Part shown: in pieces, positions 1-64,000 of the stretch
How positions within the stretch are numbered: position 1 is the stretch's first letter
Layout of the letters: each line of letters starts with the position of its first letter
NCBI RefSeq assembly: GCF_025950525.1
Contig: NZ_JAPDGS010000006.1
Coordinates: 124,001 to 188,000 of the forward strand
Origin: Stagnihabitans lacustris
GTDB taxonomy: Bacteria > Pseudomonadota > Alphaproteobacteria > Rhodobacterales > Rhodobacteraceae
Direction of reading: 5' to 3'
DNA: 64,000 nucleotides
Notes under the pieces: generated by a model
Told to the model about the DNA's origin: nothing
Database searches by the model: none
What the model saw: the letters and a program-made list of their open reading frames with translations, nothing else
Program-made: the position numbers and the translations under genes

Positions 1-500
1 GCCACGAAGATCACGATCTCCATGTCCGACGAGGGCCAGGGCGTCACCGCCCCATCGGCGCCGGTGGTGCCGAACAGGCCGCCAAAAGCGCCCTGAAAGA
101 AATAGGCCGTCCCGATGTTGATCGCGCCCAGAACGGTGATCAGCCCCAACAGGTTCAGCCAGGCCGTCAGCCAGCCCCAGAACCGGTTGCCCAGGATCGA
201 GCCCCAGTGATAAAGCCCGCCCGCCGTCGGAAAGGCCGAAGCGATCTGCGCCATGGCCAGCGCGAACATGCCCGACAAAAGGCTGCCCACGATCCAGCCG
301 ATGCCCGCACCCGCGCCGCCAATCGAGCCGATGGCCTGGGCAAAGGAGTTGATCCCGCCCGACAGGATGCAGATGATCGAGAACGAGATCGCAAAGTTGG
401 AGAATTTCGACATCGACCGCGACAGCTCTTGCGCGTAGCCCATGCCGTGAAGGACCTTCATGTCCTCGTGCTTCTCGTGGTCGGAATAGTCGTCCGCCAT
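1..500 (-). CDS. APC-superfamily amino acid permease, N-terminal part
   Basis: This is the first 166 residues of an integral membrane amino acid (or polyamine/GABA) permease; the rest lies beyond the left edge. After a short hydrophilic N-terminus (start MADDYSDHEKHEDM) come hydrophobic helices with the APC-type stretch SNFAISFSIICILSGG and a Gly-rich second helix (GSIGGAGAGIGWIVG), then PTAGGLYHWGSI, typical of the eukaryote-like GABA/amino acid permease branch. The ATG at 500 follows a purine-rich stretch (ggaggg, read on the minus strand). It is divergent from pabB, sharing a 257-bp intergenic region. Substrate cannot be told from this part. Family assignment is firm, substrate is unknown. 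Confidence 0.85.
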   Translation of the reverse strand, partial: MADDYSDHEKHEDMKVLHGMGYAQELSRSMSKFSNFAISFSIICILSGGINSFAQAIGSIGGAGAGIGWIVGSLLSGMFALAMAQIASAFPTAGGLYHWGSILGNRFWGWLTAWLNLLGLITVLGAINIGTAYFFQGAFGGLFGTTGADGAVTPWPSSDMEIVIFV

Positions 501-757
501 AGTCCCTCCATGTATTTTTTGCCGCTTGGACCGCGGCTTGTTATGGGGCGCTGCGACATTCTGTCCGCCCTGTCCCAATGAAGCCACGAATTTTCATTCT
601 GTCCAGCGCTGAATAGATATTTACAGGATTGCTTCAGCCCGCCCCGCCTGACTTGGGCCCCCGCGCGGCCCCGGGGTCGTTTTCGGCGGAAAATCGGGCC
701 GTTCCGCTCTGGCGCGGGGGGCGCGGGCGCTCTAGGTCTGGGGCGAAGGAGATTGCG

Positions 758-1864
758 ATGATCCTGATGGAACATGGGCCGGGCGGGCCGGTGCGCTTTG
801 ACGGCCCTTGTGCGGTGATCACGGCGCGCAGGCCCGAAGAGGTCCTTCCGGCGCTGCAGGCCCTGGACGCGGCCCGGGCAAAGGGCAAATGGGTCGCGGG
901 CTGGATGGCCTATGAGGCGGGCTTTGCGCTGGAACCGGCCTTGGCGCGGCTGGCGACCGAGGGTCCTTTGCTGGCCTTTGGGGTCTATGACGGGCCGCAG
1001 GACTTTGCCGTGCCCAAGCCCGGCCGTGTGCGGATCACGGCGCCGCGGCCCTTGGTCTCGTGGCCCGATTATGCGGCGGCCATGGCACGGGTGAAGGCCT
1101 ATATCGGCTCTGGCGACTGCTATCAGATCAACCTGACCTTCCCGATGGAGTCCCGTTTGTTGCAGGGCTCGGCGCTGGAGCTTTATGCCGCGCTGCGGGG
1201 GCAAGCGGTGGGCTATGGCGCCTATGCCGCCCTGCCGGGGATGCCGGTGCTGGTCTCACGCTCGCCCGAGTTGTTCTTGCGCACCGATGCGGCGGGCCGG
1301 ATCGAAAGCCGCCCGATGAAGGGCACGGCGCCGCGCGACCCCGACCCGGTGCGCGACCTGCAACTGGCCGAGGAACTGCGGGCCAGCGAAAAGGGCCGGG
1401 CGGAAAACCTGATGATCGTCGACCTTTTGCGCAACGATATCAGCCGCATCGCCAAGGTCGGCTCGGTCCGCGTGCCGCAGCTTTTCAGCGTCGAGGCCTA
1501 TGCGACCGTCCATCAGATGATCAGCCGCGTGGTGGGCGATCTGGTCGAGCTGCCTGCGATGACCCGGCTGATGGAGGCGCTTTTCCCCTGCGGGTCGATC
1601 ACCGGGGCGCCAAAAATCCGCGCCATGGAGATCATCGCCGAGGTCGAGCCCCATGCCCGCGGCCCCTATTGCGGCGCGATCGGCTGGATGGCACCCGATG
1701 GCGCCAGCTGTTTCAACGTCGCCATCCGCACGCTGCAATTGACCGGCGACCGGATCCGGCTGAACGTCGGCGGCGGCGTGGTGCAAGACAGCACGGCGGA
1801 AGGCGAATGGGAGGAGGCGCATTGGAAAGCGCGCTATCTGAACGGGCTCGTGACCCCGGACTAA
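758..1864 (+). CDS. pabB: aminodeoxychorismate synthase component I (PabB)
   Basis: Converts chorismate to 4-amino-4-deoxychorismate with ammonia from a PabA-type glutaminase, for folate. The 368-residue protein has the chorismate-binding domain signatures: SGDCYQINLTF (118-128), RPMKGTAPR with the family-diagnostic Lys188 (TrpE-type anthranilate synthases have Ala here), ENLMIVDLLRND (216-227) and the GSITGAPKIRAMEI block (279-292). ATG 758 is chosen because GAAGGAG lies just upstream; the open frame extends further 5' without a ribosome site. It is shorter than E. coli PabB (about 450) because the N-terminal tryptophan-site lobe is reduced. The 3' end overlaps pabC. No pabA is seen nearby. 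Confidence 0.93.
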   Translation: MILMEHGPGGPVRFDGPCAVITARRPEEVLPALQALDAARAKGKWVAGWMAYEAGFALEPALARLATEGPLLAFGVYDGPQDFAVPKPGRVRITAPRPLVSWPDYAAAMARVKAYIGSGDCYQINLTFPMESRLLQGSALELYAALRGQAVGYGAYAALPGMPVLVSRSPELFLRTDAAGRIESRPMKGTAPRDPDPVRDLQLAEELRASEKGRAENLMIVDLLRNDISRIAKVGSVRVPQLFSVEAYATVHQMISRVVGDLVELPAMTRLMEALFPCGSITGAPKIRAMEIIAEVEPHARGPYCGAIGWMAPDGASCFNVAIRTLQLTGDRIRLNVGGGVVQDSTAEGEWEEAHWKARYLNGLVTPD

Positions 1865-2433
1865 GGCTGATCGAGACGATGCTTTGGGACGGTGCGGCCT
1901 ATCCGCGCCTGGCCCTGCATCTGGCGCGGTTGACCCGGTCGGCGGGGGCTTTGGGCTGGGCTCTGCCGCGGGTGGACTTGCCCGCGCCGGGGTCCGCTGC
2001 CCGCGTGCGGCTGATGGCCGATGCCACGGGCGCGGTCACTGCCGAGGTCTTTGGCCTGCCGGATGCCAAGCCGGAATGGGTCGTCAGCGTCTCCGGGGTG
2101 GTGCTGGCGCCAAGCCCGCTGCGCAGGTTCAAGACCAACGCCCGCGCCGATTACGAGGCCGCGCGGGCCGCGATGCCCTGGGACGAGGCGCTGATGGTGA
2201 ACCCGGCGGGCGAGGTCTGCGAGGGCACGATCACGACGGTCTTCTTTGACCGCGGCCAGGGCCTGCGCACGCCGCCGCTGTCTTGCGGGCTTTTGGAGGG
2301 GGTCTTGCGGGCCGAAATCGCCGCCCCCGAAGAGGTCCTCCGCATCGAAGACCTGCCCCGCGTGCGGCTTTGGGTCGGCAATGCCCTGCGCGGGCTGATC
2401 CCGGCGCGGCTGGCCTCAGGCGATGCGGTCTGA
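1822..2433 (+). CDS. pabC: aminodeoxychorismate lyase-like class IV aminotransferase (PabC)
   Basis: Probable PLP enzyme that releases pyruvate from aminodeoxychorismate to give p-aminobenzoate, the step after PabB. The 203-residue protein has the fold-type IV landmarks: the PLP lysine in RFKTNARADYE, the motif EVCEGTITTVFF, and SCGLLEGVLR. I place the start at TTG 1822, inside the pabB frame, because GGGAGGAG sits 5-6 bases upstream; the alternative ATG 1879 would cut into the conserved LRLIETMLWDG segment. It is shorter than E. coli PabC (269 aa). The overlap with pabB suggests translational coupling. Its stop overlaps the convergent pcs gene by 18 bp. Confidence 0.85.
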   Translation: MESALSERARDPGLRLIETMLWDGAAYPRLALHLARLTRSAGALGWALPRVDLPAPGSAARVRLMADATGAVTAEVFGLPDAKPEWVVSVSGVVLAPSPLRRFKTNARADYEAARAAMPWDEALMVNPAGEVCEGTITTVFFDRGQGLRTPPLSCGLLEGVLRAEIAAPEEVLRIEDLPRVRLWVGNALRGLIPARLASGDAV

Positions 2434-3123
2434 CGTCCGCTCGGGCAGGATCTGTTGCGCAATCCCCGCGAGGCACAGATACAGAGACGCGGCCAAAAGC
2501 AGGTAATGCACGATCCCGCCTTCGTTGAAGTCCAGCCAGGCCGACTGTCCCGCCGTCACCAGCCACAGGATCGAGACCCCCAGATTGACCGGATACCACC
2601 GCGGCGTCCGCGTCGGGTGGATGAATTTCAGGTTCAGGAACATGGCCACGGTCAAAAGGACGACCACCGCCAGCACCACATTCGGCCCGGGGTTCAGCGC
2701 GAAAAGCACGAGGACGACCATGTTCCAACAGGCGGGAAAGCCCGCAAAGCTCTTGTCCTTGGTCTTCATCCGCGTGTCGGCGAAATAGATCACCGAGCCA
2801 TAGATCAAGGCCCCCAGAGCCAGCGCGCCCAACACCCCTTGCAACATGCCATTGGCCCACAGCGCATAGGCCGGGATGAAGACATAGGTCAGGTAGTCGA
2901 CGATCAGGTCCATCAGCTCGCCGTCATGGATCGGCCAGTTGGTCTTGGTGTCATAGCGCCGCGCCAGCGGGCCATCGACCCCATCGACGATCAGCGCCAG
3001 AAGCAGCCAGAGGAACATGAGGCTCCATTGCCCATCGACGGCGGCCAAAAGCGCCAACATGGACAGGACCGCTCCGGTGGCGGTCAACAGATGGACAAGC
3101 AGGGCTTTGATACGGATCGGCAT
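2416..3123 (-). CDS. pcs: phosphatidylcholine synthase
   Basis: Condenses CDP-diacylglycerol with choline to make phosphatidylcholine and CMP in the inner membrane. The 235-residue protein is mostly transmembrane and carries the CDP-alcohol phosphotransferase signature DGVDGPLARR followed by GELMDLIVDYLTY (about 43-70), which provides the metal-binding Asp residues. Length and sequence style match alphaproteobacterial Pcs rather than the phosphatidylglycerol or phosphatidylserine synthases. ATG 3123 starts the conserved MPIRIKALLVH segment. It stands alone, converging on pabC. Choline or choline-containing nutrients would be its substrate source. Confidence 0.92.
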   Translation of the reverse strand: MPIRIKALLVHLLTATGAVLSMLALLAAVDGQWSLMFLWLLLALIVDGVDGPLARRYDTKTNWPIHDGELMDLIVDYLTYVFIPAYALWANGMLQGVLGALALGALIYGSVIYFADTRMKTKDKSFAGFPACWNMVVLVLFALNPGPNVVLAVVVLLTVAMFLNLKFIHPTRTPRWYPVNLGVSILWLVTAGQSAWLDFNEGGIVHYLLLAASLYLCLAGIAQQILPERTSDRIA

Positions 3124-3508
3124 GGCCGCCTGATGCCCGCAAAACCGGCGCAATGCAAGCTTTCAGGCGCGGTGGGGCGGTATTGCAGCGACGGAATTCG
3201 GATGCCTTGCCGACCGCCGGGCCGGGGGGCGAGGCTCTGCGCGCACCGATTTGCGGCAGTCGGCGCCTTGGGTCGAGGTGGCGCATCCCGGGCAGGCGGC
3301 GGGTGACAGGGGCGGATGGGCGACGGTCCGGTCAGACGCGGCCGAGAGGGGTAATGAGGTCTGGCCGGGCAGGCTGTTGGGGGCGGGATGCAAGATGGGG
3401 CCGGATCAGGTCAGACGCGGCGAGGACAGGTTGGCGCGAAACTTTGGGCGCCCAATCCCCTCGCGGCTCAGGCTGGGATCGGTCCGGGCGTCATGCGCCC
3501 GCACCAAC
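3124..3508. other. non-coding stretch of 385 bp
   Basis: No supportable gene. The only structure noticed is a 13-bp direct repeat GGTCAGACGCGGC at 3330-3342 and 3409-3421, within loosely similar G-rich surroundings. Part of it must hold the promoter of the minus-strand pcs gene and the transcript end of the EF-hand gene. The open frames on both strands here have no ribosome sites and no recognisable protein character. Confidence 0.5.
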
Positions 3509-4213
3509 CTAGCCCAGCAACTTGTCCTGCATCTGGGCGGCGATGGCCTCACGGGCCTCGGCGGTGGATTGCCCGCCCTCCGGATTGACCCGCAGCGAGA
3601 AGATCGCCTCATACATCGACTTTGGCGCGGCGGTGGGGCGCGACACGAAGCCCGGCGCCGCCGACGGCAGCCCCTCGATCGGGAGGCCAAGCGCTTGCGC
3701 AACCTCGTCACGCGACAGCGTGTTGGACCCATCGGCATCCAGCTGCGCCATGACCTGTTCCAGAAGCGGGTTGACCCCGTTCTGATCCGCCGCGGCAGAG
3801 CCGCCAAGCCCCGCCACCGCCGCGGTCAGTTCATTGGCCGAAATCGCCTGATCGCCGTCACTGTCAACGCGGGAAACGATGCCGGAAACCAGACCCGCGA
3901 CCGAAGAAAAGGTCCCGGAGGAGGCCACGGATTGATAGGCCTGCATCAATTCGGCCGCCGACAAGGTGCCGCTGCCATCCCGATCCAGCGCCGAGATGGC
4001 CTGCGACGACAGGTCGGCGGGCGCGCCGGTCTGATCGACAAGGGCGGCGAAAAGGCTTTCAGGCGTGGTGCCGCGATTTGCATCGGGCAGGGTATTGGAG
4101 ACCGCCGGACGCAAGGCGACCGGGCTGACATCATCGGCCGGGGCTTGCGACTTCGGCCGGCCGAACAGCGACAGAAGCGCGCGGCTTCCGGCACCGGACA
4201 GGGCAGAGATCAT
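3509..4213 (-). CDS. EF-hand calcium-binding protein
   Basis: A 234-residue protein with three recognisable EF-hand loops: DRDGSGTLSAAE (77-88), DSDGDQAISANE (117-128) and DADGSNTLSRDE (159-170). Each keeps Asp at positions 1, 3 and 5 and the Glu at 12, so calcium binding is very likely. A fourth degenerate hand may lie near residues 50-60. There is no clear signal peptide. ATG 4213 is preferred over the upstream in-frame starts because AAAGGA lies 7 bases upstream. It is flanked by non-coding DNA on both sides, so is probably a single-gene unit. Role unknown; calcium signalling or buffering is the only inference. Confidence 0.8.
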   Translation of the reverse strand: MISALSGAGSRALLSLFGRPKSQAPADDVSPVALRPAVSNTLPDANRGTTPESLFAALVDQTGAPADLSSQAISALDRDGSGTLSAAELMQAYQSVASSGTFSSVAGLVSGIVSRVDSDGDQAISANELTAAVAGLGGSAAADQNGVNPLLEQVMAQLDADGSNTLSRDEVAQALGLPIEGLPSAAPGFVSRPTAAPKSMYEAIFSLRVNPEGGQSTAEAREAIAAQMQDKLLG

Positions 4214-4376
4214 GACCGTTCCTTTCTGGACCATGCCCACTTCAAGCGGGCTGACAATCACTTTCCCACAGACTGGTTTCCCAATCCCTAAGGCGCCAAA
4301 TTGAATTCTTAAAATGCAATCCTTTCACCCCTGAATCAGGGCAAATGCGCTAACGCCCTGCCGAATCAAGCCAGGC

Positions 4377-5312
4377 TCAGGCCCGGGGATGCGAGGCCGC
4401 ATAGACCTCCATCAGCCGCGCCGCATCGACGGCCGTATAGGCCTGGGTGGTCGACAAAGAGGCATGGCCCAACAGCTCCTGGATCGCGCGCAGATCGCCG
4501 CCCGCCGACAGAAGATGCGTCGCAAAAGAGTGCCGCAGCGCATGGGGCGTCGCGGTCGAGGGCAGGCCAAGACGCAGCCGCGCCTGCTCCATCGCCAGGG
4601 CAATCAGCCGCGGGTTCAGCGCGCCGCCGCGGGTGCCGCGGAACAAAGGTTCATTGCGTTCAACGGGATAGGGGCACAGCCGCACATAGACCGCCACCGC
4701 CTCACGCGCGACGGGCAGGACGGGCACCAGCCGCTCTTTCCCGCCCTTGCCGGTGATGCGCAGCACGTCGGGCAGGGGGAAACTGGCCCCCGTCAGACCC
4801 AGCGCCTCGGAGATCCGCAGCCCGCAGGCATACAGAAGCGTCGTCACCGCAAGGTCGCGCGCGCCCACCCAGCCCTCACGCGCGGCGCCCATGTCTGCGA
4901 TGACCTCGGCCGCGCCATCCACCGACAGCGGCCGCGGCAGCTTGCGCAGATATTTCGGCCCCCGCGCCTGCAGGACGACGGTCGGGTCGATCTCTTCGCG
5001 GTCGGCCAGCCAACGCATGAAATTGCGCACCGAAGACAGCGCCCGCGCCAGCGACCGTGCCGAAAGCCCGCGGTCGCGCTCATGCGCCATCCAGGCGCGC
5101 AGGTCGGTCTGGTTGACTTGGCCCAGGGTCGCCACCCCCTCTGCCCCGCCATGATAGCCGGACAGAAAGGCCAAAAATCCCCGTAAATCAGCGGCATAGG
5201 CGTGAAGCGTGCGGGGCGAACAGCCCTTTATGGCCGAAAGATGATCCAGCCAGCGCGTGATGGCCGCCTGTTGTCCTTCGGAAAACCCGGACGAGACATC
5301 TAGGCCAGCCAT
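4377..5312 (-). CDS. xerC: tyrosine recombinase XerC
   Basis: Site-specific recombinase that, with XerD, resolves chromosome dimers at dif. The 311-residue protein has an N-terminal SAM-like core-binding domain (about 10-105) and a catalytic domain with all expected residues: Arg166 in CGLRISEA, Lys189 in TGKGGKER, His257-x-x-Arg260 in HALRHSFATH, His283 in LGHASLSTT and nucleophile Tyr292. The gene overlaps the end of the DUF484 gene by 13 bp. DUF484-xerC adjacency is conserved across proteobacteria, which supports XerC rather than an integrase or XerD. Confidence 0.93.
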   Translation of the reverse strand: MAGLDVSSGFSEGQQAAITRWLDHLSAIKGCSPRTLHAYAADLRGFLAFLSGYHGGAEGVATLGQVNQTDLRAWMAHERDRGLSARSLARALSSVRNFMRWLADREEIDPTVVLQARGPKYLRKLPRPLSVDGAAEVIADMGAAREGWVGARDLAVTTLLYACGLRISEALGLTGASFPLPDVLRITGKGGKERLVPVLPVAREAVAVYVRLCPYPVERNEPLFRGTRGGALNPRLIALAMEQARLRLGLPSTATPHALRHSFATHLLSAGGDLRAIQELLGHASLSTTQAYTAVDAARLMEVYAASHPRA

Positions 5313-5983
5313 TTCCGCATCACCCTTTCGAACACGCCGCCGAAAAAGATCAGAAGGTCGGTGCCATGGGTCGGTTTGAACTGGTGCGGGTCCTCGGCGC
5401 CCATGGCCAGAAGGCCGGGCAAACGCCCCTCGCCCAGGTCCAGCCGAAGCAAAGCCTCCGACCTGATCCAGTCGCCCTTGTCGCCATAGATGCCGCCCGG
5501 ATCGGGCAGGGTCTGGCGCAGCATCACCGGGCGGGCCATGGCGCGCCCCCGCGTCAGATAGTCGTTCACAAAGCCCGGTTTGGCCGCATAGATCGCCCCG
5601 GAGGCCGGATCGGGCACCGGGCCTTCCGACCGGGTCTCGATCACCAGACGGATCGCCTCGACGCGCAGGGTCTGGGTCACGGTGCCGGTCAGGGTCGCCA
5701 GAAAGCCTGCGAAATCCATAGGTTCCAGCAGCTGCAGGATGGCGCGGTGAACCTGGTTCGTGCCGGCCAGGTTCTCGTAGGCCGCCGCGATCACTGTGCG
5801 ATGCGTGTCCTCCAGCCGGTCAAGCTTTTGGTTCAGCCGCTCCATCGCCAGGCCGCGCAGGTCGACGACATTGCCCCCCACCGCCCGATCATTGGCGCCA
5901 ATCAGCGCCTGCATGACGTCGCGGTCCTCGAGCAAAGCCTCGGGCGCGGCGAGAATCCGATCTCGGGTGTCTTGGTCGATCAT
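5300..5983 (-). CDS. DUF484 family protein
   Basis: A 227-residue cytosolic protein of the DUF484 family, whose GAF-like fold is usually encoded just before xerC. The N-terminus is helical, then LVIETRSEGP and the C-terminal block GLLAMGAEDPHQFKPTHGTDLLIFF typical of the family. Function unknown; the neighbourhood suggests a link to chromosome maintenance but nothing in the sequence proves it. ATG 5983 is chosen as the start of the conserved MIDQDTRDRIL segment with GAGG upstream; the longer open frame to 6094 runs through the regulatory region. It is divergent from the enolase-superfamily gene. Confidence 0.85.
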   Translation of the reverse strand: MIDQDTRDRILAAPEALLEDRDVMQALIGANDRAVGGNVVDLRGLAMERLNQKLDRLEDTHRTVIAAAYENLAGTNQVHRAILQLLEPMDFAGFLATLTGTVTQTLRVEAIRLVIETRSEGPVPDPASGAIYAAKPGFVNDYLTRGRAMARPVMLRQTLPDPGGIYGDKGDWIRSEALLRLDLGEGRLPGLLAMGAEDPHQFKPTHGTDLLIFFGGVFERVMRKWLA

Positions 5984-6102
5984 ATGGGCCTCATGTCCGG
6001 CTCTGACGGCCGATTTGCGCGCAGTATAGGCGATTTCCCGGCAAAGTCCCGATGGAAAATGCAGATTGTGCGGCCTGAGTCCGTGGCGCCACATGCGTCT
6101 TT

Positions 6103-6148
6103 TGCGACATCACCTGTCGCGGAGGCCGTTTGCGACATGCCTTGTCGC
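6103..6148. promoter_or_regulatory. two tandem palindromes, candidate operators
   Basis: Two inverted repeats of identical design, GCGACA-N5-TGTCGC, lie at 6104-6120 and 6132-6148, with centres 28 bp apart, upstream of the enolase-superfamily gene (start 6204) and about 120-165 bp upstream of the DUF484 start. Half-sites are perfect in both copies and the spacers differ (TCACC, TGCCT). The 28-bp phasing (under three helical turns) fits two dimers bound side by side. The regulator is unknown; no transcription factor gene is adjacent. Confidence 0.55.
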
Positions 6149-6203
6149 GGGGGCGCAAGGGGGCGCGCGGCCGGACGCTTAGGCTGGAAGCCGGAGGTGG
6201 CCA

Positions 6204-7445
6204 ATGAAACTGAAGGACCTTGAGATTTTTGTCGTGGCGCCGCCTGCGCCGGGTTGGGGCGGGCGCTATTGGATTTTTACCAAGCTGACGACGGATGACG
6301 GGATCACGGGTTACGGCGAATGTTATGCCTCGACCGTGGGTCCCAAGGCGATGAAGGCGGTGATCGAAGACGTCTTCGAACGCCATATGCAGGGCGAAAA
6401 CCCCGAAAACATCGAGCTGATGTATCGCCGCGTCTATTCCAGCGGGTTCACCCAGCGCCCCGATCCCACGGTCATGGGCGCCTTTTCGGGGCTGGAGATC
6501 GCCTGTTGGGACATCCTGGGCAAGGCGCGGGGCCGTCCGGTCTGGGCTTTGCTGGGCGGGCGGATGAATGACCGGGTGCGGTCCTACACCTATCTTTATC
6601 CCGAACCCGGCGAGGATGCCGCCGAATTCTGGGTCAATGCCGACATGACCGCCGAGGCGGCGGCGCGTGCAGTCAAGCAGGGCTTTACGGCGGTGAAGTT
6701 CGACCCCGCCGGCCCCTATACGATCCGCGGCGGGCATGAGCCTGCGATGTCGGATATCTCGCGTTCGGTGGACTTCTGCCGGAAAATCCGCGCGGCGGTG
6801 GGTGACAAGGCCGATTTGCTGTTCGGCACCCATGGCCAGTTCACCACCCCGGGCGCGATCCGGATGGGGCAGGCCTTGGAGCCCTTCAACCCGCTGTGGT
6901 ATGAAGAGCCGATCCCGCCCGACAACCTGCTGGAATTCGCCGAAGTCGCGCGCCACATCCGGATTCCCCTCGCGACCGGAGAGCGGCTGACCACCAAGGC
7001 CGAGTTCGGGACCCTTCTGCGCGCCGGTGGGGTCAAGATCCTGCAACCGGCCTTGGGGCGGCTGGGCGGGATATTGGAGGCGAAGAAGCTCTCCGCCATC
7101 GCCGAGATTTTCAACGCCGAGATTGCCCCGCATCTGTATGCCGGGCCGGTGGAATGGGCGGCCAATATCCATCTGGCGGTGTCGATCCCGAACCTGTTGA
7201 TGGCCGAGACGATCCAGACCGGCGGCGCCTTTCACCTGGCGCTGATCAAGCACAGCCTGAAATGGGAGGACGGCTATATCCTGCCGCCTGAAGGTCCGGG
7301 TCTGGGGATCGACTTCGACGAGGACCTGGCGCGGGCCCATGCCTATGAGGGGTCGGGCCTGCATCTGCAGATGCAGGAAGCACCCTGTGATTACCGCCAC
7401 GGCAACCGGTTCGAGGGCGGGGCCCCGGCGTATAACCCGCAGTAG
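6204..7445 (+). CDS. mandelate racemase / enolase superfamily enzyme, probable sugar-acid dehydratase-like
   Basis: A 413-residue enolase-superfamily protein with an N-terminal capping domain (1-130, MGAFSGLEIACWDILGK) and a TIM-barrel. Visible barrel residues: KxD in AVKFDP (164-168), EEP (234-236), TGER with Glu260, and APH with His310. The segment where galactonate-dehydratase-like members carry the first metal ligand (DxHGR) reads FGTHGQ here, so His210 is kept but the Asp appears to be Gly208. The substrate is unknown; acid-sugar dehydration or isomerisation is the family-level guess. GGAGGTGG precedes ATG 6204. It stands alone behind tandem palindromes, so is likely under its own regulator. 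Confidence 0.85.
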   Translation: MKLKDLEIFVVAPPAPGWGGRYWIFTKLTTDDGITGYGECYASTVGPKAMKAVIEDVFERHMQGENPENIELMYRRVYSSGFTQRPDPTVMGAFSGLEIACWDILGKARGRPVWALLGGRMNDRVRSYTYLYPEPGEDAAEFWVNADMTAEAAARAVKQGFTAVKFDPAGPYTIRGGHEPAMSDISRSVDFCRKIRAAVGDKADLLFGTHGQFTTPGAIRMGQALEPFNPLWYEEPIPPDNLLEFAEVARHIRIPLATGERLTTKAEFGTLLRAGGVKILQPALGRLGGILEAKKLSAIAEIFNAEIAPHLYAGPVEWAANIHLAVSIPNLLMAETIQTGGAFHLALIKHSLKWEDGYILPPEGPGLGIDFDEDLARAHAYEGSGLHLQMQEAPCDYRHGNRFEGGAPAYNPQ

Positions 7446-7819
7446 GGGGGGGCTGCAAAGGGGATCCTGCCGACTGCACCGTCAGGTTGGTGCCTGATGC
7501 CGCGTCCTGCCGACTGACAGGGCGGGCTCTGCCGACTGCACCGTCAGGTTGGCGCTTGATGCCGCGTCCTGCCGACTGAAAGGGGGTCCTGCCGACTGCA
7601 CCGTCAGGTTGGTGCCGGATGCCGCGTCCTGCCGACTGAAAGGCCGGGCTCTGCCGACTGCACCGCCCGCATCCGCTTGGGACGCGTCGTCCTGCCGACT
7701 GACAGGACGACGCCCGGTCTATCGGTGACGGCGGCCCCAAGCGACCGGGGGCGCGCCATGGGTTTTCGGCGAAAAGTCTTGGCGCGCCTTGGGCTGCTGC
7801 AAGGCGGCCGCTGACAGGC
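7446..7819. other. non-coding stretch of 374 bp holding a repeat array
   Basis: The region between two convergent genes. Bases 7461-7710 are the CTGCCGACTG repeat array described separately; 7711-7819 show no gene or clear structure. A minus-strand open frame crosses the array but its repetitive Arg/Ser/Gly composition simply reads out the repeat. Confidence 0.6.
7467..7701. repeat. four-unit array of paired CTGCCGACTG elements
   Basis: Eight copies of CTGCCGACTG occur at 7467, 7507, 7529, 7569, 7589, 7629, 7651 and 7692. They are arranged as four pairs, with the members of each pair 40-41 bp apart and pairs repeating every 60-62 bp. The first member is followed by CACCG and the inner segment (GTCAGGTTGG, TGATGCCGCGT) is well conserved in three units; the fourth (7651-7701) is diverged. 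The second member is followed by A(C/A)AGG. The same paired design recurs at 19514-19564 and inside putA at 55228-55279. Confidence 0.85.
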
Positions 7820-8125
7820 TCAGAAGTCGAACAGCTCGCCCAAAAAGCTCTCGCGCTTGCGCTTGCCGTGATAACGGTCGTCATAGCGATCCTTGTCGGA
7901 ACGATCCTTGTCATAGCGGTCATCGCGGCGTTCTTCGCGGTAGACCGGCTGGGCGGCCTGAGGCGGGGGAGGGGGCGCCGCGACGGCCGGGGCGGCCGCG
8001 CGTTCGATGATCTTGTCCAGCTCTCCGCGGTCCAGCCAGACGCCCCGGCATTTGGGGCAATAGTCGATCTCGACCCCCGAACGGTCGGCCATCACCAGGG
8101 TCTCACCATCCACCGGACATTTCAT
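7820..8125 (-). CDS. TFIIB-type zinc-ribbon protein
   Basis: A 101-residue protein. Residues 1-40 form a zinc ribbon with CPVDG near the N-terminus and YCPKCRGVWLDRGELDKI, the signature of the zf-TFIIB family of small bacterial proteins. A Pro/Ala linker follows, then a strongly charged tail rich in Arg, Asp and Lys (RRDDRYDKDRSDKDRYDD) ending in SFLGELFDF, which may be a protein contact site. ATG 8125 is preceded by AAAGGAG. Function is unknown; nucleic-acid or protein binding is only inferred. It is divergent from the GST gene, sharing a 124-bp region with an inverted repeat. Confidence 0.85.
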   Translation of the reverse strand: MKCPVDGETLVMADRSGVEIDYCPKCRGVWLDRGELDKIIERAAAPAVAAPPPPPQAAQPVYREERRDDRYDKDRSDKDRYDDRYHGKRKRESFLGELFDF

Positions 8126-8147
8126 CTTGGGGCTCCTTTTCGCCGTG

Positions 8148-8185
8148 TTGCAATGCACAGATGGGGGTTCAGAATTGCACTGCAA
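8148..8185. promoter_or_regulatory. inverted repeat between divergent genes
   Basis: TTGCAATGCA (8148-8157) and TGCACTGCAA (8176-8185) form an inverted repeat with nine of ten positions matching, centred between the zinc-ribbon and GST genes. The right arm is itself part of TTGCACTGCAA, a near-palindrome. Its position suggests an operator acting on one or both genes; the cognate regulator is unknown. Confidence 0.4.
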
Positions 8186-8249
8186 GACCCATTGAACTTG
8201 ATGTGACCAAGCCCTACCCCTTTTACCCAAACCATCCCGGAGATCGCGC

Positions 8250-9083
8250 ATGACCGACGCCTATATCCCCCCGAAAGTCTGGACCTGGGACAAGCCCAAC
8301 GGCGGGCAGTTCGCCAGTCTGAACCGCCCCATCGCGGGCGCCACCCAAGAGGCAGAGTTGCCGCGCGGGGCGCATCCGTTCCAGCTGTATTCGTTGGCCA
8401 CGCCCAATGGGGTCAAGGTCTCGATCCTGTTCGAGGAATTGCTGGCCGCGGGCCATGCCGCCGAATACGACGCCTGGCTGATCTCGATTTCCAAGGGCGA
8501 CCAGTTCGGCTCGGGCTTTGTCGGCGTGAACCCGAATTCCAAGATCCCGGCGCTGCTGGACCTTTCCGGGCCCGAACCCCTGCGTGTGTTTGAATCCGGC
8601 TCGATCCTGGTGCATCTGGCCGAGAAGTTCGGCGCCTTCCTGCCCGCATCCGGCCCCGCGCGGACCGAGACCTTCAACTGGCTGATGTGGCAGATGGGCA
8701 GCGCGCCCTTCCTGGGCGGCGGCTTTGGCCATTTCTTCGCCTATGCGCCGGAAAAGCTGGAATATCCGATTAACCGCTATGCGATGGAAGCCAAGCGCCA
8801 GATGGATGTGCTGGACCGCCACCTGGCGGAAAACGAGTTCATGGCGGGCGATTATTCCATCGCCGACATGGCGATCTTCCCGTGGTATGGGCATCTGGCC
8901 TTGGACAAGTCCTATCCCCGCGCCGGAGAGTTCCTGGACGTCGCCGGCTATACCAACGTCAAGCGCTGGGCCGATCAGCTGATGGCGCGGCCCGGCGTGA
9001 TCCGCGGCCGCATGGTCAACAAGAACTGGGGCGACGAGGGCCAGGTGGCTGAGCGCCACTCGGCCGCCGACTTCCCGGCTTAA
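8250..9083 (+). CDS. yghU: glutathione S-transferase-like disulfide-bond oxidoreductase (YghU type)
   Basis: A 277-residue GST-fold protein. It starts with the YghU-type extension (YIPPKVWTWDKPNGG...FASLNRPIAG), followed by the thioredoxin-like domain (LYSLATPNGVKVSILFEEL, then NPNSKIPALLD and ESGSILVHLAEKFG, the glutathione gamma-glutamyl site) and the helical C-terminal domain (DYSIADMAIFPWYG). Family members bind two glutathiones and show disulfide reductase activity. ATG 8250 lies downstream of a weak GGAGA. Monocistronic; the stop overlaps the convergent RTX gene by 3-4 bp. Confidence 0.92.
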   Translation: MTDAYIPPKVWTWDKPNGGQFASLNRPIAGATQEAELPRGAHPFQLYSLATPNGVKVSILFEELLAAGHAAEYDAWLISISKGDQFGSGFVGVNPNSKIPALLDLSGPEPLRVFESGSILVHLAEKFGAFLPASGPARTETFNWLMWQMGSAPFLGGGFGHFFAYAPEKLEYPINRYAMEAKRQMDVLDRHLAENEFMAGDYSIADMAIFPWYGHLALDKSYPRAGEFLDVAGYTNVKRWADQLMARPGVIRGRMVNKNWGDEGQVAERHSAADFPA

Positions 9084-10849
9084 AGCACAAAATTCGCCGC
9101 GGTCAGTGTCACGAGATTGCCCAAGACGATCTCCATGTCATTGGCCGTGGCGCCTGGCCCGCGCACCTCGATCACGGTGGTGCCGCCGGTCTGATACCAG
9201 CGGACCTCTGCCGCAGCGCCGGTGAAGGCCGCGTTTCCACGGTAGGTGAAGGCATTGTCCAGCCCCCCCGCCACCGGGTCGATCAGCGCAAGGTTGATCA
9301 GATCGACCGTCTCGAAGGCGGTGATGCGGTCGATGCCCTGCGCCGCCTGGCTGTCGGTATAGGCGGCATAGATGAACTGGTCCGCCCCCGCCCCGCCGTC
9401 CATCGTGTCGGCCTTGATCCCGCCGTTCAGCGAGTCGTTGCCCGCCCCGCCATACAGCTGATCCGCCCCGGTGGCCCCGCTTAGCCCATTGGCAAAGCCA
9501 TCGCCGGTCAGGATGTCGTTCTGCGCCGAGCCGAAAAGGTTCTCGAACCCCGAGACCGACAGGACCCCGGCATCCAGAAAGCTGTAGGTGTTGGTGGCCA
9601 TGTTCGCCACCACGCCCGCCGGATCGGCAATGGCGTCAAAGCGCAGCGTGTCCGACCCAAGCCCACCGGCCAAAGTGTCATTGCCGGTGCCGACAAAGAT
9701 CTGATCGTCGCCGCCCCCGCCGTTCAGCAGATCGTCGCCCTCGCCCGCGCGGATCGTGTCGCGGCCCACCCCGCCGAAGATGCGGTTGTTGCCCATCCCG
9801 CCCTCCAGGCTGTCATTGCCGCCAAGGCCGCGCAGCACGTCATCCCCCGCATCGCCGATGATCCAGTTGTCGGTCGTCGTCCCGATGCCGAACATGCCGG
9901 TGGCGCCGATCAGGCTTAACTTCTCGATCCCGGCCGACAGGCGGAAGTTGGTCGAGGCCTGGACCCAATCATATCCCCCCGCCGTGTCGACGATGACGAT
10001 ATCGGCGCGGTCGACGAAATAGCTGTCATTGCCCGCCCCGCCAAAGACCGATCCCATGACCCGCCCGCCGGTCTGGTAAAAGACATTGGTCCCGTTGCCC
10101 AGCGTCACATCCCCCATGACCAGCCCGCTGATGCGCACCACGTCATTGTTCGAATTCAACCGGATATGGCCGTTGATCGTGCCCGAGTTGAAGATATTGC
10201 CCGACAGCGAGGCCGTCACATTGCCCTCGATCAGGCCAGAGTTGCGCAGCGTCAGCGAGCCGTCGACCTGAATGGCCGCCTCCAGCACCGAAGCGTTCAG
10301 CAAGTGGCCGGTGTTGGTCAGCGTCACCGCGCCATTGCCGGTGGCAAAGATGGTCGCCCCGGTGCCCGCGGTGGACAGCATGCCGGAATTGGTGATCACC
10401 GCCCGCGTCGTGGTGTTCAGCGTCAAGGATAGCGCCGCGCCAGCCGTATTGCCCAGCCCCAGCAGCGATCCGGTATTGCCAAAGTTGATCTGGCTGCCCG
10501 CCGCCACCGCCGCCAGGCTGATCCCCTGACCGCCGCTGATCTGGCCGGCATTGGACAGCGCAAAGTTGCCCGAAAACGTGCCCGAAACCGCCGCAAGGTC
10601 GATCCCGGCCGCGATGATCGACCCGGTCGCGGTCACTGTGACCGATGTGGCCCCGACCGCGTTCAGCGTCAGCGGGCTGGCCGTCGTGGCCGCAATCGCG
10701 CCATAGCTGATCAGCGTGGCATTGCCCGACATGGTCACGGCCGAGCCCACCGTGGACAGGACAGAGCCAGACCCCGCCACAATCCCGAATTCCGAGGCGC
10801 CAAGCACCTGGCCCGCAGTCGTATTCGTTGAAATCACAAAAGAAGACAT
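9080..10849 (-). CDS. RTX-type calcium-binding protein, probably type I secreted
   Basis: A 589-residue acidic protein. The first about 270 residues are a repetitive Ser/Thr/Gly/Ala-rich beta-helix-like region (for example TGSLLGLGNTAGAALSL, NSGMLSTAGTG). Two blocks of nonapeptide RTX repeats follow, including GGAGNDSYF, DNWIIGDAGDDVLRGLGGND, GEGDDLLNGGGGDDQIF and later GATGADQLYGGAGNDSL, which bind calcium in a beta-roll. There is no N-terminal signal peptide; the C-terminal domain (FTYRGNAAFTGAAAEVRWYQ) is the type seen in T1SS substrates of Rhodobacterales. ATG 10849 follows GGAG. No T1SS genes are in the window. Exact role unknown; adhesion or extracellular matrix is plausible. Confidence 0.88.
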   Translation of the reverse strand: MSSFVISTNTTAGQVLGASEFGIVAGSGSVLSTVGSAVTMSGNATLISYGAIAATTASPLTLNAVGATSVTVTATGSIIAAGIDLAAVSGTFSGNFALSNAGQISGGQGISLAAVAAGSQINFGNTGSLLGLGNTAGAALSLTLNTTTRAVITNSGMLSTAGTGATIFATGNGAVTLTNTGHLLNASVLEAAIQVDGSLTLRNSGLIEGNVTASLSGNIFNSGTINGHIRLNSNNDVVRISGLVMGDVTLGNGTNVFYQTGGRVMGSVFGGAGNDSYFVDRADIVIVDTAGGYDWVQASTNFRLSAGIEKLSLIGATGMFGIGTTTDNWIIGDAGDDVLRGLGGNDSLEGGMGNNRIFGGVGRDTIRAGEGDDLLNGGGGDDQIFVGTGNDTLAGGLGSDTLRFDAIADPAGVVANMATNTYSFLDAGVLSVSGFENLFGSAQNDILTGDGFANGLSGATGADQLYGGAGNDSLNGGIKADTMDGGAGADQFIYAAYTDSQAAQGIDRITAFETVDLINLALIDPVAGGLDNAFTYRGNAAFTGAAAEVRWYQTGGTTVIEVRGPGATANDMEIVLGNLVTLTAANFVL

Positions 10850-11032
10850 CCGATTCTCCGGCACGCGTTGTTCATCGCCCGCCTGTCTTCCCATCCCCGC
10901 CCTAGGATTTCCTTTCCATCGCTTTCAACTGACCGAAAATATATGCCTCATTTTACACGATTGCGGGGCATAGTGCGAACCGGGCGCGCGGGCAGTGCTT
11001 TTCCCGCGCCTCGTGATTTGGTATGCGACGGT

Positions 11033-12121
11033 ATGCGACAGACCCTGCCCGAAATCCTCGATCACCGCGTGGCCCTGGGCGAGATCCGGGCCGACCCGTT
11101 GCAGGCCGCGCTTGCCGTCCGGCTGGAACCGCTGCGCGCCTGGCTGGAAGAGTTCGGGGCGCGGAAATCCGGGCTGCGGGCGCTGTTTGCACGCGCGCCT
11201 CAGGTGCCCAAGGGGATCTACCTTTGGGGCGGTGTCGGGCGCGGCAAGTCGATGATGATGGACCTGTTTTTCAACGCCACCGACCTGGGCGCCAAGCGGC
11301 GCGTCCATTTCCATGCCTTCATGCAAGAGGCCCACAAGGCCATGCATCTGGCGCGGCAAAAGAACATCGAGGACGCCTTGGCGCCCTTTGCCGCCGAATT
11401 GGTGGCCGATATCCGCCTTCTGGCCTTTGACGAGATGCAGATCACCGATATCGCCGATGCGATGGTGGTGGGGCGGCTGTTCGAAAAGCTGTTGGCGGGG
11501 GGGGTGGTCATCGTCGTGACCTCGAACCGCGCGCCAGAGGAGCTGTATAAGAACGGGCTGAACCGGGCGCTGTTCCTGCCCTTTATCGCCATGCTGCGCG
11601 ACCGCTTTGACGTGCTGGAACTGGACAGCCCGCAGGACTATCGCCAGAACCGCCTGGCGGGGGCGCAGGTCTATTTCCACCCCGCAGGCGCCACCCGGGG
11701 CGAGATTGCGGCGATCTGGGCCGACCTGACGCGCGGCGCCGAGGTCGGGCCGCTGGCCTTGCAGGTGAACGGCAGGACGCTGGACCTTGCGCGCTATGCC
11801 AATGGTGCGGCGCGCTGCTCTTTCTGGGAGCTGTGCGGGCGGCCTTTGGGGCCGGGCGACTACCTGGCGCTGGCGGCGGCCTGTAGGGTTCTGGTGCTGG
11901 AGGATATCCCGCAGCTGTCCTCGGCCAATTACAACGAGGCCAAGCGCTTTGTGACCCTGGTGGATGCGTTATACGAAGGCAAGGTCCGGCTCATCGCCTC
12001 GGCCGCGGATGAGCCGGAGCGGCTGTATCTGGAGGGCACGGGGTCCTTCGAATTCGCCCGCACGGCAAGCCGCCTGCGCGAGATGCAGGGGGCGGAATGG
12101 GGCGCGGACCGGGACGGGTGA
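11033..12121 (+). CDS. zapE: ZapE / AFG1-family ATPase
   Basis: A 362-residue AFG1-like P-loop ATPase, the family of E. coli ZapE, which associates with the Z ring, and of mitochondrial Lace1/Afg1. Walker A is GGVGRGKS (66-73), Walker B is LLAFDEMQ (129-136), and VVTSNRAPEELYKNGLNR is the family sensor-1/arginine-finger region. ATG 11033 is chosen as the most plausible start, at the second copy of a 10-bp direct repeat GGTATGCGAC (11020-11039); no strong ribosome site is visible, and TTG 11018 is an alternative. It is divergent from the RTX gene. Confidence 0.9.
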   Translation: MRQTLPEILDHRVALGEIRADPLQAALAVRLEPLRAWLEEFGARKSGLRALFARAPQVPKGIYLWGGVGRGKSMMMDLFFNATDLGAKRRVHFHAFMQEAHKAMHLARQKNIEDALAPFAAELVADIRLLAFDEMQITDIADAMVVGRLFEKLLAGGVVIVVTSNRAPEELYKNGLNRALFLPFIAMLRDRFDVLELDSPQDYRQNRLAGAQVYFHPAGATRGEIAAIWADLTRGAEVGPLALQVNGRTLDLARYANGAARCSFWELCGRPLGPGDYLALAAACRVLVLEDIPQLSSANYNEAKRFVTLVDALYEGKVRLIASAADEPERLYLEGTGSFEFARTASRLREMQGAEWGADRDG

Positions 12122-12186
12122 CACTTGCGGCACCCCACGCCCCCCGAAGGGCTCCCACCCCCCCACCCGGCGCCCTTCGGGGGGCT

Positions 12187-12753
12187 TCACTCTGCGCCTT
12201 TTGCCCGGTGGCAGGTGGCCAGGTGGTCGTCGATCAACCCGCAGGCCTGCATCCAGGCATAGACGATGGTCGGGCCGACAAAGGTGAAGCCCGCCTGTTT
12301 CAGCGCCTTTGACAGGGCGCGCGAGGCCTCGGATTCCGTCGGGATGTCGCCATGGGTCGCGGGGCGGTTCACTTGCGGCTGACCCCCCACATGACGCCAG
12401 CAAAACCCGGTGAAATCGGGGATCGCCAGATAGGCGCGGGCGTTCTTCACCGTGGCCGCGATCTTGCCGCGGTGGCGCACGATGCCGGGGTTTTGCAAGG
12501 CGCGGTCCATGCGCGCCGCGTCCCAGAGCGCGATGCGGGCGGGGTCAAAGCCCTCGAACTCGGCCCGGAAAGCGTCGCGCTTGCGCAGGATCGTGATCCA
12601 GGACAGCCCCGCCTGAAACCCGTCCAGGATCAGCTTCTCCCACAGCGCGCGGGGGTCGTATTCCGCCACCCCCCATTCGGTATCGTGATAGGTCCTGTAA
12701 AGCGGGTCAGTCCCGCACCAGGTGCAGCGCGTCAGGTCATCGGGGGCGGTCAT
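12187..12753 (-). CDS. tag: DNA-3-methyladenine glycosylase I
   Basis: Base-excision repair glycosylase that removes 3-methyladenine. The 188-residue protein shows the Tag zinc-snap residues at both ends (RCTWCGTDPLYRTYHDTEWG near the N-terminus, ATCHRAKG near the C-terminus) and the HhH region GFQAGLSWITILRKRDAFR, followed by FDPARIALW and FVGPTIVYAWMQACGLIDDH. Length matches E. coli Tag (187). ATG 12753 begins the conserved block; the open frame runs much further upstream without support, antisense to the EAL gene. Divergent from that EAL gene. Confidence 0.93.
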   Translation of the reverse strand: MTAPDDLTRCTWCGTDPLYRTYHDTEWGVAEYDPRALWEKLILDGFQAGLSWITILRKRDAFRAEFEGFDPARIALWDAARMDRALQNPGIVRHRGKIAATVKNARAYLAIPDFTGFCWRHVGGQPQVNRPATHGDIPTESEASRALSKALKQAGFTFVGPTIVYAWMQACGLIDDHLATCHRAKGAE

Positions 12754-12882
12754 CTTGGGGCCTATTGTTTCGGATTTTGCACAAAACCGGGAATTCACAC
12801 GCGGTTTACGAATGTCGCAGAGATTGGAAGCCTTGGGCAGGGGTCTTGTGTTACGATCCTTGCGGAAAAGCTTGAGGGCGCG

Positions 12883-13704
12883 ATGAGCATGAACTTCGGA
12901 TCGGGGCTGGAAAGCCCGCTCGGTGTGGCTGTCTCGATGGCCGATCGCGAAACCATGGACATGGTGCGCGAGGCGATCCGCCTGCGCCGCGTGGCCCTGG
13001 CCTATCAGCCCGTGGTCCTGTCGCGCGACCCCGCGCGGGTGGCCTTTCACGAAGGCCTGATCCGCGTGCTGGAGCCCAACGGCCGCATCATCCCGGCCGC
13101 CGATTTCATCCCCGTGGTCGAGGCCACGGAACTTGGCCGCGAGATCGACTGCGCCGCGCTGGACCTTGGCTTGCGGGAACTGGCGCTGCATCCCGATTTG
13201 CGGCTGTCGATCAACATGTCGGCGCGCTCTATCGGCTATCCGCGCTGGATCAGGGTGCTGAACGCCGGGATCGCCGCCGGCCCCACCGTGGCAGAACGCC
13301 TGATTCTTGAAATCACCGAAAGCTCTGCCATGACCGTGCCGGAGCTGGTCGTGGCATTCATGGAAGAATACCAGGTCAAGGGCGTGGCCTTTGCGCTGGA
13401 CGATTTCGGCGCGGGCAATACGGCGATCCGCTACTTCAAGGACTTCTTCTTTGACATCCTGAAGATCGACGGCCAATTCGCCCGCCGCATCCACCGCGAC
13501 CCCGACAACCGGGCGCTGGTCGCTGCCATGGTCTCGATTGGCAAGCATTTCGAGATGTTTACCGTGGCCGAGGCCGTGGAATCCCCCGAAGAGGCCGCCT
13601 GTCTGCAGGACATGGGCGTCGATTGCATGCAAGGCTATCTGTTCGGCGCCCCCTCGGTTCAGCCGCCCTGGGCGCCCGATCTGGCCGCGCGCAAACTGGC
13701 CTGA
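12883..13704 (+). CDS. EAL-domain cyclic-di-GMP phosphodiesterase
   Basis: A 273-residue stand-alone EAL domain with no GGDEF or visible sensor domain. The catalytic set appears complete: Glu57 in EGLIR (the EAL motif reads EGL), Asn111 in NMSAR, Glu143 in EITES, Asp173-Asp174 in DDFGAGNT, Lys194 in KIDGQF, Glu230 in AEAVE, and Gln250 in QGYLFG. It should hydrolyse c-di-GMP to pGpG and so influence motility or biofilm state. ATG 12883 has GAGG five bases upstream. Cytosolic by sequence. Monocistronic, 186 bp ahead of phaA. Confidence 0.88.
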   Translation: MSMNFGSGLESPLGVAVSMADRETMDMVREAIRLRRVALAYQPVVLSRDPARVAFHEGLIRVLEPNGRIIPAADFIPVVEATELGREIDCAALDLGLRELALHPDLRLSINMSARSIGYPRWIRVLNAGIAAGPTVAERLILEITESSAMTVPELVVAFMEEYQVKGVAFALDDFGAGNTAIRYFKDFFFDILKIDGQFARRIHRDPDNRALVAAMVSIGKHFEMFTVAEAVESPEEAACLQDMGVDCMQGYLFGAPSVQPPWAPDLAARKLA

Positions 13705-13829
13705 CCCTTTGCGCTGACCAGACCTTTGCGCTGACATGACAGGTTATGCGTTTTCCGCATGACGCTGCGGCAATCTGGCCGCAACCCGGTCGCACGCAAA
13801 AGTTGATTTTTAACCCTATCCCGTCTAGG

Positions 13830-13850
13830 CCATGCTGCAGAGCGGCATGG
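13830..13850. promoter_or_regulatory. inverted repeat in the phaA leader
   Basis: CCATGC (13830-13835) and GCATGG (13845-13850) form a perfect inverted repeat with a 9-bp spacer (TGCAGAGCG), 40-60 bp ahead of the phaA start. A weak promoter-like pair, TTGATT at 13803 and TAGGCC at 13826 with a 17-bp spacer, overlaps it, so a bound protein would block transcription. A PhaR-type repressor is a natural candidate but this is inference. Confidence 0.35.
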
Positions 13851-13890
13851 AGGAGCCAGCCGCGCCAGGATGGAAAAGGGCGAGGATACC

Positions 13891-15066
13891 ATGACCAATG
13901 TCGTGATCGTTTCGGCGGCGCGGACCGCTGTCGGCAGCTTTAACGGGGCCTTTGCAGGCACCCCCGCCCATGACCTGGGGGCCGCGGTGATCGAAGCCGT
14001 CGTCGCCCGCGCCGGTGTCGAAAAGACCGAGGTCGAGGAAGTGATCCTGGGCCAGGTTCTGACCGCGGGTCAGGGGCAGAACCCGGCACGTCAAGCCGCG
14101 ATCAAGGCCGGTCTGAACAAGGAAGCCTCGGCCTGGGGCATCAACCAGGTCTGCGGCTCGGGCCTGCGGGCCGTGGCTTTGGGCGCGCAGCATGTGCAGT
14201 TGGGCGATGCCGGGATCGTCGTGGCCGGCGGCCAGGAAAACATGAGCCTCTCGCCCCATGTCGCGAACCTGCGTCCGGGCCAGAAGATGGGCGACATGAC
14301 CTTCGTCGATTCGATGATCCGCGACGGGCTGTGGGACGCGTTCAACGGCTATCACATGGGGATCACCGCCGAAAACGTCGCCAAGCAGTGGGACATTTCG
14401 CGCGAGGTTCAGGATCTTTTCGCTTTGGCCTCGCAGAACAAGGCCGAGGCCGCGCAGAAGGCTGGCAAGTTTGTTGACGAAATCGTCCCCTTCCTGATCA
14501 AGACCCGCAAGGGCGATGTGACGGTGGATGCCGATGAATACATCCGCCATGGCGCCACCTTGGAGTCGATGTCCAAGCTGCGCCCGGCCTTTGCCAAGGA
14601 TGGCTCGGTCACGGCGGGCAATGCCTCGGGCCTGAACGATGGTGCGGCGGCGGTGCTGCTGATGTCCGAGGCCGAGGCCACGCGCCGCGGCCTGACGCCG
14701 CTGGCCCGGATCGCGTCCTATGCGACGGCCGGTCTGGACCCGTCGATCATGGGCGTCGGCCCGATCTTCGCCAGCCGCAAGGCACTGTCCAAGGCCGGCT
14801 GGTCGGCCGCCGATCTGGATCTGGTCGAGGCGAACGAGGCCTTTGCCGCCCAGGCCTGCGCCGTCAACAAGGACATGGGCTGGAACCCGGACGTGGTGAA
14901 CGTGAACGGCGGCGCCATCGCCATCGGCCACCCGATCGGCGCTTCGGGCGCGCGCATCTTGAACACGCTGATCCACGAGATGAAGCGGCGCGGCGCCAAA
15001 AAGGGCCTCGCCACGCTGTGCATCGGCGGCGGCATGGGCGTTGCCATGTGCCTCGAAGGTCTCTGA
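13891..15066 (+). CDS. phaA: acetyl-CoA acetyltransferase (beta-ketothiolase)
   Basis: Condenses two acetyl-CoA to acetoacetyl-CoA, the first step of polyhydroxybutyrate synthesis. The 391-residue thiolase has all three catalytic residues: nucleophile Cys88 in [11 protein letters not shown], His347 in [14 protein letters not shown] and Cys377 in [15 protein letters not shown]. Length matches the biosynthetic thiolase family. ATG 13891 is preferred over the in-frame ATG 13870, since the conserved [14 protein letters not shown] follows it and GCGAGG lies upstream. phaB follows after 100 bp, separated by a strong palindrome. Confidence 0.95.
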
Positions 15067-15097
15067 CCCCGACCCCTGCGAAATTCTGTCACAGTCG

Positions 15098-15124
15098 CCC
15101 TTGCGCAATAAAGTTGCGCAAGGG
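15098..15124. promoter_or_regulatory. perfect palindrome between phaA and phaB
   Basis: CCCTTGCGCAA (15098-15108) and TTGCGCAAGGG (15114-15124) are perfect 11-bp arms around TAAAG. Each arm contains the self-complementary octamer TTGCGCAA. As RNA it is a stable hairpin but lacks a U-run, so it may be an attenuating or processing structure between phaA and phaB, or a DNA operator for a phaB-specific promoter. Confidence 0.5.
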
Positions 15125-15166
15125 GGCTGAAATCTATTACCTATTTCTCTGTAGAGGGAGGACGAC

Positions 15167-15892
15167 ATGACGAAAGTGGCTCTGGTGACGGGGGGGACCC
15201 GCGGTATTGGTGCGGCCATCTCGCTGGCTTTGAAGGCGGCGGGTTATACGGTTGCGGCGAATTACGCGGGCAATGACGAGGCGGCGGCGAAGTTCACCGC
15301 CGATACGGGGATCAAGGCCTATAAATGGTCGGTCGCCGATTACGACGCCTGCAAGGCGGGGATTGCCGCGGTCGAGGCCGAACTTGGCCCGGTGGCGGTC
15401 CTGGTGAACAACGCCGGCATCACGCGGGACGCGATGTTCCACAAGATGACCCCGCAGATGTGGAAAGAGGTCATCGACACCAATCTGAACGGTGTCTTCA
15501 ACATGACCCATCCGCTGTGGTCGGGGATGCGGGATCGCAAGTTTGGTCGCGTGGTGAATATCTCGTCGATCAACGGGCAGAAGGGTCAGGCGGGGCAGGC
15601 GAACTATTCCGCCGCCAAGTCGGGCGATCTGGGCTTCACCAAGGCGCTGGCGCAAGAGGGCGCGCGGGCGGGGATCACGGTCAACGCGATCTGCCCCGGC
15701 TATATCGCGACCGAGATGGTGAAGGCGATCGACGCGAAAGTCCTGGCCGAGCGCATCATTCCGCAAATCCCGGTGGGTCGTTTGGGCGAACCCGAGGAAA
15801 TCGCGCGGATCGTGGTGTTTCTGGCCTCGGAGGATGCCGGGTTCATCACCGGGTCCACGATTTCCGCCAATGGTGGGCAACTGTTCGTCTGA
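15167..15892 (+). CDS. phaB: acetoacetyl-CoA reductase (NADPH)
   Basis: Reduces acetoacetyl-CoA to (R)-3-hydroxybutyryl-CoA for polyhydroxybutyrate synthesis. A 241-residue short-chain dehydrogenase with TGGTRGIGAAI (cofactor glycine motif), NNAGITRDAMFHKM, the catalytic Ser in VNISSINGQKGQAGQ and YSAAK (Tyr/Lys). The INGQKGQ segment is characteristic of PhaB-type reductases. GGGAGG precedes ATG 15167. Together with phaA it forms the precursor half of the PHB pathway; the polymerase phaC is not in the window. Confidence 0.95.
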   Translation: MTKVALVTGGTRGIGAAISLALKAAGYTVAANYAGNDEAAAKFTADTGIKAYKWSVADYDACKAGIAAVEAELGPVAVLVNNAGITRDAMFHKMTPQMWKEVIDTNLNGVFNMTHPLWSGMRDRKFGRVVNISSINGQKGQAGQANYSAAKSGDLGFTKALAQEGARAGITVNAICPGYIATEMVKAIDAKVLAERIIPQIPVGRLGEPEEIARIVVFLASEDAGFITGSTISANGGQLFV

Positions 15893-15899
15893 GCGGGGT

Positions 15900-15942
15900 C
15901 CCTTCGGGTTCAGAGGCCTGAAAGGCCCCTGAACCCGAAGGG
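15900..15942 (+). terminator. phaB: large hairpin after phaB
   Basis: CCCTTCGGGTTCAG (15900-15913) pairs perfectly with CTGAACCCGAAGGG (15929-15942), and the interior GGCC/GGCC extends the stem around TGAAA. It begins 8 bp after the phaB stop. No U-run follows, but the 14-bp perfect stem plus extension makes it a likely transcript end or stabilising structure. Confidence 0.65.
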
Positions 15943-15953
15943 AGGAAGCGGGG

Positions 15954-15998
15954 GGCTCATGCCACTTGTTTCTTGAACCAGTGGCGAACCAAATGGCA
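15954..15998 (+). repeat. 45-bp dispersed element, copy 1
   Basis: Begins GGCTCATGCCACTTG and ends GAACCAAATGGCA. A second copy in inverse orientation lies at 56209-56253, with 38 of 45 positions identical by hand alignment. In this copy GCCACT pairs with AGTGGC and ATGCCA with TGGCAT, so it can fold as a nested hairpin. Confidence 0.65.
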
Positions 15999-16015
15999 TA
16001 CCCCCCGCCCCCCAA

Positions 16016-16058
16016 CCAAAGGGGCGCACGCGCCCCTTTGGAAACCCCGTGGATATTT
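16016..16058 (-). repeat. AAATATCC-hairpin element, copy A
   Basis: Read on the minus strand: AAATATCCACGGGG (16058-16045), then the perfect hairpin CCAAAGGGGCGC / GCGCCCCTTTGG (arms 16016-16027 and 16030-16041, loop AC). The same order of parts with near-identical sequence is found at 60402-60442, and the AAATATCC part at 41343-41356. Confidence 0.6.
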
Positions 16059-16268
16059 GGATCAGTATGAAACGAGGCAGGTGGCCTTGTGATCCTTGGC
16101 GATTTTGCCTGCTTGAGGGCCGTTCCCGTGATTTAGGGGCCGCTCCTGTTCTTTATGTCCCCACCGGCATGACCCCAGCCACGCACCCATTGCCACATTT
16201 GCCGCAAAACCTTGTCTTGAGGCCGGGCAGGGGCTTGCCCCCCCGGATATCTTCCCCCCAATAGAGCC

Positions 16269-17120
16269 ATGGAAAAGACAAAAGCCACCTGGATCGGGTT
16301 CACCGCGGTTTTGATGTGGGGGGCGCTGGCGGCCCTGACGATCGGCACCGCCCCCGTCCCCCCCTTGCAGCTGAACGCGATCTGCTTTGCCCTGGGCGGC
16401 GGCATCGGCCTGGGCTGGATGGCCGCCACGGGGGGCTTTCATCGCCTGAAGGGCATCTCTTGGAAGGTCTATGCCTTTGGCACAGCAGGGCTTTTCGGCT
16501 ATCACCTGATCTATTTCACGGCCTTTCGCCTGGCGCCCTATGCCCAGACCAGCCTGATCGCCTATCTTTGGCCTTTGTTCATCGTCCTTTTCTCGGGCCT
16601 CTTGCCCGGAGAAAAACTCCGCCCGCTGCACCTGATTGGCGCCGCCCTCGCCTTTGCCGGCGCCGCCCTCATCGTTCTGGGCCGGGGTGCCGCGATGGGG
16701 CCGGGCGCGGGGCTTGGCATGGGGCTGGCCTTTCTTTGCGCCCTGACCTGGGCGGGCTATTCCATCCTGTCGCGCAGGCTGGGCGATGTCCCGACCGAGG
16801 CGGTGACGCTTTATTGCCTGGCCACCGCCGCCCTGTCGGCCCTGTGCCACCTGGCGCTTGAGACAACGGCCTGGCCTGCCACCGCCGCTGGCTGGGGCGC
16901 GACCGCAGCCCTGGGCCTTGGCCCTGTAGGGCTGGCTTTCTTCACCTGGGATGTGGGGATGAAACGCGGCGACATCCAGCTTTTGGGAACGCTGTCTTAT
17001 GCCGCGCCGCTTTTGTCGACGCTGATCCTGATCGCCACCGGAGGCGCAGAGCCCACGGCCAGCCTGGCCCTGTCGGCCCTGTTGATCACGGCGGGCGCGG
17101 GCCTCGCTTCGCGCGCCTGA
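16269..17120 (+). CDS. EamA/DMT-family transporter, YddG-like exporter
   Basis: A 283-residue membrane protein with about ten hydrophobic helices in two EamA repeats. The GYHLIYFTAFRLAPYAQTSL, YLWPLFIVLFSGLLPGE and C-terminal WDVGMKRGDIQLLGTLSYA segments match the YddG branch, whose E. coli member exports aromatic amino acids. Export of amino acids or related metabolites is therefore likely, but the substrate here is not established. The start lacks an obvious strong Shine-Dalgarno. A compact hairpin follows the stop. Confidence 0.87.
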   Translation: MEKTKATWIGFTAVLMWGALAALTIGTAPVPPLQLNAICFALGGGIGLGWMAATGGFHRLKGISWKVYAFGTAGLFGYHLIYFTAFRLAPYAQTSLIAYLWPLFIVLFSGLLPGEKLRPLHLIGAALAFAGAALIVLGRGAAMGPGAGLGMGLAFLCALTWAGYSILSRRLGDVPTEAVTLYCLATAALSALCHLALETTAWPATAAGWGATAALGLGPVGLAFFTWDVGMKRGDIQLLGTLSYAAPLLSTLILIATGGAEPTASLALSALLITAGAGLASRA

Positions 17121-17126
17121 AACGAA

Positions 17127-17150
17127 AAGGGCGACCCGCAGGCCGCCCTT
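17127..17150 (+). terminator. hairpin after the exporter gene
   Basis: AAGGGCG (17127-17133) pairs with CGCCCTT (17144-17150) just after the exporter stop at 17120. It sits between two convergent genes and can act in both directions; preceding A residues (CGAAAA) would give a short U-run for the minus-strand transcript. Confidence 0.6.
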
Positions 17151-17213
17151 CCCGATCCGTCAGAGCCGCAAACCGCTCCCCCGCATCGGGGGCAGCCGGC
17201 TTGGCCCGATCCC

Positions 17214-17378
17214 TTAGTTGGAAAGCCGCGTGATCTCCTCTTTGATCTTCAGCTTCTGCTTTTTCATCTCGGCGATTTCCAGATCGCTGGTGGCGGGGCT
17301 GCGTTGCGCCACTTCCACAGCGGTCGAGAGGTTTTCGTGCTTCCGCTTCAGCTCGGCGATATGCGAGGCAACGGACAT
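17214..17378 (-). CDS. YdcH / DUF465 small coiled-coil protein
   Basis: A 54-residue protein, MSVASHIAELKRKHENL... ending KIKEEITRLSN, made of two charged helices that should form a hairpin coiled coil. Its length, the HxxLxxKHxxL pattern and the DLEIAEMKKQKLKIKEEI second helix match the YdcH family (DUF465), found widely in proteobacteria and of unknown function. GAGGAGA precedes ATG 17378. The gene is alone on the minus strand between the exporter and trmN6. Confidence 0.88.
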   Translation of the reverse strand: MSVASHIAELKRKHENLSTAVEVAQRSPATSDLEIAEMKKQKLKIKEEITRLSN

Positions 17379-17488
17379 GGACTTCTCCTCATTCTGGTTT
17401 CTCAGAACCCCAGTGAGCCATGAAAAACCGAGTCTGTCATCAAAACTTCACGTCCATACAGCCGAAAGTTGAGTCAACGATTCCTTAA

Positions 17489-18232
17489 TCAGCCAAATTC
17501 CGCCAAAAGCCCCGCGCCCATGCGCAGAATTTCGTTGGCGCGCGGCGTATAGCCCTCGCGGTCGCCCTCATGCGCGGCGCCCCGGTGCAGCACCAGGGGC
17601 GCCAGCATCCGAAACCCGGCGCGGCCGCCCTTGCGCGCCCGCAGAATCAGCCGCTTGGCCTCGCGGCCTTCGCGGGGCAGCAGCGGCAGGACCCGGGCCG
17701 AGCCCATTTTCCCAAGCGCGCCAAGCACTTCGGGCAATCCTTCGGTGGAAAAGATCATCGTCAGCCAGCCGCCCGGCTGCAACCGCCGCGCCGCAGCCTC
17801 GACCCACAGCGCCAACCCCATCTCGGCGCGAAGCGCGATGTCGCGGCCCAGAACCGGCGAGGGCGTGCCGCCCTTCGGATAAAACGGCGGATTGGCGATC
17901 ACATGGTCAAAGCTGCGCCGCAACCCCGCAGGCATCACCGACAGGTCCCCGGTCACAACCTCTAGTGCCACGCCGTTTTCGGTCGCATTGCGCCGGGCAA
18001 GGTCGGCGTAATCCTCTTGCAGTTCCAACCCCGCCTGCACCAGACCCGGCACCCGCGCGGCCAAACACAGCGACGCCGCCCCCGCTCCGCAGCCCAGGTC
18101 CAGCACGCTTTGCCCTGCAGTCGCGGGGCAGGCCGCGGCCAAAAGCACCGCGTCATTGGCCGCCCGGTAGCCCTTTGCGGGCTGCCACAGATGCAACCGC
18201 CCGCACAAAAACGCGTCATGGGTCAGGCTCAC
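17489..18232 (-). CDS. trmN6: tRNA1(Val) adenine-37 N6-methyltransferase-like protein
   Basis: A 247-residue class I SAM methyltransferase. It has the motif I loop VLDLGCGAGAASLCLA (43-58), the acidic motif II (LELQEDYADLARRN) and the N6-adenine catalytic motif NPPFYPKGG (about 113-121), as in TrmN6/YfiC. The likely substrate is A37 of tRNA-Val, but other nucleobase targets are possible. The N-terminal HLWQPAKGYRAANDAVLLAA is typical of the family. It overlaps the DUF2007 gene by 4 bp, so the two are translationally coupled. Confidence 0.87.
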   Translation of the reverse strand: MSLTHDAFLCGRLHLWQPAKGYRAANDAVLLAAACPATAGQSVLDLGCGAGAASLCLAARVPGLVQAGLELQEDYADLARRNATENGVALEVVTGDLSVMPAGLRRSFDHVIANPPFYPKGGTPSPVLGRDIALRAEMGLALWVEAAARRLQPGGWLTMIFSTEGLPEVLGALGKMGSARVLPLLPREGREAKRLILRARKGGRAGFRMLAPLVLHRGAAHEGDREGYTPRANEILRMGAGLLAEFG

Positions 18233-18450
18233 TTCAGCGCCTCGGCCGGGAAATCATTGTCGACCAGCACGGCGCGGGCGATGAACCAGTCGCCATCCGC
18301 CACCATCAGGCGGCGCGGCAAAAGGAAGCTTGACCCGGTCAGGACGCTCGTGTGGACGTCCAGTTCAAAGGCCGCTATATCCTCGCCGGCAAGCAGGGCC
18401 TGCGCAAAGGGGATCAGGGTCGGATCGGTGGTCGAGACGAGCAATCGCAT
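18229..18450 (-). CDS. DUF2007 domain protein
   Basis: A 73-residue protein starting MRLLVSTTDPTLIPFAQALL, with AFELDVHTSVLTGS and RRLMVADGDWFIARAVL, the compact alpha-beta fold of DUF2007, a putative signal-transducing family of unknown role. ATG 18450 is used; an in-frame TTG lies two codons upstream. It is the first gene of a two-gene unit with trmN6 (4-bp overlap) and is divergent from the polyprenyl synthase gene. Confidence 0.83.
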   Translation of the reverse strand: MRLLVSTTDPTLIPFAQALLAGEDIAAFELDVHTSVLTGSSFLLPRRLMVADGDWFIARAVLVDNDFPAEALK

Positions 18451-18506
18451 GACCAAAGACCTAACCCCCCAAGACAGGCCCGTCGAGTGCCTCTGAGGGT
18501 TTGAAA

Positions 18507-19505
18507 ATGAATGTGACCGCCGCGCTGAAACCGCAAGACGCCCTGGCCGCCCATCTGGAGGCGGATATGGAGGCGGTCAATATTCTGATCCGCGCGCGCA
18601 TGGCCAGCAAGCATGCCCCCCGCATCCCGGAAGTGACCGCGCATCTGGTCGAGGCGGGCGGCAAGCGTCTGCGCCCGATGCTGACCTTGGCCGCGGCGCG
18701 GCTTTGTGGCTATCAGGGGGCGGATCATGTGAAGCTGGCCGCCACGGTGGAATTCATTCACACCGCGACGCTGTTGCATGACGATGTGGTCGACGAAAGC
18801 ACCCAGCGCCGGGGGCGGCCGACGGCCAACCTGTTGTGGGACAACAAGTCCTCGGTTCTGGTCGGCGACTACCTGTTCGCCCGCAGCTTTCAGTTGATGG
18901 TCGAAACCGGGTCCTTGCGGGTTCTGGATATCCTGGCCAATGCCTCGGCCACGATTGCAGAGGGCGAGGTGCTGCAACTGACCGCAGCGCAGGACCTGAA
19001 GACTGACGAGGGCATCTATCTGCAGGTGGTGCGCGGCAAGACGGCGGCGCTGTTTTCCGCCGCGACCGAGGCGGGCGGGGTGATCGCGGGCGCCTCCGAG
19101 GATCAGGTGAAGGCGCTGTTCGACTATGGCGACGCCTTGGGCATCGCGTTTCAGATTGCCGACGACCTGCTGGATTACTCCGGCACGGCCGCGGCGATCG
19201 GCAAGAACGTGGGCGACGACTTCCGCGAGCGCAAGGTGACGCTGCCGGTGATCAAGGCGGTGGCTGCGGCCTCCGAGGCCGAGCGGGCCTTCTGGGTGCG
19301 GGTGATCGAAAAGGGCGAGCAGCACGACGGCGACCTGGAACAGGCGTTGCGGCTGTTGACCACCTCGGGCGCGCTGGAGGCCGCGCGTCAGGACGCCTTT
19401 GGTTGGGCGGCCAAGGCGCGGGCCTCGCTCGGTGCGCTGCCGGACCATCCTTTGCGCGGCATCCTGTCGGATCTGGCCGATTACGTGGTCAGCCGGTTGA
19501 ACTGA
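18507..19505 (+). CDS. ispB: polyprenyl diphosphate synthase (long chain, quinone side chain)
   Basis: Elongates farnesyl/geranylgeranyl diphosphate with IPP to the long side chain of ubiquinone. The 332-residue all-helical protein has GGKRLRP (51-57), the first Asp-rich motif DDVVD (92-96) in LLHDDVVDESTQRRG, and the second in FQIADDLLDY. Length and the LVGDYLFARSF segment match octaprenyl/decaprenyl (IspB/DdsA) enzymes; the chain length cannot be read directly, though Q-10 is usual in Rhodobacterales. ATG 18507 fits the TGAGGG upstream better than TTG 18501. Confidence 0.92.
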   Translation: MNVTAALKPQDALAAHLEADMEAVNILIRARMASKHAPRIPEVTAHLVEAGGKRLRPMLTLAAARLCGYQGADHVKLAATVEFIHTATLLHDDVVDESTQRRGRPTANLLWDNKSSVLVGDYLFARSFQLMVETGSLRVLDILANASATIAEGEVLQLTAAQDLKTDEGIYLQVVRGKTAALFSAATEAGGVIAGASEDQVKALFDYGDALGIAFQIADDLLDYSGTAAAIGKNVGDDFRERKVTLPVIKAVAAASEAERAFWVRVIEKGEQHDGDLEQALRLLTTSGALEAARQDAFGWAAKARASLGALPDHPLRGILSDLADYVVSRLN

Positions 19506-19513
19506 GGCGGGCC

Positions 19514-19564
19514 CTGCCGACTGCACCCCGGCACGGCGCCTCCCCCTCCGCGCCCTGCCGACTG
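19514..19564. repeat. paired CTGCCGACTG element
   Basis: CTGCCGACTG at 19514-19523 and 19555-19564, 41 bp apart. As in the 7.5-kb array the first is followed by CACC and the second by A. It starts 8 bp after the ispB stop. The inner segment differs from the other loci, so the paired decamers are the conserved part. Confidence 0.75.
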
Positions 19565-19675
19565 AGGGGTTGGCGCAACCGCTGTCGCACCTGCCGGCAC
19601 CTCGTCACCTGTCTCCGAGCCGGTTGGGGCGCAGCCCCAGAGGCGAGACATCGGCTTGCGGCGTCAGCCGCTCGT

Positions 19676-20707
19676 TTAATCGAAGGTCCCGGTCACGCGG
19701 CCAAACAGCATGAAGGCCCGGGCCGTCCGCGTATCCGACAGCGCCGACAGTTGCGCATCCGTCGCCTTGGGCTCCATCGCGACGAAGGCCTTGTCGAAGC
19801 TGCGCAAAAAGTGATGCGCCACGTCGCGGAAAATCTCGTCCTCGCGCATCCGCGCCGCAGTCAGCGCCAGGCAGGACCGGTCGCGTATCCCGCCCAGGGG
19901 GGCAATCGCCCGCCCCCGCTCACCGGTGGCGAACTTGCGCCACAGCTCCGGCTTGGCGCGGTCGGGTGCCAGGTCGTCCATATAGATCCCGTCCTCTGCC
20001 AGCAGGTTCAGCACATCTTGCGAGGCCTGGATCAGCTTGGAGGCCAGCCGGTCCCCCAGCGCCAACTTCAGCGCCGCAAAGGCGCGCTGGTCGTCGGGGC
20101 TGTCGGGGAAATGGATGGCGCGCAGGAAATCTTCCATCGACAAGGGCTCGCCGCTGTCCTCGGGCGCATCCAGCGCGAGGCCGGGTTGCTCCTCGATGCG
20201 CAGGGTCGCGACGGGCGACTCGCGGCGGGTCTGAAAGGTCAGGCGCGGGCTTTCTTCGGCCGGGGGCGGCGCCACCGGTGCCGCTGCTGCCGCGGTCGCG
20301 ACAGGGCGCGGCGCATTGGCCGCCTGCCGGCGCATCTGGTCCATGACCATCTGCAGCCGCTCTCTTTCGCCGCGCAAGCGCCGCAGCTGGTCCAGCGCGA
20401 CCGCAAGCACCCAGATCATCGCCATCGGCAAGACGACACTGAACAGGGCAAGGCCGCGGGCCACAAACCCCTCGGGCGCCGTGCCATACCAGACAAAGAC
20501 GCCCAGCCCGATCCAGCAGACCGACAGGGCCAGCGCGCCCACATAGGCGCCCGAAGACACCGCCGGCGCCAGGTCTGGCGGCAAAATGGCGGTCCCGCCG
20601 CCCGACATGGTGGGGCCCAAGCCTGCGCCCGGACGCAGGGCACCGCCCAGGCTTGGCGCCTCGGCGTCCGGCCCTGCGGTTTCCTCTGTGCCATTGGTCT
20701 CGGTCAT
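19676..20707 (-). CDS. conserved two-helix membrane protein, function unknown
   Basis: About 343 residues. An acidic/Gly-rich N-terminus is followed by two transmembrane helices (GALALSVCWIGLGVFVWYG and LALFSVVLPMAMIWVLAVAL), a coiled-coil stretch (DQLRRLRGERERLQMVMDQM), an Ala/Pro linker, and a soluble C-terminal domain (SMEDFLRAIHFPDSPDDQRA ... AFMLFGRVTG). The layout suggests a cytoplasmic domain tethered to the inner membrane. I do not recognise a named family. Start is uncertain: ATG 20707 or ATG 20719, the latter lying directly against AGGAA. It is in the same direction as greA, 38 bp downstream of it. Confidence 0.7.
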   Translation of the reverse strand: MTETNGTEETAGPDAEAPSLGGALRPGAGLGPTMSGGGTAILPPDLAPAVSSGAYVGALALSVCWIGLGVFVWYGTAPEGFVARGLALFSVVLPMAMIWVLAVALDQLRRLRGERERLQMVMDQMRRQAANAPRPVATAAAAAPVAPPPAEESPRLTFQTRRESPVATLRIEEQPGLALDAPEDSGEPLSMEDFLRAIHFPDSPDDQRAFAALKLALGDRLASKLIQASQDVLNLLAEDGIYMDDLAPDRAKPELWRKFATGERGRAIAPLGGIRDRSCLALTAARMREDEIFRDVAHHFLRSFDKAFVAMEPKATDAQLSALSDTRTARAFMLFGRVTGTFD

Positions 20708-20745
20708 GGGCCTGCTCATTTCCTGGCCGTCCGGCCGGGTTTCCG

Positions 20746-21216
20746 TCAGATGTAACGGATGCTCAGCACTTCATAGCTTTTCTGGCCGCCCGGGGTCTTG
20801 ACCTCGACCGAATCGCCCTCGTCCTTGCCGATCAACGCGCGGGCCAGGGGCGAGCGCATGTTCAGCAAACCGCGCTCCAGGTCGGCTTCGACCTCGCCCA
20901 CGATCTGATAGGTCTTTTCCTCGCCGGTGTCTTCGTCGGCCAGCGTCACCCGGGCGCCGAACTTGACCGTGCCCGACATGCGCGAGGTGTCGATGACCTC
21001 GGCCCGGCCCAAGATCGCCTCAAGCTCCTTGATGCGGCCTTCCACGAAGCTCTGCTTTTCGCGCGCCGCGTGATATTCGGCGTTTTCCGACAGGTCGCCA
21101 TGTTCGCGCGCCTCGGATATGGCGCGGATGACGGCGGGACGTTCCACCGACTTCAGGTTTTTCAGTTCTTCGTCCAGCGCGTCGTAACCGCCGCGCGTCA
21201 TCGGGATCTTTTCCAT
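20746..21216 (-). CDS. greA: transcription elongation factor GreA
   Basis: Rescues arrested RNA polymerase by stimulating transcript cleavage through the secondary channel. The 156-residue protein has the N-terminal coiled coil ([20 protein letters not shown]) with the acidic tip [18 protein letters not shown], and the C-terminal FKBP-like domain ([34 protein letters not shown]). Length matches the family (158). ATG 21216 opens [14 protein letters not shown]. It is divergent from the ETF-QO gene. Confidence 0.96.
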
Positions 21217-21454
21217 CAGCCTGCTTCCGCAAAGAACAAGGCCACGGCCTTTTCCGGCCATGACCTTGCGATTGCCCCCTTTAAAGGCAGGATGGCGCTG
21301 AATTGCAAGGGGGAAGGCGCGAATAGGCGCAAGCCCGTCGGGCCTGCGATAGAATCTTGCGTCTGGCCTGCAATGACAAGGTGTTTCCTTGCGGGGAAAC
21401 GTTGACCTCATGCTGCGCTTGCGGCAAGGAAAGCAAAACAGGAAGGGGCCGGGC

Positions 21455-23097
<1,643 letters not shown>

Positions 23098-23104
<7 letters not shown>

Positions 23105-23173
23105 GCGGGTCAAGCCCGCTTGGGTCCAACATGTGAGCTGGTCAAGCCCGCTTTGACCCAACATGTGGCACCA
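23098..23173 (+). repeat. duplicated 3' end of etfD with hairpins
   Basis: The last codons and stop region of etfD (CCAACATGT at 23094-23102) are repeated twice downstream: CCAACATGT recurs at about 23127 and 23157, each preceded by a copy of AGC(G/T)GGTCAAGCCCGCT. That segment is itself an inverted repeat (AGCGGG...CCCGCT). Confidence 0.6.
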
Positions 23174-23201
23174 CCGGCCCTTGAAGGTCACCGAAAATTG
23201 C

Positions 23202-23236
23202 GAAAGGCCCGGGGTCGCGTCCCCCGGGCCTTTCTT
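23202..23236 (+). terminator. strong terminator hairpin after etfD
   Basis: GAAAGGCCCGGGG (23202-23214) pairs perfectly with CCCCGGGCCTTTC (23222-23234), followed by TT. A 13-bp GC-rich stem with loop TCGCGTC is a convincing intrinsic terminator for etfD, about 50 bp ahead of the TPR gene. Confidence 0.8.
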
Positions 23237-23283
23237 GCATCCCGCGCCCGGGGCCTTTAGCCTGCACCCAGAAGGAGACCTCC

Positions 23284-24984
23284 ATGCAACCCATCTCGCG
23301 TCTTGGTTCCGTCCTGGTTCTGGCCCTGTCCCTGCCGCTTGCCGCCGGGACGCCCGCGATCTCGCAGGCCGGGCCCCAGGCCAGCGCCGGGGCCTATCTG
23401 GCCGCGCGCTCTGCCATGGCCGAGAATGACTTCCCCGCGGCGGTCGATTGGTTCACCCAGGCGCTTGCCGCCGATCCGGCCAATCCCGACCTGTTGGAAA
23501 GCGCTATTGCGGCCGAACTGGCCATGGGCGCGCTGGACAAGGCGGGCGCGCTTGCGGCGGCGATGGAAAAGGCGGGGCATCAAAGCCAGATCACCAACCT
23601 GGCGCATCTGGCCAGCCTTGGGGCCGCGGGCGACTATGCCGCGATCCTGCAGGCCCAGGACGCGGGCCGCAAGATATTCCCCATGCTGGACCTTTTGATC
23701 CAGGCTTGGGCCGAGGTTGGTGTGGGCAAGATGTCCGAGGCGGCCGTGACCTTCGACAAGATCATCGCCGATCCGGGCTCGGCGCCCTTGGGCATGTATC
23801 ACAAGGCCCTGGCCCTGGCGCAGACCGGCGACTTCGAGGGGGCGGAGGCGCTGTTTTCCGACCCGAAGGCCGCGGGCGTTTCGGGTCTGCGGCGCGGCAT
23901 CGTGGCGCGGGTCCAGGTGCTGAGCCAGCTGGAGCGCGGCCCCGAGGCCGTGGCCCTGATCGACGAAAGGTTCGGCGCGGTGCTGGATGCGGGCATGGCC
24001 GACCTGCGCCGCAGGGCCGCGGCGGGCGAACCCATCCCCTTTGACCTGATCCACGACGCGCGCGAGGGTCTGGCCGAGGCGTTTTTCACCTGGGCCACGC
24101 TGACGACGCAGGAAAACGACCTTCTTTCGCCGCTGTTGTCCGCCCGGATCGCGGCAGGGCTGCGGCCCGACCATGTCGAGGCGCAGTTGATGGCGGCCCG
24201 GCTTCTGGACCAGATGGGCCAACATGACTTGGCCATCACCGCCTTTCAGGCCGTGCCCGAGGGCGACCCGGCCTATGTCTCTGCCGTTCTGGGCCAGGCC
24301 AATGCCGCGCTTTTGGCCGGTCGCGCAGGCCAGGCGGTCGAGCTTTTGACCACCTTGTCCCAGCGCGAGCCCAAGGACCGCACCGTCCTCGCCTCGCTGG
24401 GCGACGCCCTGCGCGCCGATGGCAAATGTGACGCGGCGATCACGGCCTATGGTGCGGCGATTGCCACGATTGTCACGCCGGGGCCGGGGGATTGGCCGCT
24501 CTATTACCGGCGCGGCGGCTGTGCGCAGGTCGTGGGCGACTGGGCTGCCGCCGAAAAGGACCTGAGCTTTGGCCTGACCCTGGCCCCCGACGAGCCGCGC
24601 TTGTTGAACGAACTGGGTTACGCCTGGGTCGACCGCGGCGAGAACTTGGACCGCGCACTAGAGATGCTGCGCCGCGCCGTCGCCGGGGCGCCCGATCAGG
24701 GCTATATCCTGGACAGCCTGGCCTGGGCCTATTACCGGCTGGGGCAGTATGATCAGGCGGTGGCCCCGCAAGAGGCCGCCTCGCAGTTGATGCCGGTCGA
24801 TCCGGTCGTGACCGATCACCTGGGCGATATCTATTGGGCCGTGGGGCGCGTGCGCGAGGCCGAATACCAATGGCACCGCGCGCTGTCGTTCAAGCCCGAA
24901 GAGAAAGACGCCGCCCGCATCCGGTTGAAACTGGAAAAAGGGCTGGACGCGGTTCTGGCGGATGAAAAGCGGAATGGCGGCTGA
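23284..24984 (+). CDS. exported tetratricopeptide-repeat protein
   Basis: A 566-residue TPR protein. Residues 1-29 form a Sec signal peptide ([20 protein letters not shown]). At least eight TPR-like helical pairs follow, for example [60 protein letters not shown] and [20 protein letters not shown], so it is a periplasmic scaffold. AGAAGGAG precedes ATG 23284. The stop overlaps the ispE start by 11 bp, implying coupling. Partner unknown; Rhodobacterales often encode such a TPR protein beside ispE. Confidence 0.87.
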
Positions 24985-25798
24985 GATCGAACGGCGCGCC
25001 CGGGCCAAGGTCAACCTGGCGCTGCATGTGACGGGGCGGCGGGGGGATGGCTATCACCTGCTGGACAGCCTCGTGGGGTTTGCCGATTTCGGCGACGTGG
25101 TGCGGGTCAGGGCCAGTGACGTGATGTCGCTGACCGTGACGGGGCCCATGGCGGCGGGGCTTGGCGCGGGCGAGGACAACCTTGTCCTGCGCGCGGCCCG
25201 GCTGATGGGACGGCCCGCCGCGATCACCTTGGACAAGCATTTGCCGCTGGCCTCGGGGATCGGCGGCGGCTCTGCCGATGCGGCGGCGACGCTGCGGGCC
25301 CTGGCGGACCTGCATGGCGTGGATCTGCCCGATCCCGCCGCGGTGCTGGGGCTTGGGGCCGATGTGCCGGTCTGCCTGCTGGGCCGCCCGGCGCGGATGG
25401 CGGGGATCGGTGAGGACCTGACCCCGCTGCGCCTGCCGCCCGCCCATCTGGTGCTGGTGAACCCCGGCGTGACCGTCTCGACGCCCGAGGTGTTCCGCGC
25501 GCTGACACGGCGCGACAATCCGCCCTTGCCGGTGATGGGCGATGTCCCGGATGCGGCGGCGCTGGCCGATTGGCTGGCGGGGACGCGCAACGACCTGCAA
25601 GAGCCCGCCTTGCGCCTGCGTCCCCAGATCGGCGCGGTGCTTGCGGCGCTAAATGCGGTGCCGGGATGCCTTGTGGCGCGGATGTCGGGCAGCGGGGCGA
25701 CCTGCTTCGGGCTGTTTGCCGAGGCCGCTTTGGCCGAGGCCGCCGCCCTGTCCCTGGCGCGACCGGGATGGTGGGTGCAGTTCGGGGCTCTGGTCTAG
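24974..25798 (+). CDS. ispE: 4-diphosphocytidyl-2-C-methyl-D-erythritol kinase
   Basis: Phosphorylates CDP-ME in the MEP isoprenoid pathway. A 274-residue GHMP kinase: [25 protein letters not shown] at the N-terminus contains the substrate-binding segment, [20 protein letters not shown] is the ATP phosphate loop, and [12 protein letters not shown] is motif 3. Start ATG 24974 lies inside the TPR gene; ATG 24962 is an alternative four codons upstream. Supplies precursors used by the polyprenyl synthase at 18.5 kb. Confidence 0.93.
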
Positions 25799-25868
25799 GC
25801 CTTGGCCGGATGGTCCGCTGTGGCAAAGGCTTGCGCCTCTGGCGCTGCTTTGGGTCAGGGGAGGCCAA

Positions 25869-25924
25869 AAAGCAAAACGCCGGCCCCCGAAAGCAAAACG
25901 CCGGCCCCCGTGGGACCGGCGTTT
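25869..25924 (+). terminator. bidirectional terminator with tandem-duplicated arm
   Basis: A 21-bp unit AAAGCAAAACGCCGGCCCCC(G) occurs twice in perfect tandem (25869-25889, 25890-25910). AAACGCCGG (25896-25904, also 25875-25883) pairs with CCGGCGTTT (25916-25924). Convergent ispE and phosphatase transcripts both end here; the duplicated left arm offers two alternative stems. Confidence 0.7.
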
Positions 25925-25943
25925 ATCCTGCGGGCCGGGGCCC

Positions 25944-26732
25944 TCAGTCGTTGCGGATCACCTTGGCAAAGGCCGAAAACAGCTCGCCATTGGCGCAGAC
26001 CACCGAGCCATGGTCAAACGGCGTCATCCCCTCGCGGATGCTTTCGACAAAGCCGCCCGCTTCCTTGACCAAGAGCAGACCCGCCGCCATGTCCCAGATC
26101 TTCATCTCGCGTTCCCAGAACCCGTCGAAACGACCCGCCGCCACATAGGCCAGGTTCAACGAAGCCGCGCCCCATTCGCGCACCCCCGCCACCTGCGGCA
26201 TCAGCCGCGCGAAATCGGCAATCGTGCCGGGCAGGGTCCGCTTGGAAATCGCCGGAACCGAGGTCGCAAAGATCGACTCGGACAGCGACCGCCGCCCCGA
26301 GACCCGCAACCTCCGGTCGTTCATCCAGGCGCCCGAGCCCTTTTCGGCCCAGAACATCTCGTCCTTGGCCGCATCAAAGACCACGGCGGCCACGATCTCG
26401 CCCTTATGCTCCAGCGCGATGGACACCGCCCAATGCGGCATCCCGTGCAGGAAGTTCGTCGTCCCGTCCAGCGGATCGACGATCCAGCGCCGCGTCGGGT
26501 CCGTGCCCTCGACCGGCGTGGATTCCTCGCCCACCCAACCGTAGTTCGGGCGCGCCTCCATCAGGTCCTCGCGGACCAGACGTTCCGCCTCGCGGTCGGC
26601 CTTGGTGACGAATTCCCCCGGCCCCTTGGTCGAGACCTGCAGGTTTTCAACTTCGCGGAAGTCCTTGACCAAAGCACGGCCCGCTTTGCGGGCGGCCTTG
26701 ATCATCAGATTGATATTGGCGCTGCCTTGCAT
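25944..26732 (-). CDS. suhB: inositol monophosphatase family protein (SuhB-like)
   Basis: A 262-residue Li-sensitive-type phosphatase. Metal-binding motifs are present: GEE in WVGEESTPVEG, WIVDPLDGTTNF (Asp-Pro-Leu-Asp-Gly-Thr) and EMKIWDMAAGLLLVKEAGG near the C-terminus. It hydrolyses inositol-1-phosphate or related sugar phosphates; in E. coli SuhB also aids rRNA antitermination, which may or may not apply here. ATG 26732 opens MQGSANINLMIKAARKAG. Divergent from the small gene at 26.9 kb. Confidence 0.93.
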   Translation of the reverse strand: MQGSANINLMIKAARKAGRALVKDFREVENLQVSTKGPGEFVTKADREAERLVREDLMEARPNYGWVGEESTPVEGTDPTRRWIVDPLDGTTNFLHGMPHWAVSIALEHKGEIVAAVVFDAAKDEMFWAEKGSGAWMNDRRLRVSGRRSLSESIFATSVPAISKRTLPGTIADFARLMPQVAGVREWGAASLNLAYVAAGRFDGFWEREMKIWDMAAGLLLVKEAGGFVESIREGMTPFDHGSVVCANGELFSAFAKVIRND

Positions 26733-26938
26733 CGGGCACCTTCACTTATGGCATCTTATGGAACGAAGGGGGGCTTACATGGGAATGGGCCGAAAGGAAA
26801 GGGGGGAGGGGGAAAGGAAAGGGGCGGAAGGGGATTGCGGTTAAGAGCGCCCAAAACCGCGATTGGTGCGAATATGGAAAAACTGTGGCGACAATTTGAC
26901 GGATTGGCGGCGCGGGGGGGTGGGGCCTAGGGTGAACC

Positions 26939-27253
26939 ATGGCCCAAGCAACATTCGACGATTTCACCCAGATCACCGCGCTGTGGCACCAGGTTGCCCG
27001 GCGCAGCCAGGCGCGTGACGCGGCAGAGCCGCAGATCTTCAACCAGCTGGCCATGGCGCTATCGGGGCGTTTGCCGCGCGATGGCTCTGCCGCCTTGGCC
27101 GAACTGCACGCGCTGGCGGATGCCATCGCGGGTCGCGGCTTTCTGGCCTGGGACGCGCAAGCGCCGATCACCGGCCATGACCCCCATGACCGCGTCGCCC
27201 TGACGGCTGAAAGCTTTCAGCGCCTGGTGTCAGCCTGCAAAAAGACCCTGTGA
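26939..27253 (+). CDS. conserved hypothetical protein, 104 aa
   Basis: A small, mostly helical, soluble protein (MAQATFDDFTQITALWHQVARR ... AESFQRLVSACKKTL). No motif or signal peptide is recognised. The start has only a weak ribosome site. The upstream 206 bp includes a purine-rich tract (26790-26835) on this strand. It precedes the bioMNY genes in the same direction but is 135 bp away, so operon membership is doubtful. Confidence 0.6.
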   Translation: MAQATFDDFTQITALWHQVARRSQARDAAEPQIFNQLAMALSGRLPRDGSAALAELHALADAIAGRGFLAWDAQAPITGHDPHDRVALTAESFQRLVSACKKTL

Positions 27254-27388
27254 CCGCCAAGACGCCCTGGTCCGGCAACACGCCCTGGCCTGCCACAAAG
27301 CCCTGTGACCGCGCCGGGGTTCAGGGACCATACCGTCCTGTCCACCGCGCCCTTTGACCCCAGGACGTTTTCCCGCTAACCCCGGCCC

Positions 27389-28099
27389 ATGAGTGGCATC
27401 CATCTGAACGACGTCAGCCTGTCCCTGCAGGGCAAGCCGATCCTGACCGGGATCGACCTGCACCTGACCGAGGCCCGGATCGGCCTGATCGGGCGCAACG
27501 GGTCGGGCAAGACCTCGCTGTTGCGGTTGATGGCGGGGCTGGTGGCGCCGACCTCGGGCCGGGTGACGGTCGAGGGCGCAAGCCCCACCGACCGCAAGGC
27601 GCTGTTGCGGTCGCTGGGCATCCTGTTTCAGAACCCCGACCACCAGATCCTGTTTCCGACCGTGATCGAGGAACTGTCCTTCGGCCTGATCCAGCAAGGC
27701 GTCCCCAAGGCCCAGGCCCAGGCCCGCGCCCGTGACGCCCTTACCGCCGAGGGCCGCGCGCATTGGGAAAAGGCCGCGACCCACACCCTGTCGCAGGGCC
27801 AGCGGCAATACCTGTGCCTTTTGGCGCTGCTGTTGATGGCGCCGCGCTGGCTTTTGCTGGACGAGCCCTTTGCGGCGCTGGACCTGCCGACCGAGGCCCG
27901 CCTTCGCCGTCGACTGGATGCCTTGCCGCAACGCCTGATCACCATTTCCCATGCGCCAGCCGCGGTCGAGCGCTGTGACCGCGTCCTGTGGCTGGAGCAG
28001 GGGCGTATCCGGGCGGATGGGCCGCCCGCCCAGGTCCTGCCAGAGTTCCGCGCCCAGATGGCCCGGATCGGAGAGGCCGATGCTGACACTGACCTCTAG
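27389..28099 (+). CDS. bioM: biotin ECF transporter ATPase BioM
   Basis: The ATPase of an energy-coupling-factor biotin importer. The 236-residue ABC protein has Walker A GRNGSGKTS (35-43), Q-loop FQNPDHQILFPTV, signature LSQGQRQ (134-140, in place of LSGGQ), Walker B WLLLDEP and a switch His in ISHAPA. The LSQGQRQ form and the NPDHQ segment fit ECF A-subunits. It overlaps bioN by 20 bp, and bioY follows, giving the complete dedicated BioMNY set. Confidence 0.93.
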   Translation: MSGIHLNDVSLSLQGKPILTGIDLHLTEARIGLIGRNGSGKTSLLRLMAGLVAPTSGRVTVEGASPTDRKALLRSLGILFQNPDHQILFPTVIEELSFGLIQQGVPKAQAQARARDALTAEGRAHWEKAATHTLSQGQRQYLCLLALLLMAPRWLLLDEPFAALDLPTEARLRRRLDALPQRLITISHAPAAVERCDRVLWLEQGRIRADGPPAQVLPEFRAQMARIGEADADTDL

Positions 28100-28667
28100 C
28101 CGCCACACCGCCCTGCATGACTGGAGCGCGGGGGGCAAGCTTGCGGGGCTGGCGGTGTTTTCGGTTGCGCTCTTTGCGCTTCCGGGGCTGTGGTCCCTGG
28201 CCGGGCTGGGCTTGCCGCTGGCCGCAACCCTGGCGCTGGGGCTGTTCCCAGAGTGGCTGCGGCTGTTTCGGCCTTTGGTCTGGATGGGCCTTGTGATCCT
28301 GGCCTGGCATGGGCTGACCGGCACGGCGCCTGAGGGCCTGACCGCGGTCCTGCGCATGTTTGCGGCCTTTGGCGCGGCGAACCTTGTGACCATGACCACG
28401 CGGTTGACCGATATGCAGGCGGTTTTCCTGTGGCTTGCCCGGCCCTTGGCCCCCGTGATCCCGCCCGCAAGGCTGGCGCTGGCCATGGCGCTGGTGATCC
28501 GCTTTGTCCCGGTCCTGGCCTTGCGGGCGGATCAACTGTCGCAGGCCTGGCGCGCCCGGTCGCCCCGTCGCATCGGCTGGCCCCTGGTCTTTGCCATCAC
28601 TCTGGCCGCCCTGGACGATGCCGAACATGTGGCCGAGGCCTTGCAAGCCCGGGGCGGCACAGAGTAA
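28080..28667 (+). CDS. bioN: biotin ECF transporter transmembrane protein BioN
   Basis: The EcfT-type coupling subunit linking BioM to BioY. The 195-residue membrane protein has four to five hydrophobic helices and the cytoplasmic coupling helix with QLSQAWRARSPRRIG, where Ala-Arg-Ser corresponds to the conserved A-R-G/S motif that contacts the ATPase. ATG 28080 lies within the bioM frame. The gap to bioY is 37 bp. Confidence 0.92.
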   Translation: MLTLTSSRHTALHDWSAGGKLAGLAVFSVALFALPGLWSLAGLGLPLAATLALGLFPEWLRLFRPLVWMGLVILAWHGLTGTAPEGLTAVLRMFAAFGAANLVTMTTRLTDMQAVFLWLARPLAPVIPPARLALAMALVIRFVPVLALRADQLSQAWRARSPRRIGWPLVFAITLAALDDAEHVAEALQARGGTE

Positions 28668-28704
28668 CGCTGCAGATGCAAACAGGTCATCCAAGGAGAC
28701 CCCG

Positions 28705-29241
28705 ATGGAACGCAGCCTTACCCGTATCGCGCTTTTTGCCGCTTTGATCGCAGCGCTTGGGCTGATCCCCAAGATCGACATGGGCATCGGCGTGCCGATC
28801 ACGGCGCAGACCCTGGGGGTGATGCTGTGCGGCACGATCCTTGGCGCGCGCAATGGTGCGCTTGCCGTGTTGTTGTTCCTGGCGCTGACCGCGCTTGGCC
28901 TGCCGCTTTTGTCGGGCGGGCGCGGCGGGATCGGCGTCTTTACCTCGGCCTCGGCCGGGTTCCTGATCGGCTGGCCAATTGCGGCCTTTGTCACCGGCGC
29001 GCTGATGGGCTGGATGAAAGAGGTCTCGACCGCGGGCACCTTCAACGCGGCCGTGGCCGGGGGCATCGGCGTGGTCTATCTGTTCGGCGTCCCAGGCATC
29101 GCTTTGGTCGCGGGCAAACCCCTGGTCGAGGCGTTCTGGGGCTCGATGGTCTTTGTGCCGGGCGATGTGGTCAAGGCGGGGATTTGTGCGCTGGTGACGG
29201 TGGCCGTGGCCCGCGCCCGTCCGGGTCTGGTGCAGGCGTAA
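28705..29241 (+). CDS. bioY: biotin transporter substrate-binding protein BioY
   Basis: The membrane S-component that binds biotin. A 178-residue protein with six helices and the BioY signatures GVPITAQTLGVMLCG and LTALGLPLLSGGRGGIGVF, then GFLIGWPIAAFVTG. AAGGAGA precedes ATG 28705. It is last in bioMNY and ends 5 bp from the stop of the convergent thiolase gene. Presence of a high-affinity importer suggests biotin salvage; biotin synthesis genes are not in the window. Confidence 0.95.
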   Translation: MERSLTRIALFAALIAALGLIPKIDMGIGVPITAQTLGVMLCGTILGARNGALAVLLFLALTALGLPLLSGGRGGIGVFTSASAGFLIGWPIAAFVTGALMGWMKEVSTAGTFNAAVAGGIGVVYLFGVPGIALVAGKPLVEAFWGSMVFVPGDVVKAGICALVTVAVARARPGLVQA

Positions 29242-29245
29242 AGGG

Positions 29246-30298
29246 TCACGCCCGCAGCAGCAGGGCGGTCCCAAGCCCGCCCGCCGCCGCGATGGCGGCC
29301 AATCCCAGCGCGCCCGGGCCCAGGCCATTCAGCCCGTGATACAGGCTGACGGCCAGCACCGAACCCGAGGCGCCAATCGGATGGCCCCGCGCCAAGGCGC
29401 CCCCTTTGACGTTGACAAGGCCGGGGTCAAACCCGGCCTTTTCGATTGTGGCAAGGGCTTGGGCGGCAAAGGCCTCCATCAGCTCGATCCGGTCCAGCCG
29501 CTGCGGCCCCAGAGCGGCGATGGCGGCAAGGGGGGCCAGGCCCGGGTCCTCGGGCGCGGCGCCCAGGGTCACACCGCCCAAGAGCTTGACCGGACGCGGC
29601 CCGATGGGATCGCGGCTGACCACGACAAAGGCCGCGCCATCCGCGCTGACCGCCGCATTGGCGGCCGAGATCGGGCCGTGGATCGCCCGGGCGCGGGCGG
29701 CCAGCGCCGGCGTCAAGGCCCGGGTGAAGGCGTCGCGGTCAAGCCCCGCCAGCGGCACAAGGCCGCTTTGCGGCTGGGCCCGCGCCTTGGCATGGCTGGC
29801 CACCGCATAGGCGTCCAGGGCCGCGCGGTCATGGCCCATCTGCGCCGCCAGCCGGGCGGCCGCCTCGGCCATGTCAGGGTCGCGGGCGGGGAAGGGGGCA
29901 AAGGCGGGGCGGTCATATTCCACGCCGCCCGGACGAGTCAGGCGATGGGGCCTACGTGAGTGGCTTTCGGCGCCGCCTGCCACCACGATCCGGGCGCCCG
30001 CGCGCACCAAGGCATCGGCCAACAGGATCGCATCCAGCCCGCCGACGCATTGCCGGTCGATGGACAGGCCCGCGACACGCTCGGGCAGGCCAGCCGCCAG
30101 CGCCGCCATCCGCGCCGGATTGCCGCCGCCCCCCAGCGCGTTCGACAAGATCACCTCGTCGACCTGATCGGGCGCGATCCCGGCATCGGCAAGCGCCGCC
30201 CGGATCACCGGCGCCGCCAATTCATGCGGCAAAAGCCCCGCCAGCGCGCCGCCAGAGGGCGCAACCGGGCTGCGGCGGGCGGCAATGATCCAGGTCAT
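29246..30298 (-). CDS. thiolase-family protein lacking the second catalytic cysteine
   Basis: A 350-residue thiolase fold. The nucleophile is present as Cys84 in DRQCVGGLDAI and the His as His306 in [14 protein letters not shown], but the position of the second catalytic Cys (CxGG(G)xG in thiolases) reads AAAGGLG, so Cys is Ala337. It is also about 40 residues shorter than PhaA. It is the last gene of a tightly overlapping operon aroQ - acyl ligase - thiolase, with ATGA overlap, facing bioMNY. B. subtilis has the same association (bioY with yhfT ligase and yhfS thiolase), suggesting a role in biotin-precursor or biotin-related acyl metabolism; this is inference. Confidence 0.82.
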   Translation of the reverse strand: MTWIIAARRSPVAPSGGALAGLLPHELAAPVIRAALADAGIAPDQVDEVILSNALGGGGNPARMAALAAGLPERVAGLSIDRQCVGGLDAILLADALVRAGARIVVAGGAESHSRRPHRLTRPGGVEYDRPAFAPFPARDPDMAEAAARLAAQMGHDRAALDAYAVASHAKARAQPQSGLVPLAGLDRDAFTRALTPALAARARAIHGPISAANAAVSADGAAFVVVSRDPIGPRPVKLLGGVTLGAAPEDPGLAPLAAIAALGPQRLDRIELMEAFAAQALATIEKAGFDPGLVNVKGGALARGHPIGASGSVLAVSLYHGLNGLGPGALGLAAIAAAGGLGTALLLRA

Positions 30299-31398
30299 AA
30301 TGCGGACAGGTCGGTTTTGCCCGAAGCCAGCATGGGCCAGGTCGCGGGTCTGCGGATTTCACGCGGGGCCTTTAGCGGGCCGAACGCCTGACGCAGCGCA
30401 GGCAACAGGGCGGCGTCCGGGGCCGTGCCCATCACATGAGCGATCAGGCGCGCGCCGCGCAGGGCATCGGGGGTGGCGGTGACAGCGGCACGGGTGACGC
30501 CGGGTTGCGCCATAAGAAAGGCCTCGATCTCTTCGGGATAGGCGGCTTGGTCGGCGACCTTGACCATGCGCGACAGGCGGCCACGCAGATACAGGAACCC
30601 GTCCTGCAGCCAACCGGTCTCGCCCAGGACCAGCCAGTCGCCCACCCAGCGCGCAGAGCCGGGGTCAGAGGCGTAACCCGTGAAAAGATAGGGGCTTTTG
30701 ACCCAAATCTCGCCCTCTTCGATGCGCAGATCAACCCCGGGATAAGGCCTGCCGACCGAGGCTTCGGGCGTGTCGGGACCTGCAAGGGTGACAAAAGAGG
30801 CCTCGGCCGCGCCATAAAACTCGTGGATGGTGCAAACGGGCGCCCGGGCGCGAAAGGCCGCGCGCAGGCCCGCATCCAGCTTCGATCCGCCGACCAGCAG
30901 GCACCGCAAGGCCAGCTCTGGGCCGGATGCCTCCAGGATCAGGCGCAGTTGTGCGGGCGTGGCGTAAAGCAGGTCGATCCCGGCCAGCGCCGCCCCCTGC
31001 GCCCGGGGGGACAGATGCGACAGCACATGCAGGTCGGCCCCAAGCGACAGGCTTTCCAGCGCGCCATACAGCGCCAGCGAATGAACCAGCCGCCCCAGAA
31101 CCGCGGTCCGCACCCCGGGTCCGATGCCGAAAAGCCCCTGGTTGACGGCGAAAGAGGCCTGCCAGCTGGCGGCGGTCCGCGCGATGCGGCGGGGGTGGCC
31201 CGAGGTCCCGCCGGTCAGGGTCTCGAAGCCGCGGGGCGCGCCGCTTGGTTCAACGCTTGGGCCGCCGATGCGAAAATCATGCGCGCCCAGGTGGCACAGT
31301 GATTGCGGATCATCGGGCAGGGCGCCCGACTGCGGCGCCCCTGGCCGCAGCGCGTCGCCGGCAAAAAGCCGCGCCTGCGGATGCCACAGAAAGCTCAC
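30295..31398 (-). CDS. short AMP-binding acyl-CoA ligase-like protein
   Basis: A 367-residue ANL-superfamily enzyme, much shorter than the usual about 500-550 because the N-terminal subdomain is reduced. Present are the P-loop [10 protein letters not shown] (61-70), [11 protein letters not shown] (A5-like motif), [20 protein letters not shown] (A7/A8 hinge) and the C-terminal catalytic Lys in SGKTDLSAL. It should adenylate a carboxylic acid; substrate unknown. The start is GTG 31398, overlapping the aroQ stop (GTGA); its own stop overlaps the thiolase ATG. Position beside bioMNY mirrors the B. subtilis bioY-yhfTS cluster. Confidence 0.82.
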
Positions 31399-31829
31399 GC
31401 CAGAAGATGGGCGAGCCGGTGCAGCGCCATGACATAGCCCTGCGTCCCGCAGCCCGCGATGACCCCATCGGCGCGGCCCGAAACAAAAGAGTGGTGCCGA
31501 AAGGCCTCGCGCTTGTGGATATTGCTGATATGGACCTCGATCACCGGCCCGTCGAAAGCGTTCAAGGCATCCAGGATCGCCACCGACGTGTGCGAATAGG
31601 CGCCGGGGTTGATGATGATGGCGGCGGCCTCCAGCCGGGCCTGTTGGATCAGATCGACCAAGGCGCCCTCGTGGTTGGACTGGTGCGCGCGCAAGCCCAG
31701 CCCCATGCTTTCAGCCAGGCGCGTGCAAAGCGCCTCGACATCAGCCAGCGTCTCGCGCCCATAAATCTCGGGTTGGCGCTGGCCAAGCAGGTTCAGGTTC
31801 GGGCCGTTCAGGAGGAAGATGGTTTTCAT
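31395..31829 (-). CDS. aroQ: type II 3-dehydroquinate dehydratase
   Basis: Dehydrates 3-dehydroquinate to 3-dehydroshikimate in the shikimate pathway. The 144-residue dodecamer-type protein has [17 protein letters not shown] (Arg/Tyr of the active loop), [26 protein letters not shown] with the catalytic base region, and [25 protein letters not shown] is visible just upstream of ATG 31829. It is the first gene of an overlapping three-gene operon with the ligase and thiolase; that linkage to a housekeeping gene is unusual. Divergent from dnaE. Confidence 0.96.
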
Positions 31830-31925
31830 AGGCCAAAGACTAGCCGGGCGGGGCAAGTGCGGCAAGCCCTGGGGTATGCCCAGGGGCCCCTTCCGCCGGA
31901 CGGCCGGCAAGGATAGGCTGGCCCC

Positions 31926-34900
31926 ATGGCACCGACCCGATTCATCCACCTGCGCACCCATACCGAGCATTCCCTTCTGGAAGGCGCGGTTCCCGTCAAA
32001 AAGCTGGTCAAGATGGCCAAGGCGATGGACATGCCCGCCATCGCCGTCACCGACACCAATGCGATGTTTGCCGCGCTGGAGTTCAGCGTGACCGCCTTGG
32101 GCGAGGGGGTGCAGCCCATCGTGGGCCTGCAAGTCTCGGTCGCCTATGAGGTGGCGGCGCCGGGCGAAAAGCCCCGGCCCCCGGCGCCCATGGTCCTGCT
32201 GGCACAGAACGAGGCCGGGTATATGGGGCTGATGCGGCTGAACACCTGTCTTTACGTCGATAAGGGCGGCCAGTTGCCCCAAGTGACGCTGGAGGACCTG
32301 GAGGCCAATGCCGAGGGCATCATCTGTCTGACGGGCGGCGCGGGCGGGCCCTTGGGGCAGATGCTGGTGGCGGGGCATATGCCAAAGGCGCGGGCCTTGG
32401 CCGAACGGCTGGCGCGGGCCTATGGCGACAGGCTTTACATCGAGCTGCAGCGCCATCCCGGTGAGGGCGGGGCCCTGACGCCGGACGAGGCGGCCAGTGA
32501 GCCCGGCTTGGTGGCCCTGGCCTATGACCTGGGCCTGCCCCTGGTGGCCACCAATGATGTCTATTTCCCGAAATCCGACATGTATGAGGCCCATGACGCG
32601 CTGATCTGCATTGCCGAGGGCGCCTATCTCGACCAATCGACCCCGCGCCGCCGCCTGACCCAGCAGCACTATTTCAAATCTGAGTCCGAGATGGTGGCGC
32701 TCTTCGCTGACCTGCCCGAGGCCTTGGAGAACACCGTCGAAATCGCCCGCCGCTGCGCCTATGCGGCGCAAAAGCGCAAGCCGATCCTGCCGAAATTCGC
32801 CGATGACGAGGTCGAAGAGCTGCGCCGTCAGGCCTGGGAGGGGCTGAAGAACCGCCTGGCCGTGATCCCCCATGCCGCCTCGGTTCAGGTCTATGAGGAC
32901 CGTTTGCAGTTCGAACTGGGCATCATCGAGAAGATGGGCTTTCCGGGCTATTTCCTGATCGTGGCCGATTTCATCAAATGGGCCAAGAACCACGGGATTC
33001 CGGTGGGGCCGGGCCGGGGGTCAGGCGCCGGGTCCCTTGTGGCCTATGTGCTGACGATCACCGACCTTGACCCCCTGCGCTATGCTTTGCTGTTTGAACG
33101 GTTCTTGAACCCCGAACGGGTCTCGATGCCCGACTTCGACATCGACTTCTGCATGGACCGCCGCGAAGAGGTGATCCGCTACGTCCAAGAGAAATACGGC
33201 CGCGACAAGGTGGCGCAGATCATCACCTTTGGCGCTTTGCTGTCCAAGGCCGCGGTCCGCGATGTGGGGCGCGTCCTTCAGATGTCCTATGGCCAGGTCG
33301 ATCGCCTGTCCAAGATGATCCCGCTGGAGGGGGTCAAGCCCGTCTCCATCACCAAGGCCTTGGCCGATGAACCGCGCCTGCGCGAGGCCGCCAAGGAAGA
33401 GATCGTGGCCCGCCTGTTGAATTACGCCGAGCAGATCGAGGGGCTGTATCGCAACGCCTCCACCCATGCGGCGGGCGTGGTGATCGGCGACCGGCCGCTG
33501 GATCAGCTGGTGCCGCTCTATCAGGACCCGCGCTCCGACATGCCCGCCACCCAGTTCAACATGAAATGGGTCGAGGCCGCGGGTCTGGTGAAGTTCGACT
33601 TCCTGGGGCTCAAGACGCTGACCGTGATCCAGAATGCGCTGGACCTGTTGGCCTTGCGCGGCGTGACCTTGGATATCTCGTTGATCCCGCTGGACGACAA
33701 GCCCACCTATGACCTTTATGCGGCCGCCAAGACGGTCGCGGTGTTTCAGGTGGAATCTACCGGCATGATGGACGCGCTGCGGCGCATGAAACCCACCTGT
33801 ATCGAGGATATCGTGGCGCTTGTGGCGCTTTATCGCCCCGGCCCGATGGAGAACATCCCGGTCTATTGCGAGGTGAAGAACGGCCTGCGGGACCTTGAAA
33901 GCCTGCATCCGACCATCGACCCGATCCTGAAGGAAACCCAAGGCATCATCGTCTATCAGGAACAGGTGATGCAGATTGCCCAGGTGATGGGCGGCTATTC
34001 CTTGGGCGGCGCCGACCTGTTGCGCCGAGCGATGGGCAAAAAGATCGCCGAGGAAATGGCCAAGGAGCGGCCCAAGTTTATCGAAGGTGCCGCCAAGACC
34101 CATGGCATCGACGCCAAGAAATCGGGCGAGGTCTTTGACCTCTTGGAGAAATTCGCCAACTACGGGTTCAACAAATCTCACGCTGCCGCCTATGCGGTGG
34201 TCAGCTATCAGACCGCTTACCTGAAGGCCAATTACCCGGTCGAGTTCATGGCCGCCGTGATGAACTGCGACCTTCACCTGACCGACAAGCTGGCGATCTA
34301 CAAGCGTGAGGTCGACAAGCTGGGGATCAAGACGGTCGCGCCCTCGGTCAATGCTTCGCTGGCGAAGTTCACCGTGCGCGACGGCCAGGTTGTCTATGCC
34401 TTGGGCGCGCTGAAGAATGTCGGCGTCGACGCGATGGAGATGATCGTGACGGCGCGCGGGACCAAGCCGTTCAAGACGCTGTTCGATGTCGCCCGCCGCG
34501 TCGATCTGAAACGGGTGGGCAAGCGGCCTTTGGAGATGCTGGCCCGGGCCGGGGCTTTCGATGAGCTGGATGGCAACCGGGCGCGGGTCTTCGAGTCGCT
34601 GGATGCGCTGGTCGCCTATTCGGCGGCGGTGCATGAGGCCAGCGCCTCGAACCAGGTGTCGCTGTTTGGCGAGGCGGGGTCGGACATTCCTGAACCGCGC
34701 CTGATGGGGCGCGACGACTGGCAGCCGATCGAACGGCTGGGGCATGAGCATATGGCGGTGGGCTTTTACCTGTCGGGGCATCCGCTGGATGACTATATGC
34801 CCGCGCTGCGGCGCAAACAGGTGCGGACCCTGACCGAGATCACGCGGGACTGTGAGCGGGGCCCGATGGTGGCCAAGATCGCGGGATCGGTCAGCGCCAA

Positions 34901-35357
34901 GCAGGAACGCAAATCGGCGCGCGGCAACCGGTTCGCCTTTGTGTCGCTGTCCGATCCGACGGGGCTATATGAGGTGACGGTGTTTTCAGACACGCTGGAG
35001 GCCGCGCGCGACAACCTGGAGCCCGGCCGCAACGTGGTCTTGACGGTGGAGGCGACGTTGGAGGGCGAGACGCTGAAACTGCTGTGCCGCGGGGCGGAGC
35101 CGGTGGAAAAGGTCGCCGAAGCCGCGGGTGCCCAGGCGATCCGGGTGCATCTGAACCGGGCCGAGGCGGTGGGGTCATTGGCGGGCTTGCTGGCGCGGGT
35201 CGAGGGCCGCTCGCGGGCCTCGGTGACGCTGTGCGTGCCGGGACCGGATGGCGACGAGGTCGATGTGGTCCTGCCCGGGGAATTCCCGCTGACGCCGCAG
35301 ATCAAAGGGGCGATCAAGGCGATGCAAGGCGTCGTCATGGTCGAAGACCTGAACTAA
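31926..35357 (+). CDS. dnaE: DNA polymerase III alpha subunit
   Basis: The replicative polymerase. The 1143-residue protein has the N-terminal PHP domain ([20 protein letters not shown]), the C-family polymerase core with [10 protein letters not shown] and the catalytic Asp pair in [13 protein letters not shown], the finger region [12 protein letters not shown] and GYNKSH-like [13 protein letters not shown], then HhH, OB-fold ([21 protein letters not shown]) and C-terminal domains. Length is typical (about 1160 in E. coli). The Shine-Dalgarno is weak. Divergent from aroQ by 96 bp. Confidence 0.97.
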
Positions 35358-35384
35358 GCGGAGCTTCGCAAGGTTTTTTACCTC

Positions 35385-35501
35385 GCCTCTGGCCTGCGGC
35401 CAACCGGCTTCAGGTTTGGTTCTGCCTCTGGCCTTCCGCCAACCGGCTTCAGGATGGGTCACGCCTCTGGCCTTCCGCCAACCGGCTTCAGGATTGGCCC
35501 T
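35385..35501. repeat. three tandem 39-bp repeats after dnaE
   Basis: Units start at 35385, 35424 and 35463, each beginning GCCTCTGGCC and containing CCAACCGGCTTCAGG. Units 2 and 3 are near identical; unit 1 differs in GCCTGCGGCC. The array fills the space between the convergent dnaE and GNAT genes and ends 3 bp before the GNAT stop. Confidence 0.85.
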
Positions 35502-35504
35502 GGA

Positions 35505-36086
35505 TCAGAGGTCGCGCACCATGGTGACGGCCGCGGCAAAGCCGAAGAAGGGGCGCAAGAGGCCGATGCCCTGGGTCTTGGTCTCGGCATAGCCGAGGCG
35601 GGCGTAAAGCGCCCGGGCGCGGGTGTTTTCGCGCACCACATCCAGGCGGATGCCGGGATAGCCGCGCAACCGCGCCTCGGCGGCGATGGCGCCCATCAGC
35701 GCCCGCCCAAGCCCCTGGCCGCGGTGGCCTTCGGCGACACAGAGCCCGTCCAGCAGGAAGTTGCGGTTGTCGACCTCGGACGACAGCCTGCGCAACAGAG
35801 CCCCGCGCCAGGCCCCGCCCCAGGCGCCATGCACCGCCACAAGGTCGGCCTGATCGCCCACCGCAAAGCTGCCCTGCGGCGTGCGAAAGCCTGCAAGGCC
35901 CAAGAGGCGGTCGCCCTCCAGGGCCACGATGGCGTGATCGTCACGGATCACCCGGGTCAGATAGGCCAGCGCCTTGGCTTCGGGTCCCATGACGCGGCCA
36001 AGCTTGCCGCCAAAGGCCTGCCAATAAAGCGCCGCCGCCTGGGGACGCAGGCCCGGGGGCAGGCCCAGTTGCAGGTGGGCGCTCAT
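35505..36086 (-). CDS. GNAT-family N-acetyltransferase
   Basis: A 193-residue acetyltransferase with the acetyl-CoA pyrophosphate loop in EGHRGQGLGRALMGAI (Q/RxxGxG/A), preceded by LLDGLCV and followed by RLDVVRENTRARALYARLGY, all typical of GNAT proteins. The substrate is unknown. ATG 36086 overlaps the mobA stop by 4 bp, so it is downstream of mobA in one transcript; no link to molybdenum cofactor biochemistry is implied by sequence. Confidence 0.87.
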   Translation of the reverse strand: MSAHLQLGLPPGLRPQAAALYWQAFGGKLGRVMGPEAKALAYLTRVIRDDHAIVALEGDRLLGLAGFRTPQGSFAVGDQADLVAVHGAWGGAWRGALLRRLSSEVDNRNFLLDGLCVAEGHRGQGLGRALMGAIAAEARLRGYPGIRLDVVRENTRARALYARLGYAETKTQGIGLLRPFFGFAAAVTMVRDL

Positions 36087-36643
36087 CCGTGGGCTTCGAT
36101 TGCGGCAATGTCCTCGGGCGCATTGGCATTGGCGAAAGAGCCCGCGGGCCAGCGCGCCCGGCCCGCGGCGCTGGCAAAGTCGCGCAGGCGGGGCGTGGCG
36201 CCCGAGGCGAGGAAAGCCGCCAGCGGGTCCAGCTGTGCCATGGTCCAGAGGCCCCAGGTCGGGTGCTGGTCGATGCTCTCGGCCAGGGCGCCGGTGTGCC
36301 CTTCGGCGGCAAGGCAAAGACGCGGCACCAGGTCGCCGGGAAAGATCGGCCCGTCGCAAGGCGCGCTGACCAGGGCCGTGGCGCCCTGCGCCTGCGCCCA
36401 GATCAGGCCCGACAGGATGCCCGACAGCGGGCCCATCGGCGTCTGGTCGGGCAGGACGGGCAGGCCGGTCCAGCCAAACCGCCCCGCATCGCCATTGGCG
36501 GAAATCGCCAGATCGGAGACCTGGGGCGACAGCCGTTCGATCACATGGGCGATCATCGGGCGGCCCTGAAGGGGCACAAGCGCCTTGTCGCGGCCCATCC
36601 TGCGGCTTTCTCCACCGGCCAGGATCAGCCCCAGGATGCGCAT
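36083..36643 (-). CDS. mobA: molybdenum cofactor guanylyltransferase
   Basis: Transfers GMP from GTP to Mo-molybdopterin to form the guanine-dinucleotide cofactor. The 186-residue protein has the nucleotidyltransferase motif ILAGGESRRMGRDKALVPL (7-25, with the consensus LxGGxSxRMGxDK) and the metal site APCDGPIFPGDL. Somewhat short compared with E. coli MobA (194). ATG 36643 begins MRILGLILAGG. It is 1 bp from the stop of the upstream lipoprotein gene, so the three genes likely form a transcript. Confidence 0.92.
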   Translation of the reverse strand: MRILGLILAGGESRRMGRDKALVPLQGRPMIAHVIERLSPQVSDLAISANGDAGRFGWTGLPVLPDQTPMGPLSGILSGLIWAQAQGATALVSAPCDGPIFPGDLVPRLCLAAEGHTGALAESIDQHPTWGLWTMAQLDPLAAFLASGATPRLRDFASAAGRARWPAGSFANANAPEDIAAIEAHG

Positions 36644-36644
36644 G

Positions 36645-37280
36645 TCAGGACCCCAGTTGCGCCCAGGTCTGGCGTTCGACGCCCGTGCCGGTGGCCACCG
36701 GGATCTTGCGCACCACGCCGGTATCCTCGGCATGGATGACCTCGGTCACGCCGGGCACCTTGGCGAAATCCCGCGCCAGCGCCTTGGGGAACATGGTCGA
36801 GCCCACGGCCTGCATCCCCGGCAGATCGCTCAGGATGCCGGCGATGGAATTGGCGCAAAAGGCCTTGCCGACCGAACCTTCCTGGATCGCGGCGGCGATG
36901 GCGGCATCGGCCACCTCGACCGGGACCACGACGGTTTGCATGACGGCGCGGAATTTCTCGCCGCTTTGATAGTTCAGATAAGAGGCCAGGACCGTGTCGG
37001 ACATGCCGTAATGCAGGTCTTCGCGTTCGGGCGCCCAGGGGGCGTTCAGCTCCCATGAGCCCGCAGGGTCAAAGAGCACGCGCTCTGACCCCGAGATCAG
37101 AAGGCCGGAATGAACCCCCTCGCCCGAGCGGTTGTTGACCGATGTGATCAGCGTGATTGTGGCGGGCGGCGGCGCGCTATACCGCACGGCCGCGATTTCG
37201 GCATCAGAGGCCCATTTGTGATCTGCCGTGCAGGCAGAGGTCACGGCCAGGGCGGCCAAAAGCATCAGGCGGCGCAACAT
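36645..37280 (-). CDS. putative lipoprotein, function unknown
   Basis: A 211-residue protein with a lipoprotein-like signal (LRRLMLLAALAVTSAC, lipobox VTSAC at about residue 17), then a soluble domain with TITLITSVNNRSGEGVHSGLLISG, SERVLFDPAGSWE and HYGMSDTVLASYL. The VFDPAGS/HYG pattern resembles papain-like periplasmic hydrolase or DUF4105-like folds, but I cannot assign a family. ATG 37280 is selected because the signal peptide begins there; the open frame extends 12 codons upstream. First gene of the unit with mobA and GNAT. Confidence 0.75.
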   Translation of the reverse strand: MLRRLMLLAALAVTSACTADHKWASDAEIAAVRYSAPPPATITLITSVNNRSGEGVHSGLLISGSERVLFDPAGSWELNAPWAPEREDLHYGMSDTVLASYLNYQSGEKFRAVMQTVVVPVEVADAAIAAAIQEGSVGKAFCANSIAGILSDLPGMQAVGSTMFPKALARDFAKVPGVTEVIHAEDTGVVRKIPVATGTGVERQTWAQLGS

Positions 37281-37302
37281 TCGGAACCTGTCTGTGAAAG
37301 GG

Positions 37303-37437
37303 TCAGGCGTTGGCAAGCGCCATGACGATCAGCGTCAGGGCCGCAAGCGCAAAGCCCCAGATGACCATCTTGATGAAGCCCAGGAAGGTCTTCTCTTGTG
37401 CGCGGATGTCCATCTTGCCGGGAATATGTTCGCCCAT
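37303..37437 (-). CDS. aa3-type cytochrome c oxidase subunit IV
   Basis: A 44-residue single-helix protein: MGEHIPGKMDIRAQEKTFLG followed by the membrane helix FIKMVIWGFALAALTLIVMA. The soluble N-terminus and one helix match the small bacterial subunit IV of the aa3 oxidases of Paracoccus and Rhodobacter. AAAGGA precedes ATG 37437. The catalytic subunits are not in the window, so this is a detached subunit gene, as is common in the order. Its loss in Paracoccus is known to be tolerated. Confidence 0.9.
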   Translation of the reverse strand: MGEHIPGKMDIRAQEKTFLGFIKMVIWGFALAALTLIVMALANA

Positions 37438-37589
37438 GATGCGGTCCTTTCGTGTCTTGTGGCGTGGCGCCGTTTGATTGGCTCTAGCCGATTCAGGCTG
37501 GCCTGTCACGGGGGGGATTGCGCTTTGGCTGCAGCTTCACAGGGCCGTTACAGAGTTGGGGCCGCCACAGGACGGGGACGGCGGTTGGA

Positions 37590-38579
37590 TCACAGGGCCT
37601 GCCACAGAAAGGCGCCCTGGGGTCCGGGATGACGGGCCGCGCGGCCTAGGGCTTGCAGGTGGTTCAGATGGGCCAGGGTCTCGGCCAGGGCCAAGCCGAA
37701 TTCGCCGGGGCCGATCTCGCGGCGAAACAGCGCGGGAAAGCACTCGACGGCGCGGCGCGGGGTGGCCAGCAGGGCTTGCAAGCGGTCAAGGCCCTGGGCG
37801 TGTTCGGCCTGCAGTTCGGCGATGCGGGGGCCAAGGCCGCGAAAGGGGCGCTGATGGCCGGGCAGGATCATCTGGCCCCGGTCCAGGGGCGCCATGGTCG
37901 CAAGACTGGTCAGGTATTCGCCCAAGGGGTCGGCCTCGGGCTCTGTCGGGTAAACCCCGATGTTGGGCGAGATGCGGGGCAGCACCTGATCGCCCATCAG
38001 GACCACATCGTCGGACCACAACGTCAGGTGATCGGGCGCATGGCCTTGCCCCAGGCGGACGCGCCAGTGACGGCCCGCGGCTTGCAGCGTGTCGCCTTCG
38101 GACAGGCGGGTGAAACCCGGGGGCAGGGGGGCCATCGTGTCGGAGGCGCGAAAGGCCCGGGCGCGGCGGTCGTCGATCTGGGGGGCGGTCAGGCCCGCGC
38201 GGGTCAGGAAAATCGCGGCCTCGGGCGGGAAGGGATCGGGGTCCAGCGTCAGCATCCGGGCATAAAGCCAGGCGGTGCGTGAGGTCATCAGCTCCGCCCC
38301 CCGCGCCTGAAACCAGCCCGCAAGGCCCATGTGGTCGGGGTGGTGATGGGTGACGATGACACGGGTGACAGGCCGCGACCCCAGCGCCTCGGTCCAGAAG
38401 GCGCGCAGGTCAGGGCTGTCGATGCCGGTGTCGACCAGGGTCAGGCCCGTGTCGTCCTCCAGCAGATAGGCGTTCACATGGTTCAGCGCCCAAGGCAGGG
38501 GAAGCCGCAGCCAGCTTATGCCGGGGGCGACTTGGACGGGATGGGGGCCCTCGGGCGGGTCAAACGGATAGGTCAGCAT
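37590..38579 (-). CDS. metallo-beta-lactamase fold hydrolase
   Basis: A 329-residue MBL-fold hydrolase with the metal motif THHHPDHMG, upstream LVDTGIDSPDLRAFW, VLMGDQVLPRISP (fourth metal Asp) and ILPGHQRPF (last His). Such proteins hydrolyse thioesters, lactones or glutathione thioesters; the helical C-terminal part (GPRIAELQAEHAQGLDRLQ) resembles the MBL proteins encoded beside acyl-CoA dehydrogenases in Rhodobacterales. ATG 38579 starts MLTYPFDPPEG. It follows the acyl-CoA dehydrogenase by 22 bp in the same direction, so an acyl-CoA thioesterase role is a reasonable guess. Confidence 0.88.
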   Translation of the reverse strand: MLTYPFDPPEGPHPVQVAPGISWLRLPLPWALNHVNAYLLEDDTGLTLVDTGIDSPDLRAFWTEALGSRPVTRVIVTHHHPDHMGLAGWFQARGAELMTSRTAWLYARMLTLDPDPFPPEAAIFLTRAGLTAPQIDDRRARAFRASDTMAPLPPGFTRLSEGDTLQAAGRHWRVRLGQGHAPDHLTLWSDDVVLMGDQVLPRISPNIGVYPTEPEADPLGEYLTSLATMAPLDRGQMILPGHQRPFRGLGPRIAELQAEHAQGLDRLQALLATPRRAVECFPALFRREIGPGEFGLALAETLAHLNHLQALGRAARHPGPQGAFLWQAL

Positions 38580-38601
38580 GGGGTCATGCTGGCATGGGCG
38601 G

Positions 38602-40239
38602 TCAGCCGGGGAAAGGGTCCAAATCGGCTGATCCCATGGCGGCCTCGGCCATCCAGGCGCCGGCGCGGGGGAGAAGCCGGGTGACGGTGAACTGGGCAAG
38701 GCCCTGACGGGACGGGTCCTGGGCTGCGGCCTGAAGGTGGTAATAGGCCCCCAGCACCTGCGCATAGGCCCGCAGATAGGCCGTGGCCGCCCCCGCCCGG
38801 TCCAGCGCCGATTGCGCCAGCAGGTGATGGGTGGCCTGGGTCAAGGCCGCCAGCCAAGGGTCAAGGACCTGATGGCGCCCCGTCATCTCGGCAATCAGCG
38901 CCAGCGCCTCGGCGCCGTCATCCATCATCTTGCGCCCCACAAGGTCTAGCGCCTGGATGCCATTGGTCCCCTCATAGATCGAGGTCACACGGATGTCGCG
39001 GGCCAGTTGCGCCGCCCCCGTGTCCTCGATGAAGCCCGCGCCGCCATGAACCTGGATGCCCAGTTGCGCCACATGGTTGCCGGTTTCCGTGCCGTAAGCC
39101 TTGGCGATGGGGGTCAGGAAGGCCGCCCTTGAGGGGCTTTCGCCCAACCGCGCCCGGTCGATCGCCACGGCACAAGACAGCGCAATGGCGCGGGCCGAGA
39201 AGGTCTCGGCGCGCATCTCGGCCAACATGCGGCGCACATCGGGGTGGCCGATGATCGTGGCGTCACCATAAGAGGTGCGCCCCTGCACCCGGGTCGCGGC
39301 CCAGTCCATCGCCATCTGACAGGCGGCTTCGGCCACCGAGACGCCCTGCATCCCCACCCCAAGCCGGGCGTTGTTCATCATGGTGAACATGGCCGCCATG
39401 CCTTTGTTGGGCGCGCCGACCATGCAGCCCCGGGCGCCCTGGAACTCCATCACCCCGGTGGGCGAGCCATGCAGGCCCAACTTATGCTCCAACCGCGCGA
39501 CCCGCAGGCTGTTGGCCGCGCCGAGGGTTCCATCCGCGTTGGGAATGACCTTCGGCACCATGAACAACGAGATGCCGCGGGTCCCCTCGGGCGCGTCGGG
39601 CAAGCGGGCCAGGACCAGATGGCAGGTGTTGGCGGCGAAATCGGTATCAGCCCAGGTGATATAGATCTTCTCGCCGGTGATGGCATGCGTGCCATCTTCC
39701 AGCGGCTCGGCCCTGGTGCGCAGGGCGCCGACATCCGATCCCGCCTGAGGCTCTGTCAGGTTCATCGTGGCGGTCCAGTCGCCGGCAATCAGGCGGGGGA
39801 TATACAGCGCCTTTATCGCCGGAGAGGCGTGATGCTCCAAAGCCTCGATTTGTCCTTGGGTCATCAGCGGGTTCAACTGCAGGGCCAGACAGGCCGAGCC
39901 CATCAGCTCATTGACCACCGTGGCCAGCGTCATCGGCAGGCCCATCCCGCCATGTTCCGGGTCGGCCGCGATGCCGATCCAGCCGCCCTCGGAAATCGCC
40001 CGGAACCCCGCGCCAAAACCCGGCGAGGTGACAACCCGGCCATGATCCAACCGCGCCGGATGCAGGTCGCCCGCGCGGTTCAAGGGCGCCAACACCTCTT
40101 CCGACAGGCGCGCGGCCTCGGTCAGGACCTGGGTCACGGTCTCGGGCGTGGCCTCGGCAAAGCGGTCACGGGCGAGGGCGTCAAACCCCAAGAGCTGCAT
40201 CAGCAGGCGGTGATCACCCAAAGGAGCCCGATATCCCAT
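38602..40239 (-). CDS. acyl-CoA dehydrogenase (DmdC/FadE-like long form)
   Basis: A 545-residue flavin dehydrogenase with TMNLTEPQAGSDVGALRTRA (FAD/acyl-binding), GEKIYITWADTDF, ARLGVGMQGVSVAEAA and the catalytic-Glu region RVTSIYEGTNGIQALDLVGRK. The long form with a C-terminal domain and the MGYRAPLGDHRLLM start is typical of the DmdC-like group (methylmercaptopropionyl-CoA dehydrogenase and relatives), but the acyl substrate is not determined. Electrons should pass to ETF and the ETF-QO at 21.5 kb. It forms an operon with the MBL hydrolase; divergent from tsaC. Confidence 0.88.
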   Translation of the reverse strand: MGYRAPLGDHRLLMQLLGFDALARDRFAEATPETVTQVLTEAARLSEEVLAPLNRAGDLHPARLDHGRVVTSPGFGAGFRAISEGGWIGIAADPEHGGMGLPMTLATVVNELMGSACLALQLNPLMTQGQIEALEHHASPAIKALYIPRLIAGDWTATMNLTEPQAGSDVGALRTRAEPLEDGTHAITGEKIYITWADTDFAANTCHLVLARLPDAPEGTRGISLFMVPKVIPNADGTLGAANSLRVARLEHKLGLHGSPTGVMEFQGARGCMVGAPNKGMAAMFTMMNNARLGVGMQGVSVAEAACQMAMDWAATRVQGRTSYGDATIIGHPDVRRMLAEMRAETFSARAIALSCAVAIDRARLGESPSRAAFLTPIAKAYGTETGNHVAQLGIQVHGGAGFIEDTGAAQLARDIRVTSIYEGTNGIQALDLVGRKMMDDGAEALALIAEMTGRHQVLDPWLAALTQATHHLLAQSALDRAGAATAYLRAYAQVLGAYYHLQAAAQDPSRQGLAQFTVTRLLPRAGAWMAEAAMGSADLDPFPG

Positions 40240-40317
40240 GCTTCCAATCCTTCTCGCGGCGCGGTAATCCCATCAGGCACCCAAGGCCCGCAATCGGCAA
40301 GAAAGACGCTGCGTCAG

Positions 40318-41262
40318 ATGGAGAAGACCCTTATCCTGCGCCCGGACGCCGCCGGGATCACCGAGGCTGCGGCGCTCTTGCGGGCGGGCAGGCTGGTGGC
40401 CTTTCCGACCGAGACGGTCTACGGCCTTGGCGCGGATGCGACCAATGACCTGGCCGTGGCGGGGATCTTTGCCGCCAAGGGACGGCCGCGCTTCAACCCG
40501 CTGATCGCGCATGTGTCCTCGATGGAGATGGCGCGGGGCATCGCCCATTTCGACGCCCGCGCCGAGGCGCTGGCAGAGGCCTTCTGGCCCGGCCCCCTGA
40601 CGCTGGTCCTGCCAAGCTTGGGGGCGGTCTCCGATCTGGTGACGGCAGACCTGCCGACTGTGGCGCTGCGCTTTCCCGCCCATCCGACCGCCCGGGCGCT
40701 GATTGCCGCCGTGGGCAGGCCCCTGGCTGCGCCCTCGGCCAATCCCTCGGGCAAGGTCTCTCCGACCCGGGCCGATCATGTGCTGGCGGGGCTCTCGGGG
40801 CGGATCGCGGCGGTGATCGACGATGGGGCAAGCGCGGTGGGGGTGGAAAGCACGATCCTGGGGCTGTTCGACCAGATCACCCTGTTGCGCCCCGGTGGGC
40901 TGAGTGTCGAGGCGATCGAAGCCCTGGTGGGCCCGCTTGCCCTGGCTCAGGCCTCCAGCCTGCCCAATGCGCCCGGCCAACTGGAAAGCCACTATGCGCC
41001 GGATGCGCCAATCACGCTGAACGCCGTGACCCCGGGTCCGGTCCACATCGGCTTCGGCCCTGGCCCCGCCACGCTGAATCTCTCGCCCCGTGGCGATCTG
41101 ACCGAAGCCGCAGCCAACCTCTTTCACAGCCTGCGCGAGGCCGACCGCTTGGCGGCAGGCCGCCCGATCACCGTGGCCCCCATCCCCGAAACCGGCCTTG
41201 GCCGCGCGATCAACGACCGCCTGCGCCGTGCCGCAGCCCCCCGGCCCGGAACGCCGGAATAG
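40318..41262 (+). CDS. tsaC: L-threonylcarbamoyladenylate synthase (Sua5 type)
   Basis: Makes threonylcarbamoyl-AMP for the t6A37 modification of ANN-decoding tRNAs. A 314-residue protein with the YrdC domain (KxR nucleotide site; FPTETVYGLGADATN, AAKGRPRFNPLIAHV, WPGPLTLVLP, SANPSGKVSPT) and a C-terminal Sua5 domain (QLESHYAPDAPITL ... GLGRAINDRLRRAA), so it is the longer Sua5 form. ATG 40318 starts MEKTLILRPD. A single CTGCCGACTG decamer at 40651 lies in a conserved coding segment (ADLPTVALRF) and is taken as chance. Confidence 0.93.
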   Translation: MEKTLILRPDAAGITEAAALLRAGRLVAFPTETVYGLGADATNDLAVAGIFAAKGRPRFNPLIAHVSSMEMARGIAHFDARAEALAEAFWPGPLTLVLPSLGAVSDLVTADLPTVALRFPAHPTARALIAAVGRPLAAPSANPSGKVSPTRADHVLAGLSGRIAAVIDDGASAVGVESTILGLFDQITLLRPGGLSVEAIEALVGPLALAQASSLPNAPGQLESHYAPDAPITLNAVTPGPVHIGFGPGPATLNLSPRGDLTEAAANLFHSLREADRLAAGRPITVAPIPETGLGRAINDRLRRAAAPRPGTPE

Positions 41263-41342
41263 CCCCCCGGCAGCCTCCAAGGCCCATCTCCGCGCCACCG
41301 CTGGCCAAAGTCTCCGGCGGCCTCTTTCCATTCATCTTTTCA

Positions 41343-41438
41343 TAAATATCCCACGGGAGGGTCCGGGAGGGTGTGAAACCCTCCCGGGGCTTGCCACAAG
41401 ACATCGGGGAGGGTGTGAAACCCTCCCGGGGCTTGCCA
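41343..41438. repeat. duplicated hairpin element and AAATATCC motif, copy B
   Basis: After an AAATATCCCACGGG motif (41343-41356), the sequence GGGAGGGTGTGAAACCCTCC (continuing CGGGGCTTGCCAC) occurs at 41365-41397 and again at 41407-41438, period 42. Each copy forms the hairpin GGGAGGG-TGTGAAA-CCCTCCC. It lies in the 274-bp gap between tsaC and hyuA and may end the tsaC transcript. Confidence 0.7.
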
Positions 41439-41536
41439 CCTGCGCCACGCCATGTCGCTTTCGACCTGTTCCCCCACCCCTCTTCGCCCTAAAACAGCCG
41501 AAAACCTGCGACCCCGAACCCGCAAACGGAGCGAAA

Positions 41537-43525
41537 ATGGCCTATTTCCTTGGCGTCGATACCGGTGGCACCTATACCGATGCCGTGATCTTGGACGAAG
41601 AAGCCTCCAAGGTGCTTGGCAAGGCCAAGTCGCTGACCACGCGGCACGATCTGGCCCTTGGCATCGGCAAGGCGGTCGATGCGGCGCTGACGGCGGCCCA
41701 TATCGCGCCCACGCAGATCTCCATGGTCTCGCTCTCGACCACCTTGGCCACCAATGCCCTGGTCGAGGGGCAAGGCGGCCGTGTGGCGCTGCTGTTCATC
41801 GGGTTCGACGAAGACGACCTGACGCGCTCGGGCCTGACCGAGGCGCTGAAGGGCGACCCGGTCTTGCGCCTGGCGGGCGGCCATTCCCATGCCGGCACCG
41901 AACTGGCCCCCCTGGACATGGCGGCGCTGGAAACCCAGGTGGCGGCCCTGGGCCCCGAGGTCATGGGCTTTGCCGTCGCCGCCCGTTTCGCCACCCGCAA
42001 CCCCGCGCATGAAATTGCCGCCCGCGACCTGATCCGCCGCGTCACTTCCCGCCCCGTCACCTGCTCGCACGAGCTGTCCGCCAAGCTGAACGGGCCGAAG
42101 CGCGCCCTGACCGCGGTCTTGAACGCCAGGCTGATCGGGATGATCGACCGCCTGGTCTCGGCCTGCGAGCGTCATATTGCCGCCGTCGGCATCACCGCCC
42201 CCCTGATGGTCGTGCGCGGTGATGGCGCCTTGATCTCGGCCGCCCAAGTCCGCGAACGCCCGATCGAGACGATCCTTTCGGGCCCCGCCGCCTCGATCGT
42301 CGGCGCGCGGTGGCTGACGGGGGCACAGGATGCGCTGGTGTCGGATATCGGCGGCACGACGACCGATGTGGCGCTGTTGAAGGGCGGATTGCCCGAGATC
42401 GACCCCGAAGGCGCCCGCGTCGGCGGCTTTCGCACCATGGTCGAGGCGGTGGCGATGCGCACCACCGGCCTTGGCGGCGATTCCGAGGTGCATCTTGTGA
42501 CCGAAGGCCTGCAAGGCGCCCTGCGTCTGGGGCCGCGCCGCTTGATCCCGGTGTCCTTGCTTGCCACCACCGAAGGCCCGATGGTCCATGCCGCCCTTGA
42601 CCGCTGGCTGTCGACCGAAACGGCGGGCGAATTCGACGGCCGCTTCGTGATCCCGATGTCGTCGAACACGGCAGGCCTGTCGCCGCGCGAGGCGGCGGTT
42701 CTGGCGCGCATCACCGCCCCCATGCCGCAGGCGCAGGCCCTGTCCTCGCGCCTGGAGGCTGCGGCGATGGAGCGTCTGGTGGCGCGCGGCCTTGTGATGC
42801 TGTCGGGCGTGACGCCGTCCGACGCCTCCCATGTGCTGGGGCGGCTGGAGGCCTGGGATGGCACGGCCGCGGAAAAGGCGCTGAGGCTGCTGGCGCGGCG
42901 GCGGGTGGGCTCGGGCGACCGGATCGCGGTGGATGGGCCGACCCTGGCGCAATCCGTGATCGACCAACTGACCGCGCAGACCGTCGATTGCCTGCTGGAG
43001 GCGGCCTTTGGCGAAGACGGCCTGCCCGAATCCGCCGTGACCCATCCGCTGGCCCGGGCGGCGCTGCGGGGTCACAAGGGCGTGCTGGACCTGCGGCTGT
43101 CGCTTTCGGTGCCGGTGATCGGGCTTGGCGCCTCGGCCCCCAGCTATTACGGCGCGGTGGGCGATGTCCTGGGCTGCCCCATGATCCTGCCCGAACATGC
43201 CGGCGTGGCCAATGCCATCGGCGCGGTGGTGGGGCAGGTCAGCCAAAAGGCGCAAGGCATCGTGACCTCGCCCGGAGAGGGGCGGTTCATCGCCCATCTG
43301 CCCGAGGGCCTGCAGACCTTCCAGACCCGCGACGCGGCCTTGGATGCGCTGGAGACCGCTTTGCGCGCCGAGGCCGCCACCCGCGCCCGTGCCGCCGGGG
43401 CCGAGGACCTGCGGGTCACAGCCGCCCGCGACATCCGCGAAGCCCTGGTCGAGGGCCATCCGATGTTCATCGAGGCCACGGTGACAGTGACCGCCTCGGG
43501 CCGCCCCCGCGTGGCGCATGGGTAA
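41537..43525 (+). CDS. hydantoinase/oxoprolinase family protein, A-type subunit
   Basis: A 662-residue ASKHA-fold protein. The N-terminal domain GVDTGGTYTDAVILD and the central phosphate loop SDIGGTTTDVALLKGG match the HyuA/oxoprolinase-A family that cleaves 5-membered lactams with ATP. LSTTLATNALVEGQGG and GPAASIVGARWLTG are further family blocks. No HyuB partner follows, so it may act alone or on another substrate; 5-oxoprolinase, hydantoinase and acetone/acetophenone carboxylase relatives exist. ATG 41537 starts MAYFLGVDTGG. It is followed by 250 bp of non-coding DNA and a tRNA. Confidence 0.88.
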   Translation: MAYFLGVDTGGTYTDAVILDEEASKVLGKAKSLTTRHDLALGIGKAVDAALTAAHIAPTQISMVSLSTTLATNALVEGQGGRVALLFIGFDEDDLTRSGLTEALKGDPVLRLAGGHSHAGTELAPLDMAALETQVAALGPEVMGFAVAARFATRNPAHEIAARDLIRRVTSRPVTCSHELSAKLNGPKRALTAVLNARLIGMIDRLVSACERHIAAVGITAPLMVVRGDGALISAAQVRERPIETILSGPAASIVGARWLTGAQDALVSDIGGTTTDVALLKGGLPEIDPEGARVGGFRTMVEAVAMRTTGLGGDSEVHLVTEGLQGALRLGPRRLIPVSLLATTEGPMVHAALDRWLSTETAGEFDGRFVIPMSSNTAGLSPREAAVLARITAPMPQAQALSSRLEAAAMERLVARGLVMLSGVTPSDASHVLGRLEAWDGTAAEKALRLLARRRVGSGDRIAVDGPTLAQSVIDQLTAQTVDCLLEAAFGEDGLPESAVTHPLARAALRGHKGVLDLRLSLSVPVIGLGASAPSYYGAVGDVLGCPMILPEHAGVANAIGAVVGQVSQKAQGIVTSPGEGRFIAHLPEGLQTFQTRDAALDALETALRAEAATRARAAGAEDLRVTAARDIREALVEGHPMFIEATVTVTASGRPRVAHG

Positions 43526-43738
43526 GGGCGGGCTTGCCGCGTGGAAGGCCAGGCCGCAGCAACTGCAGCCGACCGGCAAGGACCGGTGGCGTCAAAGGGT
43601 CTGCGGGCCGCTGTGTCTGCGGCGCAAAGTGGGCAATCGTCCCAAAGGCCCTGTCGACTGCGGGGCAGGGCTTGCGGTTCCCGCGCGGTCTTGGCCCCAG
43701 GGCGCCGCAATCTCTTACAGGGATTTGCGTTTCCCCCC

Positions 43739-43767
43739 TTGACGCTGCCCGGGGGGGCCACTAATCA
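43739..43767 (+). promoter_or_regulatory. promoter of the tRNA-Met gene
   Basis: TTGACG (43739-43744) and TAATCA (43762-43767) with a 17-bp spacer would start transcription about 7-10 bases later, immediately ahead of the mature tRNA at 43778. Strong -35 with a CTTGAC core is usual for stable-RNA promoters in this order. Inferred from spacing only. Confidence 0.45.
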
Positions 43768-43777
43768 GCGCCGCAGT

Positions 43778-43854
43778 GGCTAGGTAGCTCAGTTGGTTAG
43801 AGCATGCGACTCATAATCGCAGGGTCGGGGGTTCGAGTCCCCCCCTCGCCACCA
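43778..43854 (+). tRNA. tRNA-Met (CAU), elongator
   Basis: A 77-nt tRNA with encoded CCA. D arm GCTC-AGTTGGTTA-GAGC, anticodon stem-loop TGCGA-CTCATAA-TCGCA (anticodon CAT at the loop centre), variable GGGTC, T arm GGGGG-TTCGAGT-CCCCC, discriminator A. The CTCATAA loop and absence of the initiator 1-72 mismatch indicate elongator Met rather than initiator; a lysidine-modified Ile2 tRNA cannot be fully excluded. The acceptor stem GGCTAGG / CCTCGCC has a T-C mismatch at pair 4-69. A terminator follows. Confidence 0.9.
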
Positions 43855-43871
43855 CCGAATTCCGCAAATCG

Positions 43872-43919
43872 CCTGCAAACCGCTCTCCCTTCGGGATTGA
43901 GCGGCTTGCGGGTTTTTTG
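43872..43919 (+). terminator. intrinsic terminator after tRNA-Met
   Basis: CCTGCAAACCGCT pairs imperfectly with AGCGGCTTGCGGG across a CTCCCTTCGGGATTG loop that has its own small stem (CCCTTCGGGA), followed by TTTTTT. It ends 18 bp downstream of the tRNA and just before the kinase gene end on the other strand. Confidence 0.8.
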
Positions 43920-43927
43920 CCCTGGGG

Positions 43928-45247
43928 TCAGCGCGGCAATGTCACCCTGACCTCCAGCCCGTCCGGCCTGCCCTCGGGCGGCGAGAGAAAGCGCAGGTCT
44001 GCGCCCGAGCGTTCGGCGATGGTCGATACGATGGCCAGGCCAAGGCCCATGCCCTGGCTGTCCTCGCCCTTCTCGAAGCGCTGACCCAACCGGGCCAGGG
44101 TCTTGACGTCCAGCACCGGGCCCGCGTTCACCACCCGCAGGACGCCATCCGCCGATAGCGCGACATCGACCGGCACGCCCGCGGCCCCGTGGCGAAGCGC
44201 ATTCTCGATCAGGTTGCGCGCCAAAATCCCCAGCGCGTCGGGCAGCGTCACGGAGAGGACCGGCGCGTCGGGCAGGGCAAGCCGCACTTCGCCCCCCGCC
44301 CGCGTCGCATCCTGAACCACGATCCGCAGCGCGGTCCGCATGTCCGAGGCCTCGCCCGTGATCCGCCCCCCTTCGGCGCGGGCCAATTGCATCAGCTTTT
44401 CCGAGGTCCGCATCAGGCGTTTCAAGGTCGCCTCGATCTCGTCCACCCGGGGCGCCGCTCCGGGCAGTTCCGCCCGCAGACGCTGCAGCTGGGCGATGGC
44501 GCCGGCCACCGGGGTGCGCAGTTCATGCGCGGCATGAGAGGCAAAGGCGCGCTCGGCCTGAAAGCCCGCATCCAGCCGGGTGAACAGGCCGTTCAACGCC
44601 TGGGTGATGGGCTGCAGCTCTGCCGCGCCAGCCGGCGCAAGGGGCGACAGGTCCTGCACCCCACGCAGGCCGACCGCCGCCCGCAGATCGCGCAGGGGGC
44701 GCAGGCCGCGCCGCACGGCCCAGGCGATGCCCAAAAGGCTAAGCGGCAAAAGCACCGCCAGGGGCAGGACCAGCCGCAGCATCAAGGCTTGCACCAGCGC
44801 CGCCCGCCCCGTCAAAGGCGCCGCCACGGTGATCGTCAGCCCCGCCCCGCTGGCCGTATAAAGCCGATGCGTCTCGGTGTCGGAAAACCCTTTGGGCGGC
44901 GCGGGCGGCAGGACCGCCGTCCCCTTGGAGGCCAGAACAACCCCGCCGCTGTCCGTGACGCGGTAGATGGTGCGGCCGCGCAGGTCCCCCCGGGTGTCAT
45001 CGTCGTGGTCGTCGTCATGGTCGCGCCTTTCGACCTCGCCTTCTTCGACCTCGCGGTCTTTGCGCCAAGGTTTGGCCCCCTGTGCGGCCAGCGGCAGGAT
45101 GCGTTCGGCCGTGGCGCGCAGGTCGTCATCAAACAGGGTCCGGACCTCGCGGCTAAGGCGGTCGGCCGTCAGCCCCGCAGCCGCCAGCCAGAACAGCGTC
45201 GCCCCCAGCCCCACGATCAGCATCAACCGCCCCTGAATGGACCGCAT
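43928..45247 (-). CDS. sensor histidine kinase with acidic periplasmic loop
   Basis: A 439-residue EnvZ/PmrB-type kinase. TM1 (8-28) and TM2 (155-178) flank a periplasmic sensor. Between residues 63 and 88 it has a striking charged stretch (REVEEGEVERRDHDDDHDDD) that contains an ExxE motif, the metal-coordination pattern used by iron-sensing PmrB. HAMP is followed by the H box FASHAAHELRTP (His241), N box ARNLIENALRHG and G box GMGLGLAIV. ATG 45247 shares one base with the stop of the regulator gene. A metal (Fe3+, Mn2+ or Ca2+) ligand is inferred from the acidic loop and from the neighbouring Asp/His-rich protein. Confidence 0.92.
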   Translation of the reverse strand: MRSIQGRLMLIVGLGATLFWLAAAGLTADRLSREVRTLFDDDLRATAERILPLAAQGAKPWRKDREVEEGEVERRDHDDDHDDDTRGDLRGRTIYRVTDSGGVVLASKGTAVLPPAPPKGFSDTETHRLYTASGAGLTITVAAPLTGRAALVQALMLRLVLPLAVLLPLSLLGIAWAVRRGLRPLRDLRAAVGLRGVQDLSPLAPAGAAELQPITQALNGLFTRLDAGFQAERAFASHAAHELRTPVAGAIAQLQRLRAELPGAAPRVDEIEATLKRLMRTSEKLMQLARAEGGRITGEASDMRTALRIVVQDATRAGGEVRLALPDAPVLSVTLPDALGILARNLIENALRHGAAGVPVDVALSADGVLRVVNAGPVLDVKTLARLGQRFEKGEDSQGMGLGLAIVSTIAERSGADLRFLSPPEGRPDGLEVRVTLPR

Positions 45248-45906
45248 CACGGTCTCCCCAGCCGGTAGCCCAGGCCCCATTCGGTCTTGATCACCCAGGC
45301 GCCCAGCTTTTTGCGCAGGCGCGACACATGGACCTCGATCGCATTGCTGTCGACGCCCTCGCCAAAGGTGTAAAGCCTCTCTTCCAGCTGCGCCTTGGAC
45401 AGGACCTGGCCGGGGCGGGCCAGAAAGGCTTCGAACAGCACCCATTCCCGCGCGGTCAGGGGGACGGGGCGGCCCGCCAGGTGGATCGTGCGGGCGGCGA
45501 TGTCGATGTCCAGCGCGCCCAGCGTCACCAGCGGGTTCGGATTGCCCGCATAGCGGCGCGCAACCGAGCCGATGCGGGCCGAAAGCTCTGACAGGTCAAA
45601 GGGTTTGACCAGATAGTCGTCGGCGCCGGCGTTCAGCCCCTCGATCCGGTCGCTGACCTGATCCAGCGCGGTCAGGATGATGACGGGCGTGACCTCTCCG
45701 CGTCCGCGCAGCGTCCGCAGAAAGGGCAGGCCACGGCCATCGGGCAACATCAGGTCCAACAGGACAAGGTCAAACGCGGTGGTGTGCAGCGCAGCCCCCG
45801 CCATGTCCAGCCGCGTGACCCAATCGACCGAATGGCCATCGGCGGCGATCTGGTCGCGCACCGCGGCGCCCAGCACCGTGTCGTCTTCGATCAAGAGGAT
45901 GCGCAT
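45247..45906 (-). CDS. OmpR-family response regulator
   Basis: A 219-residue regulator. Receiver: EDD (7-9), phosphoacceptor Asp51 in LVLLDLMLPDGRG, conserved Thr and Lys in ILTALDQ and DYLVKPFDL. C-terminal winged helix: LTAREWVLFEAFLARPGQVLSKAQLEERLY and SNAIEVHVSRLRKKLG. The QseB/PmrA-like organisation fits activators of envelope or metal responses. It is divergent from the Asp/His-rich gene, and the shared region carries period-11 direct repeats as expected for OmpR-type dimers. GGAG precedes ATG 45906. Confidence 0.93.
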   Translation of the reverse strand: MRILLIEDDTVLGAAVRDQIAADGHSVDWVTRLDMAGAALHTTAFDLVLLDLMLPDGRGLPFLRTLRGRGEVTPVIILTALDQVSDRIEGLNAGADDYLVKPFDLSELSARIGSVARRYAGNPNPLVTLGALDIDIAARTIHLAGRPVPLTAREWVLFEAFLARPGQVLSKAQLEERLYTFGEGVDSNAIEVHVSRLRKKLGAWVIKTEWGLGYRLGRP

Positions 45907-45939
45907 GGGGGTCTCCTTTGTGCTGTCTTACTGCGCGGC

Positions 45940-45992
45940 AAAGCTGACGGAAAGCTGAAGCAGGTTTGTGGGCGCCGTCAGGAACCCGTCAG
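45940..45992. promoter_or_regulatory. period-11 direct repeats, candidate response-regulator sites
   Basis: AAAGCTGA occurs at 45940-45947 and 45951-45958 (11 bp apart), and CCGTCAG at 45975-45981 and 45986-45992 (11 bp apart). CTGACGG at 45944-45950 is the reverse complement of CCGTCAG, so the two pairs face each other. Read from either side the site is CTGACGG-N4-CTGA. Tandem half-sites spaced one helical turn are the usual OmpR/PhoB pattern. The region lies between the two divergent operons. Confidence 0.55.
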
Positions 45993-46036
45993 AAGCCGGG
46001 CCCATATCGGGGTCATCGCAAGTGATGGAGCAGATG

Positions 46037-46456
46037 ATGAAACCGAAAACCAAAGCGCTGTTGGCCGCCCTGACCGTCCTGTCGCTGACCCAGGCGGGCT
46101 TTGCGCAAGTCTCGACCGTGCCGCCCCTGGCGCCCAAGGTCGAAAGCCCCGCCGTGCAGGTGGAGTATGAGGAAGAGGAAGAGGGCTGGTTCGGCCTCTT
46201 TGGCCATGACAAGGGAGACCATGGCGGCAAACATGGGGGCCACCGCCGCGGGGGGCATGACGACGACGGCGATGATGAGCGCGGCGATGACGGCGATGAT
46301 GACGGCGACGATGATCGGGGTGAGGGCGAGCGCGGCGAGGATAATGACCGCGGCGCCGCAGCTGCGCCCTGCGCTCAGGACGCCCAAGGCGCCTGCAAGC
46401 CGCCGGCCAATGGGCTGTTCCAAAACGGCACCGCACCCAAGGCCCAGACGAACTGA
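46037..46456 (+). CDS. exported Asp/His-rich protein, probable metal-binding
   Basis: A 139-residue protein with a Sec signal peptide (ALLAALTVLSLTQAGFAQ, cleavage near residue 23). EYEEEEEGWFGLFGHDKGDH begins a region (43-106) of extreme Asp/His/Glu/Gly/Arg content, with runs such as HDDDGDDERGDDGDDDGDDD, then Cys112 and Cys120 and a Pro/Asn-rich tail. Low complexity means homology is weak evidence, but binding of divalent or ferric ions in the periplasm is a plausible reading. ATG 46037 is chosen over ATG 46034 and 46025 by spacing to GGAG. First gene of the operon with DUF2271, reductase and ApbE. Confidence 0.75.
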   Translation: MKPKTKALLAALTVLSLTQAGFAQVSTVPPLAPKVESPAVQVEYEEEEEGWFGLFGHDKGDHGGKHGGHRRGGHDDDGDDERGDDGDDDGDDDRGEGERGEDNDRGAAAAPCAQDAQGACKPPANGLFQNGTAPKAQTN

Positions 46457-46552
46457 CCACCCAAGGCGCAGACCAGCATAACGCCCAAGGCGCAATCAAC
46501 CGACGGCCCAAGGGCCCGGACGCGCTTCGGGCCACCCTGTGAAAGGACCAAG

Positions 46553-47014
46553 ATGAAGACCCTGACCGCGATCCTCACCGCCTCGACCGCTTTGGCCGCC
46601 TTCCCGGCCATGGCGCGCGACGTCACCCTGACCACGACGCTGAACGCCTATGGCGGCGATGGAGCCTATCTGGCCTATTACGTCACCGATGCCAGCGGCG
46701 CCTATGCGGGCAGTCTGTGGATGGCGGGGGGGCGCACCAAGTATTACCGGCATCTGTCGGGCTGGTCCCAGGCCTCGGGCGGGGATACGTCCGAGGTCGC
46801 GGGCATCACCGGCGCCTCGGTTGGCGCGGGGCAGACGCTGACCCTGACGCTGGACCTGGCCGACAGCCTGTTTGACGCGGGCTATGTGCTGCATGTCGAT
46901 GCCGCCGTCGAACATATGCGCGACAGTGCCAACGAGGTCGAAGTGCCCCTGACCTCGGCCGGACAAAGCGTGTCGGGCGGGACCTATATCCAGACCCTGT
47001 CTTACGGCCAATAA
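46553..47014 (+). CDS. DUF2271 family exported protein
   Basis: A 153-residue periplasmic protein: signal peptide (LTAILTASTALAAFPAMA, cleavage near residue 21) and a beta-rich domain with AYLAYYVTDASGAYAGSLWM, GRTKYYRHLSGW and a C-terminal YIQTLSYGQ. Residues 84-89 are GITGAS, in the position where DUF2271 proteins commonly carry a DGVSGAT-like segment, which matches the Ser/Thr-Gly-Ala-Thr/Ser motif modified by ApbE flavin transferases. ATG 46553 follows GAAAGGA. The next gene starts 1 bp after its stop. Likely an FMN-carrying periplasmic electron carrier; inference from motif and context. Confidence 0.8.
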   Translation: MKTLTAILTASTALAAFPAMARDVTLTTTLNAYGGDGAYLAYYVTDASGAYAGSLWMAGGRTKYYRHLSGWSQASGGDTSEVAGITGASVGAGQTLTLTLDLADSLFDAGYVLHVDAAVEHMRDSANEVEVPLTSAGQSVSGGTYIQTLSYGQ

Positions 47015-47015
47015 G

Positions 47016-49130
47016 ATGACCCGCCCCCTGCATCGCCTGACCGGCCTGATCCTGGGCCTGTTCCTGACCGTGACCGCGCTGTCGGGCGCCGCCCTGGCTG
47101 TATTCCCCGCGTTTGAGGCCTGGACCGCCCCCGCCTTGCCCGCCACGGCCTTTGAACTGGTGGCCAGCGTGACCAAGGCCCTGCCAGGGGTCCAGGAGAT
47201 CGCGGTGTCGGCCTCGGGTCAGGTGACGGCCTATACGGCAGAGGGCGGCGTGGTGGTCGATGCGATGACGGGGCAGGCCTTGGCCAAGGTCGCGCCGCAA
47301 CCTTGGCTGATCTGGCTGGAAAACCTGCACCGGGCGCTGTTTTTGGGCGACACAGGGCGGATCGCGGTCGCGGTCTTGGCGGCGGCCATGCTGGGGATGT
47401 GCGTGACCGGGGCGCTGTTGCTGGCGCGGCGGGCGGGGGGCTGGCGGGGGATGCTGGCGGGTCAAAAGGGCGCGGGGTGGGGGCGTATCCATGCCGAGGT
47501 CGCGCGGCTGGCGGCGCTGGGCCTGATCCTGTCCTCGCTTTCGGGGCTGTGGATGACGGCTGCGACCTTTGACCTGTTGCCGGCCGCGGCGGGGGCGGAC
47601 TATCCCGCTGCGGTCTCGGGGCGGACGGGGGCCGTGTTGCCCTTGGACTTTCCGGCCAAGGACCTGCGCGGCCTGACCTTGCCGGGCGCCGACGAGCCCG
47701 TGACGCTGACCACGGTGGACGGCGAATTCATGATCGACCAGGGCACCGGCGCGGTCCTGACCCAGGCCGCCCCGACCTGGGCCGACCGCATCACCGCCTG
47801 GGCCGAGCTGTTGCACACCGGGCGCGGGGCGGCCCTGTTGGGCGTGATCCTGGGCCTGGCCGCCCTGACGACGCCCTTTCTGGCGCTGTCGGGCGTCTTG
47901 ATGCGGGGCCTCACTCGCCGCCGCAGCTTTGGCCCGGCAGATCAGGCCGAGACGGTGATCCTTGTGGGCTCTGAGGGCGGTGCGACCTGGGGCTTTGCCG
48001 AAACCCTGGCCCGCACGCTAAAGGGTCCGGTTCACCTTGCCGCGCTGCAGGATTTCGCGCCCGAGGCCTGGCCCCGCGCCCAACGGCTGTTGATCCTGAC
48101 CGCGACCTATGGCGACGGCGAGGCGCCTGCCTCGGCCAAGGGCTTCCTGGATCGCCTGGCCAAAGCGAAACCCACCATGCCGCTTGCCGTCCTGGGCTTT
48201 GGCGACCGGTCCTTTCCGCGCTTTTGCGCCTATGCCGTCGAGGTCGCCCGCGTGGCCCGCGCCGGGGGCTGGCCTGAATTGACCCCCCTTGCCACCATCG
48301 ACCGCCAAAGCGGCCAGGACTTCGCCCACTGGGGCAGCGCGCTGGGCGCGGCCTTGGGCCAGGACCTGAGCCTGACACATCACCCCGACTTGCCCGCGAC
48401 GCAAAGCCTGACCCTGACCACGCGGCGCGACTATGGCCAGGCGCTGCAGATGCCGGCCGCCATCCTGCGCTTTGCCCTGCCAAACCGCAGCCTTTGGGCG
48501 CGACTGACGGGGAAGGGCGGCTTTCAACCGGGCGACCTTCTGGGCGTGATCCCTCAGGGCGCGACCCTGCCGCGGTTCTATTCGCTGGGCTCGGGCGCGC
48601 GGGACGGCTTTGCCGAGATCTGCATCCGCAAGCATGAGGGCGGGCTTTGCTCGGGCCAATTGCATGCGCTGCGTCCCGGTGATCAGGTTCGGGCCTTCAT
48701 CCGCCCCAATCCCGCCTTCCATGCCGGCCGCCGCCCGTTGATCCTGATTGGCGCGGGCACCGGGATCGGGCCTCTGGCGGGTATTATCCGCCATGCGCGC
48801 CGCCCGGTGCATCTGTTCTTTGGGATGCGCCACCGGGACCACGACTTTTACCACCAAGAGGACCTGACCGAATGGCAGGCGCAGGGGCGGCTGACCGGTC
48901 TGACGCTGGCCTTCTCCCGCGGGGATCGCCCGCATTACGTGCAGGACGCCTTGCGCGATCAGGCCGTCACCCTGCGTGAGGCCATGGCCAAGGGCGCCCG
49001 CATCATGGTCTGCGGCGGGCGCGAGATGGGGCAGGGGGTGCGTGCCGCCCTGACCGAGATCCTGGCGCCTCTGGGTCTTACGCCCGACCAATTGGCCAAG
49101 GAGGGCCGCTATGCCGAAGACATCTATTAA
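47016..49130 (+). CDS. PepSY-TM / flavodoxin / FAD-NAD(P)H reductase fusion
   Basis: A 704-residue inner-membrane reductase. Helices at about 11-30, 114-136, 162-182 and 271-294 form the PepSY-TM unit, with His6, His105, His159 and His267 at helix ends as possible heme ligands. Periplasmic segments lie between helices 1-2 and 3-4. Cytoplasmic part: flavodoxin-like FMN domain (VILVGSEGGATWG at 314-326, LTATYGDGEAP), then a CysJ-like FAD domain (RFYSLGSG with RxYS at 520-523) and NAD(P) domain (GAGTGIGPLAG, 579-589; VCGGREMGQGV). It should carry electrons from NAD(P)H across the membrane to periplasmic acceptors, as for ferrisiderophore or flavin reductases. The stop overlaps apbE by 20 bp. Confidence 0.9.
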   Translation: MTRPLHRLTGLILGLFLTVTALSGAALAVFPAFEAWTAPALPATAFELVASVTKALPGVQEIAVSASGQVTAYTAEGGVVVDAMTGQALAKVAPQPWLIWLENLHRALFLGDTGRIAVAVLAAAMLGMCVTGALLLARRAGGWRGMLAGQKGAGWGRIHAEVARLAALGLILSSLSGLWMTAATFDLLPAAAGADYPAAVSGRTGAVLPLDFPAKDLRGLTLPGADEPVTLTTVDGEFMIDQGTGAVLTQAAPTWADRITAWAELLHTGRGAALLGVILGLAALTTPFLALSGVLMRGLTRRRSFGPADQAETVILVGSEGGATWGFAETLARTLKGPVHLAALQDFAPEAWPRAQRLLILTATYGDGEAPASAKGFLDRLAKAKPTMPLAVLGFGDRSFPRFCAYAVEVARVARAGGWPELTPLATIDRQSGQDFAHWGSALGAALGQDLSLTHHPDLPATQSLTLTTRRDYGQALQMPAAILRFALPNRSLWARLTGKGGFQPGDLLGVIPQGATLPRFYSLGSGARDGFAEICIRKHEGGLCSGQLHALRPGDQVRAFIRPNPAFHAGRRPLILIGAGTGIGPLAGIIRHARRPVHLFFGMRHRDHDFYHQEDLTEWQAQGRLTGLTLAFSRGDRPHYVQDALRDQAVTLREAMAKGARIMVCGGREMGQGVRAALTEILAPLGLTPDQLAKEGRYAEDIY

Positions 49131-49989
49131 GCTGAACGGCCCGACGATGGGCGCGCGTTGGCAGGCGCAGACGCATCAGGATTGCGACCCCGCCCCCCTG
49201 CAAGCGGCGGTGGACGCGGTCGAGGCGCAGATGTCGCTTTGGCGGCCCGACAGCGATCTTTGCCGGGTGAACGCCGCCGCTTGTGGCGCCTGGACCGACC
49301 TGCCCGAGGCGCTGACCGAGGTGCTAAGCGCCGCCTTGCAGATCGGTCGCGCCTCGGGTGGGGCGTTCGACATCGGGCTGGGCGATGCCTGGGCCGCCTG
49401 GGGCTTTGGCCCCGCGCCGGCGTCAGAACCGGCGATCCTTGCCGCCCGCCGCCCGCGCCTTCCGGTCCATGAGCTTTTGGAGCTGGACGCCCCCAACCGC
49501 CGGCTTTGCAAGCACGGCCCCGTGACCCTGGACCTGAACGGCATCGCCAAGGGTTACGGCGTCGACCGCCTGACCCGGGCCGCCCGGGCGCAGGGCGTCA
49601 CCGAGGGCCTGTTCGCCATCGACGGAGAGTTGCGCGCCCTGGGTGGCCCCTTTCCCGTCGCGGTCGAGGCGCCGATTGTGGGCCACCGCGCCGCCCATTC
49701 CATGCTGGCGCTGCAGGATGCGGCGGTGGCGACATCGGGCACCTATCGGCATTTCGTCACCGTGCAGGGGCGGAGGTTGTCGCATCTGATCGACCCCGCC
49801 ACCGGGATGCCCCTGACCGATCCGCCCGATCAGGTCACGGTCCTGGCCCAGGACTGCATGACCGCCGATGCCTGGGCCAAGGTCTTCATGGTGCTGCCGC
49901 CCGCCCGCGCCCTGACGCTGGCCGCGGTGCAAGGTGTCTCGGTGCTGGTGCTTGGTCCCCATCCCTTCGCCACCGGGGTCTTCGCCTGA
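49111..49989 (+). CDS. apbE: FAD:protein FMN transferase (ApbE)
   Basis: Attaches FMN covalently to Ser/Thr of target proteins. The 292-residue protein has the family start GPTMGARWQ (10-18), GGAFDIGLG, LDLNGIAKGYGVDRL (140-154), TSGTYRHF, HLIDPATGMPL and the metal-binding C-terminal DCMTADAWAKVFMVLP. There is no signal peptide or lipobox before the conserved core, unlike most ApbE proteins, which act in the periplasm. It overlaps the reductase gene by 20 bp, so it is translated with it. The DUF2271 protein is the obvious candidate substrate. Confidence 0.92.
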   Translation: MPKTSIKLNGPTMGARWQAQTHQDCDPAPLQAAVDAVEAQMSLWRPDSDLCRVNAAACGAWTDLPEALTEVLSAALQIGRASGGAFDIGLGDAWAAWGFGPAPASEPAILAARRPRLPVHELLELDAPNRRLCKHGPVTLDLNGIAKGYGVDRLTRAARAQGVTEGLFAIDGELRALGGPFPVAVEAPIVGHRAAHSMLALQDAAVATSGTYRHFVTVQGRRLSHLIDPATGMPLTDPPDQVTVLAQDCMTADAWAKVFMVLPPARALTLAAVQGVSVLVLGPHPFATGVFA

Positions 49990-50067
49990 CGTTTGCCGCT
50001 TTCCCCCGGGCGCAATCCCTGCCTATAAAGACCGCGGCCCATGTGGAACGACTTGTCGGAGGAACCT

Positions 50068-51006
50068 ATGTCCAGCAAACTTGACCAACTTCGCCAGATG
50101 ACCGTCGTGGTCGCCGATACCGGCGATATCGACGCCGTGCGCCGCCTTGGCCCGCAAGACTGCACGACCAACCCGTCTTTGGTGCTGAAAGCCGTCCAAA
50201 GCCCCGCCATGGCCGAGACCCTGGCCGAAACCGTCGCCCGCCTGAAGGGCGTGGCAAGCCCGGTCGATGCGATCATCCTGGACCTGACCATCGGTCTTGG
50301 CACGCAACTGGCCGGGATCGTCCCGGGCCGCGTGTCCACCGAAGTCGATGCGCGGCTTTCGTTCGACAAGACGGCGTCCATCGCCAAAGCCCATCAGCTG
50401 ATCGAGGCCTATGCCAAGGCTGGCGTGTCCAAGGACCGCATCCTGATCAAGCTGGCCTCGACCTGGGAGGGCATCCAGGCCGCCCGCGAGCTGGAGCGTG
50501 AAGGCATCCAGTGCAACCTGACGCTGCTGTTTTCGATGGCTCAGGCCAAGGCCTGCGCCGATGCGGGCGCCTTCCTGATCTCTCCTTTTGTCGGCCGCAT
50601 CACGGACTGGTTCAGCAAATCCACCGGCCAGACCTATACGCCGGAAACCGATCCGGGCGTGTTGTCGGTGCGCCGCATCTATGACCATTACAAGTCGCAT
50701 GGCATCGCCACGGTCGTCATGGGCGCCTCCTTCCGCAACCCGGGTCAGATCGAGGCCCTGGCGGGCTGCGACCGGCTGACGATTTCCCCCGACCTGATTG
50801 CCAAGCTGGCAGAGGATATGGGCGATTTGCCGCGCAAGCTGGTGGCGGGCGCCGCGGGGGCACCGGCTGCTGTGACCACCGAAGAGGCCTTCCGCTGGGA
50901 GCATAACGAGGACGCCATGGCCACCGAAAAGCTGGCCGAGGGCATCCGCAACTTCAATCTTGACGCGATCAAGCTGGAGAAGATGATCGCAGAGAAGCTT
51001 GCCTGA
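50068..51006 (+). CDS. tal: transaldolase
   Basis: Transfers dihydroxyacetone units between sugar phosphates in the pentose phosphate pathway. A 312-residue class I aldolase-type barrel with the N-terminal [23 protein letters not shown], the Schiff-base Lys in [17 protein letters not shown], and [26 protein letters not shown]. The length matches the TalB type. Start ATG 50068 follows CGGAGGAA; the in-frame ATG 50041 lacks a site. A TATAAA-like box at 50024 may belong to its promoter. A hairpin terminator follows. Confidence 0.95.
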
Positions 51007-51014
51007 ATCAGGAG

Positions 51015-51035
51015 GCCCCGGCTCAAACCCGGGGC
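51015..51035 (+). terminator. hairpin after tal
   Basis: GCCCCGG (51015-51021) pairs with CCGGGGC (51029-51035) around CTCAAAC, 9 bp after the tal stop. It is followed by GCCTTAT, so a short U-poor terminator. Confidence 0.6.
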
Positions 51036-51073
51036 GCCTTATCGCGGATGAAACGCAACGCCAGGAGGTTTTC

Positions 51074-51181
51074 ATGGCCAAGGGTCTGAACAAGCGCAAA
51101 GACGTCAAGAAACCCAAGAAAGAGGTCGCGGCCAAGGCTGCGGTCTCGGCGGTCAAGCTGACCTCCAAACCCAAAGAGTGA
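51074..51181 (+). CDS. small basic protein, 35 aa
   Basis: MAKGLNKRKDVKKPKKEVAA followed by a short Ala/Val/Lys-rich tail ending TSKPKE: 35 residues, with about a third Lys/Arg. CCAGGAGG sits at ideal spacing before ATG 51074, the best ribosome site in this region, and the gene lies between two hairpins, so it is probably expressed as its own short transcript. Very similar tiny MAKGxNxRKxxKKPKK proteins occur in many proteobacteria and have no assigned function. Confidence 0.7.
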   Translation: MAKGLNKRKDVKKPKKEVAAKAAVSAVKLTSKPKE

Positions 51182-51187
51182 ACCTGA

Positions 51188-51217
51188 CCCCGGGCCTTTG
51201 CGCCCGGGGCGTTTGTT
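51188..51217 (+). terminator. terminator after the small basic gene
   Basis: CCCCGGGC (51188-51195) pairs with GCCCGGGG (51202-51209) across CTTTGC, followed by CGTTTGTTT. It directly follows the small basic protein stop. Confidence 0.75.
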
Positions 51218-51227
51218 TGGGATCGCC

Positions 51228-51680
51228 ATGGACCACAGTTGGCGCCAGGACCCCGCCGTTCCGGCCTTCGACGACACCGTGCCCGTCGCGTTGATGGACG
51301 CCGAATGTGCCATCTGTTCCTGGGGCGCGCGGATGATCCACCGGCTTGACCGATCCGGCCGCGTGCGGATCTGTCCGATCCAAAGCCCCTTGGGCCGGGC
51401 TTTGCTGGCGCATCACGGGTTTGAACCGCGCGACCCCTCGTCCTGGCTTTACCTGGATCAGGGTCGCGCCCATTCCGATTTCGATGCGGTCATTCATGCG
51501 GGCGAAAGCTTTGGCGGCTGGGGGCGGCTTTGCGCGGTCCTGCGGTTGATCCCGAAACGGCCGCGCGATTGGCTTTACCTGCAGCTGGCGCGGAACCGTT
51601 ATCGGATATTTGGCCGGGGCGACCTGTGCGGCCTGCCTGACCCCGGGCTTCAGGCGCGCATCCTGCGGCCCCCGGCGTAG
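51228..51680 (+). CDS. DCC-family thiol-disulfide protein (DUF393)
   Basis: A 150-residue thioredoxin-like protein with the family-defining DxxC-x-x-C motif in MDAECAICSWGARMIHRLD, then ICPIQSPLGRALLAHHG and SWLYLDQGRAHSDFDAV; the C-terminal PRDWLYLQLARNRYRIFGR is typical. Redox activity is inferred from the paired cysteines; physiological role unknown. ATG 51228 lies just after the terminator loop and has a weak ribosome site. Convergent with putR. Confidence 0.87.
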   Translation: MDHSWRQDPAVPAFDDTVPVALMDAECAICSWGARMIHRLDRSGRVRICPIQSPLGRALLAHHGFEPRDPSSWLYLDQGRAHSDFDAVIHAGESFGGWGRLCAVLRLIPKRPRDWLYLQLARNRYRIFGRGDLCGLPDPGLQARILRPPA

Positions 51681-51747
51681 GGCGGGTTTCAACCCGCCGT
51701 CCCCGGCGGCGCTTCGCTTCAGCCGCGTAGCCCGGGGTATACCCCGG
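51681..51747. terminator. two hairpins between convergent genes
   Basis: GGCGGGTT...AACCCGCC (51681-51698) and the perfect 16-bp palindrome CCGGGGTATACCCCGG (51732-51747) lie between the DCC gene and putR and can end transcription in both directions. A third weaker stem (GGCGGCG region) lies between them. Confidence 0.65.
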
Positions 51748-51750
51748 CCT

Positions 51751-52197
51751 TCAGTCCTTCACCGTCTCCATCGCCACATAGGTCGATGTGCCCGCCACAT
51801 GCGGCAGGGCCGAGATCCGCTCTCCCAGCACCCGGCGATAGGCCTGAATGTCTGCGGTCCGCACCTTCAGCAGATAATCAAACCGGCTGGCGATCATGTG
51901 ACATTCCTCGACCTCTGGCACGGCCTGAACGGCCCGGTTAAAGGCCTGCAACGCCGCCTCGCGGGTGTCCGACAGCCGCACTTCGACAAAGGCCACATGG
52001 GCCTGACCCATCGCCACCCTGTCCAGCCGCGCGCCATAGCCGCGGATGACGCCCTGGGCCTCCAGCCGCTTGATCCGCGCCTGCACCGGGCTTTTCGACA
52101 GGCCCACCTTTGCCCCGATGTCCTGCGCCGAAAGCCGCCCCTCGCCCTCCAGCACGGCGAGGATCGCCAGATCAAAGCTGTCCAGGTCGTTTGTCAT
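51751..52197 (-). CDS. putR: Lrp/AsnC-family regulator, proline-responsive PutR
   Basis: A 148-residue Lrp-type regulator: N-terminal HTH (DLAILAVLEGEGRLSAQDIG, KVGLSKSPVQARIKRLEAQG) and C-terminal RAM domain (AFVEVRLSDTREAALQAF, EVEECHMIASRFDYLLKV). In alphaproteobacteria this family member divergent from putA activates it in response to proline, and the putA here lacks its own DNA-binding domain, which fits. ATG 52197. Confidence 0.9.
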   Translation of the reverse strand: MTNDLDSFDLAILAVLEGEGRLSAQDIGAKVGLSKSPVQARIKRLEAQGVIRGYGARLDRVAMGQAHVAFVEVRLSDTREAALQAFNRAVQAVPEVEECHMIASRFDYLLKVRTADIQAYRRVLGERISALPHVAGTSTYVAMETVKD

Positions 52198-52212
52198 GTC
52201 TGAACCCCTTAT

Positions 52213-52234
52213 TTCCGGCCAAATGGCCTGCGAA
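52213..52234. promoter_or_regulatory. palindrome in the putR-putA intergenic region
   Basis: TTC and GAA at the outer ends and GGCC/GGCC around AAAT form an imperfect palindrome of 22 bp, positioned 15 bp from the putR start and about 70 bp ahead of putA. The TTC-N-GAA outer pattern with AT-rich centre suits an Lrp-type dimer site. TATACT at 52273-52278 could be the putA -10 box. Confidence 0.45.
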
Positions 52235-52302
52235 ACTCCCGATCCCGGGAAAATTGCCTGACATTCCCCTGATATACTGGCGCAAATCATAGGGGAAGCA
52301 TC

Positions 52303-55300
52303 ATGGACCATATTCTGACCCACGCCAGCCTGGAAGATGAAGCCTCCCTGACCGCCGCGAACCTGACCGCCGCCGCCCTGACGCCCGCCGACCGCGCCGC
52401 CATCACCGCCACGGGGGCCGATCTGGTGGCCCGTATCCGCGCCAGCGCCAAGCCCGGTCTGATGGAGGTCTTCCTCGCCGAATATGGCCTCTCGACCGAT
52501 GAGGGTATCGCGCTGATGTGCCTGGCCGAGGCGCTTTTGCGTGTCCCTGACGCCCCCACGATGGACGCCTTGATCGAGGACAAGATCGCCCCGGCCGATT
52601 GGGGCCGCCATCTGGGGCGGTCCTCCTCCAGCCTGGTGAACGCCTCGACCTGGGCCCTGATGCTGACCGGCAAGGTGCTGGAGGACCGCGAGCCGGGTAT
52701 CGTCTCCCACTTGCGGGGCGCCATGAAGCGGCTGGGCGAACCCGTGATCCGCACCGCCGTCTCCCGCGCCATGAAGGAAATGGGCCGCGCTTTCGTGCTG
52801 GGCGAGACGATCCAGGCGGCGATGGACCGGGCGCGAGACCTGGAGTCCAAGGGCTATACCTATTCCTATGACATGCTGGGCGAGGCTGCCCGCACCGAAG
52901 CCGACGCCCACCGCTATCACCTGTCCTATTCCGCCGCGATCACTGCCATCGCCCGTGCCGCGACCCATGGCGATATCCGCACCAATCCGGGGATTTCGGT
53001 GAAACTCTCGGCGCTGCATCCGCGCTATGAAGTCGCCCGCCGCGCTCAGGTGATGGAGGAACTGGTGCCGCGCCTGGCCTCGCTGGCGGGTCTGGCCAAG
53101 GCTGCAGGCATTGGGCTGAACATCGACGCCGAAGAGGCCGACCGCCTGACGCTGTCTTTGGAGGTCATCGAACAGGTCCTGTCCGACCCCTCCCTGAAGG
53201 GCTGGGAGGGCTTTGGCGTCGTCGTCCAGGCCTATGGGCGGCGTGCGGGCGCGGTGATCGACTGGCTTTATGCGACCGCCGAACGCCTTGACCGCAAGAT
53301 CATGGTCCGCCTGGTCAAGGGCGCCTATTGGGATGCCGAGATCAAGCGGGCCCAAGTCATGGGCCTGACCTCTTTCCCGGTCTATACGCGCAAAGAGGCC
53401 ACCGATGCCTCCTATATGGCGAACGCCCGCAAGCTGCTGTCGATGACCGACCGCATCTATCCGCAATTCGCCACCCACAACGCCCATACGGTCGCGGCCG
53501 TGTTGCATATGGGCCGCGACCTGCCGAACGGCGCCTACGAATTCCAGCGCCTGCATGGCATGGGCGAACGCCTGCATGACCTGGTGCTGGAAGGCCACGG
53601 CACGCGCTGCCGCATCTATGCGCCGGTGGGGGCGCACCGCGACCTTCTGGCCTATCTGGTGCGCCGGCTGTTGGAAAACGGGGCGAATTCCTCTTTCGTC
53701 AACCAGATCGTCAATGCCGAGATTCCGCCTGCGAAAGTCGCCGCCTGCCCGCTGACTGCGCTGGAGACCCCGCGCCCGCAGCCCGTGCCCTCGGGGCCGG
53801 ACCTCTTTGGGGCGCGGCGGAATTCGATGGGGTTTGACCTGACCGATGCGGGCGACCTTGAACGGATCGAGGCCGCGCGGGGCCCCTTCCGCGCGATGAT
53901 CTTCGAGGCGGGACCACGGATTGCCGGGGCGGTTGTGGGGGATCGGCGGTTGGGCGTGGCCAATCCGGCGGATGGGTCACTGACGGGGCATGTGGTGACA
54001 GCGGCGCTGGCCGATGCGGAAACCGCCCTTGCCGCCGCCCGTCCTTGGGATGCCGCGAACCGCGCTGAGGTCCTCAACCGCGCCGCCGACCTTTACGAGG
54101 CCAATTTCGGGGCGATCTTTGCGCTTTTGGCGCGTGAGGCGGGCAAGACCCTGGGCGACGCCGTGGCCGAACTGCGCGAGGCGGTGGATTTCCTGCGCTA
54201 TTACGCCGGGGGCACCAAGGGCGCACCGCGGGGGGTATTTGCCTGCATCAGCCCCTGGAACTTCCCCTTGGCGATTTTCACGGGGCAGGTGGCTGCGGCT
54301 TTGGCCACCGGGAACGCGGTCCTGGCCAAGCCTGCCGAGCAGACGCCCTTGATTGCGGCCCTGGCGGTGGATTTGCTGCATCAGGCCGGGGTGCCCCTGA
54401 CCGCGCTGCAGCTGCTGCCTGGGGATGGGACGGTGGGCGCGGCCCTGACGCGGGACCCACGGGTGGACGGCGTGGCCTTTACCGGATCAACCGAGACGGC
54501 CCTTCTGATCCGCCGGTCGATGGCCGAACACCTCGCCCCGGGCGCGCCCCTGATCGCCGAGACGGGCGGCCTGAACGCCATGCTGGTCGATTCGACGGCC
54601 CTGCCCGAACAGGCCGTGCGCGACATCATCGCGGCCAGCTTCCAATCGGCCGGGCAACGCTGTTCGGCGCTGCGCTGCCTTTATGTCCAGGAGGACATCG
54701 CCCCCCATGTCCTGACCATGCTGAAGGGCGCGATGGAGTGTCTGTCGCTGGGCCAGCCCTGGGATCTTGCGACCGACATAGGCCCGGTGATCGACGCCGA
54801 GGCGCGTGCGGGGATCGAGGCCCATATCGCGCTGGCGCGGGCCGAGGGGCGGGTTCTGTTCGAGATGAAGGCTCCGGGCACAGGGACCTTTGTGGCGCCC
54901 ACGGTGATCAAGGTCCCGGGGATTGCGGCGATGACGCGTGAGATCTTTGGCCCGGTGCTACATGTGGCGACCTTCCGTGCGGGTGAAATCCCTGCAGTGA
55001 TCGCGGCGGTGAACAAGACCGGTTACGGGCTGACCTTTGGCCTGCACTCCCGGATTGATGACCGGGTGCAAGAGGTCGTGGCGGGGGTTCATGCCGGCAA
55101 CATCTATGTGAACCGCAACCAGATCGGGGCGGTCGTGGGCAGCCAACCCTTTGGCGGAGAGGGGCTTTCGGGCACCGGCCCCAAGGCGGGCGGGCCGCAT
55201 TACCTGGGCCGGTTCGTGAAGGGGGCTCTGCCGACTGCAGCGATGGCACCTGATGCGGCGGCCGTGGCCCTGCCGACTGAACCTGAGGCGCGGGTGACGG

Positions 55301-55716
55301 CGGCCCTTTTGGCCGCACCGGGGTCAGGCCTGGTCGAGGTGCTGGACCTGCCCGGCCCCACGGGCGAGTCCAACCGGCTGTCGGTCCTGACGCGGGCGCC
55401 CTTGCTGTGCCTGGGGCCGGATGTGGCGGCCCAAGTGGCTGCGGTGCAGGCCTTGGGCGGCGTGGCGGTGGCGGCGCAGGGCCTGACGCCCGAGGCGCTG
55501 ACGCGGCTTGGCGGCTTTTCGGGCGCGCTGTGGGGCGGGGATGAGGCTACGGGCCGCACCTATGCCCGCGCGCTAGCCCAGCGGCAGGGTCCGATCCTGC
55601 CCCTGATCACCGGCGCCCCGGACCGCGCCCATGTGATGCAAGAGCGCCACGTGTGCATCGACACCACGGCCTCTGGCGGGAATGCGCAATTGCTGGCCGA
55701 GGTGGGGCAGGACTGA
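52303..55716 (+). CDS. putA: bifunctional proline dehydrogenase / P5C dehydrogenase PutA
   Basis: Oxidises proline to glutamate in two steps. The 1137-residue protein has an N-terminal helical region, the FAD proline dehydrogenase barrel (VRLVKGAYWDAEIKRAQVMG, ATHNAHTVAAV, GTRCRIYAPVGAHRDLLAYL) and an NAD-dependent aldehyde dehydrogenase domain (WNFPLAIFTGQVAAALATGN, Glu753 in AETGGLN, nucleophile Cys787 in SAGQRCSALR). A C-terminal domain (about 975-1137) follows. There is no N-terminal ribbon-helix-helix, so regulation is by PutR. A paired CTGCCGACTG element lies in frame at 55228-55279 (residues 976-993), giving two LPT tripeptides in the linker. Start ATG 52303 after GGGGAAG. Confidence 0.95.
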   Translation: MDHILTHASLEDEASLTAANLTAAALTPADRAAITATGADLVARIRASAKPGLMEVFLAEYGLSTDEGIALMCLAEALLRVPDAPTMDALIEDKIAPADWGRHLGRSSSSLVNASTWALMLTGKVLEDREPGIVSHLRGAMKRLGEPVIRTAVSRAMKEMGRAFVLGETIQAAMDRARDLESKGYTYSYDMLGEAARTEADAHRYHLSYSAAITAIARAATHGDIRTNPGISVKLSALHPRYEVARRAQVMEELVPRLASLAGLAKAAGIGLNIDAEEADRLTLSLEVIEQVLSDPSLKGWEGFGVVVQAYGRRAGAVIDWLYATAERLDRKIMVRLVKGAYWDAEIKRAQVMGLTSFPVYTRKEATDASYMANARKLLSMTDRIYPQFATHNAHTVAAVLHMGRDLPNGAYEFQRLHGMGERLHDLVLEGHGTRCRIYAPVGAHRDLLAYLVRRLLENGANSSFVNQIVNAEIPPAKVAACPLTALETPRPQPVPSGPDLFGARRNSMGFDLTDAGDLERIEAARGPFRAMIFEAGPRIAGAVVGDRRLGVANPADGSLTGHVVTAALADAETALAAARPWDAANRAEVLNRAADLYEANFGAIFALLAREAGKTLGDAVAELREAVDFLRYYAGGTKGAPRGVFACISPWNFPLAIFTGQVAAALATGNAVLAKPAEQTPLIAALAVDLLHQAGVPLTALQLLPGDGTVGAALTRDPRVDGVAFTGSTETALLIRRSMAEHLAPGAPLIAETGGLNAMLVDSTALPEQAVRDIIAASFQSAGQRCSALRCLYVQEDIAPHVLTMLKGAMECLSLGQPWDLATDIGPVIDAEARAGIEAHIALARAEGRVLFEMKAPGTGTFVAPTVIKVPGIAAMTREIFGPVLHVATFRAGEIPAVIAAVNKTGYGLTFGLHSRIDDRVQEVVAGVHAGNIYVNRNQIGAVVGSQPFGGEGLSGTGPKAGGPHYLGRFVKGALPTAAMAPDAAAVALPTEPEARVTAALLAAPGSGLVEVLDLPGPTGESNRLSVLTRAPLLCLGPDVAAQVAAVQALGGVAVAAQGLTPEALTRLGGFSGALWGGDEATGRTYARALAQRQGPILPLITGAPDRAHVMQERHVCIDTTASGGNAQLLAEVGQD
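55228..55279 (+). repeat. paired CTGCCGACTG element inside putA
   Basis: CTGCCGACTG at 55228-55237 and 55270-55279, 42 bp apart, first followed by CAGCG and second by AA, with CCTGATGC(G/C)GCG shared between this inner segment and the units at 7.5 kb. It falls in the linker between the aldehyde dehydrogenase domain and the C-terminal domain and keeps the frame open (ALPTAAMAPD...VALPTEPE). Confidence 0.7.
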
Positions 55717-55773
55717 GGCATCAGCCCCGCCGTTGGCTGCAGGCTCCGGCCGTCAGCGAAAGGGCCCGTCCAA

Positions 55774-55823
55774 AACCCACCCCCGAAGCCCACCTCCGAA
55801 ACCCACCCCCGAAGCCCACCTTT
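55774..55823. repeat. 26-bp tandem duplication between putA and slyX
   Basis: AACCCACCCCCGAAGCCCAC plus CTCCGA is followed by a second copy (55800-55823, slightly shortened). Each unit itself is two CCCACC(C/T)CCGAA(A/G) halves. It lies just before the slyX stop at 55830. Confidence 0.65.
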
Positions 55824-55829
55824 GTCCGT

Positions 55830-56033
55830 CTACCAATGCGGCGGGCGGACATTGGCGGCCGGGGTCTCCTGGCCCAGGGCCTCGCGCTCGGCCTCGCGTT
55901 CCACAAGCAGGCGGACCAGCCGGTTCAGCCGGTCGATCTCCTTGCCCTGACCCGTGACCATGTCCGAGAGATCCTCCACCCCCCGCATGAGATGCGCCAC
56001 GCGCTCTTCAAGGGCCTGCACGCGTTCCATCAT
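55830..56033 (-). CDS. slyX: SlyX-like coiled-coil protein
   Basis: A 67-residue protein: MMERVQALEERVAHLMRGVE and DLSDMVTGQGKEIDRLNRLV make heptad-type coiled coil, followed by REAEREALGQETPAANVRPP, with the C-terminal PPHW shared by SlyX proteins. Function of SlyX is unknown. ATG 56033 is 8 bases after AAAGGA. It ends in the tandem-duplicated region downstream of putA; convergent with putA. Confidence 0.82.
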   Translation of the reverse strand: MMERVQALEERVAHLMRGVEDLSDMVTGQGKEIDRLNRLVRLLVEREAEREALGQETPAANVRPPHW

Positions 56034-56208
56034 CCATCCGTTCCTTTCACAGAAGCCTGGCAACGCCATTCCGGTTATACCAAGGCCCGCCACGACGCCA
56101 GACACGGGTCTATCGGTTTCCAAAAGTGCAATCTTGCCCGTTTGGGCAGGGGGCAGGGGAGGGGGGCAGGAGGAGAGCGTGGGTAGGAGGACAGGGGTTC
56201 AGGGTGCG

Positions 56209-56253
56209 TGCGATTTGTTTCGCAACTGGTTCCACACACAAGTGGCCTGAGCC
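56209..56253 (-). repeat. 45-bp dispersed element, copy 2
   Basis: The reverse complement reads GGCTCAGGCCACTTG ... GAAACAAATCGCA, matching 38 of 45 positions of the copy at 15954-15998. Seven substitutions, no gaps. The nested stem of copy 1 is partly lost here (AGTTGC in place of AGTGGC). Confidence 0.65.
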
Positions 56254-56308
56254 CCGCTGTTGCCCCGCTATCGGGAGACCGGGCCAAAGACTCGGGCGAA
56301 AACGCTCT

Positions 56309-56453
56309 CTCAGACGTGCCCTCACTCAGACTCGGCCCCCACTCAGACGGGCCCCCACTCAGACGTGCCCTCACTCAGACTCGGCCCCCACTCAGACTGG
56401 CCCCCACTCAGACGTGCCCCCACTCAGACGGGCCCTCACCCAGACTCGGCCCA
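56309..56453. repeat. nine-unit 16-17 bp tandem array
   Basis: Nine units of the form CTCAGAC(N2-3)GCCC(C/T)CA, 16 or 17 bp each, starting at 56309. Variants CGT, CTCG, CGG recur in the same order in units 1-3 and 4-6, giving a higher-order period of about 49 bp. The last unit (from 56439) is degenerate and ends 15 bp before the DUF1178 stop. Confidence 0.8.
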
Positions 56454-56467
56454 ACCAACACCTGCCC

Positions 56468-56899
56468 TCAATTCGACTTGCGGGTCGGCAGGAAGGGCAG
56501 GGGCGCCACCGGGACGCCCTCTTCCAGCAGGGCCATCGCCTCTTCGGGCCGCGCCTCGCCATAGATCGACCTTTCGGGCGCGTCGCCCAGGTGCATCGCC
56601 CGCGCCTCGGCCACGAAGTTCATGCCGACATAGTCGGAATTGGCCTCGACATGGGTTTTCAGCGCGGCAATTGCTGCCGCACGTTCGGCCTCGGCTGCGG
56701 CCGCCTTCGAGACCTCGTCCGCGGCCCGTGCCAGACCCGAAGCCACCTGCGGCGCCATCAGCGCCTTGTCCACCGTGCAAGACCCACATTCGGGGCAGGC
56801 GACATGGCCAGCCGTCCGCAGCCCGTCAAAGGCTTCGGCCGATTTGAACCAGCTTTCGAAAGCATGGCCCGCCTGACATTTCAGCGCGTAACGGATCAT
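56468..56899 (-). CDS. DUF1178 family protein
   Basis: A 143-residue protein starting MIRYALKCQAGHAFESWFKS, with a zinc-finger-like Cys set (C8 ... CPECGSCTVDKALMAPQVA) and a charged helical middle, ending GDAPERSIYGEARPEEAMAL and LPFLP. These are the hallmarks of DUF1178, widespread in alpha- and betaproteobacteria, of unknown function. The two CxxC-type sites suggest a zinc ribbon. ATG 56899 is preferred over the upstream start at 56935. Confidence 0.9.
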   Translation of the reverse strand: MIRYALKCQAGHAFESWFKSAEAFDGLRTAGHVACPECGSCTVDKALMAPQVASGLARAADEVSKAAAAEAERAAAIAALKTHVEANSDYVGMNFVAEARAMHLGDAPERSIYGEARPEEAMALLEEGVPVAPLPFLPTRKSN

Positions 56900-57018
56900 C
56901 TGCGCCCCTTGTTTCTGCCTTTGGTGTCGGCCCATGGCCTGCGCCGCGCCCAGTCTTGCAGATAGGCTTTACCCAAACGTTTCCAAGCCCGAAAGCCCCC
57001 CAAACTTCCAAACCCGGC

Positions 57019-57558
57019 CTAGCCCTTGGCCTTGCGGTGGCGGGCGGGGGGGGCCACCAGGCCGGGGTCTTGGGCCAGGGCCAGGAACAGATCGGACAGG
57101 CCGGTTTCGGCGACCAGGCCTGCGGCCTCTTCGGCATCGAACCATTTGCGCCGCCGCTCTTTGCGTTCGGGCCAGCGCGATTTGACCTCGCGCAAGCGCA
57201 GCGGATAGACCGTCACACAGCAAGACCGCACCGAGCGATCCCGCAAGACCTTGTCATAGACGAAACGCCCCAAAGGATCGGCCGAGACCTTGCCAAGCGC
57301 CCCGGCCTCTTCCCAGGCCTCGCGGGCGGCGGCCTCTTCGGGGGCGATGCCCTCCATCGGCCAGCCCTTTGGGATCACCCAGCGCCCGGTTTCGCGCGAT
57401 GTCACCATCATCACCTCGACCCGGCCCTTTTTCAGCCGCCAGCACAGCGCGGCCATCTGGCCAAGCGCCGATGGCGAAACCGGACCCAGAACGGGTCCCG
57501 TGTCGGTAAAGTTGTCCCCGGACCCGTCGGGGCGCGGGGGGGAAATGGAAATCGACAT
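57019..57558 (-). CDS. NUDIX hydrolase
   Basis: A 179-residue NUDIX protein. The Nudix box GWPMEGIAPEEAAAREAWEE plus AGA follows the consensus GX5EX7REUXEEXGU completely, so pyrophosphatase activity is expected. WVIPKG precedes the box, as in the DIPP/ADP-ribose-type subset acting on diphosphoinositol or dinucleoside polyphosphates; the substrate is undetermined. ATG 57558. It is in the same direction as DUF1178, 119 bp apart. Confidence 0.9.
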   Translation of the reverse strand: MSISISPPRPDGSGDNFTDTGPVLGPVSPSALGQMAALCWRLKKGRVEVMMVTSRETGRWVIPKGWPMEGIAPEEAAAREAWEEAGALGKVSADPLGRFVYDKVLRDRSVRSCCVTVYPLRLREVKSRWPERKERRRKWFDAEEAAGLVAETGLSDLFLALAQDPGLVAPPARHRKAKG

Positions 57559-57652
57559 CGGCTGCTCGATCGCACGGGTTACAGGGGCGCTCTTGTGTCG
57601 GGCGCATCATCTGAGTTTGGCACGTTGTCGCGGTCATGCAAGTCTGCTTGCG

Positions 57653-58852
57653 TCACTTTCGGGCGATGAGGGACAAAAGCGCCGCGATCAGGGCCGTACC
57701 GTCGCCGCTTTGGGCAAGGCAGGCGGCGGCGGCCTGGGCCATGCGGTCCTGGGTGGCGCCGTCCAGGGCCGTCAGTGCCGCGGGCGACCAAGGCAGAGCC
57801 GCGCCCTTGGCCTGCAGCGTGGCATAGGCGGCCTGAAAGTTCGCCACATGCGGCCCGTGCAGGATGGCCGCGCCGTGGCGGGCGGGCTCCCACGGGGTAT
57901 GGCCGCGCTTGTCGACCAACGAGCCTCCGACAAAACAGGCGCCGGCCATGGCATACCAAAGGTCCATCTCGCCCATCGTATCGGCCAGAAAGACCCGGGG
58001 GCCGGTTGTTTGGGGCGCGCTGCTTTGGGCAACGGCGGGCATCTCGCCGCGAGAGCGTCGGCCAAAGGTCAGGCCGCGGGCGGCGATCAGCTTTGCCACC
58101 GCGTCGCCGCGCCTTGGGTGGCGGGGGGCCAGGATCAGCAGGTCGAAGGGCGGGGCGAGGGCATCCAGGATCAGCGCCTCTTCGCCGGCATGGGTCGAGG
58201 CCGCCAGCAGCACCCGCGCCCTTTGCCCCCGCGGCGCCCAGGTGGGTTGGGGCAGGCGGGCCGTCGCCGCGGCCTTCAGGTCAAAGACCGGACCCGGGGC
58301 CAAGCCAAGCGCCGCCAGCCTTTCGGCGGTCTGTGAATCCTGAGCCGACACCAGCGCCGCGCCTTGCAGAAAGCCCAGGCCCGCGCGGCCCCAGAACCGC
58401 GCCGAACGCTCGGACATCCGCGCGCCGATCAGCGCAAAGGGCAGGCCGCGGGCGCGCAGCATGGTGAAACGGTGAGGCCAGAATTCGGCCTCCAGGTTGA
58501 TCAGGGCGCAGGGCGGCTGGCGCAGAAACCGCCGCAACGCCAGGCCAAGGTCCAGCGGCGCCAGGCTGACACGCACGCCGGGCAGGCCCCAGCCCGCCAC
58601 CATGTCGCGCCCCGTCACGGTCGAGGCGGTGACAAGGACGGGGCCTTGGGCGGCCAGGGCCTCGATCACCCAGCGCGCCGAGGCAAGTTCGCCGTTGGAG
58701 GCGCCATGGACCCAAATGGCCCCCGCAGCCGGGGAGCCGCCCAGGCGCTGGTTCAGGTCCCGCAACGTCTCGCGCCGCAAAAGCCGCCACAGAGCCAGGC
58801 CCAGCATCAGCCGGGGCAGCAGCCAGAACAGAAGGCGGAAGGGCAGGGTCAT
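57653..58852 (-). CDS. waaA: 3-deoxy-D-manno-octulosonate transferase-like glycosyltransferase
   Basis: A 399-residue GT-B glycosyltransferase of the KdtA/WaaA type, which adds Kdo to lipid A precursor from CMP-Kdo. It has an N-terminal hydrophobic anchor (RLLFWLLPRLMLGLALW), WVHGASNGELASARW with the proposed base Glu, LVTASTVTGRDM, NLEAEFWPHRF and the nucleotide-binding ADTMGEMDLWYAMAGACFVG and GHTPWEPARHGAAIL. It lies in the same orientation as the amidase upstream (98 bp away). The residue pattern is WaaA-like, but a role distinct from core Kdo transfer is possible. Confidence 0.88.
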   Translation of the reverse strand: MTLPFRLLFWLLPRLMLGLALWRLLRRETLRDLNQRLGGSPAAGAIWVHGASNGELASARWVIEALAAQGPVLVTASTVTGRDMVAGWGLPGVRVSLAPLDLGLALRRFLRQPPCALINLEAEFWPHRFTMLRARGLPFALIGARMSERSARFWGRAGLGFLQGAALVSAQDSQTAERLAALGLAPGPVFDLKAAATARLPQPTWAPRGQRARVLLAASTHAGEEALILDALAPPFDLLILAPRHPRRGDAVAKLIAARGLTFGRRSRGEMPAVAQSSAPQTTGPRVFLADTMGEMDLWYAMAGACFVGGSLVDKRGHTPWEPARHGAAILHGPHVANFQAAYATLQAKGAALPWSPAALTALDGATQDRMAQAAAACLAQSGDGTALIAALLSLIARK

Positions 58853-58950
58853 GGCGATGGCTTAGCGCGGGATCGGGCCAAGGGGAAGATGATTGGCGGC
58901 CCCGCCGCGCGTGCCGCCGTTTGTCCTGTAAGGCTCTGCCCCCGCCCCCC

Positions 58951-60378
58951 TCAGGTCTTGGCGTCGCCTTGCAGGACCGGCGGCCGCTGTCCAGGCCAAT
59001 CGGTCGCCAGATGCCAGGCCTGCCCCATGGCCAGCACCGCCGCATCGGCCCCCACCGGGCCCGCCAGCTGCAGCCCCATCGGCAGGCCCTGCGCGCCAAA
59101 TCCCACCGGCAGCGACAGGCAGGGCAGCCCGGCCAGCGAGACGGGGATCACCACCTCCATCCAGCGGTGATAGGTGTCCATCCGGGTGCCCGCGATTTCG
59201 GCAGGCCAGCGCAGATTGACATCAAAGGGCCAGACCTGCGCCGTGGGCAAAGCCAGCGCGTCGAACCGCTGGAACAGCCGCGCCACCGTGGCATACCAGG
59301 TCGAACGGATCACGCTGGCACGGTAGACCAGTTCGGCGCTCATGCCCGTGCCGGCCTCGATCTCCCACAGCGTCTCGGGCTTGATCTGCGCCCGTTTCGC
59401 CGGGTCCGCCACCAGGTCGGCAAAGCCGTTGGAATTCAGCATCGCCCGCAAAGTCACCCAGGCGCGCCAAAGATCGCCTGCCGGGAAGGGCGGCGCCACC
59501 TCTTCGACCACGGCGCCCAGGGCCTCCATCTGCCGCAAAGCGTTCCGGCAGATATCCAGGACGCCGGGTTCCATCGCATAGGCCCCGCCCCAGTCGCCCA
59601 GCCAGGCGATGCGCTTGCCCCGAAGGCTGGCGCGCTCCAGCCCCGCGGTGAAATCCGACGGCGCCCGGCCAAAGGGCACCTCTGGATTGCCCCCCGCCTG
59701 CACCGCCAAAAGCCGCGCCACGTCCTCGATGGTGCGCCCCATCGGGCCCTCGGTGGCCAGGGTCGCCAGAAAGCTGTCCCCCTCGGCATCGGCGGGCACC
59801 AAACCCCACGAAGGCCGAAACCCATAGACGTTGCAGAACCCGGCCGGATTGCGCAGCGAGCCCATCATGTCCGACCCATCCGCCACCGGGATCATCCGTG
59901 CCGCCAGCCCCGCCGCCGCCCCGCCCGAAGAGCCCCCCGCCGTGCGCCCCAGGTCATAGGGGTTGCGCGTCGCGCCAAACACCGGGTTGAACGTATGCGA
60001 CCCATGGCCCCATTCGGGCGTGTTGGTCTTGGCCACAAAGATCGCCCCCGCGCCGCGCATCCGGGCCGCCAGAAGATCATCCTTCACCGGCACGACATCG
60101 CGATACAAAGGCGAGCCCCAGGTGGTCCGCAGCCCCTTGGTTGCACACAGATCCTTGACTGCCAAAGGCAGCCCATGCAGCCAGCCGCCCGCGCCGTCAT
60201 CGGCCGCCCGCGCCTCGGCCATCAGATCATCGGGATCGCGCAACGACACCAGCGCATTGACCGCGCCATTGACCGCAGCAACCCGCCCCAGATGCGCCGC
60301 CATCACCTCGGAGGGCGCAAAATCCCGCCCCGTAATGCCCCGGGAAAGGTCCGAGGCCGACATTTCCCAAAGTTCCAT
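58951..60378 (-). CDS. amidase-signature family amidase
   Basis: A 475-residue amidase of the Ser-cisSer-Lys family. The triad appears complete: Lys75 in PLAVKDLCATKG, cis-Ser150 in TAGGSSGGAAAG and nucleophile Ser174 in MMGSLRNPAGF, at the conserved 24-residue spacing. The common GGGS(I/L)R is MMGSLR here. Substrate unknown; the family includes indoleacetamide and fatty-acid amidases. ATG 60378 starts MELWEMSASDLSR. A repeat region separates it from the potD gene. Confidence 0.9.
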   Translation of the reverse strand: MELWEMSASDLSRGITGRDFAPSEVMAAHLGRVAAVNGAVNALVSLRDPDDLMAEARAADDGAGGWLHGLPLAVKDLCATKGLRTTWGSPLYRDVVPVKDDLLAARMRGAGAIFVAKTNTPEWGHGSHTFNPVFGATRNPYDLGRTAGGSSGGAAAGLAARMIPVADGSDMMGSLRNPAGFCNVYGFRPSWGLVPADAEGDSFLATLATEGPMGRTIEDVARLLAVQAGGNPEVPFGRAPSDFTAGLERASLRGKRIAWLGDWGGAYAMEPGVLDICRNALRQMEALGAVVEEVAPPFPAGDLWRAWVTLRAMLNSNGFADLVADPAKRAQIKPETLWEIEAGTGMSAELVYRASVIRSTWYATVARLFQRFDALALPTAQVWPFDVNLRWPAEIAGTRMDTYHRWMEVVIPVSLAGLPCLSLPVGFGAQGLPMGLQLAGPVGADAAVLAMGQAWHLATDWPGQRPPVLQGDAKT

Positions 60379-60401
60379 CGCGGGCCCTTTCAACTTGGCG
60401 T

Positions 60402-60485
60402 AAATATCCCCGGGGAGTTGTCAAAGGGGCGCGGGCGCCCCTCTGAAGATGATGTCTGGGGGAGGGCAAGGCCCTCCCCCAGTTG
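60402..60485 (+). repeat. AAATATCC-hairpin element, copy C
   Basis: AAATATCCCCGGGG (60402-60415), then TCAAAGGGGCGC with the perfect hairpin AGGGGCGC-GG-GCGCCCCT (60425-60442), then a second strong hairpin CTGGGGGAGGG...CCCTCCCCCAG (60459-60481). The first two parts match copy A at 16.0 kb in order and sequence. The region lies between the amidase start and the potD stop and may end the potD transcript. Confidence 0.7.
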
Positions 60486-60507
60486 GGCGACGCCAAAGGC
60501 GGCGCAA

Positions 60508-61533
60508 TCACTTCTGCAGTTCGGTCCAGATCGCGGTGATATACTCTTGCGACTTGCCGGTGCAGGTCTTCAGGAACACGCCTTTGGCCTTGAACTCCTC
60601 CGGGATGGCGATTTCGGGCGCATCCTTCATATCGGCCGGCATGAACTCTTCCGACCCGGTGATCCCGTTGCCATAGCGCGCAAAGGCCGAGATCAACGCG
60701 GCATTTTCGGGCAAGGCGATGAAGTCGAGGAACTTGTAGGCCTCTTCGACATTCTTGGCATCCGACAAAAGCATCACCTGATCCATGAAGATCGGGAAGC
60801 CTTCCTTGGGATAGCCAAAGCTGACATCGGCATTGGCCAGACGCGAGCGGAACATCGCGCCGTTCCAATAGACCGTCGCCTTGACGTCATTCGAGCCCAT
60901 CTTTTCGGTCATGCCGTAGTCCATCGAGACCCATTTCGGCTTGGCCTCCAACAGCTTGTCGCGGACCTTCTTCATCAACTCGGCATCCTCCGAGCAGGGT
61001 TGGCCGCCCAGATACATCGTGGCCATGGCCAGGACGTCGTTCATCTCGGGCGTCACGTTGATCTTGCCTGCGACTTCCGCCGGCGGGTCCAGCCAGATGG
61101 CACTGGTGTTGATATCGCCGGCATAAAGCGTCTTGTTCATGCCGATGCCGGTCGTCCCCCACTGCCACGGGATCGAGAATTTGCGGCCCGGGTCATATTC
61201 AACGCCCATCCACTCAGGCGCGATATTGCCGTGATGCGGGATCTTGGTCAGGTCCAGTTCCTGAACCAGGCCCTTTTCCACATAGATCGGCACGTAATTG
61301 GCCGAGGGCACGACCAGGTCAAAGCCCGAACCACCGGCCTCGATCTTGGCCAGAGCCGTGTCATTGCTGTCGTAATCCGTGACCGTGACCTTGATCCCGG
61401 TCTCGGCCTCGAACTTGGCCAACAGCTCGGGGTTGGTATAGTCGCCCCAGTTGAACAGCTGCAATTCGCGCTCGGCCTGGGCGGTCGCAGCCAGTCCCAT
61501 CAGCATCGCCGTCGCCGTCATCAGTTTTTTCAT
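60508..61533 (-). CDS. potD: polyamine-type ABC transporter substrate-binding protein
   Basis: A 341-residue periplasmic protein with a signal peptide (LMTATAMLMGLAATAQA, cleavage near residue 22) and a PotD/PotF-like body: LQLFNWGDYTNPELLAKFE, YDSNDTALAKIEAGGSGFDL, PWQWGTTGIGMNKTLYAG. PotF-type proteins bind putrescine or spermidine. ATG 61533 is used; an in-frame GTG lies one codon upstream. GGGAGC precedes it. First gene of potDIHA, encoded ahead of the two permeases. Confidence 0.93.
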   Translation of the reverse strand: MKKLMTATAMLMGLAATAQAERELQLFNWGDYTNPELLAKFEAETGIKVTVTDYDSNDTALAKIEAGGSGFDLVVPSANYVPIYVEKGLVQELDLTKIPHHGNIAPEWMGVEYDPGRKFSIPWQWGTTGIGMNKTLYAGDINTSAIWLDPPAEVAGKINVTPEMNDVLAMATMYLGGQPCSEDAELMKKVRDKLLEAKPKWVSMDYGMTEKMGSNDVKATVYWNGAMFRSRLANADVSFGYPKEGFPIFMDQVMLLSDAKNVEEAYKFLDFIALPENAALISAFARYGNGITGSEEFMPADMKDAPEIAIPEEFKAKGVFLKTCTGKSQEYITAIWTELQK

Positions 61534-61568
61534 CACAAGCTCCCTGTTGTATCCGTCTTTTGTTGGTT

Positions 61569-61602
61569 TCAGTCTTTCTTGCGGGTCAGTCTTTCTTGCG
61601 GG
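61569..61602 (-). repeat. 17-bp tandem duplication at the potI stop
   Basis: The 17-bp unit TCAGTCTTTCTTGCGGG occurs at 61569-61585 and 61586-61602. The second copy contains the potI stop codon (61586-61588) and its last codons (Arg-Lys-Lys-Asp); the first lies just after the stop on the minus strand. Confidence 0.75.
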
Positions 61603-62380
61603 TCAGGGCCATGAAGACCACCAGCAAGACCACCGTCAGCCCCAGAAGCATGGTCGAGATCGCATAGACCTCGGTCGAGACCTGACGCCGGATTTGCCCC
61701 AGCATATAGGTGGGCAAAGTGTCCTGCCCGGCCGATTTCACAAAGACGGTGATCACCACGTCATCCAGCGAGGTGACAAAGGCCAGCATCATCCCGGCCA
61801 ATATCCCCGGCAAGAGCAAAGGCAGCGTCACCCGGCGAAAGGTCGCCCAGGGCGTCGCGTAAAGATCGGCGGCCGCGGTTTCCAGCGTCAGGTCCATGCT
61901 TTCCAGCCGCGCCCGGATCGGCAAATAGGCAAAGGGGATGCAAAAGGCCGAATGGGCCAGCACCAGATAGCCCATGCCCTGATAGCCAAGATTGACCTTG
62001 AACCAGGCGAAAAAGATCAACAGCGCCACCGCGGTCACGATCTCGGGCACCATCAGGGGCTGGTTGATCATCACATAGATGAAGGTCTGGCCCTTGAACC
62101 TGCCGCGCCGCGTCGTCCCCAGCGCGGCCATCGTCGCCACCGCGGTCGAGATCACCGCCGCCACCGCCGCCAGCCACAGGCTGCGGATCGTCGCGTCCTT
62201 GACCTGGTCATTGGCCCAGGCCTTTGTGAACCATTGCAGGCCAATGCCCTCCCAATGGGCCAGATCCTCGCCCGAATTGAAGGAATAGACCACCAGGATC
62301 ACGATGGGCAGATACAGCGCCGCAAAAACCGTCATCGAGATCGTGGTAAAGCCCGGCAGATGGGTGACATCCTTAGCCAC
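61586..62380 (-). CDS. potI: polyamine-type ABC transporter permease
   Basis: A 264-residue inner-membrane permease with about six helices and the EAA-type loop ETAAADLYATPWATFRRVTLP that contacts the ATPase. PotC/PotI-like start (TTISMTVFAALYLPIVILVVYSFN). Start is GTG 62380, overlapping the potH stop by 8 bp; the final codons are duplicated after the stop. Forms the channel with potH. Confidence 0.92.
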   Translation of the reverse strand: MAKDVTHLPGFTTISMTVFAALYLPIVILVVYSFNSGEDLAHWEGIGLQWFTKAWANDQVKDATIRSLWLAAVAAVISTAVATMAALGTTRRGRFKGQTFIYVMINQPLMVPEIVTAVALLIFFAWFKVNLGYQGMGYLVLAHSAFCIPFAYLPIRARLESMDLTLETAAADLYATPWATFRRVTLPLLLPGILAGMMLAFVTSLDDVVITVFVKSAGQDTLPTYMLGQIRRQVSTEVYAISTMLLGLTVVLLVVFMALTRKKD

Positions 62381-63350
62381 GTGTCACCTCCCGGTTCGCG
62401 AAACGCACATAGACGAGAAGCGCCGCCGTCACGATCACCAGCAAGGTGACGGACAACGAGGCCCCCAGCGGCCAATTCCGCCCCTGGCCGAATTGCAGCT
62501 CGATGAAGTTGCCGATCATCATCTGTTTGCCGCCGCCCAGGATGCGCGGCGTGACATAGGCCCCCAGTGCCGGCACAAAGACCAGGATCGACCCGGCGAT
62601 GATCCCCGGCTTGACCACCGGCAGGATGATCCGCCGCAAGACCTGCAACCGGGTCGCATAAAGGTCGTAACCCGCCTCCAGCAGGCGCATGTCGAACCGG
62701 TCGATGGCGGCAAACAGCGGCAAAACCATCAGCGGCAGATAGACATAGGTCATGCCGATAAAGACGGCGGTGTCGGTATAGATGATCTGGATCGGCTCGG
62801 TGATCAGCCCCAACCCGATCAGGATATTGTTCAACAGGCCCTCGGTGCGCAGGATCTCGTTGATGGCGAGGGTGCGGATCAGCAGGTTGGTCCAGAACGG
62901 GATCGTGATCAGGAACAGCCACAGCCCGCGTTGGCGCTGTGGCCGGGTTGCGATGAACCAGGCGGTTGGAAAGCCCACGGCAAAGGTGAAGGCCGTCGTC
63001 ATCAGCGACAGTTTCACCGACCGCCACAGGATCGACAGATGCGCGTCCTCCAGCCGCAGCGTGTCGTCAAACACGTCGCGGGTGAACAGGATGCCGGTCC
63101 AGGCGTCCGTCGAAAAGCCCCATTCGACATTGCCATATTCGCCCGGCGTCAAAAAGGAATAGACCAGCATGATCAGCAGGGGGCCAACCGCGGCCAGGGC
63201 CAACAGCACTAGGGCGGGGGTCGACAGCAGCCAGCCGCTGCGGACGCTGGCCTTGACCAAGGCCTGTTCGGCGGCAGAGGCCCCGGTAGAGGTTTGATTG
63301 CCGGACGCCGGTTTACTGGACGCCGTTTTACCAGACGCGGGCCCGCTCAT
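62373..63350 (-). CDS. potH: polyamine-type ABC transporter permease
   Basis: A 325-residue permease of the PotB/PotH type. A Ser/Ala/Gly-rich N-terminal tail ([20 protein letters not shown]), not seen in E. coli PotH, precedes the first helix ([20 protein letters not shown]). The EAA loop [21 protein letters not shown] is clear. The periplasmic segment is long ([20 protein letters not shown]). ATG 63350 overlaps the potA stop as ATGA. Confidence 0.92.
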
Positions 63351-64000
63351 TCTTCCAGCACCTGCAAGGCGCCCGGCACGAAGCGCAGCCCGATGCCCTG
63401 GCCGATCTGCAACCCACTTTCGCCATCCGAGGGCGATTGCAGGCGGGCCGTGACCTCGGTCCCGTCGGGAAGGGACATGTGACAATGGGTGTCGGTGCCG
63501 AAATAAACCAGGTTGGTGATCTTGGCCGGGATATCGCCCTCGGCCTCGGGGACGAGGCGCAGCTGTTCGGGGCGGATCGTCAGGGTGACGCGGTCGGCCT
63601 GCGCCGCAGGGGCCTGCACCACGATGCCGCAATCCAGCCTGTAACCCATGGGGTCCCGCGTCGCGCCCAGGAAATTCGTCTCGCCGATAAAGCTGGCGAC
63701 AAAGCGGTTCTTGGGCCGGGTGTAGATCTCTTTCGGGCTGCCCACCTGTTGCAGATGGCCCGCGCTCATGACGCCGATCCGGTCGGACATGGTCAGCGCC
63801 TCTTCCTGGTCATGGGTGACAAAGACAAAGGTGATGCCGGTCTCGGTCTGCAGACGTTTCAACTCGATCTGCATTTCCTTGCGCAGCTTCAGATCCAGCG
63901 CCGACAGGGGTTCGTCCAACAGCAGAACCTTGGGCTGCGGCGCCAGCGCCCGCGCCAGGGCCACCCGCTGTTGCTGGCCGCCCGAAAGCTGGCTGGTCTT
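63347..64000 (-). CDS. potA: polyamine-type ABC transporter ATPase, C-terminal part
   Basis: The last 217 residues of an ABC ATPase; the N-terminal part with Walker A lies beyond the right edge. Visible are the signature [15 protein letters not shown], Walker [15 protein letters not shown]-loop [15 protein letters not shown] and the C-terminal TOBE-type domain ([37 protein letters not shown]) found in PotA/CysA-like regulators. It overlaps potH by 4 bp, completing potDIHA. Confidence 0.93.

Follow-up and report, generated by a model that had tools for sequence, protein, structure and literature searches.

The locus considered here lies at 43928-49989 of a 64,000-nucleotide stretch (the window, meaning the whole stretch analysed) of contig NZ_JAPDGS010000006.1 of Stagnihabitans lacustris, and it raises the question of why a two-component system should stand back to back with genes for flavin-based electron transfer. 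What does the pair control, and how would a flavin come to be attached to a protein that is exported? The explanation developed below, which we hold as a whole to be probable, is that the two-component system controls an operon moving NAD(P)H electrons across the membrane to the periplasm. An open reading frame and Pfam scan places the kinase and regulator on the minus strand and, divergently on the plus strand, four further genes, with paired boxes between the two operons:

43928-45247, minus strand: sensor histidine kinase, QseC/PmrB-like, with an Asp/His-rich periplasmic loop (Pfam HisKA and HATPase; overlaps the response regulator gene)
45247-45906, minus strand: OmpR-family response regulator, QseB/PmrA-like (PF00072, Response_reg, and PF00486, Trans_reg_C)
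45944-45960, plus strand: putative tandem regulator box, CTGACGGAAAGCTGAAG (motif search)
45976-45992, minus strand: opposed tandem box, CTGACGGGTTCCTGACG (motif search)
46037-46456, plus strand: Asp/His-rich exported protein, 139 aa (best start ATG 46037)
46388-46453, plus strand: C-terminal NGLF tail of the Asp/His-rich protein (tail match)
46553-47014, plus strand: exported DUF2271 protein (PF10029, E 2e-32)
46817-46819, plus strand: codon of the predicted acceptor Ser89 within the flavinylation motif TGAS, DUF2271 residues 86-89
47016-49130, plus strand: fusion of PepSY_TM, flavodoxin and FAD/NAD(P) reductase (NAD_binding) domains (PF03929, E 5e-29)
49111-49989, plus strand: ApbE FAD:protein FMN transferase without signal peptide (PF02424, E 4e-67)

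The Pfam matches bear out the gene set and layout proposed in an earlier note on this DNA, as well as the tight spacing that it ascribed to the last three genes, with a 1-bp gap between the DUF2271 and PepSY genes and a 20-bp overlap between the PepSY and ApbE genes; that note was silent on the signal-less ApbE and on the boxes. The kinase, of 439 aa, has HisKA and HATPase domains above the Pfam cut-off and a HAMP domain under it, and its periplasmic loop reads REVEEGEVERRDHDDDHDDDTRGD. Its best NCBIfam models are QseC and PmrB, and those of the regulator QseB and PmrA, all under cut-off. The kinase start is placed at 45247 because the ATG/TGA overlap with the regulator gene fits there, and a 505-aa frame reaching 45445 was rejected as starting too far out. 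No Pfam family matches the Asp/His-rich protein in the scan, in which the scanned copy started one codon downstream of the ATG at 46037. A tRNA-flanked island was also considered and rejected, the tRNA-Met region giving no repeat of at least 14 bp in the window. A single 12-bp match to that region lies at 42563, on the opposite side of the gene.

The case for regulation rests on conservation of both the linkage and the intervening DNA. In a tree the DUF2271 proteins fall into two fully separated groups, I (that of the window) and II, and a divergent regulator or kinase gene accompanies 59 of the 69 group I loci as against 0 of 36 group II loci, the latter screened with the window's two proteins as the only queries, so that a distant two-component system could escape. 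Four of the ten group I misses have less than 2.2 kb of upstream DNA, and a match is absent from six group I loci with more than 4 kb. Regulator and kinase are both found in 76 members of an 80-locus set, which shares species with the 69 loci (L183 and L052, for instance, lie on contigs of the same length, 338325) and is not an independent sample; locus L068, under the profile threshold, and five sub-cut-off places are outside the counts. The linkage in relatives that the gene-neighbourhood check called for is thus present, and the repetition of the same divergent layout rules out a chance association.

The boxes follow the same pattern. A relaxed form, CTKAM-N6-CTGAM, occurs at least once in 53 of 56 mapped loci and on both strands in 46, compared with 0.4% and none, respectively, of shuffled sequences and 0/33 group II upstream regions (33 of the 36 loci entered this control). 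Within the 80-locus set a box is found in 70/76 loci, and as a 30-36 bp pair in 62/76. Of 43 loci, 42 have an extra box ahead of the gene for the NGLF-tailed protein, as against 3/43 among control stretches. Direct-repeat half sites recur between the operons with an 11-bp period, giving 60 overlapping exact 6-mer pairs against a shuffled mean of 3.6 and maximum of 11; pairs at period 9 are raised too (15 versus 4.0). The strict form, CTGAMR-N5-CTGAMG, is matched at only three places in the 4.05-Mb genome, the window's pair accounting for two of them, and the regulon therefore looks small. The half site CTGAMR and the electron-transfer target operon set this system apart from DbfQRS/BqsPQRS, whose half site is of the CTTAA type. 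We infer that the response regulator binds the paired boxes as putative sites; the conserved linkage and paired cis-element together uphold the idea of a two-component system wired to the reductase, and the pair probably controls its own operon and the divergent one.

What, then, would be controlled? The AlphaFold model of the fusion protein (mean pLDDT 81, pTM 0.50) has long helices at 2-37, 111-139, 155-184 and 273-299, in agreement with the earlier description of a four-helix PepSY protein, and His 6, 105, 159 and 267 are invariant in 15 aligned sequences. Model and alignment point to four helices and conserved candidate heme-ligand histidines, as in a FoxB-type transmembrane cytochrome, and heme is predicted. 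FoxB (7ABW), a PepSY-type inner-membrane reductase, shares its PepSY_TM type with the window protein, which differs in carrying a diflavin reductase, its model matching P450 reductase/CysJ structures. The sequence match to FoxB is not significant (E 0.41), the weak alignments span the His6 and His105 regions, and FoxB is not among the 50 structure matches listed. Electrons would pass from cytosolic NAD(P)H to FAD and on to FMN of the flavodoxin-like domain, then to hemes held by the four histidines in the PepSY_TM helices, and from these to an FMN that Ser89 of DUF2271 would carry covalently; the final acceptor would be a metal ion in the periplasm, Fe3+ being the likeliest.

The occurrence of DUF2271 beside PepSY_TM and ApbE, which the earlier note gave as family knowledge, has been published (eLife 2021, PMC8238504), and the electron-transfer core is of this published PepSY-like flavinylation kind. 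As there, a PF03929 protein is clustered with ApbE and an exported [ST]GA[ST]-bearing DUF2271, within the defining distance (a PF03929 or PF16357 protein at most five genes from ApbE, FMN-bind or DUF2271), and the PepSY protein carries a NAD-binding domain, as in 1077 PepSY-like genes of that study. The window's locus differs in having no DUF4198, a divergent two-component system with paired boxes, its own DUF2271 group and a tailed Asp/His-rich protein; the available text of PMC8238504 mentions neither two-component linkage nor signal-less ApbE. The core families are also those of the Caulobacter operon CCNA_03155-03159 (DUF2271, DUF4198, ApbE, PepSY), a Fur target that is up on iron limitation and has DUF4198 where the window has the Asp/His-rich protein; no two-component system is mentioned in the available descriptions of it. 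Alteromonas macleodii likewise has DUF2271 with PepSY_TM-like or ApbE-like (COG1477) domains in Fe-responsive loci (PMC7190382), among them PepSY permeases and paired DUF4198/DUF2271 genes. A PfeR-like regulatory system is reported there next to a siderophore receptor, a single TonB receptor accompanied by a PepSY permease, and the accessible part of that paper describes no DUF2271-PepSY-ApbE operon under this regulator. What is new is a separate DUF2271 group with a divergent two-component system, paired boxes, a signal-less linked ApbE, an NGLF tail and plasmid-borne relatives.

The earlier proposal of metal involvement has indirect support from the neighbouring genes of relatives. Fetched stretches of the 80-locus set contain PepSY_2 (77), P-type ATPase (46), VIT (41), ferric-reductase-like (24) and cytochrome b561 (19) genes, and those of the 69 group I loci the same five (50, 26, 24, 16 and 22, respectively); none occurs in the 36 group II loci. 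Against this, no VIT, P-type ATPase, PepSY_2, ferric-reductase-like or cytochrome b gene lies at the window's locus, and elsewhere in its genome PepSY_2, a cytochrome-b561-like frame and VIT are grouped without a box. Metal control is plausible, with iron most likely. It is also quite possible, if short of probable, that the two-component system senses a surplus of Fe2+ or another cation and that the locus confers resistance, the metal being exported by VIT and P-type ATPase while the reductase keeps it exportable or soluble in the periplasm. Relatives occur on 83 plasmid records (61 typed conjugative, 38/83 Pseudosulfitobacter), near-identical 12-kb loci are found in different genera, and P-type ATPase and VIT lie directly 3' of ApbE in three annotated relatives; such relatives could serve efflux rather than uptake. 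We know of no phenotype for the window's DUF2271 group. BqsS binds Fe2+ directly (PMC12666569), in line with sensing of excess, but group II-related operons are described as Fur targets that are up on iron limitation (PMC12004947, PMC3751524, PMC7190382), and no exporter adjoins the window's own locus.

The favoured explanation, a regulated electron path to the periplasm, also has to account for the flavin on DUF2271. With an exported component and an acceptor motif, the window has the marks of a PepSY-like flavinylated system, and covalent FMN is predicted. The DUF2271 protein has a Sec-type signal by a simple hydrophobicity rule rather than SignalP (score 1.77, signal-like at a threshold of at least 1.6, not at 1.9), as do 184 of 185 loci at 1.6 and 112/185 at 1.9. 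For its structure model (mean pLDDT 83) nothing in the PDB matches at E <= 0.001, and the weaker matches are to C2-like beta sandwiches. Since group I was labelled by [ST]GAS itself, a count of 69/69 would be circular; the fair tests are the DUF2271 tree and the 80-locus set, chosen independently of the motif, in which [ST]GAS is found in 80/80.

The window's ApbE, in contrast to its presumed substrate, shows no signal peptide or lipobox, with one possible start, seven residues ahead of the domain match scored against, and by its sequence is predicted to be cytosolic. On the lax form of the rule 13/161 linked ApbEs are signal-like (linked meaning any ApbE in the fetched stretch, a few more than 4 kb away, as in L060, L138 and L198), versus 23/24 unlinked ones (24 of 25 loci, L282 giving no scored ApbE); an exported ApbE-DUF2271 fusion in L105 is a counter-example. 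If ApbE attaches FMN to exported proteins, as the earlier note has it, the FMN on DUF2271 would need to be in place before export, and the cytosol is the most likely site at which the signal-less enzyme modifies DUF2271, ahead of its passage through Sec. In a published case a cognate ApbE attached flavin to its DUF2271 in E. coli, both proteins having been produced without signal peptides; that ApbE was 'signal peptide-truncated' for expression, and is therefore an exported one (PMC8238504). Might the linked ApbE serve a cytosolic protein instead, with an exported ApbE encoded elsewhere flavinylating DUF2271? This is unlikely, though worth keeping in mind: another full-length ApbE, whose N-terminus is signal-like, is encoded elsewhere in the genome (L283), plasmid loci of Klebsiella and Marinobacter show DUF2271 and PepSY genes with no listed ApbE in an incomplete gene table, and 27/148 PepSY fusion frames of relatives contain [ST]GA[ST] somewhere. 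Yet the window's ApbE gene overlaps the PepSY gene, itself 3' of DUF2271, [ST]GA[ST] occurs once in DUF2271 and not in the fusion, kinase, regulator or Asp/His-rich protein, and the published pair functions in the E. coli cytosol.

Cytosolic flavinylation leaves the part played by the Asp/His-rich protein, previously proposed as a metal buffer. It would bind cations, and its system-specific tail hints at docking to another part of the system besides buffering. The NGLF tail, 22-23 residues long, is common to the Asp/His-rich protein and the PepSY_2 proteins of sister loci (107 tail proteins); in its own genome the only match at E <= 1 is 46388-46453, and there is no clear match elsewhere in 12 genomes. 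The earlier pairing of an acidic kinase loop with the acidic protein fails as a general rule, in that a strongly acidic loop is missing from the majority of sister kinases and some acidic loops occur with PepSY_2 (L170, L181, L163, L185, L150, L161, L201); Asp/Glu/His per 15 loop residues averages 9.89 where PepSY_2 was not found (n=9) versus 4.79 (n=123), phylogeny being uncontrolled. An RExxE motif was likewise rejected as proof of iron sensing: REHDE occurs in 47/132 kinases, is absent from the window's, and may be common to sensors of this kind in general.

PepSY_2 recalls DbfQRS/BqsPQRS, which like the window have a QseBC/PmrAB-like pair, opposite-strand layouts being known (PMC12714742, PMC12666569), and whose small exported PepSY protein is matched near the two-component system in most relatives and missing at the window's locus. 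A module of this type, cued by membrane damage rather than metal, could happen to control the reductase; DbfS is the kinase to which DbfQ, the small PepSY protein, binds, and the pathway is switched on when the outer membrane is perturbed (PMC12714742). The missing PepSY_2, the small regulon and the recurrent metal transporters make this improbable. Copper or another redox-active ion as acceptor and signal in place of iron is more doubtful still. In its favour, the kinase scores against the CztS/SilS/CopS heavy-metal subfamily under cut-off and the L213 P-type ATPase exceeds the cut-offs of general heavy-metal and Cd-family models, but the kinase falls far short of every curated cut-off shown, and the VIT and ferric-reductase-like partners better suit iron or manganese.

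As to the favoured explanation, a further elaboration is offered only tentatively: DUF2271 would be threaded through Sec with FMN attached by the signal-less ApbE, and the tail-tagged acidic or PepSY_2 proteins of group I would dock to the sensor kinase or the reductase, a metal-binding protein thereby reporting to a dedicated two-component system. A locus-exclusive tail would then be a short, fixed docking signal on unrelated carriers. An ApbE that works in the cytosol on a substrate destined for export would account for the enzyme's access to FAD, would alter the view that exported proteins receive their flavin outside the cytosol and would raise the question of whether Sec passes a flavinylated chain. 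If the explanation holds, a widespread branch of flavin-based electron export answers to a dedicated sensor rather than to iron starvation, and has come to be carried on conjugative plasmids together with metal transporters.

The reductase genes and their two-component pair, which the earlier note had described as one divergent unit, are all six found where it had placed them:

43928-45247, minus strand: sensor kinase
45247-45906, minus strand: response regulator
46037-46456, plus strand: Asp/His-rich protein
46553-47014, plus strand: DUF2271 protein
47016-49130, plus strand: PepSY_TM-flavodoxin-reductase fusion
49111-49989, plus strand: ApbE

Two of these, the kinase gene and that of the exported Asp/His-rich protein, are present with corrected starts, at 45247 and most likely at 46037, respectively, and the PepSY-ApbE junction, described as a 1-bp gap or overlap, is actually an overlap of 20 bp. 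The four-helix architecture claimed for the fusion is borne out by its AlphaFold model, which has four long helices and whose C-terminal half resembles P450-reductase/CysJ-type structures in a structure match; His6, His105, His159 and His267 do not vary across 15 aligned sequences, the window's among them. A tRNA-Met(CAT) gene lies at 43778-43854, its end 73 bp from the stop end of the kinase gene, and a search for a repeat of its 3' end on the cluster's far side gave no match.

The reductase core itself is already known: clusters of PepSY_TM, DUF2271 and ApbE have been published as a class of flavinylated systems for extracytosolic electron transfer, and cases from Caulobacter and Alteromonas are also in print. 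The sections available of the survey that defines the class list 3220 PepSY-like clusters, with DUF2271 in 2833, and flavinylation of one DUF2271 by its cognate ApbE is demonstrated there (PMC8238504). From the parts consulted of the other sources, a related Caulobacter operon is a Fur target that is up on iron limitation (PMC12004947; table of PMC3751524), Alteromonas has iron-responsive DUF4198/DUF2271 pairs as well as a PfeR-like system that lies close to a TonB receptor and a PepSY permease (PMC7190382), and an orphan regulator of iron homeostasis is described without ApbE (PMC12442407). In the parts consulted of the DUF2271 papers, and among the related titles and abstract openings listed, no report was found of two-component control of a DUF2271-PepSY-ApbE operon.

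Of 149 genomes from the window's taxonomic family, 33 carry DUF2271 (32 above the DUF2271 family cut-off), as do 34 of 196 in an order sample and 47 of 299 in a phylum sample (43 above the cut-off), these samples overlapping. The [ST]GAS motif divides 105 loci, including the window's, into 69 of group I, to which the window belongs, and 36 of group II, and a single branch with support of 100/100 splits the two in a tree whose bootstrap is not settled and some of whose rows are long. The claimed linkage of the regulators to the reductase genes holds in group I, where a response regulator or kinase match is divergent in 59 of 69 loci; none of the 36 group II loci has one, including L112 and L127 from the window's own taxonomic family, in a search with the window's two regulators at strict thresholds that distant group II systems could escape. 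Ten group I loci have no match: in four the upstream DNA is shorter than 2.2 kb, and the other six (L060, L067, L107, L108, L138 and L140) have more than 4 kb of it. A scan with a group I alignment gave at least 559 relatives, in the best 80 of which both regulators are divergent in 76. The two-component pair is very likely wired to the reductase operon.

Exact 6-mer repeats at an 11-bp period lie between the operons: 60 overlapping pairs were counted, where shuffled sequence averages 3.6 and never exceeds 11, and period 9 shows a slight rise too (15 against 4.0). The boxes have the consensus CTKAM-N6-CTGAM on opposite strands, mostly spaced 33-34 bp; at least one occurs in 53 of 56 mapped loci and one per strand in 46 (shuffles, 0.4% and 0), and none in 33 group II upstream regions. 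Within the best 80 of at least 559 relatives, 70 of 76 loci have at least one box, 62 of 76 a 30-36 bp pair, and 42 of 43 an extra box ahead of a set-apart gene for a protein with the NGLF tail described below, against 3 of 43 control stretches. The stricter CTGAMR-N5-CTGAMG has only three matches in the window's 4.05-Mb genome, two of them the pair at 45944-45960 and 45976-45992, so that the predicted regulon looks small there; the reversed control pattern gives four. The genomes of 18 relatives contain 2 to 16 strict matches each, with the control pattern at 0 to 4, so that further targets are possible in them.

The NGLF tail, AG[ST]xxPPxNGLFxxGxxPxxxxN or a variant, is the C-terminal end of 107 proteins (57 acidic, 41 PepSY_2, 9 other), with NGLF starting 15 residues from the end in 104. 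Tail proteins occur in 43 of the 69 group I loci, 64 of the best 80 of at least 559 relatives, and none of the 36 group II loci. A search of 12 genomes for the tail located it at 13 DUF2271 loci and elsewhere gave one match only, in genome G130 (E 0.74). The match in the window's Asp/His-rich protein is weak (E 0.0017, 59% identity), and one PepSY_2 protein (L056, 6692-7186) carries NGLF three times in its C-terminus. A tail so nearly exclusive to the locus and fixed in position on unrelated carriers suggests, as an open idea, that it may dock to a partner within the locus.

Other partners recur in the retrieved stretches, counted, with Pfam checks, as homology matches anywhere in a stretch, which do not prove one operon: PepSY_2, P-type ATPase, VIT, ferric-reductase-like and cytochrome b561 proteins number 50, 26, 24, 16 and 22 in the 69 group I loci, 77, 46, 41, 24 and 19 in the best 80 of at least 559 relatives, and 0 in the 36 of group II. 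In three annotated examples P-type ATPase and VIT directly follow ApbE. The P-type ATPase of locus L213 carries a TPC motif, which in such ATPases is linked to Fe/Ni transport. None of the five lies beside the window's locus; PepSY_2, a cytochrome-b561-like ORF and VIT stand together on another contig of its genome (L288, G000:C14:168000-182000, about 5200-7400), with no regulator box at that cluster. The L213 DUF2271 region matches 83 plasmid records (61 typed conjugative, 38 Pseudosulfitobacter) and the window's DUF2271 protein matches 97. Six loci (L203, L208, L211, L219, L221 and L222) from different genera are 97.5-98.7% identical to L213 across about 12 kb, pointing to probable recent transfer.

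By a simple hydrophobicity rule, in which ApbE was scored with any possible start, the DUF2271 N-terminus is signal-like in 184 of 185 loci at a threshold of 1.6 and 112 at 1.9, many scoring 1.85 and the window's 1.77, with a twin-Arg motif in one of 185. Linked ApbEs are signal-like in 13 of 161 at 1.6 and 7 at 1.9, and unlinked ApbEs, nearly all from group I genomes, in 23 and 20 of 24. Among the 13, six begin 10 residues or fewer from the domain match, five have ambiguous group II N-termini, one includes too much upstream sequence, and in the last, L105, a single 492-aa ORF with a clear signal joins ApbE to DUF2271; an ApbE-like (COG1477)-DUF2271 protein also appears in the part consulted of the Alteromonas paper (PMC7190382). 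Since 2 of 63 group I against 6 of 21 group II linked ApbEs are signal-like at 1.6, the case for a signal-less enzyme is strongest in group I. The catalytic motif begins at residue 15 in 65 of 77 ApbEs from the best 80 of at least 559 relatives. Evidence that this is not general comes from the published DUF2271 pair, whose ApbE was expressed with its signal peptide removed (PMC8238504). A review, in the portion available, has ApbE as a periplasmic lipoprotein, most being apparently secreted, and names cytosolic ApbEs with cytosolic or fused targets (PMC12052999). In the main-text matches listed for ApbE, no paper was found that describes a cytosolic ApbE acting on exported proteins. On balance, flavinylation of group I DUF2271 before export is more probable than not. 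Two plasmid loci, L230 (Klebsiella) and L231 (Marinobacter), list DUF2271, PepSY and VIT and no ApbE in the stretch, in an incomplete gene table.

The fuller reading, in which DUF2271 would be flavinylated in the cytosol and Sec-exported with its FMN while in group I the tail would dock the metal-binding protein to the kinase sensor or the reductase, is tentative and somewhat doubtful. The best explanation of the whole, a dedicated two-component system that controls a divergent electron-export operon with ApbE acting before export, is reasonably probable; both lose a little strength to the exported ApbE of the published pair and to the figures for group II. The proposed electron path through the fusion and DUF2271 is likely, and our best guess is that iron is the metal concerned, whether for acquisition or resistance.
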